A DNA stretch of 35,319 bases, from NCBI GenBank assembly GCA_022842285.1, contig JALHPV010000040.1, positions 1-35,319 on the forward strand. Direction: 5' to 3'. Source of the stretch: Kofleriaceae bacterium. GTDB taxonomy: Bacteria > Myxococcota_A > Polyangia > Haliangiales > Haliangiaceae. How positions within the stretch are numbered: position 1 is the stretch's first letter; every line of letters begins with the position of its first letter. Position numbers and translations under genes: made by a program. The notes beneath the pieces were generated by a model. It was not told the DNA's origin. It did not search any database and saw only the letters and a list, made by a program, of their open reading frames with translations. Of this stretch, positions 1-35,319 are shown piece by piece.

Positions 1-17
1 GCGCCCCGGAATCGTTG

Positions 18-45
18 GACGCCAAGACGCCAAGGAACGCCAAGG
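18..45. repeat. short direct repeats, unit acgccaag
   Basis: The octamer acgccaag occurs at 19-26, 27-34 and 37-44, the last after two extra bases. It lies downstream of the minus-strand gene ending at 91, in non-coding sequence. It could be part of a dispersed intergenic repeat, but only this copy is visible. There are only three units with almost no spacer, so it is not a CRISPR. Confidence 0.5.
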
Positions 46-52
46 TCTGAAG

Positions 53-85
53 AGACGCTATCGGCGCTTCGCGCCCCACGCGTCT
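53..85 (-). terminator. hairpin downstream of the M48-like gene
   Basis: Outer arms agacgc (53-58) and gcgtct (80-85) pair. An inner stem ggcgc (63-67) / gcgcc (71-75) closes a ttc loop. The structure starts 5 bases beyond the stop codon of the minus-strand gene. On that strand it is followed by a pyrimidine-containing stretch but no clean T run, so it may be a weak or Rho-assisted terminator. Confidence 0.4.
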
Positions 86-90
86 GCGTT

Positions 91-1536
91 CTAGTTCATG
101 TAAAGCGGCGCTTCCTTCTCGAAGATCGAGCGACGGAGCGGCGGGCTGGAGCGCCGTCGCGGCGCGACGCGGGACGGCCCGTCGTCGGAGGCCTGGATGG
201 CCTTGTAGTGACCACCGCGCCAGCACGAAGCATGGTGCTCGTCGACCAGGTTTTCGCCATAGGCGATGGGCTGGTTGCCAGTGACGAGCGGCACGCACTG
301 AGCCTCGATCTGTTCGAGCTTCGAGAGCGAGATGCCGATGTTGCCCTCCTCGCCGAGGGCCTTCATCGTCCAGGCGGCCGAGTCGTCCGCTGCTTCCTCG
401 GTGGAGTAGTAACGGAGGCGGCTCCAGGGCTGGCCGGTCCGCGCGGCGAAGCGCGCCTCGATCTCGCGCATCAGGCGACGCGCATTGACCGCCCAGTTGT
501 AGAGGCCGACGACTGGGTTGATGCCCTCGAGCTGCGCAGCGACGTCGGCGGGGAGGGAGGCCTTGACCTGGGCGATGCTCAGGCCCGTGACCTGGGCCAC
601 GAAGCCGAAGGCGTCGAGCGTGGTGGCCGAGACGCACTGGTCGCGGACCGCGGTGAAGCGCGCGACGATCTGCTCGGTGTCCGACGGGGTGAGGGTGAGC
701 GAACTGTCGAGCTTGTTGACCGCCCCCAGGATGGCCGTCCTGGCCGCGTTCAGGTTCTGGAGCGCAGTCGCACATGGCGCCGGAAGTGGCGACGGCAGCG
801 TGCCGAGGAAGGCATTGAGCGCCTGCTGGAGCAGGGCAAACGGGAAGCCGCCGAGCTCGGCATCGGAGAAGTGCCCGGTGACGAGGGCGAACTGCCTCCA
901 GTCCTCGTAGTCCTCGCGAATCATCGGATCGTCGTCCGCGTCGTAGCCGAACGGCTCGGAGGTCCCCGGTGCGACGTAGAACTTGATCGTGCTCTCCCTG
1001 ACCCCGGCGACGATGTGGAGGCCGAGCGTGTGCTCGAGCTCGTGCATCATGATCGCGCGGAGCTCTTCATCGGTGAACGAGCCCTGGAGGGCGACCTTCT
1101 CGACCATGACGGCGAGCGCCGCCCGGTCGCGCTCGGCGTCGAAGGGCACGACGAAGGCGGCGAGCTGGATCTGCGGCGGGTTCACGATGACGAGCTGGAC
1201 CTCGGCAGCCTCGAGATCGCCGAGGTCATGAACGGCGCGGTATGCGTCCCAGCCCTCATCGAGGAGCGGCTTGATGCGGTCATACAGCGGGTCGGTGGCA
1301 GGGAGGGCGGGCGCGATACTGGCGTGCGTCTCCTCGTACCAGGCCTGGGCTTCCGCCTGCGTCTCGAACGTCGCCACACAATCGACGTCGACCATGTCGC
1401 ACGTGGTGTCGAGATCGCACGTGCCGTTCCCGTACTTCGGGTCGGAGCACGCCGGCCCGTCGCCACCATCACCGCCTCCGTCGTCGCCGCCGCACGCCGC
1501 CACCAGACACACCAGGACCAACCCGACATTCCTCAT
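91..1536 (-). CDS. lipoprotein with M48-like zinc metallopeptidase motif
   Basis: The protein is 481 residues. The start was set at MRNVGLV because a signal peptide with lipobox VAAC (Cys15) follows at once; the upstream in-frame extension is Arg-rich and looks non-coding. After the Cys comes a Gly/Asp linker and a Cys-rich segment (about 30-53) that resembles small calcium-binding or LNR-like motifs. Residues 165-169 are HELEH, a zinc-binding HExxH. About 210 residues later STEEAADDSAAW (378-389) fits the third-ligand Glu and Asp of gluzincins such as M48. The GLH after HELEH has its His one position too early for a metzincin. It is probably an exported, lipid-anchored peptidase; the substrate is unknown. 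The C-terminal 30 residues are Arg/Ser-rich. It is transcribed divergently from the membrane protein at 1599. Confidence 0.75.
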   Translation of the reverse strand: MRNVGLVLVCLVAACGGDDGGGDGGDGPACSDPKYGNGTCDLDTTCDMVDVDCVATFETQAEAQAWYEETHASIAPALPATDPLYDRIKPLLDEGWDAYRAVHDLGDLEAAEVQLVIVNPPQIQLAAFVVPFDAERDRAALAVMVEKVALQGSFTDEELRAIMMHELEHTLGLHIVAGVRESTIKFYVAPGTSEPFGYDADDDPMIREDYEDWRQFALVTGHFSDAELGGFPFALLQQALNAFLGTLPSPLPAPCATALQNLNAARTAILGAVNKLDSSLTLTPSDTEQIVARFTAVRDQCVSATTLDAFGFVAQVTGLSIAQVKASLPADVAAQLEGINPVVGLYNWAVNARRLMREIEARFAARTGQPWSRLRYYSTEEAADDSAAWTMKALGEEGNIGISLSKLEQIEAQCVPLVTGNQPIAYGENLVDEHHASCWRGGHYKAIQASDDGPSRVAPRRRSSPPLRRSIFEKEAPLYMN

Positions 1537-1598
1537 CGCCAGCGAGGGTACTTCAGGTCCACGTCGACGTAGAGAGAATCGCCGCACGAGAACTCGGG
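1537..1598. promoter_or_regulatory. divergent intergenic region
   Basis: This 62-base gap separates two divergent starts, so it should hold promoters for both. I see no convincing -35/-10 pair. A TTGGCACG sequence at 1607-1614 resembles a sigma-54 -24 box, but no TTGC -12 box follows and it lies inside the downstream reading frame. Confidence 0.3.
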
Positions 1599-2946
1599 GT
1601 GTATCGTTGGCACGTGAACGCGTTCGTCGTGCGGCTACGCGCCGCGTCACCTGCGATGTGGGTCGCGCTCGTCGCGAGCGTCCTGTCGCTGGTGCTCAGC
1701 GTGTACGTGAGCCGCATGTTGCTCGATAGCGGAGATGGGGTCGAGCGGGACTGGGACCGCTACGCGCGGCTCGTGATGGCCGACGCGGGGGTGACGTTCG
1801 TGATCCGCGTGATGGTGGTGGCAGGGATCGTCGCGGCGGCGGCGATGGCAACCGGTCGCGCTCGCACCCTGCTGCTCCTGGCGGCGACGGCGCTGGCGCT
1901 GCTGGTCCTCGAGCGGGTGGGCGTGTGGCACGTCCTGCCGCTGCTCCTCGACAGCAGTGAGCGCACGTACAAGCTCATGACCCACGTCGACATGGTCGCG
2001 GGTACGGTGGCGTTCGTCGGCGTCATTCTCGTCGTGGTGGCGGCAAGGTCGTCGCCGGTGATGCCGGCATTCGCGGTGCCCGCGGTCCTGGGGGCGGCCG
2101 TACAGCTCAACCTGCCAATCGCGGGCGAGGCGCTCCGCGGTGTACTGAAGGGCCACGAATGGATCGGCGTGAGCGTGTTCTGGCTCGCGGAGCTCTGCTT
2201 GATCGTCGGGCTCGCCGGACTGACCGGCGCGATCATGTACGGTCGACACGCCGTGCCGGAGCCAAACGTCGCGGTGCTCGGTCTGAAGCGGACCGAGCGG
2301 GGGCTCCTCATCAAGGCCGTGATGCCGCTCGTGCTGTTCCTGGCCGCCATCGCCGGGATCCGGAGCGCGGACACGCTGAAGCTCGTCATGCTGGGCGGGC
2401 TCATGGCGATGGGGTTCGCCTGGCTGATGATCGGTGCCGGGGCCATCACCCTCGTGCGCTCGCGGCTCGAAGGGCTCTCTGCGTCCCGTCTCCTCATCGG
2501 GGCGGGGCTCGTGATGTGGTGGGCCATCGTCTATTTCAACCAGACGATGAACCTGTATTCGTCGCTGTTCCGCCGCTCCGGTGGGCCCCACCTCGACGCG
2601 CAGGCGCAGGCCTGGACCGTCATGGGCCCGATCGTAGCCACCGCCGGATTCGCCTTGCTGGGCTGGTCGCATCGCGACGTTCGCGAAGGCGCGCGGCGAC
2701 GAGGAACTGGTGAGGTCGGCGATCGCGCGGACGGTCGCGGTGATCACGATCGATCTGACTGTCGTGCTCGTGACGAGCTACCTCGTGACGAAGCCGGCGG
2801 CCCCGAACGTGATCTTCGGCGTGGTCGGCGTGATCGGCTCGATCATCGGCACGCTCTCGTTCGCGAAGCTGTTCGGTCACGTCGCCGTGATGGTCGAGAC
2901 CGCCCCCGCGTTGCCCAGGGCGGCGCTCGTGTCGAAGGGAGACTGA
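1599..2946 (+). CDS. multi-spanning membrane protein, apparent frameshift near 2665-2710
   Basis: The frame opens with GTG at 1599 (a second GTG is at 1614). It encodes a hydrophobic protein with roughly eight or more membrane segments up to about 2665, ending near GFALLGWS. Beyond that this frame gives an Arg/Asp-rich stretch typical of an out-of-frame reading of GC-rich DNA. The next frame, from about 2674, reads RIATFAKARGDEELVRSAIA followed by two clear membrane segments, and stops at 2944-2946, two bases before the amidohydrolase ATG. One extra base (or two missing ones) around 2665-2710 would join both parts into a protein of about 449 residues. A separate small gene from GTG 2710 is the alternative. 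No family is recognised. Because the first frame has no stop, it reads on in frame into the amidohydrolase, which I consider an artefact. Confidence 0.6.
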
Positions 2947-2948
2947 TA

Positions 2949-5003
2949 ATGCGTCGAATCCTGTTCCTCCTCGCCCTCGCCGCGTGCGCCGATCCACCGA
3001 AGCCGGCCGTGACGCCGCGACCGCCCGTGGTCGCCCCGGATCCACCCGCCGCCGCATTGCCCGCCGTACCGGCGGTGACGATGGAGCGTCGCATCGCCGT
3101 CTTCAGCGAGCGGCCCTCGGGCACCGTCGAGACACAGGTGAGCGGCGACACCGTGAAGATCGCGACGGTGATCGTGCAGAACGGCCGCGGGCCGAAGACG
3201 CAGGCCACGCTTCACCTCGCCGAGGACGGCACGATCTCGGCGCTGTCCATCAAGGGCACCCACACCTTCGGCACGAAGGTCGACGAGTCGTTCTCTCGCG
3301 AGGGCAAGGCGGCCAGCTGGAAGAGCGAGGAGGAGTCGGGCGAGGTCGAGCTCGACGGCCCCGCCTTCTACACGCCGATCGCCACGGTCTACGGCATCGA
3401 TGGCTTCCTGGTTGCGGCAGCCCTGAAGCACGGCGGCAAGCTCCGCGTGTTGCCCACCGGCGAGGTCACCGTCGAGAAGGTCGCCGAGGCCTCGCTGACC
3501 GCCAACGGCCAGACGCGCCAGGTCCATGCGTACTACCTGCGCGGCCTGGAGCTCGCCCCGAACCTCACGTGGATGAACGCCGACGGCTCGTGGTTCGGCG
3601 AGGTCGACGAGTCGACGCGCATCGTGCCCGAGGGCTGGGACGAGGCGGCCAAGGCCCTGCAGCCGAAGGCGCTCGAGATCCGGCAGGCGTGGGAAGCGAA
3701 GCTCGCCACCACGTACGCGAAGCAGCCGCCCTCTGCGGGCGTGGCCTTCACGCACGCGCGCGTTCTCGATGTCGCGAAGGGCAGGTGGCTCACCGATCAG
3801 ACGGTGGTCGTCGTGGGCGAGACGATCACCGCCGTCGGCCCGAAGGTCGCCATCCCCGCCGGCGCCCAGACGATCGATCTCGCTGGCAAGGCGATCATCC
3901 CCGGCCTCGTCGACATGCACGTGCACCTGACGTCGCCGGACGGCGTGATGCACATCGCCTCGGGCGTGACGACCGTACGCGACGTCGGCAACGACCCCGA
4001 TAGCCTCGACGCCGACGTCGCCAAGTTCGACGCGAACGCGACGATCGGTCCGCGGGTCATTCGCTACGGCTTTATCGAGGGCAAGGGCGAGAAGGCCGCC
4101 GCCTCGAAGGTCACCGCCACCAATCCCGACGAGGCCGCCGCCGCCGTCGACTACTTCGCGAAGCGTGGCTACCAGGGCATCAAGATCTACAACTCCGTCG
4201 ATCCGGCGCTCGTGCCGGTGCTCGCCAAGCTCGCTCACGCCAAGGGCCTGAAGGTCATCGGCCACATCCCGAAGGGCATGCGCGCCGAGGAAGCGGTGCG
4301 CGCCGGCTACGACGGCATCGAGCACATCAACCAGGTGCTCCTGAACTTCTTCGTCACGCCCGACACCGACACGCGCGACCTCACCCGCTTCACGCTCCCC
4401 GGCGCCAAGGTCGCGACACTCGACTTCAAGAGCAAGCCGGTCAAGGACTTCGTCGCGCTCCTCGCGAAGCAGCAGACCCTGATCGATCCGACGTTCGTCG
4501 CCTTCGAGGGCATGTACATGCAGAGGTCCGGCACGATCGTCGCCGGCCTCGAGACGATGGCGGGGCGCATGCCGCCGCTCGTGCAGCGCTGGTTCGTTCA
4601 GAACGGCTTGCCGGACTCCGACACGATGCTGCCGACCTACCAGCAGTCCTTCGCGCAGATGCTCGCCTTCGCGAAGCTTCTCCACGACGCCAAGATCCCC
4701 ATCGTCCTCGGGACCGACGGCCTCGCCGGCGTGGCGCTGCACCGCGAGATGGCGCTCTTCGTCAAGGCCGGCCTCTCGCCGGCCGCCGTCCTCCGCCTCG
4801 TGACGATCGACTCCGCGAAGGCCCTGGGCCTCGGCAAGCAGATCGGCACGATCGCGAAGGGCAAGCGCGCCGACTTCGTCGTCGTCGATGGCGACCCGCT
4901 GGCCGACATCACCGCGATCGGCAAGACGGTGACCACGCTCCGCGGGGGCGTCATGTACGACGCCCGGTCCCTCTACGAAGCGGTCGGCATTCGCCCGCTG
5001 TAA
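2949..5003 (+). CDS. lipoprotein amidohydrolase (imidazolonepropionase/prolidase-like)
   Basis: The protein is 684 residues. It starts at ATG 2949 behind GGGAG, two bases after the stop of the upstream frame. The N-terminus has a signal peptide ending in LAAC, so it is probably lipid-anchored, followed by a Pro-rich linker and an N-terminal domain of about 230 residues without a recognised family. The amidohydrolase part begins near 250. Metal-site motifs are HVH (His324, His326), Lys412 in GIKIYN as candidate carboxylated bridging Lys, GHIP (His439), EHIN (His459) and GTDG (Asp590). That order matches the amidohydrolase-superfamily TIM barrel. A C-terminal segment GKRADFVVVDGDPLADI is typical of the closing beta-sandwich. 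It likely hydrolyses a C-N bond in an exported or periplasmic substrate, such as an Xaa-Pro dipeptide, but specificity cannot be read from the sequence. Confidence 0.88.
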   Translation: MRRILFLLALAACADPPKPAVTPRPPVVAPDPPAAALPAVPAVTMERRIAVFSERPSGTVETQVSGDTVKIATVIVQNGRGPKTQATLHLAEDGTISALSIKGTHTFGTKVDESFSREGKAASWKSEEESGEVELDGPAFYTPIATVYGIDGFLVAAALKHGGKLRVLPTGEVTVEKVAEASLTANGQTRQVHAYYLRGLELAPNLTWMNADGSWFGEVDESTRIVPEGWDEAAKALQPKALEIRQAWEAKLATTYAKQPPSAGVAFTHARVLDVAKGRWLTDQTVVVVGETITAVGPKVAIPAGAQTIDLAGKAIIPGLVDMHVHLTSPDGVMHIASGVTTVRDVGNDPDSLDADVAKFDANATIGPRVIRYGFIEGKGEKAAASKVTATNPDEAAAAVDYFAKRGYQGIKIYNSVDPALVPVLAKLAHAKGLKVIGHIPKGMRAEEAVRAGYDGIEHINQVLLNFFVTPDTDTRDLTRFTLPGAKVATLDFKSKPVKDFVALLAKQQTLIDPTFVAFEGMYMQRSGTIVAGLETMAGRMPPLVQRWFVQNGLPDSDTMLPTYQQSFAQMLAFAKLLHDAKIPIVLGTDGLAGVALHREMALFVKAGLSPAAVLRLVTIDSAKALGLGKQIGTIAKGKRADFVVVDGDPLADITAIGKTVTTLRGGVMYDARSLYEAVGIRPL

Positions 5004-5056
5004 TCAAGTCGGACATGTTTTCTGCGCAACCTGTGCAGAAACCATGTCGGACTTGA
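5004..5056. terminator. long hairpin between convergent genes (bidirectional terminator)
   Basis: This near-perfect inverted repeat fills the gap between two convergent genes. Outer arms tcaagtcggacatg (5004-5017) and catgtcggacttga (5043-5056) pair with one mismatch. The stem continues after a mismatch with tttctgcgc against gtgcagaaa, leaving a loop of a few bases. A stem of about 24 bp at a convergent junction fits a bidirectional transcription stop. There is no long terminal T run. Confidence 0.65.
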
Positions 5057-5059
5057 ATT

Positions 5060-5941
5060 TCAGGGCTGCTTGAAGCGGACGTGCAGGTGGTCGTCGTGAT
5101 TCGGCCAGTGCCGCACGAGGGCATCGCTGCCGCCGGCCACCTGGAGCAGTGACGCGAGCTGGTCAGCGGGGGTGCCGCGGCCCTTGGCCCACTTGTAGAG
5201 GCGCTGCTGCACGGCGCGGTCGAGGAAGATGACCGAGACGCCATCGGCGAGGTGCGTGGTGCGCGAGAAGGCCGTGATCAGCGCCCACGTGGCGGAGAGA
5301 TCGAGGTCGCTGTTCGCGGCGACGAAGTGCTCGGGGTAGCCGTCGGGCACCTTGGTGAAGTAGAAGCCGACGTCCACGTCGAGGCCGGTCTGGTGAGAGA
5401 GATGATTGGCGAGCTTGCCGCCGTGTTTCGCCGAGAGGTCGCCGATGGCGAGCGTGTGGACGTCGGGGTAGAGGGCGCGGACCGCGGCGATGGCGCCGGA
5501 GAGATGTTCGACGACATGGGCCTCGCCGAACGCGCGGGTGGGCCGGCGCACCTTGATGCCGTCGGTCTCGCGGAGCTCGGTGGCTTGCTGGAGCCGGGTC
5601 GGCTCGGCTTCCTCGAGCTCCTGGGTCTCCTCGACGATCGAGGCCCCGTCGATCACCGCGAGCGCTTGCGCCGCCCGCTGCTCCTCGGTCTTGGCCTTCT
5701 TGCCGCGAATCACCTCGCGGCTGCGGGCCCGCGTCTTCATGTTGCACGTCGGGATCACGACCAGGGTTCCCGGCGGCACGATCGTCGTATCGAGGCCATT
5801 GGCCGCGAGGACGGCTTCCGTGGAGCATCCGTAGCTCTGGGCCACATGTTCGAGCGTCTCGCCGCGCTCCACGCGGTGCTTGCCGGCATAGGCCGTTCCA
5901 CCCATGACCGCGACCAGACCGATGACCACGCGACGGCGCAC
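5060..5941 (-). CDS. LysM domain plus MepA-type (M74) murein endopeptidase
   Basis: The protein is 293 residues from GTG 5941. The signal peptide [19 protein letters not shown] is likely cleaved before GKH. A LysM peptidoglycan-binding module spans about 21-64 ([14 protein letters not shown] to PGTLVVIP). A charged linker of about 70 residues follows, then a domain resembling penicillin-insensitive murein endopeptidase Mep[10 protein letters not shown] supplies His183 and Asp190, and the C-terminal HDDHLHVRF supplies His285 and His287, the zinc-site spacing of LAS-type peptidases. It should cut peptide cross-links of peptidoglycan in the periplasm, held to the wall by LysM. The LysM fusion differs from E. 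coli MepA. It is convergent with the amidohydrolase. Confidence 0.88.
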
Positions 5942-6000
5942 GGAGAAATTGTCGCCCCCGTGTCACGTCGTTCGCCAGTTTTCATACTCTCCTCCCCGTC

Positions 6001-6552
6001 ATGGCCAACGTGATCGAGGAAGCCAAGTCAGGCCGCGCGGCCTGTCGGACGTGCAAGCAGCCCATCGCGAAGGGGGCGCTCCGCCTGGGCGTCGAGACTC
6101 CCAACAGCTTCGGGGATGCGCCGTCGCTCCAGTGGCATCACCTCACGTGTGCGGCCGGCAAGCTCCCCGTGGAGCTCAAGGCCGCGCTCGCCGAGTACCC
6201 GGGCGAGGTGCCCGACCGCGCCGCCCTCGACGCCGCGATGGCCGACGCGATCCAGAAGGGCAACGCGAAGCCCGGCGGCTTCCCGTACGTCGACCGGGCT
6301 CCGACAGGGCGGGCGCGCTGTCTCCAGTGTCGCGAGGCGATCGACAAGGGCGTCTTGCGCGTGGCCATCGAGCGGGACATCGAGACGGGCGGGATGGCGC
6401 AGAAGAGCGCCGGGTACCTCCACCCTGCCTGCGCGGCGACCCACGCGGCCGAGAAGGAGCTCGACCTCGAGGTGCTGGTCGAGGGCCTGAAAAGCAACTC
6501 GCGGGTGCCGGAGCTGGAGCTCGCCGAGGTTGTGGCGACCATTCAGGCCTGA
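6001..6552 (+). CDS. protein with two PARP-type zinc-finger-like modules
   Basis: The protein is 183 residues from ATG 6001. It is built from two related modules. Module one (about 13-60) has [17 protein letters not shown], then WHHLTCA. Module two (about 102-150) has [17 protein letters not shown], then YLHPACA. The order Cys-x2-Cys, IxKGxLRxG and His-x2/3-Cys is that of the PARP-type zinc finger, which in eukaryotes recognises DNA breaks. A DNA- or nucleic-acid-binding role is therefore an inference. No catalytic domain is present. The two genes that follow encode an acyl-CoA carboxylase; the gap to the next is 11 bases, so cotranscription is likely although no functional link is evident. 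No Shine-Dalgarno sequence is visible before the ATG. Confidence 0.8.
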
Positions 6553-6563
6553 GCGGGGTTAGA

Positions 6564-8180
<1,617 letters not shown>

Positions 8181-10160
8181 ATGCGGACCATCAATAAAGT
8201 CTTGGTTGCGAATCGCGGCGAGATCGCCCTCCGCGTGATGCGGACGTGTCGGGCGATGGGGATCGCGACCGTCGCCGTCTACTCCGATGCGGATGCCGAT
8301 GCGCCATTTGTCCGGTTCGCGGACGAAGCCGTGCGGCTCGGACCGGCCCCGGCGCGCGAGTCGTACCTCTCGATCAATCTCCTGCTCGACGCGGCCCGCA
8401 TCACGGGCGCAGATGCGGTGCATCCGGGCTACGGCTTCCTCTCCGAGCGCGCCCCGTTCGCCGAGGCCGTCACCGATGCAGGGCTCATCTTCATCGGCCC
8501 GCCTGCGAATGTCATCGAGAAGCTCGGCAGCAAGCAGGGCGCGAAGCGCATCGCCGAAGCAGCGGGCGTACCGATCGTGCCGGGCTATCACGGCGAGGCG
8601 CAGGACGTATCAGCGTTGACGGCGGCCGCGACGGGGATCGGCTTTCCGATCCTCGTGAAGGCGTCGGCGGGCGGCGGCGGCAAGGGCATGCGCATCGTCA
8701 CGCGCGAGGCGGACCTGGCCGATGCCATCGAGCGCGCGCAGGGCGAAGCGGGCTCCGCGTTCGGCGATCCCACGCTGCTCCTCGAGCGCTACGTCGAGCG
8801 GCCACGGCACATCGAGATCCAGATCCTCGGCGACCAGCACGGCCACGTCGTCCATCTGTGGGAGCGCGAATGCTCGATCCAGCGCCGCCACCAGAAGGTC
8901 ATCGAAGAGTCGCCGTCGCCCGTGCTCGATGACGCCGCGCGCGCCGCCATGGGCCAGGCCGCGGTCGACCTCGCGAAGGCCGTCGGGTATGTCGGCGCGG
9001 GCACGGTCGAGTTCATTCGGGCGCCCGACGGTGCCTTCTACTTCCTCGAGGTGAACACGCGCCTGCAGGTCGAGCATCCGGTGACGGAGCTCGTGGTCGG
9101 CCTCGATCTGGTCCGCGAGCAGATCCGCATCGCGCGCGGCGAGCACCTTGGCTACACGACCGCGCCTCCGCAGCGAGGCTGGGCCATCGAGGCACGCCTC
9201 TGCGCCGAGGATGCCGACAAGGACTACCTACCCACGACGGGCACGCTCCTCGCGGTAGATATCCCGGACACGATTCGGGCGGATGTCGGCGTGGTCGGCG
9301 GCAGCGAGATCGGGATCCACTACGACTCGATGCTCGGCAAGCTGATCGCGTACGCGACCACCCGCACCGACGCCGCGCAGCTCCTCCGCCGTGCTCTCGA
9401 CGAGACCTGGCTCCCGGGCCTCGTCACGAACCGCGAGCACCTCGCGAAGATCCTCGCGCACCCGGCGTTCCTCGCGGGCGAGCTCGACACGCACTTCCTC
9501 GAGCGTCACGCGGGCGAGCTCGGAGCGCGTACCCCCGGCCTCGACCGGGTCCGCGTGGCCGCCATCGGCGCCGTCCTGCATGGCGTCCGTCCGCCCGCGC
9601 TCGCTCCGGCCGGGTGGCGTAACGTCCGCGGCGCCGCGCACCTGAACGACCAGCGTATGCGTCTGACGCTCGCGCCGTCGGGCGCCGCCGAGCCGGTCAC
9701 GGTCGATATCGCGTACCGACCCGCCGCGGGGGGACGGACGTCCTTCGAGCTCTTCCTCGGCGGCAAGACCACGCACATCTCGCGCTTCGAGGTGACCGGC
9801 GATCGCGTCACCTTCGTCGAACACGGCGGTCATCGCCGCAGCGTGCGCGTCGCGGCCGCGGGCGCCCGCATCTGGGTCCTCAGCGAAGGCACGCTGTTCG
9901 CGTTTACCGAGGAGCCGCGGTTCCCCGCGCTCGCGTCCCGCGCTGTCGAGGGCGGCCTCGTCGCGCCGATGCCCGGCAAGGTCGTCAAGGTCCTCGCCGC
10001 GGTCGGAGATGCCGTCGAGCAAGGCGCGTCGCTCGTGATCCTCGAGGCGATGAAGATGGAGCATACGGTGCGCGCGCCGGCGGCCGGCACCGTCCGCGCG
10101 CTTCACATCAGCGTCGGTGATCAGGTCGAGACCGACCAGCTCCTCGCCGTCGTGACCTGA
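8181..10160 (+). CDS. mccA: acyl-CoA carboxylase biotin carboxylase / biotin carrier (alpha) subunit
   Basis: The protein is 659 residues, the usual length for MccA. Domains in order: biotin carboxylase N-terminal domain ([19 protein letters not shown]), ATP-grasp domain with glycine-rich loop [36 protein letters not shown] and [16 protein letters not shown], a C-terminal carboxylase domain, a linker of the beta-subunit-contacting type, and a biotinyl domain at the C-terminus. The biotinylated Lys625 lies in EAMKMEH. It carboxylates biotin with ATP and bicarbonate and delivers it to the beta subunit encoded just upstream with zero spacing. The last 53 bases overlap, tail to tail, the minus-strand gene at 10108. 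Propionyl-CoA carboxylase alpha is the main alternative; the partner argues for the methylcrotonyl type. Confidence 0.9.
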
Positions 10161-10872
10161 GCGCCAGGAGGCCCAGCACGAGTCCCGCGGGACGGCCCGG
10201 TGTGGCGCAGCCGCCCCACGCCGTGGCTTCCTCGTCGATGACGAGGCTGCTGTCGCTCTCCTGCGGTCCCAGCCGCTCCATCAGCAGGGCGTACGAGTTC
10301 TGCTTCGCGCGGCACGTTCGCCCGGGGAGTCCGCACGGCCGCGGCGAGCGCTCACCACAGGACACTTCCTCGTCGAGGAACATCGGCTCGGTGTCGAATG
10401 TCTGCGTCGACATCGGGTCGCCCTCGGCGAGTGTGTGGTCGAGTCCGAAGCTGTGAGCGATCTCCTGCGCCATGATGTGGCAGGCGAGGTTGGAATCGTC
10501 GGCCGGGAACGTCTCGGTGAAGACGAACACCACCGCGTTCTCGATCCTCGAACAGTCGGCCCGGAAGGGAGACATACCGGCGCTGCCGGCCGGGAAGCCG
10601 AACGTGTGCGGCGAGCCGCCGAAGATCCCGGTCACGTGAGGGACGTCGCCCGGGTCGGTCTCGGTGAGCTCGATGTCGAACGGTGCGTATACGCGGCGCA
10701 GGCACGCCACCGTCTCGTTCCACACGTCATCCGACACCTCCCACGCCGGCGCAAGAGCCGACTGATCGATGATGGACGAGGTCATCGCGCGAGCATCGTC
10801 GTGGCCCGGCCGCACGAGTGCGCCCTTCCCCTGCAGGTAGACGAGTGCGGTCGCCGCCGCGAACCAGAGCAC
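10108..10872 (-). CDS. exported metzincin-like protein with altered zinc motif and C-terminal sorting-like tail
   Basis: About 254 residues from GTG 10872, chosen because a hydrophobic segment (WFAAATALVYL) follows; other GTG/ATG starts lie downstream at 10815 and 10785. Residues 136-146 read QEIAHSFGLDH. This is the metzincin HExxHxxGxxH with the first His replaced by Gln; DPM at 152-154 fits the Met-turn. Several Cys pairs follow. The C-terminus reads [19 protein letters not shown] then RSRRR: a Cys, a short hydrophobic stretch and an Arg cluster, like the MYXO-CTERM surface-sorting tail of myxobacteria. It may be a surface-displayed inactive protease or one with unusual zinc ligation. The 3' end overlaps mccA by 53 bases on the opposite strand. 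Confidence 0.7.
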   Translation of the reverse strand: MLWFAAATALVYLQGKGALVRPGHDDARAMTSSIIDQSALAPAWEVSDDVWNETVACLRRVYAPFDIELTETDPGDVPHVTGIFGGSPHTFGFPAGSAGMSPFRADCSRIENAVVFVFTETFPADDSNLACHIMAQEIAHSFGLDHTLAEGDPMSTQTFDTEPMFLDEEVSCGERSPRPCGLPGRTCRAKQNSYALLMERLGPQESDSSLVIDEEATAWGGCATPGRPAGLVLGLLALRSRRRGAGRSRPDHRR

Positions 10873-10931
10873 CCTTCCCGGTTCGACCGCCGGCGGGATT
10901 CGTACAGGGCGTGCGCGCGGTTCGACCGTCG

Positions 10932-11417
10932 TTAGCCGCGGGAGGTCAGGAGCTCGTCGAGGTTCCGACCGCCCCGCTTGAAGATCGACCGCATCATCAG
11001 CCGCGTCGGTCCGGAGAGCAGCTTGCCGACGCCGGTGGGCGTCCCGGCCATCACCCAGTCGAGCCGGGTGCCACTGCCGGCGGGGGAGAGGCGGTAGTCC
11101 TCGGCGAGCTGCGTGGCGAGTGGAGAGGTCGAGCCGATCATGGTGAAGGCGAACCGGACGCCCGGCTCCCACGCGATGATGCGCTCGCGGAACTTGCCGA
11201 GCGCTGTCAGCGCGACCTCGCGCTCGCTGCCGAGGCCGCCCGTACCGTGCGTCCAGGCGGCGCGCGTCATGAGCGGGAACCAGCGCGGCCAGTCGAGCGG
11301 CTCCGCGAACGACGCGAAGACCCGCTCGGGCGGCGCGGCCAGGACATCACTCGCGACGATGCGAAGGGGGGCGCGCTCGAAGAAGTCCAGGTCCGTCGGC
11401 TCGAGGGTCTTCACCAC
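10932..11417 (-). CDS. SRPBCC / polyketide-cyclase-like ligand-binding protein
   Basis: About 161 residues from GTG 11417 (alternative GTG 11414). The open frame extends to 11468, but that stretch would overlap the divergent TolR gene. The pattern [66 protein letters not shown] and a C-terminal amphipathic helix ([18 protein letters not shown]) is that of the START-like SRPBCC fold, which binds hydrophobic ligands in a deep pocket. The ligand is unknown. A TATAGT hexamer on the minus strand (11420-11425) sits about 2 to 7 bases before the start, which raises the possibility of a leaderless transcript. The stop is about 60 bases before the metzincin-like gene, so the two may be cotranscribed. 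Confidence 0.75.
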
Positions 11418-11467
11418 CCGACTATAGGCCTGCAACTGCACGGCGATGGCCGGTGTCCACTCGGACA

Positions 11468-11980
11468 ATGGCGCAGATCGACACCGGAGGCGGACCGACT
11501 CGCGACGTGCAGCTCACCATCATCCCGTTCATCGACCTGATGAGCTGCTTGACGGCGTTCCTGCTGTTCGCCGCGGTGTGGACGAACACGGCGCAGCTCC
11601 AGGTCGAGCCGGCGGGGCGGGCCGCCGAGGGGGAGCTGTGCAAGCCAGGAGACGTGTGCGACGAGCCGAAGCTGTCCGTGCTCATCGAGGGCGATCAGGT
11701 ATCGATCGCGGTGTCACGCCTGAACGAAGTCGTGCGGATCCCGAAGACCGCGCAGGGCTACGACTGGGACGAGGTCGAACGTCGTCTCGCCCGCCACAAG
11801 GCGTCGGCGTACTTCGCGGATACGACGGAGATCGAGATCGCGGCGCAGTCGCGCGAGGGCGCCCCCGTCGAGTACCAGGCCCTCGTGGCCGCGAGTGACA
11901 CGGCCATCAAGGCCGGCTTCGCGCACGTCGGGTACACGGATCCGCACGGGCTCTCCGCGGCCAGCGCGCTCGTCTACTGA
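11468..11980 (+). CDS. orphan TolR/ExbD-family protein
   Basis: The protein is 170 residues from ATG 11468 (GTG 11453 also possible). A short cytoplasmic N-terminus leads into one membrane helix, [21 protein letters not shown], with Asp23 at the position of the proton-relay Asp of TolR/ExbD. A periplasmic domain follows. It is clearly paralogous over its full length to the TolR at 16795: shared [15 protein letters not shown](V/T)N, KASA(Y/F)FAD, EIAA and (V/I)KAGF/RVGF blocks. It differs by a segment with two Cys (CKPGDVC, about 58-64) and by lacking any TolQ neighbour. It may assemble with the TolQ at 16108, an inference from paralogy alone. It diverges from the SRPBCC gene and converges on the propeller lipoprotein. 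Confidence 0.85.
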
Positions 11981-11989
11981 GGTTCCTGG

Positions 11990-13429
11990 CTAGAACGTGA
12001 TCGCCATGCCACTGACGTGGCTATTCGGAGCGCTCTGCTGGAACGGGCTATCGTCCACTTCCGAGGGCGCGCCGGTGGCGTCGAGCTGGAAGAGATCCAC
12101 GAGCTCGTTGGTCTCGCCGGTGACCACCAGGAGCGTCCCGTCGCGGGAGACGGCGCCGCAGGAGTTGTCGGCCATCCCGGGGCCGAAGCTGTACGGCGAT
12201 GCGCCGAGCTCCATCGGAGCGCCGAGAGCCCCGAGGTCGAACGCGAAGACCTCGCCGGAGTCATCGCGCGGCACGTAGAGGCGATCGTGCGTCGGGTCGA
12301 AGACCGGAACCCCGCTCAGGAGCTTCGCGTCGAAGGGACTGCCGGTGAGGGGCTGCGGCGTGCCGGAGGGCGTCGTGAAGACGGAGATCAACCCCTCGCC
12401 GACGAGGAAGAGCTGTCCCGTGTCGGGCCGGCGCCGGAGGTTGATCGTGTTGGTGGTGCCAAGATTGTTCACGCGGCTAAGTGAGCCATTCGCGGCCACG
12501 GCGAACGTGACCAGGCCTCCACCCTGGGCGCTCGCATACAGAAACGTCTCGTCGGTCGAGAAGACCAGCGCGTTGACGGTCGCGTTCGCGTTGTACGGCG
12601 ATCCGGGCAGGCTCGTCAGAGCGCCGGCTGCAGAGACCTCGAACCCGGAGATCCCCTGCTGGTTCGGGCTCGCCACGTAGACGCGCGTGCCGGCCGCATT
12701 GCTTTGCACTCCGAAGCTGCGACCGCTCGGGATGCCGGTGGTCACGACCCGCGTCAGGCCACCTGTGCGGGGGTCGATATCGAAGACCACGATGGAATCG
12801 TCGGCCGTCGAGAACACGCGCCGCGTGCGCTCGTTGACGGTCAGGGTTTGCAGGCATCCGCCCGCCTGCACTCCCGTCGCGTTCTTGCTGACGGGCGGAC
12901 CAAGCGGCGTGAGCCTGGTCGTGGCGGGGTCGAACGTCATCACACTGACCGTGTCGGGGCTACCGATGTCGTTCGACAGATACACGGCCGGCGGCAGGAT
13001 GACGGTGAACGGGGCGACTCCCATTGTCGATGCGTCGCGCACAACCGTGAGCTGCGCGTCGCGGGGATAGACGTCGGGCACCGTCGCCACGATCATCGAA
13101 TCGGTCCACGAGTTGACGGCCATCGGCGTGCCGTCGAGTTCGATGCCGCCCTCCGTGTCGCCGAAGTTCGCGCCCGCGATCGTGACGACCGTCCCGACGA
13201 TGCCTTGGGCGGGGGAGATGGCGGTGATCACGAGGGTGTTCGGCAGCACGTCCACATCGACCGCATCGATCGGAACCTCGGGCGCGTCGATGAGAGAGAG
13301 CTCGCACGTGCCCTGGGAACACACGAGCCCCGACGGGCAGATGCCATCGGGGCCACACGGCGCCCCAGGCGCGGGTCGCGGCGAATAGCAGCCCGCGAGG
13401 GCGATGCTGACGGCCACGATGCAACGCAC
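11990..13429 (-). CDS. lipoprotein with IPT/TIG domain and lactonase-like beta-propeller
   Basis: The protein is 479 residues from GTG 13429. A short signal peptide has lipobox ALAGC. Then comes a Cys-rich stretch (CGPDGICPSGLVCSQGTC) common in myxobacterial surface proteins, an Asp-rich linker, and an IPT/TIG immunoglobulin-like domain (ITAISPAQGIVGTVVTIAGANFG, about 68-145). From about 150 to the end are repeated propeller blades such as GTRVYVASPNQQGISGFEV and TFLYASAQGGGLVTFAV, resembling the 6-phosphogluconolactonase/YncE-type propeller. An enzyme role is unsupported; a surface binding role is as likely. It lies 10 bases downstream of the HAD gene and probably shares its transcript. Confidence 0.82.
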   Translation of the reverse strand: MRCIVAVSIALAGCYSPRPAPGAPCGPDGICPSGLVCSQGTCELSLIDAPEVPIDAVDVDVLPNTLVITAISPAQGIVGTVVTIAGANFGDTEGGIELDGTPMAVNSWTDSMIVATVPDVYPRDAQLTVVRDASTMGVAPFTVILPPAVYLSNDIGSPDTVSVMTFDPATTRLTPLGPPVSKNATGVQAGGCLQTLTVNERTRRVFSTADDSIVVFDIDPRTGGLTRVVTTGIPSGRSFGVQSNAAGTRVYVASPNQQGISGFEVSAAGALTSLPGSPYNANATVNALVFSTDETFLYASAQGGGLVTFAVAANGSLSRVNNLGTTNTINLRRRPDTGQLFLVGEGLISVFTTPSGTPQPLTGSPFDAKLLSGVPVFDPTHDRLYVPRDDSGEVFAFDLGALGAPMELGASPYSFGPGMADNSCGAVSRDGTLLVVTGETNELVDLFQLDATGAPSEVDDSPFQQSAPNSHVSGMAITF

Positions 13430-13439
13430 GAGTCCGAGT

Positions 13440-14117
13440 CTATCGCGCCTGCGCCGAGCCGTATCGCTGTTCGTGCCAGGCGGGGAGCTCCGTCATCGAG
13501 AGGAGGACCACATCGGCGTCTCGGAGCGCCTCGGCGGAGTCGCTGCCCGTCGCCACCGCCACGACGGTCGCCCCGCAGGCACGTGCGGCTGCGATGTCGT
13601 GAATCGTATCGCCGACGACGACAACCTCGGTTGCGGGCAGGAGCTCGCGGCCCCGCTCGATCGCCCGCGCCACCAGCTCGGCCCGCACCGTCGAGTCGCA
13701 GCCGTACCCGCCGAAGGCGAACCAGGGCTCGAGCTGCGCGCTCGCGAGCTTGGCCTGCGCCCCGAGCCGGATGTTCCCGGTGGCCACGCCGAGCACGACG
13801 TCCTGCTGACGGCGGAGAAACTCCAGGGTCTCGACGACGCCCTCCAGGACCTCGACCCCGTGTTCCGCGAGCAGCGCCTCGAGCCGCGGGATGTAGGCCG
13901 CGAGAAAGGTCTCCACCTCGGCCGGTGTCGGCGAGCGACCCAGGCGCGCGCGGAAGATCTCGTCGAGGATCGCCCCGTCGGTCTTGCCGCCATACGACAC
14001 GCCGGCACTCGCGTTCGCCATCGCGTGGTGCTCGGCCAGGATCGCGTCGAAGGCCGTGCGCCCTGACGCCTTGGCGTGCAGCAGCGTGCCGTCGATATCG
14101 AACAGGTAGAGGATCAC
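13440..14117 (-). CDS. HAD-family phosphatase (phosphoglycolate-phosphatase-like)
   Basis: The protein is 225 residues. It starts at GTG 14117, whose GTGA overlaps the TGA stop of the protease gene upstream, so translation is probably coupled. HAD motif I is FDIDGTLL at the N-terminus (nucleophile Asp at residue 6, acid Asp at 8). A helical cap domain (about 20-85) follows, then motif II GVATGN, a motif III region AKLASA, and motif IV VVVGDTIHDIAAARACG. This is the subfamily I HAD layout of phosphoglycolate phosphatase and beta-phosphoglucomutase. It acts in the cytoplasm on a small phosphorylated metabolite that cannot be specified. Confidence 0.88.
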   Translation of the reverse strand: MILYLFDIDGTLLHAKASGRTAFDAILAEHHAMANASAGVSYGGKTDGAILDEIFRARLGRSPTPAEVETFLAAYIPRLEALLAEHGVEVLEGVVETLEFLRRQQDVVLGVATGNIRLGAQAKLASAQLEPWFAFGGYGCDSTVRAELVARAIERGRELLPATEVVVVGDTIHDIAAARACGATVVAVATGSDSAEALRDADVVLLSMTELPAWHEQRYGSAQAR

Positions 14118-15235
14118 TTGGAGGGGAGCGCGCCGTTCGCGGCGACCCACTTCTCGATCACGATGAGCGTGCCGTCGAACGTGTCGCGCAGCGCCCACGC
14201 CTTCTCCTTGAAGGTGCCCATCGTCGACGCGCGCATCAGCCCGTCGCCCATCGCGGTCTGTAGGCCCTTGCAGGCCGCGCCCGCCTCGAGCTTCGTGACG
14301 GTGTTCTCGTAGATCCGGAAGCACGCCTCGTGGTTGCCCTCGTTGTAGAGCGGAGCCCCGAGCCGGATCGCTTCGTCGATCGCGGCCGTGATCTCCGCCA
14401 GGTGTGTCCCTTTGCAGCCGGCCAGGACCGAGACGGGGTGGTTCGGGATGACCCGATTGATGGTGACTCCGTCGGCGTCGGCAGTCGGCTCGCCGATGCT
14501 CTTCGTCTTGGCCGCGAACACCTCGACCGAGACGGGAGCGGGCTTCGCGATGAGCGGCTTGAGATAGTTCGCGGGCATCGCGAAGTTGATGAGCTGGCCT
14601 TCCTTGTTGATGGCCGTGGTCACCCCGATCACCTCGCCGACGTCGTTGAACAACGGGCCGCCACTCGAGCCCTGCGAGATGGGCGCGCTGATCTGCAGGA
14701 GCGTGAGCTCGGCGGGGCACTGCGCGTTCTGATTGGCGACATCCTGCGCGGAGCAGAGTGTGCGGATCGAGGAGACCAGGCCGGCGGAGACCGTGTTCTC
14801 GAACACCCCGAGTGGATTGCCGATCGCGATGATCTGATCGCCGGTGACGACCTTGCTCGAGTCACCGAGGCGGAGCGGCTGGATGCTGGCCGCTCCGGCG
14901 AAGCGCAGCAGGGCGAGGTCGCGCATGGGATCGATATTCACGACCTCGGTGGCGGTGTGGATGGCACCGTCCGCCGTCTTGATCTTGATGTCGTGCGTCC
15001 CGATGATCACGTGCAGGTTCGTCGCGACGAGCCCGTCGGTGTCGAGGACGAAGCCGGTACCGACCTGCTCGCCGCGCGGCCCCGTGGCCTCGATGCGAAC
15101 GATCGCGGAGTTCGCTTGCTGCACGATCTGCTTGGCGGTGAGCGGCTCCGTGTTGGACGTCGGCTCCTTCGGATCCGTCCCGCCACTGCCACCGCCACAA
15201 CCAAGCAGGAGGGCGAGCGGGATGAGCAGGCGCAT
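14114..15235 (-). CDS. HtrA/DegP-like trypsin-family lipoprotein protease without PDZ domain
   Basis: The protein is 373 residues. The signal peptide has lipobox LLGC (Cys13) followed by a Gly/Ser/Thr-rich linker. The chymotrypsin-fold protease domain spans about 33-230. The catalytic triad is His75 (ATNLHVI), Asp106 (DPMRDLALLR) and Ser191 (QGSSGGPLF), with HtrA-type features (GTGFVLDTDGLVATN, IAIGNPLG, NFAMPANYL). DegP and DegS have a PDZ domain next; here the C-terminal 140 residues are instead a helical domain with Cys residues (GCKGTH, HEACFRIYENT, ACKGLQ), not recognised. It probably acts in periplasmic protein quality control or regulated proteolysis. It is first of a three-gene minus-strand run with the HAD and propeller genes. 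Confidence 0.88.
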   Translation of the reverse strand: MRLLIPLALLLGCGGGSGGTDPKEPTSNTEPLTAKQIVQQANSAIVRIEATGPRGEQVGTGFVLDTDGLVATNLHVIIGTHDIKIKTADGAIHTATEVVNIDPMRDLALLRFAGAASIQPLRLGDSSKVVTGDQIIAIGNPLGVFENTVSAGLVSSIRTLCSAQDVANQNAQCPAELTLLQISAPISQGSSGGPLFNDVGEVIGVTTAINKEGQLINFAMPANYLKPLIAKPAPVSVEVFAAKTKSIGEPTADADGVTINRVIPNHPVSVLAGCKGTHLAEITAAIDEAIRLGAPLYNEGNHEACFRIYENTVTKLEAGAACKGLQTAMGDGLMRASTMGTFKEKAWALRDTFDGTLIVIEKWVAANGALPSK

Positions 15236-15255
15236 GCCCTTAGCTTACCCCGGGG

Positions 15256-15885
15256 CTAGGGAGCGGGCACGGGCGACGGTGCAGGGGCGGGAGCCGGCGG
15301 CGGGCTTCCGGACGGGGCGCCCGGCGTCCGCTCCGTGGTCACGGACTTGGTGCGGATGACGCGGATCGCGTTCTCTCCAGCCCCACGAAACCCATCGGGA
15401 TCCCGGTGCGGGTCGATGCCACTCGCGACCCCCGCCTCGAGGTGCTGGAGATAGAGGTCGAGGGGCACGGCCTGCCACTCGGGGCACGCCACCGGGCCCG
15501 CCCCCTCGCAGGCGGACACGGCTCGGTTCGCGTAGTCGACGGCTTCCTTGATGTCGACGCGGTCCGTGTACGCCGCGGACGCTGCGAACAGGGCCTGCCA
15601 GCGCGACGGGGAGCCCTTCATCTTGTCCGCGCCGTCCACCGCGACCTCGATCGCCCAGTCCTTGAAGCCCGCGGCCGAGAGGCGGCGCGTCAGGTCAGCG
15701 GTGAGCGCGCCATCCTGCGGGCTGGCCTCCGCCCGCGCCTCGGCCACGGCCAGGGCGAACTGGGCCTGCTTGTCCCCCTTCACGGCACTCGCGGCGTACA
15801 TCGTGCGCGCGGGGAGGAAGATGGCGACCAGCACCAGCGCCGCGATCCCGACATCCACCAGGCTGAACGCGCGCGGCAGCTTCAT
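15256..15885 (-). CDS. membrane-anchored protein of unknown function with Pro/Ala-rich tail
   Basis: The protein is 209 residues from ATG 15885. A single hydrophobic helix near the N-terminus (about 11-25, VDVGIAALVLVAIFLP) serves as an uncleaved anchor. A helical, Ala-rich domain follows (about 30-150), with FALAVAEARAEA, FKDWAIEVAVDGADKMK and WQALFAASAAYTDRVDIKEA. It suggests TPR-like helical pairs, and a Cys pair (CEGAGPVACPEW) is present. The last 20 residues are a low-complexity Pro/Ala/Ser tail. The FSLVDVG start only weakly recalls a type IV prepilin. It is divergent from the TolQ operon, so it may share regulation with it. No family is recognised. Confidence 0.7.
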   Translation of the reverse strand: MKLPRAFSLVDVGIAALVLVAIFLPARTMYAASAVKGDKQAQFALAVAEARAEASPQDGALTADLTRRLSAAGFKDWAIEVAVDGADKMKGSPSRWQALFAASAAYTDRVDIKEAVDYANRAVSACEGAGPVACPEWQAVPLDLYLQHLEAGVASGIDPHRDPDGFRGAGENAIRVIRTKSVTTERTPGAPSGSPPPAPAPAPSPVPAP

Positions 15886-16107
15886 GGCCCTACGACAGTA
15901 CCGTGGGCGACTCGGTTCCTGGAGTGACCACGAAAAGTATCGCCCCTTTTTGCCACGAGCCGTCCCGAGATGCCCCGCTGAGATCCCCGTTCACAGATCG
16001 CGCAACCCGAAACATCACAGGTCGTTAGCGCATGGATCTGTGCTTGCAAACGCCCGCCGACCAGCAGACCTGATCGTTCCAACCGTCCTTCGGAGGGCCG
16101 TACGCAA
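15886..16107. promoter_or_regulatory. divergent intergenic region upstream of the TolQ operon
   Basis: At 222 bases this is the longest non-coding stretch of the window. It separates the minus-strand membrane-anchored gene from the TolQ operon. Near the TolQ start, GGAGGG (16092-16097) is a strong Shine-Dalgarno about 10 bases before ATG 16108. A possible -35 TTGCAA sits near 16045, with no clear -10. A run cccctttttgcc near 15935-15946 is the only A/T-rich landmark. Confidence 0.45.
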
Positions 16108-16749
16108 ATGTTGACCGCTATTTCGACCGCGTTTCACAAGGGTGGCTGGGGCATGTGGCCCATCCTGTTCGTCTCGGTGCTGATCGTTGCCGTGATCGTC
16201 GAGCGAGCCGTGTACCTGTTCCGTGCGTCGGTCGATAAGGACAAGCTGCTCGCGCTCCTCAAGAGCCAGGTGATGAGCGGCAACGTCCAGGGCGCGATCA
16301 AGGTCTGCTCGGGTAACCCGACGCCGATGACCCGCATCGTCCAGGCCGGCCTCATGAAGTTCAACAAGAGCGACGATGAAGTCCAGGCTGCCATGGACGA
16401 GGCCGCGCTCCGCGAGCTCCCCAAGATCAACGCGCGCACGCCCTACCTGGCGATGCTCTCGAACTTCGCCGTTATGGCCGGCCTCCTCGGCACCATCGCC
16501 GGTATGATCAAGAGCTTCGGCTCGGTCGGCTCGGGCGACGCCTCGAACAAGTCGACGGTCCTCGCGGAAGGTATCGCCGAGGCCCTCAACTGCACCGCGT
16601 TCGGCATCGGTACGTCGCTCCTCGGTCTCCTCGGCTTCTCGCTCCTCCAGGGCAAGACGACGAGCGTGATCGATGACATCAACGAGGTGACCGTGCAGGT
16701 CGTCAACCTCGTGACGTCGCACCGCGCCCAGATGCAGCCGACTGGCTAA
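16108..16749 (+). CDS. TolQ/ExbB/MotA-family proton channel subunit
   Basis: The protein is 213 residues from ATG 16108 behind GGAGGG. It has three predicted membrane helices: about 16-38 (MWPILFVSVLIVAVIVERAV), 113-135 (YLAMLSNFAVMAGLLGTIAGM) and 160-181 (LNCTAFGIGTSLLGLLGFSLLQ), with a large cytoplasmic loop between the first two. This is the ExbB/TolQ topology, and LLGTIAGM is the family signature around TM2. It forms the pentameric stator of an inner-membrane proton-driven complex with the TolR subunits encoded next. One TolQ with two TolR genes recalls the AglRQS gliding motor of Myxococcus, but no motility gene is nearby, so the function is open. Confidence 0.92.
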   Translation: MLTAISTAFHKGGWGMWPILFVSVLIVAVIVERAVYLFRASVDKDKLLALLKSQVMSGNVQGAIKVCSGNPTPMTRIVQAGLMKFNKSDDEVQAAMDEAALRELPKINARTPYLAMLSNFAVMAGLLGTIAGMIKSFGSVGSGDASNKSTVLAEGIAEALNCTAFGIGTSLLGLLGFSLLQGKTTSVIDDINEVTVQVVNLVTSHRAQMQPTG

Positions 16750-16752
16750 TCA

Positions 16753-16785
16753 CCCTCGCTCTTCAACCTTTTCTCCTAGCGAGGG
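16753..16785 (+). promoter_or_regulatory. intercistronic hairpin covering the TolR ribosome-binding site
   Basis: Between TolQ and the first TolR, ccctcgct (16753-16760) pairs perfectly with agcgaggg (16778-16785) around a 17-base loop. The 3' arm overlaps the Shine-Dalgarno GAGGGGG (16781-16787) that serves ATG 16795. The stem would hide the ribosome-binding site. No T run follows, so it is not a typical terminator. A role in setting TolQ:TolR stoichiometry is inferred. Confidence 0.5.
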
Positions 16786-16794
16786 GGTCCCGCC

Positions 16795-17301
16795 ATGGGT
16801 GCAGCAGTAGGTGCAGACGAAAAAGGCAGCGTCAACGTCGAGCTGAACATCATTCCGTTCATCGACCTGATGTCGTGTCTCACGGCGTTCCTCTTGGTCG
16901 CCGCGGTCTGGGTCAACATTGCCCAGATCAATATTGCCCCCAAGGGCAAGACGCGCGACACGCAGAACGTTCAGGTCGAGGACGAGAACGTCACGCTCTC
17001 CATTCTCGTGAAATCCGATTCCCTGTGGATCGGTCTGTCGCGCGTGAACGAGTTCCAGGAAATCACCAAGTCCCCGGACGGCTCGCACGACTGGGAAAAG
17101 TTCGAGACCTCGCTCAAGGCGCAGAAGGCGTCGGCGTTCTTCGCCGATCGCTCTGACCTCGAGATCGCGGCCTCGAGCACTGCGGCGTCTCCCGTGAAGT
17201 ACGAGGACGTCATCCGCGCCATGGACATCGCCGTTCGCGTCGGGTTCAAGGACGTCGGACTCTCTGACGAGGCGGGCCTCGCGGCCCGGCCGCAGTACTA
17301 G
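16795..17301 (+). CDS. TolR/ExbD-family protein, first of pair
   Basis: The protein is 168 residues from ATG 16795, with GAGGGGG 7 bases upstream inside a hairpin arm. It has a short cytoplasmic N-terminus, one membrane helix [22 protein letters not shown] with Asp24 as the conserved protonatable residue, and a periplasmic domain. The helix sequence is nearly identical to that of the orphan copy at 11468, and similarity continues through KASAFFAD, LEIAAS and the final VGFKDVGLSD. It should dimerise inside the TolQ pentamer and transmit proton-motive-force energy to an envelope target. The next gene, another TolR, starts 9 bases after its stop. Confidence 0.9.
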   Translation: MGAAVGADEKGSVNVELNIIPFIDLMSCLTAFLLVAAVWVNIAQINIAPKGKTRDTQNVQVEDENVTLSILVKSDSLWIGLSRVNEFQEITKSPDGSHDWEKFETSLKAQKASAFFADRSDLEIAASSTAASPVKYEDVIRAMDIAVRVGFKDVGLSDEAGLAARPQY

Positions 17302-17309
17302 GAGCTGTC

Positions 17310-17921
17310 ATGCCGGTCCACAAAGCAGGCCCACGGATCTACAGCTCCATCAAGTTCCACCACCTCGTCCGGAAGTCGGGCAGCGGGTCGACGCAGCGCG
17401 CGTCGAACATCTCGCTGAACCTCGTCCCGTTCGTGGACATGATGACGATGCTCGTGTGCTTCCTCCTGATGGTGTTCAGCACCTCGGGCGAGCTGTTGTC
17501 CGCCCAGAAGGGCCTCGAGCTCCCGGGCGCCGACTCGAAGTCGACGCTCCAGAAGGCGCCGATCATCATCGTGACGCGCACCGAGATCACCTATCAGGGT
17601 GGCCTCATCGCGAACGTCGACGCCGTCCTCCGTGACGAGTCGCCGACGTACCGCATCGAGGCTCTCTACGAGCGTCTCGAGGCGGCGGCGCGCAAGATCA
17701 AGGAAGACGTCCTCGCGGGTCGCGTCGACGACAAGAAGCTCCTCGAGTCCTGCGAGAAGCAGCGCAAGCGTGAGCGCGTCGACCCGTCGATGCTGTGCCC
17801 GGATGGTCTCGCGATCCTCCAGGCCGACAAGGAAACGGACGCGCGACTGATCAACAAGATCGTCGTGACGGCCAAGGCTGCAGGCTTCGATAACCTCTTG
17901 TTCGCAGTCAAGAACAAGTAA
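17310..17921 (+). CDS. TolR/ExbD-family protein, second of pair
   Basis: The protein is 203 residues from ATG 17310, with GGAG at 17301-17304 overlapping the preceding stop. The cytoplasmic N-terminus is longer (about 33 residues, basic). The membrane helix is LNLVPFVDMMTMLVCFLLMVF with Asp43. The periplasmic part has IIIVTRTEITYQGGLI, a helical Lys/Arg-rich insertion (about 110-160, with a Cys pair CEKQ and MLCPDG) and a C-terminal IVVTAKAAGFDNLLFAVK, typical of the ExbD periplasmic fold. It is clearly diverged from the first TolR, which suggests a heteromeric stator as in AglQ/AglS. The HEAT-like lipoprotein follows 16 bases later. Confidence 0.9.
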   Translation: MPVHKAGPRIYSSIKFHHLVRKSGSGSTQRASNISLNLVPFVDMMTMLVCFLLMVFSTSGELLSAQKGLELPGADSKSTLQKAPIIIVTRTEITYQGGLIANVDAVLRDESPTYRIEALYERLEAAARKIKEDVLAGRVDDKKLLESCEKQRKRERVDPSMLCPDGLAILQADKETDARLINKIVVTAKAAGFDNLLFAVKNK

Positions 17922-17937
17922 CTTCAGGCAGGGACAT

Positions 17938-20142
17938 ATGCGCCAGCGTTTTGCACGCCTCGGCTCGGTAGTGCTGGCGGGCCTCATTGGCCTCGCTGGC
18001 TGCTCCAAGAGCGAGTTCGACTACCGGACCTGGACCGAGAAGCTCGGCGACGGCAAGGAGGGCGAAGTCGCCGTCGACAAGCTCCAGCAGCTTGGCAATC
18101 CCGAGGCCATCCCGGCGCTCGGCAAGGCGTGGCAGGACGCGGGGAAGCCCGTCCGCATGCTCGAGGTGATCATCTCCCTCGCGCGCCCGCTCACCCCTGA
18201 AGAAGCGAAGGCGGCCTTCGTTACCGACTACGAGAAGAGCGGCCGCAAGGCCAGCTGGGATGCGGCGCTGCCCTTCCTCAAGCAGGCGATTCTCGAAGTC
18301 GACAAGGACAACCCGCGCTCGGTCGACTCCGCCACGAAGGCCGCGGAGGCCATTGGCGAGTCGCAGCTCGAAGGTGGCATGGAGGCGCTCGTCGAGATCG
18401 CCAACAAGCCCGTCGAGAAGAAGCTCTACGCGGCCCAGATCGCGGCCGTCCGCGCGATCGGCAAGTTCGAGGGGCAGAAGCAGGCGGCCTCGTCGGCGCT
18501 CGTGAAGATCGTCGACAAGGAAGGCCCGCCGCACCCGTCGACGGTGAAGGGCAAGGAGCAGCAGCGCTCTGCCGAGGAGAAGTACGGCTTCTACCTCGGC
18601 CTCACCGGCGCCGCGATCAACGCGCTCGGTGACCTTCGCGTTCCGTCCGCCACGCCCGCGCTCATCCTCGCGATGTACCGCGTGCCCGCGCTCTTCGGTC
18701 AGACCCGTCGCGCGCTCGTCGCCGCCGGCCCGACCGCCAAGGAGGAGATGCGCAAGATTCTCCGCCACGAGCACGCGGCGGTGAACCAGCTCTTCAAGGA
18801 CAAGAAGCTCGGCGAGGACTGCGACAAGACGGATCCGTCCGCGCCGTGCCTCCCGAACTCGGCGATGGACTACTACCCCGCCGTCGTCCTCGGTGACTTC
18901 TACGATCCGGCCACCGTGCCCGATCTGCTCAAGGTCCTCGAGCGGCCCGAGCTGCCGGTCTTCTATCACACCGACTCGACGCCGGATTACACGCAGTACT
19001 CCGCGATCTTCGACTCGCTCCGCAAGATCGGCTCCGCCGATGCGGCGAAGAAGGTCCGCGAGATGTGGGACAACAAGAACGCGACCCCGTCCGCGTACCT
19101 CACTCGCTCGATGGCCGCCTCGGCGTACGCCTTCCTCGTTCGTGATGGCTCCGGTGCCACCGAGCTCGCCGCGATCGCCGCCGACAACACGATCAAGGAC
19201 GCCGAAGGCGAGCGCCTTCGTCAGGAAGCGGCCACCGCCTTCGCGCGCATCGCGAAGACGGACAAGGAGATCAAGACGCTGAAGGATCAGGCCGCGAAGT
19301 ACATCGCGGCCGCCGACGTCGCTCGCAAGACGTCCGCCGAGAAGAAGCCGGCCGCCGATGCCGCCGACGCCAAGCTGAAGGCGCTGAAGCAGCAGTGGGA
19401 CGACAAGAAGGTCGCCTCCATCAAGATGTCGAAGGAGCTGTCGGCGAAGAAGCCGGCGTCGGACGCCGAGGCGACGGCGCAGACGAAGCAGCTCCAGGCG
19501 ATCGCCGCCGAGGTCGACAAGCTCGAGGCCGACTACAAGGCGCTGAAGAAGGCCAACAAGGCCATCACCGATCCGTACCGCCAGGCCGAGAACGAGGTGA
19601 AGGGCTACACGTCCTTCGCCCGCATGTTCCTCTCGCACATCGCGCGCATCGAGGTTGGCATCCGCTGCGGTGACAAGCTGCAGTGCTACGCCGACACCTT
19701 GAAGCTCACCGTCGAGCAGTCCGAGAAGAACCTCGCGCCGTACCTCGCTGGCTTCCCCGGCGACAAGCTCTCCGACTGGACCAAGGACCAGAAGCAGGCC
19801 GTCCTCGAGGCCAACATCGAGCGCGGCATGCTCGAGCTCGGCAAGCGCGGGCAGGAAGCCTCGCAGTTCACCGACCTCCTCCTCGACAACGCGAAGCGCA
19901 AGGAGCGCCTGATCCGTCAGTCGATCCTCCTGGCCCTCCCCAAGATCGCCAAGACCCCCTGCGCCACCTGCGAGGCAAAGCTCGACGAGGTCATCAAGTC
20001 GGGCACCGGTGACCCGGCGCTCAACGAGCTCAACACCGAGACCACGATGATGCGCAACTACTTCGGCTGGGCGGGTGGCAAGACCCCCACGCCGTCGACG
20101 AACGCGCCGGCCGAGAAGGCCGCCGAAGCCCCCGCGAAGTAA
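17938..20142 (+). CDS. HEAT-like repeat lipoprotein with coiled coil, TolQR operon partner
   Basis: The protein is 734 residues from ATG 17938. The signal peptide has lipobox LAGC (Cys22) and Ser follows the Cys, as in outer-membrane-directed lipoproteins. Residues about 40-400 consist of helical pairs such as VAVDKLQQLGNPEAIPALGKAW, AAVRAIGKFEGQKQAA and INALGDLRVPSATPALILAM, a HEAT/Armadillo-type solenoid. Residues about 440-545 are a Lys/Ala-rich coiled coil. A further helical region with Cys pairs (CGDKLQCY, CATCEAK) and an Ala/Pro/Lys tail follow. Its place as last gene of the TolQ-TolR-TolR operon suggests it is the envelope partner that receives the energy, in the position that TolA/TolB or Glt proteins hold elsewhere. 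This role is inferred; no homologue of known function is recognised. Confidence 0.85.
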   Translation: MRQRFARLGSVVLAGLIGLAGCSKSEFDYRTWTEKLGDGKEGEVAVDKLQQLGNPEAIPALGKAWQDAGKPVRMLEVIISLARPLTPEEAKAAFVTDYEKSGRKASWDAALPFLKQAILEVDKDNPRSVDSATKAAEAIGESQLEGGMEALVEIANKPVEKKLYAAQIAAVRAIGKFEGQKQAASSALVKIVDKEGPPHPSTVKGKEQQRSAEEKYGFYLGLTGAAINALGDLRVPSATPALILAMYRVPALFGQTRRALVAAGPTAKEEMRKILRHEHAAVNQLFKDKKLGEDCDKTDPSAPCLPNSAMDYYPAVVLGDFYDPATVPDLLKVLERPELPVFYHTDSTPDYTQYSAIFDSLRKIGSADAAKKVREMWDNKNATPSAYLTRSMAASAYAFLVRDGSGATELAAIAADNTIKDAEGERLRQEAATAFARIAKTDKEIKTLKDQAAKYIAAADVARKTSAEKKPAADAADAKLKALKQQWDDKKVASIKMSKELSAKKPASDAEATAQTKQLQAIAAEVDKLEADYKALKKANKAITDPYRQAENEVKGYTSFARMFLSHIARIEVGIRCGDKLQCYADTLKLTVEQSEKNLAPYLAGFPGDKLSDWTKDQKQAVLEANIERGMLELGKRGQEASQFTDLLLDNAKRKERLIRQSILLALPKIAKTPCATCEAKLDEVIKSGTGDPALNELNTETTMMRNYFGWAGGKTPTPSTNAPAEKAAEAPAK

Positions 20143-20162
20143 GCGAGCGCTTCACGCGCCCC

Positions 20163-20190
20163 ACACCCGCTGCTCGATCGCAGCGGGTGT
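20163..20190 (+). terminator. hairpin terminator after the TolQR operon
   Basis: acacccgctgc (20163-20173) and gcagcgggtgt (20180-20190) form a perfect 11-bp stem with a 6-base loop, 20 bases after the stop of the lipoprotein gene. It is followed by tgtcgtttc, a modest T-rich tract. This fits an intrinsic terminator. Confidence 0.75.
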
Positions 20191-20236
20191 TGTCGTTTCG
20201 GTTGCCGGACATCGGACCGGACAGCACCATCGTGGG

Positions 20237-20605
20237 GTGCCTGCGAAGGATCCCGACCAGCGGCGTGCGACCGTGCGAGCGTGGTACGCGCGTACGAAGT
20301 CTCGTGGTGGTCCGGAGATCGCCGAGCGAAGGCGGATCGTACGTCTGGCTCGTCGGCGTGCCATTGCTGATTGGTTCGTCGAGCTGAAGAGCGCTCTGGT
20401 TTGCCGGCGCTGCGGCGAGCCCCACCCGGGCTGCCTCCAGTTCCACCACACGGACCGCATGCAGAAAGAGGTCTCGGTCTCCGATGCAGTGCGGCGTGGC
20501 TGGAGTCGCCGTCGCATCGAGGCCGAGATCGCCAAGTGCGAGGTGCTGTGTGCCAATTGCCACCTGAAGCACCACGCGAAGGAGATGGCAGATGCCAATC
20601 GCTGA
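20237..20605 (+). CDS. small HNH-type zinc protein, copy 1
   Basis: About 122 residues from GTG 20237 (MPAKDPDQRR), chosen because its start and length match the second copy; the frame is open further upstream into the lipoprotein gene. A basic N-terminal helical region is followed by CRRCGEPHPGCLQFHHTDR, a spacer with SVSDAVRRGWSRRRIEAEI, and AKCEVLCANCHLKHH. Two Cys-x2-Cys knuckles, a central His-His and a final Cys-His-x3-His give the pattern of phage-type HNH endonucleases. A nicking or cutting role on DNA is likely from the family but not proven. The 3' end overlaps the start of copy 2 by 14 bases. Confidence 0.78.
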   Translation: MPAKDPDQRRATVRAWYARTKSRGGPEIAERRRIVRLARRRAIADWFVELKSALVCRRCGEPHPGCLQFHHTDRMQKEVSVSDAVRRGWSRRRIEAEIAKCEVLCANCHLKHHAKEMADANR

Positions 20606-20933
20606 TCGCGCTGCGTTCAACGCCGCGTGGCGTCGGTGGTACCGCGCGAACGCGCAACGCAAGATCGCGTGGCAACAGCGCCGTCGCGAGGAGCTCCGGT
20701 CCTGGGTCGCCGAACTCAAGGGGCCGTTGTCCTGCGAACGCTGCGGTGAGTCAGCCTCCGAGTGTCTACAATTCCATCATCGCGACCGAGCGAGCAAAGA
20801 GCTCGACATCGGTCGGGCCCTCGCCAACGGTTGGTCGAGAGAGCGGCTGCTACGTGAGATGGCGAAGTGCGACGTGCTGTGTGCCAACTGCCATCTCAAG
20901 CATCACTGGGAAGACCGATTTTCGTCGGGGTGA
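20592..20933 (+). CDS. small HNH-type zinc protein, copy 2, ending inside tRNA-Pro
   Basis: The protein is 113 residues from ATG 20592, with GGAG about 8 bases upstream inside copy 1. It has the same layout as copy 1: basic N-terminus, CERCGESASECLQFHHRDR, a spacer with IGRALANGWSRERLLREM, and AKCDVLCANCHLKHH. The two copies are paralogues, similar also at DNA level over the last motif, so this is a tandem duplication. The last three codons and the stop (20925-20933) lie on the opposite strand of the 3' end of the tRNA-Pro gene. That is the spot where mobile elements commonly integrate. An HNH endonuclease or nicking function is inferred. Confidence 0.8.
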   Translation: MPIADRAAFNAAWRRWYRANAQRKIAWQQRRREELRSWVAELKGPLSCERCGESASECLQFHHRDRASKELDIGRALANGWSRERLLREMAKCDVLCANCHLKHHWEDRFSSG

Positions 20934-20998
20934 CAGGATTCGAACCTGCGACTCCGTGCACCCAAAACACGTGCGCTACCAGACTGCGCTACACCCCG
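20925..20998 (-). tRNA. tRNA-Pro(UGG)
   Basis: The 74-base cloverleaf was read on the minus strand. The acceptor stem CGGGGTG/CACCCCG is perfect. The D stem is GCGC/GCGC with loop AGTCTGGTA. The anticodon stem is CGTGT/GCACG with loop TTTGGGT, anticodon TGG. The variable loop is GAGTC, and the T arm is GCAGG-TTCGAAT-CCTGT. The discriminator base is A, and CCA is not encoded. The 3' end overlaps the end of the HNH copy 2 gene on the other strand. Confidence 0.96.
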
Positions 20999-21036
20999 TG
21001 CAGACGAGATAGCACAAATCCTCCTCGCTGCGCTGC

Positions 21037-21666
21037 TCAGTACGGGAGACCGCCGCTGTTGCCACCCGGGCCGTAGTTGCAGACGATGCTCGAGCCGTAG
21101 GTCAGGCCAGGGCAGTTCGAGAGGGCGCAGCCGAGCTCGACCGAGGTCCGCCACACGATCTGCGTGTAGTGGCCGCAGACCCCCGAGCAGGAGCCGTTCG
21201 CCGGGTTGAAGTCGGCTTCTTCGGACGCCCACGACTCCACGGCATCGAGCCCGGTGGCACCGCCCGAGGAGCCGTAGATGTTCTCGCCGACGTAATACGG
21301 GTGGCCGGCGGAGCGGCCGTCGTTGTGGTCGATGAGGCCGGCCGGCGCTTCGTTGTCGGTACACGACTCCGCCCAGGCCCGGGCCGTGGCCTCGAGGTCC
21401 TCGTTCCACACGAGCGGAGGAAGCGGCGTGGCGGTATCGACCGCGGCGCGCACGTCGTTGTGGGCCCGGGTGATGCCGGCGAGCTCGGGCGGTTCGCCGG
21501 CGCTGTTGTCATCGCCGTCGGCCGCGTCGGCATCGGCCGAGTCAGCGTCGGCCGAGTCGGTGCCGGTCAGATCCGTGTCGTCGTCTTGGGCGTCGTTGGT
21601 GTCCGTGGTGGCGTCGTCGCTGCCGCAGGCGGCGACGACGAGGAGGATGAAGGTGATGGTCTTCAT
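21037..21666 (-). CDS. CAP (SCP/PR1) domain lipoprotein, copy 1
   Basis: The protein is 209 residues from ATG 21666. The signal peptide ends in lipobox VVAAC. A linker of about 40 residues rich in Asp, Thr and Ala follows, with DSADAD-type repeats. The CAP domain covers about 62-209: AHNDVR, LVWNEDLEATARAWAESC, GENIYGSS, the signature CGHYTQIVWRT and the closing CNYGPGGN. The CAP His and Glu residues of the active cleft are present (HNDVR, GEN, GHYTQ). CAP proteins bind sterols, lipids or surfaces, and the role in bacteria is poorly known. It sits 8 bases downstream of a close paralogue, so the two are a tandem duplication in one operon. Confidence 0.9.
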   Translation of the reverse strand: MKTITFILLVVAACGSDDATTDTNDAQDDDTDLTGTDSADADSADADAADGDDNSAGEPPELAGITRAHNDVRAAVDTATPLPPLVWNEDLEATARAWAESCTDNEAPAGLIDHNDGRSAGHPYYVGENIYGSSGGATGLDAVESWASEEADFNPANGSCSGVCGHYTQIVWRTSVELGCALSNCPGLTYGSSIVCNYGPGGNSGGLPY

Positions 21667-21674
21667 GCGAGGTC

Positions 21675-22373
21675 CTAGTAGGGGCGGTTGCCGTTGTTGC
21701 CGCCGGGGCCGTAGTTGCAGACGATGGATGAGCGGTACGTGAGGGCGGGGCAGGTGGAGATCGCGCAGCCGAGCTCGAGGGACGTGCGCCAGACGATCTG
21801 CGTGTAGTGGCCACAGACCCCCGAGCACGTGTTGCTGGCGTAGTTGTAGTTGGCCGCTTCGGCAGCCCAGAGGCTGACGGCGCCCATGGCGTTGGCGGTC
21901 CCCGACGAGCCGTAGACGTTCTCGCCCACGTAGTACGGGTGACCTTGCGAGCGGTTGGGGTTGTGGTCGATGAGGCCCGCGGGCGCGGCCGTGTCGGTGC
22001 ACCGGCTGGCCCACGCCCGCGCGGTGGCGGCGAGGGTCTCGCTCCAGACGAGCTGCGGCAGCGGCGTGGGCGTGTCGACGGCGAGGCGGACCTGGTTGTG
22101 GAAGAGCGTGATGCCGGTGAGCTCGGGCGGTTCGCCGACGCCGGGGGCGGCATCCGGGAGGGCCGCGTCGATCGTGTTGCCATCGGGGGCCGCATCGGGA
22201 GCCGGCAGCGCGTCGTCGCCGGGGCCATCATCGGCGGGGGTGTCGTCAGCGGGCGTGTCGTCGGACGCCGTGTCCGTGGTGTCGTCCGCGGCGTTGTCAT
22301 TCGGCCCGTCGGCGGGCGACGAATCGTCACCGCACGCCGCGACCATTGCGATCACGAGGAGCGCCCTCACCAT
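21675..22373 (-). CDS. CAP (SCP/PR1) domain lipoprotein, copy 2
   Basis: The protein is 232 residues from ATG 22373. The lipobox is VAAC. The linker is longer than in copy 1 and rich in Asp, Pro and Ala (about 17-80, with TPADD-type repeats). The CAP domain (about 82-232) has FHNQVR, LVWSETLAATARAWASRC, GHPYYVGENVYGSSG, CSGVCGHYTQIVWRTSLELGC and CNYGPGGN. The domain is highly similar to copy 1 while the linkers differ, so the linker evolves freely or expanded by repeats. It is likely exported and lipid-anchored, with the CAP domain presented beyond the membrane. Confidence 0.9.
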   Translation of the reverse strand: MVRALLVIAMVAACGDDSSPADGPNDNAADDTTDTASDDTPADDTPADDGPGDDALPAPDAAPDGNTIDAALPDAAPGVGEPPELTGITLFHNQVRLAVDTPTPLPQLVWSETLAATARAWASRCTDTAAPAGLIDHNPNRSQGHPYYVGENVYGSSGTANAMGAVSLWAAEAANYNYASNTCSGVCGHYTQIVWRTSLELGCAISTCPALTYRSSIVCNYGPGGNNGNRPY

Positions 22374-22405
22374 GCCCCGAGTATCGGCGAGCTTGTGCCG
22401 GGCGG

Positions 22406-22690
22406 CTACGGCGACGATGTAGGCCGAGATGTCAGGTGCTCCAGGGCGGGGACCAGGTCGGGCTCGTCGCTGCGCGCGTGGGCGAGGAGGTGGCGATCAT
22501 CGAGGGCCTCGCGGCGGATGATGGCGGCGAGGCGGGTCGCGGCGCTCTGCACGTCCCCGACGGGGGTGGTGAGGGTCGCGAGGAGTGCGCGAACCTCGGC
22601 GAAGACGGCGGGATCGACCTCGCGCGCCGTCAGGTTCGGTCGGCACCCGTGCGACCGACGGATGGCCAGGCTGCACGTCGCCGCTCCCAC
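22406..22690 (-). CDS. small helical protein of unknown function
   Basis: About 94 residues from GTG 22690; GTG 22756 would add 22 residues. The central part (VDPAVFAEVRALLATLTTP, AATRLAAIIRREALDDRHLL, PDLVPALEHL) predicts amphipathic helices and has the residue mix of a real protein. The N-terminal part is less convincing. No family is recognised. The opposite strand is also open here but gives an Arg-rich shadow. It lies 32 bases upstream of the CAP pair on the same strand and is divergent from the lipoprotein at 22787. Confidence 0.45.
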   Translation of the reverse strand: MGAATCSLAIRRSHGCRPNLTAREVDPAVFAEVRALLATLTTPVGDVQSAATRLAAIIRREALDDRHLLAHARSDEPDLVPALEHLTSRPTSSP

Positions 22691-22786
22691 GAGGACACAC
22701 AGCGGGTGGCATGCAGGTGCCGTGGTCGTCGGCCGCGTGATGATGAACGCTAGCACGCACGCCGGATACCCGGAGTAGGATTCACC

Positions 22787-23878
22787 GTGGCTCGGCTCGC
22801 TGCCATCGCGGTGTTGTTGGCGACGGGCTGCGGCCGTGTCGGGTTCGACGATCTGCCGCTCGTCACGATGGACGGGCCGGTGCAGCCGTGTGCGGCGGCG
22901 CAGGTACCTGGTGTGGACCTCGGTCCGCAGGCGCCGGTGGTCGGGATGGCGGGCACGGGCACGCCGCTCGGATACGCGCTCGCGGTTCAGCGTGGCGACG
23001 CGACGGCGGTCGATGGCCTGATAGTCGCCGCGGACCTGTCGGACGCGACCCCGAGCTCTCCCGGGCGCTCGACACCGGTGGAGGGATTCAGCACCACCTA
23101 CGAGCGGGTCGTGTTGCAGTGGGACGGCACACGCATCCTCGGCGGCCTCGTGACGGACCAAGGCGTCTTCTACTGGAAGACCTTCCCCGACAACATGGGG
23201 CAGTACACCTCGGCGGTCGAGGAGACGCCGACGCAGCAACCGGCGGTGCCCTTCTTCGCGACGGCGGATGGACAGCGCTTCGCGGTGTCGTTCGCCGGAC
23301 AGCAGCTCACGAGGTGGGAGCTCGACGCCGACGGCATCCCGACGGGCGTATCCACGGCCATCGACGTCGGCCGCCAGATCACCGCGGCCGGCGTCATCCC
23401 GCGCGACGAGGTCGGTTCGATCGCCGTCATCGAGGCCGAGGGCCTCGGCCTCTTCGCCATCGTGCTCGGGAGCCCCCGCCCCCGGGCGGCCTTCCTGCCG
23501 ATCGACATCGATCCCATCGGGACGCGCCCGGTCGTGACCGGCACGGCGACCCAGGTCCACGTCACCTACGTGCGCGGCAGCGAGCTCGTTGTCCGCACGA
23601 TCGACTCGTCGAGCCTGCAGGTCTCCCCCGTCCGGGTCGTTGCGCCCGTGAGCCCCGGGTTCTTCGGCAGCACCATGCGTGGCGACCAGCTGCGCGTCGT
23701 CTGGAGCGATGCCGCCGGCATTCACATCGGCATCGACGGCGCCGCCTTCGAGACGATCGACGTGGGCGGGCTACCCACCGACGCTCCCGACTCCTGGACG
23801 GTCGTCGCGCGTGACAGCGCCGCCACCGTGTTCGCCGCCTATGACGACGCGCTCTGGTCGATCCCGATCTGCGACTAA
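22787..23878 (+). CDS. lipoprotein with propeller-like repeats, unknown function
   Basis: The protein is 363 residues from GTG 22787. The signal peptide has lipobox LATGC (Cys15). The mature part is rich in beta-strand repeats of about 45-50 residues, for example ERVVLQWDGTRILGGLVTDQ, QRFAVSFAGQQLTRWELDAD, TQVHVTYVRGSELVVRTID and DQLRVVWSDAAGIHIGIDG. They resemble the blades of a seven-bladed propeller. No catalytic motif is seen, so a binding or surface role is likely. It ends 9 bases before the convergent kinase gene, with no clear terminator between. Confidence 0.8.
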   Translation: MARLAAIAVLLATGCGRVGFDDLPLVTMDGPVQPCAAAQVPGVDLGPQAPVVGMAGTGTPLGYALAVQRGDATAVDGLIVAADLSDATPSSPGRSTPVEGFSTTYERVVLQWDGTRILGGLVTDQGVFYWKTFPDNMGQYTSAVEETPTQQPAVPFFATADGQRFAVSFAGQQLTRWELDADGIPTGVSTAIDVGRQITAAGVIPRDEVGSIAVIEAEGLGLFAIVLGSPRPRAAFLPIDIDPIGTRPVVTGTATQVHVTYVRGSELVVRTIDSSSLQVSPVRVVAPVSPGFFGSTMRGDQLRVVWSDAAGIHIGIDGAAFETIDVGGLPTDAPDSWTVVARDSAATVFAAYDDALWSIPICD

Positions 23879-23887
23879 GTCGGAGGA

Positions 23888-25564
23888 CTAGCGTCGCAGG
23901 CGTGTCGTCGACGGGCGGGAGGCGGCCCAGGCACCATTGGCGATCAGCGCATCGCCCTGGGCGCGCAGGGCGGGCGCCAGGCGATCCGACAACGCCTCCG
24001 AGAGCGCGGTCGCGAACTGGCCCGCGGATTTGAAGCGGTCGGCCGGATCCTTCGCGAGACCGATCGCCAGGACGCGATCCAGGTCGGCGGGCAGGTGCGG
24101 CGCGATGACGACGGGCGCGCGCGGGCGCGTGTTCACCACACGGTACAACGTCTCGGCGATCTCGCCGCCCGCGTAGGGCGGATAGCCCGTGAGCGCGCGG
24201 TATGCGATGGCGGCGACCGCGTAGAGATCCGTGCAGTGATCGACCGTGCCGCCGGACGCTTGTTCGGGAGCCATGTAGGACGGCGTCCCGACGACGTGCC
24301 CGGCGGTCAGCGTGTCACTGGCATCGATCGCGCGGGCGACGCCGAAGTCGAGGATTTTCCAGACACCGTGGTGTCGGAACACGTTCTGCGGCTTCAGATC
24401 GCGATGCACCACGCCGACGGCCGCCGCGGCGGTGATGCCCACGCCGATCTGCTGCACGATGTCGACGACCTCGGCGGGCGCGAGCATCTTCCGCTCGCGC
24501 AGGATCTCGCCGAGCGTTTGCCCGTCGAGCAGCTCCATCACGAGGTAGGGCACCGGCTTCTCTCCGACCTCGAGCACGGTCACGACGTGGGGCGACTTGA
24601 CCTCGACGGCGGTCCGCAGCTCGCGCATGAAGCGGAGCACGTGATTCGTGTTGCCGAGCGACGCCTGCGCCAGCAGCTTGATGGCCACCTTCGCGCCGCT
24701 GCTCGTGTCGATGGCGGAGTAGACCTCGCCCATCGCGCCATGGCCGATGACCTGACCGAGCTGGTAGTGCCCGAGCACCTGGTCGGTGAACCGACCGCGC
24801 CCCGAGCGCAACGCTCGCTCGAGCTCCTCCCGCGCCTCGAGCAACAGCGCTTCGCGATGAGCCGCGAGGCGCACCGCGCGCTCCAGCTCGCCGATCGCGT
24901 CGAGCGCCGTGCGCCGTGACATACGTGCGGTGATGAGCGTCGCGAGCAGGACGAACTGCACGAGCCCCTGGACCACGATCTGATCGCGCATCGTCAGCGG
25001 CACGATCCGTACGAGGCCCGTGTCCCGCGCTGCGCCCGTGATCACGAGGAGCGCGAACAGCGCCTGCATGCCGGCACACACGGTGTAGACGGCGTACGCG
25101 AGCCGCGTGCTCTTGCCGAGCCCGGTGAAGTAGATGCCGAGGACGAGGATCACGGGGGCCGGCGAGAACACGCCGAAGTAGGGAATCGCCGTCGTCACGC
25201 ACGCGGCGGGGATGAACCAGCCGAGGGACGTCGAGGGCTTGCGGAACGACAGCGGGTCACTCGTACGGCGCAGCAGAAACATGATGGCCGCGATGGCGCA
25301 GCCCAGCGCCGAGAGCAGCGCGAAGCCCGCCGTCGGATCGCCGGGGAGCAGGACCACCGCGAGCCCACCGGCGCCGCAGATCGCGAACGCGATCATGCAG
25401 AAGCGTCGCGTGCGCACCATCTCGTCGCGTTCGAGCGCTTCGAGGGGCGATCCGACCGTCGTCGCGCTGGTACCGGCGCGGCTCTCTCCGACGGGAGGTG
25501 GCGTCAGACCCCGTTCGCGCCGGGGGGCCAGCGCTTGTGTCTCGAATGCCTCCGGCCCCGCCAA
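23888..25564 (-). CDS. membrane Ser/Thr protein kinase with N-terminal membrane domain
   Basis: About 558 residues from TTG 25564, eight bases after the stop of the gene upstream; ATG 25420 is an alternative. A short cytoplasmic leader is followed by about six membrane helices (about 55-215), then a short coiled coil (220-255). The kinase domain (about 267-540) has all key motifs: GHGAMGEVY, VAIK (Lys296), HRDLKPQNV, DFG, GTPSYMAPEQ. The kinase is C-terminal to the membrane part, the reverse of PknB-type kinases, so the membrane bundle may sense an intramembrane or quinone-type signal. It is the last gene of a six-gene operon that also encodes a second kinase and an FHA protein, and phosphorylation between these proteins is plausible. 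Confidence 0.9.
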   Translation of the reverse strand: MAGPEAFETQALAPRRERGLTPPPVGESRAGTSATTVGSPLEALERDEMVRTRRFCMIAFAICGAGGLAVVLLPGDPTAGFALLSALGCAIAAIMFLLRRTSDPLSFRKPSTSLGWFIPAACVTTAIPYFGVFSPAPVILVLGIYFTGLGKSTRLAYAVYTVCAGMQALFALLVITGAARDTGLVRIVPLTMRDQIVVQGLVQFVLLATLITARMSRRTALDAIGELERAVRLAAHREALLLEAREELERALRSGRGRFTDQVLGHYQLGQVIGHGAMGEVYSAIDTSSGAKVAIKLLAQASLGNTNHVLRFMRELRTAVEVKSPHVVTVLEVGEKPVPYLVMELLDGQTLGEILRERKMLAPAEVVDIVQQIGVGITAAAAVGVVHRDLKPQNVFRHHGVWKILDFGVARAIDASDTLTAGHVVGTPSYMAPEQASGGTVDHCTDLYAVAAIAYRALTGYPPYAGGEIAETLYRVVNTRPRAPVVIAPHLPADLDRVLAIGLAKDPADRFKSAGQFATALSEALSDRLAPALRAQGDALIANGAWAASRPSTTRLRR

Positions 25565-25571
25565 CGGATGA

Positions 25572-28500
25572 CTATCGTATCCGAGCGAGACCGGCGCGGG
25601 CGGCCGCGATGGCGGCTGGCATGGCAAGCGTTTCGGACACCGCCAGCGCCCGGGCCCACTCCTTCCGTGCGCGCCGCGCCTCCCCGAGGAGCGAGGCATG
25701 ACGCGCCCGGGCGAGGGCCCCACCGGGGCCGGCGATCGGGAAGACGCGGGCGAGGCGCTCGATGTTGGCGATCGCGGTCCTGATCGCGGGATCGAGCGAG
25801 GCATCGTGCGTGCGGGCGCGAACTTCGAGGTAGGCATCGGCCGCGCCGATGAAGCCCTCGGCGATCGTGAACACCGGCGGGGTTCGCGTACCGATGCGCT
25901 GCGTCGTGGCGTCGGCGAGGTCGCGAGCGCGGGCCAGGTCGCCGGTGAGGGCGTGGGCATGGGCGCTCATCCCGTCGACGAGGACATGCGAGGCGTCATC
26001 GCCGGTCGCGATGAGGGGCTTGGCACGCGTGAAGGCCTCGGCGGCGGCGGCGGGCTTGCCGGCGTAGAGGTCGGCTCGCCCCTCCGTGTAGATGCCCCAC
26101 GACTCGTGTTGCTGATGGCCCCGAGCCCGCGCCATCACCAGCAGCTCGGTCGCGAGCTGGCGCGCCCGGGAGTAGTCGCCGACGAGGAAGGCGACGTGCC
26201 CGAGGATGGTCAAGCCGACCTCGGCTTCCTGCGGATTGCGCAGACGCTGCGATCGCACCAGCACGTCGTGAGCGAGCGCGCGCGACAGGTCGAAGTCGGC
26301 ATTGCCGACGGCGAGCGCGGCCTCGGTCGACAGCACCTTGATGAGCGCGATCTCGTCCGACGTGGCCGCGGCCACGCGCTTGCCCTGCGCGAAGTACATG
26401 CGCGCGAGGGGCGCCAAGCGCGCGAGGCCGGCAACGTAGCCGAGCTGGCCGTAGATCTCGCCGACCGGGACCCCGGTGCCCGCGCGCTCCGCGAGGTTCA
26501 CGGCCGAGAGGGCGGCGCCGACCACACCGAGCGAGTCATCGCGGAAGAAGTAGCAGCTCGTCATCCGGGCCGCGGCCAGGGCGGCCGTGACCTCGGGCTC
26601 GCGCTCGACGGAGAACGGGACGCGGCCCTGCGTCGGGCGCAGACGCGACCAGACTTGCTGCGCGAGGCCGCGGGCGATGGCCCGGCCCCACCCGAGCCCT
26701 GTCGTCGGCAGCGGCCGGCCCAGCTCGGCGAGCGACGCTTCGGTGTGCGTGGCACACGCGACGAGGTCACCGAGGGCGTAACAGGCCTCGCCGAGCCAGC
26801 GCTGCCAGCGGGCGCGCTGTGCCGAGGACGACTCGAGAGGAAGGGCGAGGAGCTTCGTCAGGAGTGCGCGGGCCTCGCGGAAGGCCGCCGAGCCGAGGTC
26901 GCGCTGCGCACCGCGCTCGAGATACTCGGCAGCGCGCCGGAGGTCGCCCGCTTGCTCCCAGTGATGGGCGAGCGCTCCGAGTTGCTGCTCGAGCTCGGCC
27001 GAGCCCTGGAACGATGCCTCGAGCGCGAGCGCGGCGCGGTGATGGAGGTCGGTGCGATGGTTCGCGCCCATCTGTCCGTAGGCCTGCTCGCGCAGCTTGT
27101 CGTGGATGAAGCGCAGCTCGCCTTGCTTCGACGAGCCGACCGGGTTCGGGATCACCGGGCGCGTCGCGGCTTCTTCGTCCGCGATCGGGCGCAGCTTCGT
27201 GGTGCGCTGGGCCGGAGCCTTGGTGTCGGCGCGCTTGCGCGGCATCGGCGGCGCCTGCATCTCCTCGATCACCTGCTTGTGCAGGAGCTCGACCACCGCA
27301 TCCCGCGTTCGCTCCTCACCGATCGCGGCCGTCGCGGCGAGCACACCCGGGTCCGCGGTCCGTCCCAGGACGGACATCGCCAGCGTGACCTCGCGCGCGT
27401 CGTCGGAGAGCCAGCGCAGGCGGCGTCGCATCAGCGCCTGCACGGAATCGGGTGTGGGCAGGGTGTCGTAGCTCTCGTTGTCATCGCGGCGGGCGACCTT
27501 CCAGCGACCTGCGCCGTCGCGCTGGAGCACCCCTTCATCGACGGCGACGCGTACGTACTCGGCGGCGAAGAGCGGATTGCCCTCGGCGCGCGAGGCCACG
27601 AAGTCGGTCAGGGTCGGCGCATCACCGTCGAGGGCGAGCATGTCGCGCACGATGTCGCCGATGGCCGCGCGATCGAGCCGCGCGAGGTGATGGGCGGTTG
27701 CCCCGAGCGACGACAGGGCCTGCTCGACATCGAGCGTACGCTCCTCGGCCCGCACGGTCGCGAGGAAGTAGATGCGTAGCTGCGCGAGCTCGCCGACGTC
27801 TCCGGACTCGACGAGCGCGAGCGTGAGCTCGTCCGCCCACTGCAGATCGTCGAGGACGATCAGGAGCGGCTCGTCGGAGGCGAGCGCGGTGGCCGTCTCG
27901 CGCACGCACTGGAGCACGCGCGCCCGCGCCGCATCGCTGTGCAGCGTGACCGGACCCGCGGTAGCTTCGCCAGGCGCGACGTACCGCGCGAGCCCTGGCT
28001 CGAACTGCGCGAGCACGGCGGCGCGATCGCCGAGCAGCCGCCGCGCCTCCTCCGCGCCACTCTCGCGGCAGCGGTCGAGCAGGAGCTGCAGCATCGGCCG
28101 GAATGGATGCAGCGGCGCGCCGTGGAGATCGCACTCGCCCGTCACCACCCGCACTCCCATCTCGCGGGCGCGAGCGGCCACCTCCGAGACGAGGCGCGTC
28201 TTGCCGACGCCGCTCTCGCCGACGAAGTACGCCGCGCCGCCGCTGCCGGCGGCGAGCCGCTTCATCGCGCGCTCCATCTGCTCGATCACCTCGGCGCGGC
28301 CGGCGAAGCTCGCCCGGTAGGTGTACGCCTTCGCCTTTACGCGCGGCGTGATCGGTGAGGCGGCGATGGCATCCAGGGCGGAGGCCACGTCGTCCACGTA
28401 GCCGATGCGATCGCGGGGCCGCTTCGCCAGCATGCGGAGCACGAGCACGTCCAGCTCCGTCGGAATCTCCGCGAACTGCGAGGGGGCCGGCGGGGGCTCC

Positions 28501-29300
28501 TCGATGTGCTGGAGCAACACGGCCATCGAGCTCTCGGCGAGGAACGGTGGTCGGCCGGCGAGCGCCTCGAACAGGAGACAGCCAAGCGCGTAGACGTCGG
28601 CGCGCGCGTCCACGATCTCGCCGCGGGCCTGCTCCGGGGCCATGTAATGCGGCGTGCCACGGGTGAGCCCACCGACCTCCAGCACCTCGCGGCTCGAGTC
28701 GGTACGGAACTGCGCGGCGAGCCCGAAGTCGAACAGGACAGGCTGGTTGTCGTCGGTGAGAAACACGTTGGCGGGCGACAGGTCGCGATGGATCACGCCC
28801 TGGCCGTGCACGTACGCGAGCGGATCGCAGAGCCGACGAAACAGCTCGACGATGTAGCCGAGGGAGTAGGGCGGGGACGGAAGCCGCACCGCCGGCACGA
28901 TCTCGGCCGTGATCTCACCCGAGCCACTGCCACTGGGCCGCGAGCCCTTGCGACCGGGGCCGAGGAGGTCGCGCGTGGCCGCCTCGGCGGGGGCGGGCTC
29001 CGGGAACCAGCTCCGGAAGTCATCGCGCAGCGTGCGCCCCCGCAAGAGATCCATCGCGTACCAGGGCATCCCGTCGGAGACGCCGTGATCGCGGATGGCG
29101 ACGACGTTCGGGTGCTGCAGCTCGCGTAGCATCAGGATCTCGCGGCGGATCGACTCGAGCGTTGACTCGCTCGGCGTGCGCACCGTCTTCACCGCCGCCG
29201 GCGCCCCGGTGGGCATGTGCACCGCGCGATACACGACGCCCATGCCGCCGCGCCCGAGCACGTCGACGATGCGGTAGTCGTTGATCGCGGTGCGTTCCAT
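25572..29300 (-). CDS. Ser/Thr kinase - AAA ATPase - TPR giant signalling protein
   Basis: The protein is 1242 residues. ATG 29300 shares a base with the stop of the gene upstream (TGATG), so translation is coupled. The kinase domain (about 9-315) has GRGGMGVVY, Lys38, HRDLSPANV (His171, Asp173), DFG (191-193) and APEQ. The catalytic-loop Lys is Ser, and a Pro/Ser/Gly-rich insertion (about 101-140) interrupts the domain near the hinge. Next is an AAA/STAND-like ATPase with Walker A GESGVGKT (361-368) and Walker B LLIVLDDLQWAD (479-490), then helical TPR-like repeats from about 700 to the end. This is the layout of PknK-type regulators without the LuxR-type DNA-binding domain. It likely integrates a ligand or protein signal through the STAND module. 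The substrate may be the FHA protein of the same operon. Confidence 0.92.
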   Translation of the reverse strand: MERTAINDYRIVDVLGRGGMGVVYRAVHMPTGAPAAVKTVRTPSESTLESIRREILMLRELQHPNVVAIRDHGVSDGMPWYAMDLLRGRTLRDDFRSWFPEPAPAEAATRDLLGPGRKGSRPSGSGSGEITAEIVPAVRLPSPPYSLGYIVELFRRLCDPLAYVHGQGVIHRDLSPANVFLTDDNQPVLFDFGLAAQFRTDSSREVLEVGGLTRGTPHYMAPEQARGEIVDARADVYALGCLLFEALAGRPPFLAESSMAVLLQHIEEPPPAPSQFAEIPTELDVLVLRMLAKRPRDRIGYVDDVASALDAIAASPITPRVKAKAYTYRASFAGRAEVIEQMERAMKRLAAGSGGAAYFVGESGVGKTRLVSEVAARAREMGVRVVTGECDLHGAPLHPFRPMLQLLLDRCRESGAEEARRLLGDRAAVLAQFEPGLARYVAPGEATAGPVTLHSDAARARVLQCVRETATALASDEPLLIVLDDLQWADELTLALVESGDVGELAQLRIYFLATVRAEERTLDVEQALSSLGATAHHLARLDRAAIGDIVRDMLALDGDAPTLTDFVASRAEGNPLFAAEYVRVAVDEGVLQRDGAGRWKVARRDDNESYDTLPTPDSVQALMRRRLRWLSDDAREVTLAMSVLGRTADPGVLAATAAIGEERTRDAVVELLHKQVIEEMQAPPMPRKRADTKAPAQRTTKLRPIADEEAATRPVIPNPVGSSKQGELRFIHDKLREQAYGQMGANHRTDLHHRAALALEASFQGSAELEQQLGALAHHWEQAGDLRRAAEYLERGAQRDLGSAAFREARALLTKLLALPLESSSAQRARWQRWLGEACYALGDLVACATHTEASLAELGRPLPTTGLGWGRAIARGLAQQVWSRLRPTQGRVPFSVEREPEVTAALAAARMTSCYFFRDDSLGVVGAALSAVNLAERAGTGVPVGEIYGQLGYVAGLARLAPLARMYFAQGKRVAAATSDEIALIKVLSTEAALAVGNADFDLSRALAHDVLVRSQRLRNPQEAEVGLTILGHVAFLVGDYSRARQLATELLVMARARGHQQHESWGIYTEGRADLYAGKPAAAAEAFTRAKPLIATGDDASHVLVDGMSAHAHALTGDLARARDLADATTQRIGTRTPPVFTIAEGFIGAADAYLEVRARTHDASLDPAIRTAIANIERLARVFPIAGPGGALARARHASLLGEARRARKEWARALAVSETLAMPAAIAAARAGLARIR

Positions 29301-30265
29301 CAGGTGTGCTCGGCGATGACCTTGCCGGGCTGCATCACGAACTGCATCTGGCACCAGAACCCGAGCTCGGAGCGGATGGCCGGCCCGGCGAGCCCGCACT
29401 CCTTCACGATGGGATGCGAATCGGCGGGCGTGATCGTCACGTCGTGCGGATGCGTGAACCACCCCCGCTCGAACTTCTGCAGGTGTGCGGGTGCCTCGAT
29501 CACGGCCTGGTAGCAGGCCTTGGTCGGATCGGTCGCATCGCGGAACTGCTTGAGGAAGACCATCGGCACGTCGCCGGTCACGAGCTCCTCGAGCATGTTC
29601 TTGATGAGGTCCCAGACCGACACGGGCAGCACCTTCACATCGGCGACGGTGTCGTAGAACAGTCGCTTCACGTCCTTCCAGACGCCGAGAGCAAGCTCGC
29701 GCACCGACGTGAGCTCGCCGTCCGGCGCGGTCAGGCTCTCCGTCGACGTGAGGGTCATGAGGCGGATCGTCTGGGCCGTGCTCTCGGGCGAGTACTTCTC
29801 GATCACGAGCGCGTCGACCGAGAAATCGCCCGCCGCGCCCGGCGAGTCCGGCATCGCGAGGGTCGCGGTCTGCTTGAAGAAGCCGTAGACCTCGCGCCCC
29901 GTCACCATCGCGGCGACGTTGTCGACGAACACGTAGGGCAGATACCAGCCGATCTTGCCGCTGTTCGAGACGACCGGGATCCAGATGCCGAAGTCGCGCT
30001 CCGCCATCCACCCCTTCAGCGAATCGGGCGGCGTCGTGGAGTACGACTTCGCGATGTCCGCGCAGACGATCGCCACGAAGGGCAGGAGCGGCTGGTAGCG
30101 GACCCCCACGCTCGCGGTGACCGCGTTCAGCTGCTTGTCGCAAACGTCGACGAGGGCCTGGTAGTCAGCCCCGACGAGGAACGAGTACATCGTCGCCTTC
30201 GTCAGCTCGAGCGGCGGCGCCATCACGAGGTCGCCGCCACGGGCGATGTAGTCAGGTCTGGTCAT
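29300..30265 (-). CDS. acetoacetate-decarboxylase-superfamily protein
   Basis: The protein is 321 residues from ATG 30265, which lies inside the 3' end of the oxidoreductase gene (14-base overlap). The motif TGREVYGFFKQ (122-132) matches the active-site stretch of acetoacetate decarboxylase, where GRE and PKK surround the Schiff-base Lys. Here the Schiff-base Lys corresponds to Lys131, while the second Lys, which lowers its pKa, is Gln. The protein is some 75 residues longer than classical decarboxylases. A decarboxylase, aldolase or lyase activity with a Schiff-base intermediate is possible; the true reaction is unknown. Always neighbouring the FAD enzyme in this operon, it may act on that enzyme's product. 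Its stop overlaps the kinase start by one base. Confidence 0.72.
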   Translation of the reverse strand: MTRPDYIARGGDLVMAPPLELTKATMYSFLVGADYQALVDVCDKQLNAVTASVGVRYQPLLPFVAIVCADIAKSYSTTPPDSLKGWMAERDFGIWIPVVSNSGKIGWYLPYVFVDNVAAMVTGREVYGFFKQTATLAMPDSPGAAGDFSVDALVIEKYSPESTAQTIRLMTLTSTESLTAPDGELTSVRELALGVWKDVKRLFYDTVADVKVLPVSVWDLIKNMLEELVTGDVPMVFLKQFRDATDPTKACYQAVIEAPAHLQKFERGWFTHPHDVTITPADSHPIVKECGLAGPAIRSELGFWCQMQFVMQPGKVIAEHT

Positions 30266-32222
30266 CACCGATGATCTCCGAGGGGCGTCCGCAGATGGCC
30301 CGCGACGCCTGCATGCCACCCATGGTCGCCGCTTCGACGCACCCGACGTTCATGCCCGTGCGCAGGTAGTCACCCGCGAGCAGGAGGTTGTTGAAGCCGG
30401 CGTCGTGCGCCCGCAGGCGGAACTGCACGCTGTTCGGTAGCGCGAGCACGTAGCGGTCTGACGGGTTCAGCGTCGCGAGCCAGTACTGCGAATCGAACCG
30501 CGCCGGGCCCGTGGCCGGATCGCCGGGTGCGACGAGGAGGTTCCAGTCGAAGCCCGCCGCCGTGGTCGTCGCGGGCCAGATGCCCGCTGCCGAGTTGGTG
30601 ATCCACGAGAGCGCGTTCGCCTTCACCCGCGCCGCCTGCTTCTGCGCGTAGCCGTGCTCGCTGCGCGGTGGCAACGGACCATCATCGGGCAGCGGCGAGC
30701 ACAGGTACGCGAGGTTCTTCGGCTCGAGCGCGGGCGGCCACGACTCGCGCGGCAGGAGATGCGTCATGTCAGCCCACGTGTCCATCGGCTCCGCGTAGCC
30801 GTCGAGCACCGGCGACGGCAGCGTCCAGCCGAGGCCGGCGAGATCACACGAGAACCAGAGCTGCGTGGCCTGCGTCTGCGTCGTCCCGAGCGCCTTCACC
30901 ATCGCCGCGAACCGCGGGCTCGCCGCCGAGAGCTCCGACGCGATGTACGGGAATGCGGCGATGGAGATGCCGAGGACCACCTGGTCGAAGTCGACGCCGA
31001 GCTGCAGCGTCGTGCGCCCGCCCGTGTCCTGCCAGGTCGTCCACCAGTCCTCGAGGTCGGCGCCCGAGGCCTTCAGCTCGTCGCCACCCACGAGCTGCTC
31101 GTAGCGAGGCTCGCTCGGCCAGCACGGCAGGTCCTTCACCGGGACCAGCGGATCGTACTCGCCCTTCACCGCGATCTGGCGGCCGATGTCGATCCGCTCG
31201 ACGAGCCGGCCATCGGGCGACGTGTGCAGCGCGTCCACGCGGGAGAAGAACTCGAACTTCACGCCCCGCTGCTTCAGCACGAGGTAGAGCGGGCCGAAGA
31301 TGGTGTCGCCCATCCCCGCCTGCATCTTCCACATCACCGCGCCCTTGTAGGTCCAGCACATGCGGAGGATGCCGTTGATGGCCGTGCCCGCGCCGACCTG
31401 TCCGGGCAACGAGAACCCGAGGTCGTACATGCCGCTGATGTACGCGCTGTTCACCGAGACCTCGTGCGCGCCATGTGCCGACAGCCACGTCCGGAAGTCG
31501 TCCTTGTCGAGCGCGAAGTAGTCATGCGTCCAGATGACCTTGCTCTCGATGAGGCCCTTGATCGCGGCCACTCCCAGGTCGACGGTGCAGAAGTCGCGGC
31601 GCCAGTCGGCATTGCTCTCGACACCATCCACGCGCGCGTGCAACCACGCTGCGAGCTTCGCGAGCTCCTCGAGCACGCCGAGGTGGTTCAGCTCCGTCGC
31701 GTGGCCATGCGCTGACTCGAGGTTCTGGTGAGCATCGGGGAGCGACTTGCTCGCGCCGAAGAGCTGCTTCAGCCAGCCGAGTGTCATCTGGATCATGGCC
31801 CACGGTGTCGGCAACACGCCGCCGGTGCCGGGCACATCGCTGTTCGGCGGGAAGTCCATCACCCATGGGACGTACGAGCCGTCGGGCATCTGCTCCGTCA
31901 GCACCACGTAGTTGTGCGGCTTGAACGCGTCCTGCCACGTCGCGAGCGGCGTTCCCGGCGGTCGGCCGAGCTCGTCGTAGCACTGCTTCAGCACGCGGAA
32001 GGCGTTCTCGTAGAACCCGAGGAGGATGTGGAGGCCGTGCTCCTCGATGCGATCGAAGTGCTCGCCGTTGCGACCGCTCGCGCCTTTACCGCCGAGCCGC
32101 CAGCCGAGCTGGTAGACCGTGATGTCGTACTGCTCCTGCCAGCCGGGAGCGTTCGAGATCTCGAACGCCGCCGTCAGGGAGCCCATTCCTCCACCGAGGA
32201 TCGCGATCCGTTGCTTGGCCAT
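30252..32222 (-). CDS. FAD-dependent amine-oxidase / phytoene-desaturase-like oxidoreductase
   Basis: The protein is 656 residues from ATG 32222, three bases after the stop of the HD gene. The N-terminal Rossmann motif is IAILGGGMGSLTAAFEIS (6-23), followed by YQLGWRLGGKGAS, as in flavin amine oxidases and carotenoid/squalene desaturases. The C-terminal FAD motif is LLLAGDYLRTGMNVGCVEAATMGGMQA, nearly that of phytoene desaturase. An insertion of about 150 residues sits after the first motif. It probably oxidises or desaturates a hydrophobic substrate, perhaps isoprenoid- or quinone-like, at the membrane; this is inferred from the family. There is no signal peptide. It overlaps the decarboxylase-like gene by 14 bases, which suggests one pathway. 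Confidence 0.85.
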   Translation of the reverse strand: MAKQRIAILGGGMGSLTAAFEISNAPGWQEQYDITVYQLGWRLGGKGASGRNGEHFDRIEEHGLHILLGFYENAFRVLKQCYDELGRPPGTPLATWQDAFKPHNYVVLTEQMPDGSYVPWVMDFPPNSDVPGTGGVLPTPWAMIQMTLGWLKQLFGASKSLPDAHQNLESAHGHATELNHLGVLEELAKLAAWLHARVDGVESNADWRRDFCTVDLGVAAIKGLIESKVIWTHDYFALDKDDFRTWLSAHGAHEVSVNSAYISGMYDLGFSLPGQVGAGTAINGILRMCWTYKGAVMWKMQAGMGDTIFGPLYLVLKQRGVKFEFFSRVDALHTSPDGRLVERIDIGRQIAVKGEYDPLVPVKDLPCWPSEPRYEQLVGGDELKASGADLEDWWTTWQDTGGRTTLQLGVDFDQVVLGISIAAFPYIASELSAASPRFAAMVKALGTTQTQATQLWFSCDLAGLGWTLPSPVLDGYAEPMDTWADMTHLLPRESWPPALEPKNLAYLCSPLPDDGPLPPRSEHGYAQKQAARVKANALSWITNSAAGIWPATTTAAGFDWNLLVAPGDPATGPARFDSQYWLATLNPSDRYVLALPNSVQFRLRAHDAGFNNLLLAGDYLRTGMNVGCVEAATMGGMQASRAICGRPSEIIGDDQT

Positions 32223-32225
32223 GAT

Positions 32226-33512
32226 TCACTTTCTTCCGCGCCCGCGGCCGAGCGCATGCTCGACATGCGGGCGAAGCTCGTCGACGAGCTCGGGGGCACA
32301 CACCAATCTGATCGCCGCCATCGGTTGGCCGAGCGGCATGTCCTCGAGGAGACGGGACAGCGTGACCGCCCCGTAGCGCGGGTGATCGATCACGTGGAGC
32401 TCCTCGTCGCCGGCGGCGAGGTAGCCGACCTGGCGCGCCGTATCGAGATGGAGGTAGCTCGACGCGGCGGGACCGAAGCGCGCCTCGGCGATCTGGAGCG
32501 CGTGGGGCCACAGGAAGTCGGCGGCGGCCTTGTCGTCGCCGAGGTCGAACGTCTTGAACAGGCGGCGATGGACGAGGCGGCCCGCGAGGTCACGGAGGAC
32601 CGGATCGGCCGCGCTCTCGGACCACGCGTCGAGGGCGGTGGTGAGGGAGACGTCCTGCAGCCGGAGGTAATCACCGACGGAGACCTCCGCACCGCGAGCC
32701 ATCGCGCCGGCGATGGGCAAGCCCCCGGGCTCGGCATCCTGGCGGGTCAGTTGCGCGAAGCGCTCGAGCGTCTTGATGAACATCCACTCGGCGGCTCGCA
32801 CCGTCTTGTGGTGATAGACCTGCGCGTACATGTACGAGCGCGCGAACAGGTACTGCTCGACGGCGTACATCCCGCGGCGGTAGTCGATGACGAGATCCTT
32901 CGGATTCTCCCCGCCGGTGTGGACGTCGGCGATCTGGATCGCGTGGATGATCCAGTCGAGGTCGTACGTGGCGTAGCCGGCGCCGGAGTAGTGGCCATCG
33001 CGCAGGAGGTAGTCGAGCCGATCGACGTCGAGCTGCGACGAGACGAGCTTGCGAGCGAAGTGCGGCTTGTAGCCCTTGCCCCAGAACGCGCGCAGGGTTG
33101 CGGGCAGTCCGGGCTCGAGCGCTTCGAGGGCCGCGGCGAGCTCGGCGTTCTCGCCGACGATGCGGGCTCCCCAGCGCTCGTGATCGTGGCCGGGGAAGAC
33201 GTGCTCCCACGCGTGAGAGAACGGTCCGTGACCGATGTCGTGGAGCAGGGCCGCGACCTTCACGTGGAGCGCGAGCTGCGGATCCAGATCGAGGCGCCGC
33301 GTCACCCGCTGCGCGATATGGAACGCACCGAGGGCGTGACCGAAGCGCGAGTGCTCGGCGCCGGGATAGACCAGCCACGCGAACCCCATCTGCTTGATGC
33401 GGCGCAGGCGCTGCATCGGATGTGTCTCGAGGAGGTCGGCGATGGGGCGGTCGGCGCCCTTGAACTCGATGAGGCCGTGGACCGGATCTCGAAAGACACG
33501 GTCCTTGATCAC
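32226..33512 (-). CDS. HD-domain phosphohydrolase, SAMHD1/dNTPase-like
   Basis: The protein is 428 residues. It starts at GTG 33512, whose GTGA overlaps the stop of the FHA gene, so translation is coupled. The N-terminus [16 protein letters not shown] is the typical opening of SAMHD1-like hydrolases. HD-fold metal ligands are EHSRFGH (His59 or His54), [12 protein letters not shown] (His91, Asp92) and [15 protein letters not shown] (Asp162 or Asp164), in the SAMHD1 order. The family hydrolyses dNTPs to nucleosides and triphosphate, and related bacterial members act as dNTPases in phage defence. Whether dNTPs are the substrate here is untested. The neighbours are an FHA protein and kinases, so its activity may be phospho-regulated. 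Confidence 0.9.
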
Positions 33513-34363
33513 GAGCCGTCCTCGACAGGGATGCAGCGCAAGCGGTAGCCGAGACCACGGCGCGATTCGAGGAGTCCGGAGAGGCAGATGCCCTCGAGCA
33601 TGCGGCGCACGCGACGCACCAGCTGCTTGAGATTGTTCTCGTCGGGCTCGAGCGAATCCCACGGCAGGTCTGCGATGAGCTGCCCCGTGGGGACAAAGCC
33701 TCGCACGAGCGGCGATGTGTCGCCCTCGGCGAGCATGCGGTCGGCGAGGACACGCAGGAGGGCGAGCTGGGTATCGGTGAGCTGGAGCTCCTGACCGACT
33801 GCGAGCAGATACCCGCCACCGCCCGCCGTGGGCTCGACGAGCTTGAAGCCGAGGTGCGGCAGGCCGGCGTGGGTGGAGTCGCTCGGCGCGGCGAGGCGCT
33901 CGGCGCGGGGGGCATCCTCGGGGCGCAGCGTGCGCGAGCCGAGGTGCGTCGCGGCGTTGGCGTGAATGCGATTGCCGGTCGCGTAGTAGAAGCCAACGGC
34001 ACCGAAGCTCAGGCGATCTCCGGAGACCAGCTCGCGCGGGCCATCGAGCGGCTCGTCGTTGACGCGGGTGCCGTTGGAGCTGCCGAGGTCGTGCAGGACG
34101 TTGCCGCGCAGCTCCGCGTGGCGGCGCGAGACGGAGGCGTGGATCAACGTCAGGCCCCGTGCCTGGGGCGTGCGACCGATCGGCGTGACCGCCTCCAGCA
34201 GATGGGCGCGCCCCCAGACGTCCAGGAGGGCGGGGCCGACGGGCTTGGCGGCCGCGAACAGCACCTGCTCCGCGATGAAGGGCACAGGGGAATCGAGCTC
34301 TGCCGCACAGCTCGCGCAGAGGTTGCTGGGGTCCTTGGCCCCGCAGATGGCACAACCGACCAT
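33509..34363 (-). CDS. zinc-ribbon, FHA and winged-helix regulator
   Basis: The protein is 284 residues from ATG 34363. A small zinc-ribbon-like N-terminus (CAICG and CASC, Cys 4-19) is followed by an FHA domain (about 55-128): IGR (62-64), SVSRRH (77-82) and [10 protein letters not shown] (93-102), the phospho-Thr-binding loops. The C-terminal 90 residues (about 190-280) read as an OmpR-type winged helix: [46 protein letters not shown] domains bind phospho-Thr peptides and are commonly partners of Ser/Thr kinases, of which three are encoded nearby. It probably turns kinase activity into transcription, and may bind the palindrome in the promoter region next to its own start. It is the first gene of a six-gene operon. 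Confidence 0.88.
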
Positions 34364-34476
34364 GCGGGCCCGACCTTACCCCGGGACTGAGCGAAATTAC
34401 GATCGCCCGGCGAGTGCGACTGCGCGAGCCGCTCACTAGACCGAAGGATTCCCCCGCGGGGGAGTACGATCCAGGG
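34364..34476. promoter_or_regulatory. divergent promoter region with 14-bp palindrome
   Basis: This 113-base gap lies between the divergent FHA operon and the kinase at 34477. It contains a perfect palindrome tcccccgcggggga at 34450-34463, close to the kinase start. It should carry promoters for both directions. No clear sigma-70 boxes are seen. The palindrome is a candidate operator, possibly for the winged-helix FHA protein. Confidence 0.5.
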
Positions 34477-35319
34477 GTGCTCCTCGCCGACAGATACGAG
34501 CTGGGTGACGTGCTCGGAACGGGGGCGGCGGCCACCGTCTACCGGGCCCGGGACGGGGTGCTTGGCCGCGACGTCGCGATCAAAGTGATGAAGAGCACGA
34601 CCGCGGACAAGCGGTTCGACCGCGAGGCCCGCGTGCTGGCCCAGCTGCGCCATCCCGGCGCCGTGGACATCTACGCGACCGGCGAGCACGACGGGCGGCG
34701 CTACCTCGTGATGGAGCTCGTTCGCGCTCCGACGCTCGAGGCCGTGCTCGAGGCCGGCGGCCCGATGCGCGCCGAGCCGGCCAGCGAGATCGGCGCCGGA
34801 CTCGCCGACGTGCTCGCGGCCGCGCACGCCCTCGGGATCGTCCACCGCGACGTGAAGCCGGCCAACGTCTTCGTGGATGGTTCGCGCGTCCGGCTTGCCG
34901 ATTTCGGGCTCGCGTTCGTCGATGGGCGCCAGGACCTCGGCCGCCTCACCAGCGGCGACATCGTCCTCGGCACGCCCTACTACATGGCCCCCGAGCAGAT
35001 CGAGGGCAAGGATCTGGGGCCCGCCGCGGATGTGTACGCGCTCTGCGCGACGCTCTACGAAGTGCTCGCGGGGCGGCCACCGTTTCAGGGGGCCACCGTA
35101 CCGACGATCCTCGCCGGTCACCTGTACCTCCCGCCCATCCCACTCGCCGAGCTCCCGCTCGCCGCCCCCGTGCCCACCGAGATGGCCGCCACGATCCTCG
35201 ATGGCCTGGCCAAGGACCCGGCGAAGCGTCCCGACGCGGCGACGGTGGCCCTGCGGCTGCGGATGGCACCGGTGCTCCGGGGCGGTCGCCGGCGAGACAC
35301 CGGGACGCCCTCGGCGCTG
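34477..35319 (+). CDS. Ser/Thr protein kinase (3' truncated by the window)
   Basis: Open from GTG 34477 to the window edge without a stop, 281 codons visible. The kinase domain starts at once: [13 protein letters not shown] (glycine loop), VAIKVM (catalytic Lys), [49 protein letters not shown] and a C-lobe ending [14 protein letters not shown]. All catalytic residues are present, so it is likely active. What follows the kinase domain, perhaps a membrane segment or sensor domain, lies outside the window. It is divergent from the FHA operon, which makes it a likely third kinase in the same signalling set. Confidence 0.92.

Follow-up and report, generated by a model that had tools for sequence, protein, structure and literature searches.

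The window analysed here, i.e. the whole 35,319-nucleotide stretch of a Kofleriaceae bacterium contig, contains two small HNH endonuclease-like genes, HNH1 and HNH2, arranged in tandem and ending at a tRNA-Pro(TGG) gene of the opposite strand (Table 1). A HEAT-repeat, lipoprotein-like gene faces the 3' end of this tRNA, with the HNH pair in between. Both HNH genes are complete ORFs located between genes and do not lie inside an intron or intein; an Rfam search of positions 19900-21300 found the tRNA alone (20925-20998, 62.9 bits) and no group I intron. The GTG codon given as the start of HNH1 is one among several possible starts of this frame. The AAGGAG motif before HNH2 is presumably ribosome-binding-like, and for the terminator-like hairpin two overlapping sites were found versus 0.7 expected. 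Farther on, after the tRNA, positions 21037-22373 hold two tandem CAP-domain protein genes that are 56% identical (Pfam CAP, E 3e-24, for the one scanned); no match to them was found in any of 35 other fetched regions.

Table 1 Features of the HNH/tRNA-Pro locus (positions in the window)
Feature	Coordinates	Strand	Basis
HNH1, 122 aa HNH endonuclease-like protein, GTG start	20237..20605	+	Reading frame, PHROG match, G009 counterpart
HNH2, 113 aa HNH endonuclease-like protein	20592..20933	+	ATG 20592, stop 20933, PHROG match, AlphaFold model
14-base overlap of the HNH1 and HNH2 reading frames	20592..20605	+	Sequence
AAGGAG, presumed ribosome-binding-like motif, 7 nt before the HNH2 ATG	20579..20584	+	Read from sequence
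HNH2 stop TGA, antisense of tRNA-Pro nt 66-68; identical position in G009	20931..20933	+	
tRNA-Pro(TGG), diverged allele, every stem pair kept	20924..20998	-	ARAGORN
Terminator-like hairpin between the upstream HEAT-repeat gene and HNH1	20163..20190	+	

The initial annotation had described two paralogous HNH proteins overlapping by 14 bases, the second of which takes its stop codon from the opposite strand of the tRNA, and this description was borne out in all three respects: the overlap is common to both frames, the HNH2 stop falls at the border of the T-stem and acceptor stem of tRNA-Pro, and an HNH2 query matches HNH1 (query residues 21-108, 51%). Since the same tandem pair and the same stop position within the tRNA recur in a second species of the genus (genome G009; G- and L-numbers denote genomes and loci, G000 being the window's own genome), albeit on a short contig, the arrangement is more than chance.

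The best profile matches of both HNH1 and HNH2 are the HNH endonuclease families phrog_3106 and phrog_2255 (E 1e-21 to 1e-23), which are phage families with virus-built and longer profiles (252 and 211 positions). The Pfam HNH model scored under its cut-off for HNH1 and was unreported for HNH2. Seven residues are invariant across 22 aligned rows (C48, C51, H63, C97, N99, C100 and H101), and we take the His-Asn-His and zinc cysteine positions to be HNH nuclease residues. The AlphaFold model of HNH2 (mean pLDDT 91, pTM 0.71) displays a long N-terminal helix followed by a strand-helix-helix-strand-helix arrangement forming a small mixed domain. Foldseek gave no match to this model at E < 1; the best VIA-align row was a Geobacter HNH nicking enzyme (Z 4.3, rmsd 3.9, 63 aligned), followed mostly by HNH nucleases with Z of 2-3.5, and a PDB sequence search returned a single match, the 5-methylcytosine-specific restriction enzyme A 6ghc (E 0.007). 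The structural matches of the predicted HNH2 fold are thus too weak for naming a closest structure. No GIY-YIG family appeared in the Pfam, NCBIfam and PHROG results at E up to 1. The PADLOC defence models gave no family for either protein at E up to 0.1, and a known anti-phage defence system was rejected on this ground.

In the tree, HNH1 is paired with its G009 counterpart (61% identity over 114 columns) and HNH2 likewise with its own; the two are not the nearest kin of each other, and the pair is therefore not a recent duplication. Among more distant relatives, haloarchaeal proteins have two HNH domains in a single chain, and both of those scanned carry HNH_repeat, the Pfam 'Homing endonuclease associated repeat' (E 2e-9 and 6e-12). 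The dN/dS ratio was ~0.30 in one haloarchaeal pair and ~0.18 in one acidobacterial pair.

The distribution of the pair among relatives is uneven. At E 0.01, the search of G000 revealed no further copies of the family besides the pair itself, and only the window's genome and its congener G009, a Myxococcota MAG, gave matches among the 30 genomes of the host family and, at E 1e-10, among the 317 genomes of the class; the presence in all relatives that the initial annotation had named as refuting its view was not seen. The G009 pair lies on a contig of 3,958 bases, at the same tRNA-Pro. There, the HEAT-repeat gene reads toward the tRNA 5' end and the pair is located on the opposite side, still at the tRNA 3' end. 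Hence, the neighbouring genes indicate that the HNH pair goes with tRNA-Pro and not with its flanks. Congeners also provide the empty sites that the initial annotation had proposed to look for: in G013 and G005, the tRNA-Pro lies ~15-20 bp from a kinase gene without the pair, and in G004, G008 and G010 the tRNA-Pro has the same orientation as in the window and the pair is absent. In G007, the flank search (E 0.002) recovered a remnant of HNH2, ~13 codons long, where the gene would be expected to lie. Across loci L064-L083, the orientation of tRNA-Pro(TGG) relative to the HEAT-repeat gene varies among congeners. A tRNA-Arg that stands beside tRNA-Pro in other genera is missing from the fetched stretch in most congeners and is flipped in G008.

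These data raise the question of whether the neighbourhood of a tRNA gene is peculiar to this locus or belongs to the nuclease family. Genome contigs were searched, regardless of tRNAs, with a profile built from five HNH proteins, which yielded 55 loci from Acidobacteriota, Chloroflexota, haloarchaea and other archaea, Actinomycetota, Bacteroidota and others. A tRNA gene lies within 150 bp of the HNH ORF in 45 of these loci and within 500 bp in 47, leaving eight with no tRNA within 500 bp; tRNA density is 3.52 per kb at 0-150 bp versus 0.04 per kb at 1-4 kb, i.e. ~88 times higher, in a count for which ORF bounds were entered by hand, some starts were set by choice and three intron-bearing archaeal tRNAs (L106, L108 and L153) were added by hand. 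The wider set of 99 distinct HNH ORFs combines the 55 loci with further fetched copies, the 119-genome search described below, three phages and the window. Here, 79 ORFs have a near tRNA (within 150 bp at the ORF 3' end or 250 bp before the domain), representing 20 isoacceptors; the 20 ORFs without one include first members of tandem pairs. In 15 cases the 3' end of the ORF overlaps a tRNA gene, and in 32 the sole near tRNA is downstream on the same strand, so that the ORF sits at the tRNA 5' end. Thus, in the other loci the family adjoins either end of the tRNA with about equal frequency, and some HNH ORFs are located within tRNA operons.

A single genome can hold several copies: the Acidobacteriota genome G319 has six near six different tRNA places. 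In the best-sampled Acidobacteriota family, 39 of 119 genomes have a copy at E 1e-8, and none was matched in the remaining 80. A Ktedonobacteraceae genome shows the same layout as the window, with a tandem pair converging on tRNA-Thr. At L109 (3872-4375), a Ktedonobacter HNH ORF enters tRNA-Thr antisense by ~63 bases, so that the C-terminal residues of the protein would come from the tRNA gene. In the soil Chloroflexota loci L144, L147 and L154, relatives with two HNH domains lie a short distance downstream of a group I intron (Rfam RF00028) instead of a tRNA, and at L102/L204, also from Chloroflexota, the order is tRNA-Pro, HNH, tRNA-Gly, HNH, group I intron. Matches were also obtained in 238 phage records; at least seven name a tRNA under the match among the 40 listed. 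Some phage copies abut tRNAs and one sits between other genes. Five phage regions were inspected, of which one has no visible tRNA and another is unannotated, and the phage loci L306, L307 and L310 are not an unselected sample. The search of 72,556 plasmid records gave one weak match, which disfavours a plasmid vector.

Host taxa of the family are patchily spread across phyla and phages. In a tree of 95 HNH domains, the label of the linked tRNA changes 29 times, versus 56.4 after shuffling, and none of 200 shuffles was as low, although the tree is poorly resolved (121 columns) and the tRNA label is partly confounded with the host clade. Duplicates and domains shorter than 70 residues were excluded; by hand, three first members of tandem pairs received the tRNA label of their partner, copies between tRNA-Gly and tRNA-Thr were labelled Thr-GGT, and 14 of the 95 rows are unlabelled. 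The six tRNA-Thr(GGT) copies form one set (100/98), as do the tRNA-Met and the tRNA-Asn copies, and a supported cross-phylum set (95/81) unites the Thr-GGT copies of Acidobacteriota with the Thr-CGT/TGT copies of Ktedonobacteraceae. Five Acidobacteriota Thr-CGT copies form a separate set, one Thr-TGT copy also falls elsewhere, and the labels Arg-TCT (4 changes in 4 rows) and Pro-TGG (5 changes in 7 rows) are scattered. On this tree, the nuclease clades group in part by tRNA species.

The tRNA genes themselves were then compared. In the genus, eight HNH-less congeners have 0-3 changes from the consensus in tRNA-Pro(TGG); the carriers G000 and G009 have 10 and 16, respectively, and G007, with its remnant, has 12. 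G011 and G002, which also lack the HNH genes, are diverged as well (16 and 18 changes), and no HNH gene or remnant was found in the flanks searched (L072 and L082, respectively). With both of them included, the exact test gave p 0.035 for 13 of the 16 genomes; the other three (G003, G006 and G014) gave no tRNA-Pro(TGG) in the fetched sequence. The lipoprotein tree groups G009 with G002 and G011 (85/85), which suits the idea that these two are past carriers that have lost the nuclease, as we infer. The control for this divergence was provided by isoacceptors of the same genomes: the main CGG and GGG isoacceptors of G000, G009, G007, G011 and G002 have 0-3 changes, the extra tRNA-Pro-like copies L180, L181 and L182, which differ by 11-30, having been left out. 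Changed isoacceptors occur in two HNH-less genomes (CGG with 6 changes in G008 and GGG with 7 in G010). None of the 21 stem pairs is lost in any of the seven tRNA-Pro(TGG) alleles checked, and several pairs are changed on both sides; pairing was counted for tRNA-Pro alone. Pairwise comparison of the G000, G007 and G009 alleles gives 12-15 differing positions. The lipoprotein tree places G007 as sister to the HNH-less G005 (100/100), which has 3 changes; 15 positions distinguish the alleles of these sisters. Alleles from another genus of the host family share 92% identity with that of G000.

A similar picture was obtained in Acidobacteriota. In the tyrT-glyT-thrT cluster, the gap between tRNA-Gly and tRNA-Thr measures 10-94 bp in 67 HNH-less genomes versus 377-456 bp in the five genomes with an HNH gene there; thus, presence/absence polymorphism at one site, as seen in the genus, exists here too. 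In a sixth carrier, the HNH gene is located after tRNA-Thr. tRNA-Thr(GGT) is more diverged in the six carriers than in the 67 others (p 0.0003), and the control genes tRNA-Tyr and tRNA-Gly gave p 0.89 and p 0.82. This test covered 73 of the 119 genomes, the first 47 HNH-less ones being among the better matches to an HNH-bearing query and 20 more, mostly less similar, having been added before the test. The six carriers differ from their nearest HNH-less neighbour at 2, 4, 0, 11, 9 and 8 positions, with the carrier G320 having an undiverged tRNA-Thr; the intergenic flank differs as well. For tRNA-His, four carriers versus 30 others gave p 0.001 (Tyr p 0.77, Gly p 0.30) in the 34 genomes with both controls, and p 5e-5 when both controls were not required (50 of 94 genomes with a match). 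The unusual tRNA-His of G325 is nearly common to G343 (2 differences), which has no HNH gene there. In haloarchaea, 26 of 50 genomes (from 98 with a match) have the HNH gene at tRNA-Gln(CTG), and the effect is weak (p 0.012), 21 of the 26 carriers differing by 0 or 1 from an HNH-less neighbour. Such ordinary tRNA-Gln genes in most carriers mean that recoding of the tRNA is not universal. Because the comparison set consisted of HNH-less genomes alone, distances within a carrier clade can be inflated; the tRNA-Tyr and tRNA-Gly controls answer this for Thr and His, but not for Gln. In sum, the tRNA beside the nuclease is clearly diverged in the case of tRNA-Pro (genus) and of tRNA-Thr and tRNA-His (Acidobacteriota), and such divergence is mostly lacking for haloarchaeal tRNA-Gln.

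Another important issue is the kind of mobility behind this distribution. The initial annotation had suggested that the pair may be a minimal mobile unit or remnant and that the tRNA 3' end may have served as integration site. The former stands in kind, given the patchy distribution, the empty sites and the remnant, but insertion of the integrase type does not. Integrase-mediated insertion of an element, or of what is now its remnant, at the tRNA 3' end appears highly improbable, even though the site is used by integrases, as an integrase ORF (PF00589, E 2e-13) at the 3' end of the same tRNA-Pro in the congener G001 (L074, 4730-5524) indicates. The three phage-integrase family (PF00589) matches in G000 all lie outside the window's contig, the last 12-15 bases of tRNA-Pro have no second occurrence in the window, and the one partial tRNA-end match elsewhere in the genome (G000:C234, 28 nt, 93% identity) has no integrase-like sign in the surrounding 3.5 kb, where ORFs were read by eye. 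The attachment repeat that the initial annotation had envisaged was thus not found in the window, and an element borne by a PF00589-type integrase was rejected; the frequent position of the family at tRNA 5' ends and within tRNA operons argues against it as well. Taken together, the evidence points to homing-type rather than integrase-type mobility.

Homing endonucleases spread by cutting alleles that lack them. A nuclease that adjoins tRNA genes, is patchily distributed and partly clade-specific, and is accompanied by a changed but still paired tRNA fits homing with the tRNA gene as the target and the changed tRNA as the protected allele. We therefore consider it likely, judging from sequence comparisons, that HNH1 and HNH2 are a free-standing, homing-type HNH endonuclease pair specialised on a tRNA gene. 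The nuclease would recognise and cut the ordinary tRNA-Pro(TGG) gene of an HNH-less chromosome, and repair templated by the HNH-bearing copy would import both the nuclease genes and the tRNA next to them. A changed sequence, and also the insertion-altered flank, would spare the resident tRNA; the linked diverged tRNA would then probably be resistant to cutting. As to the presence of two genes, we guess from the two-domain chains of haloarchaea and the Ktedonobacteraceae tandem that two half-sites may require two domains. A further-reaching proposal, which we put forward tentatively and do not favour over its negation, is a natural 'cleave-and-rescue' gene drive on essential tRNA genes across bacteria and archaea, with many nuclease clades each tied to one tRNA species: the nuclease would destroy the ordinary tRNA gene, the cassette would supply a recoded, cut-resistant functional copy, and the cells keeping the cassette would survive.

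The protective role of the tRNA is the point at which another explanation has to be weighed, namely that the tRNA diverged only by co-import with the nuclease from a distant donor, without selection for cutting resistance. It is compatible with homing, denies only the protection, and is a real possibility, if not one that we would lean towards. Co-transfer would produce the same linkage, and the sharp difference between the sisters G007 and G005, the differing intergenic flank and the closeness of the G000 allele to that of another genus all accord with it. Against it, the mutual distances between the G000, G007 and G009 alleles mean that one donor is insufficient, and several stem pairs have been changed on both sides.

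Two other explanations dispense with homing on the tRNA. Neutral hitchhiking, in which gaps beside tRNAs are safe landing places and the nuclease targets something else, would agree with the copies by group I introns (L144, L147 and L154) or phage genes, which show that the family is not bound to tRNA; it is made quite unlikely by the partial tracking of tRNA species by nuclease clades, including the supported cross-phylum set, and by the divergence of the linked tRNAs as opposed to the neighbouring Tyr and Gly tRNAs. A resident cellular function of a tRNA-linked nuclease in defence or tRNA quality control, kept for the benefit of the host, is unlikely too. The dN/dS values below 1 in both pairs tried and the frequency of the gene in haloarchaea speak for such a function, but 315 of the 317 genomes of the class and 80 of the 119 from the best-sampled family gave no match, PADLOC gave none either, and the copies within one genome stand at different tRNAs.

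The reading of the pair as homing-type nucleases can be compared with two known systems. SegB of phages T4 and T6 is a GIY-YIG free-standing homing endonuclease that is linked to tRNA genes and cuts within them (PMC13096335, citing Brok-Volchanskaya 2008). As in the SegB case, the nuclease gene described here is free-standing beside tRNA genes of many isotypes; in contrast, it belongs to the HNH and not the GIY-YIG type, and SegB is a phage system, whereas the gene described here adjoins a single chromosomal tRNA gene. According to the excerpted account, SegB cuts within tRNA genes and spreads the tRNA region, activities that the present family would share only by conjecture, and a recoded linked tRNA is not among the SegB features described in that excerpt of PMC13096335. 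In Mycobacterium, its phages and plasmids, HNH endonuclease genes occur in tRNA arrays and have been proposed to move or diversify tRNA genes (PMC6582537, PMC5966550, PMC6409571). The likeness consists in HNH genes among tRNA genes, but these arrays are large and thought to be phage-derived, and the excerpted accounts mention neither insertions at single tRNAs with empty sites nor clades specific to a tRNA or diverged alleles. Among the listed matches in the open-licence PMC literature, no title concerned single-tRNA HNH insertions in chromosomes with diverged linked tRNAs. Thus, free-standing tRNA-linked homing nucleases and HNH genes in tRNA arrays are already known, and single-tRNA chromosomal HNH insertions with diverged linked tRNAs appear to be new.

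Because tRNA genes are conserved, and probably essential in many cases, nearly every cell offers a target to a nuclease directed against them. Should the recoded tRNAs beside the nucleases indeed be resistant to cutting, this would explain the sudden sequence change of single tRNA genes in otherwise uniform groups, and the family would be a natural counterpart of engineered drives that combine a nuclease with a recoded gene.
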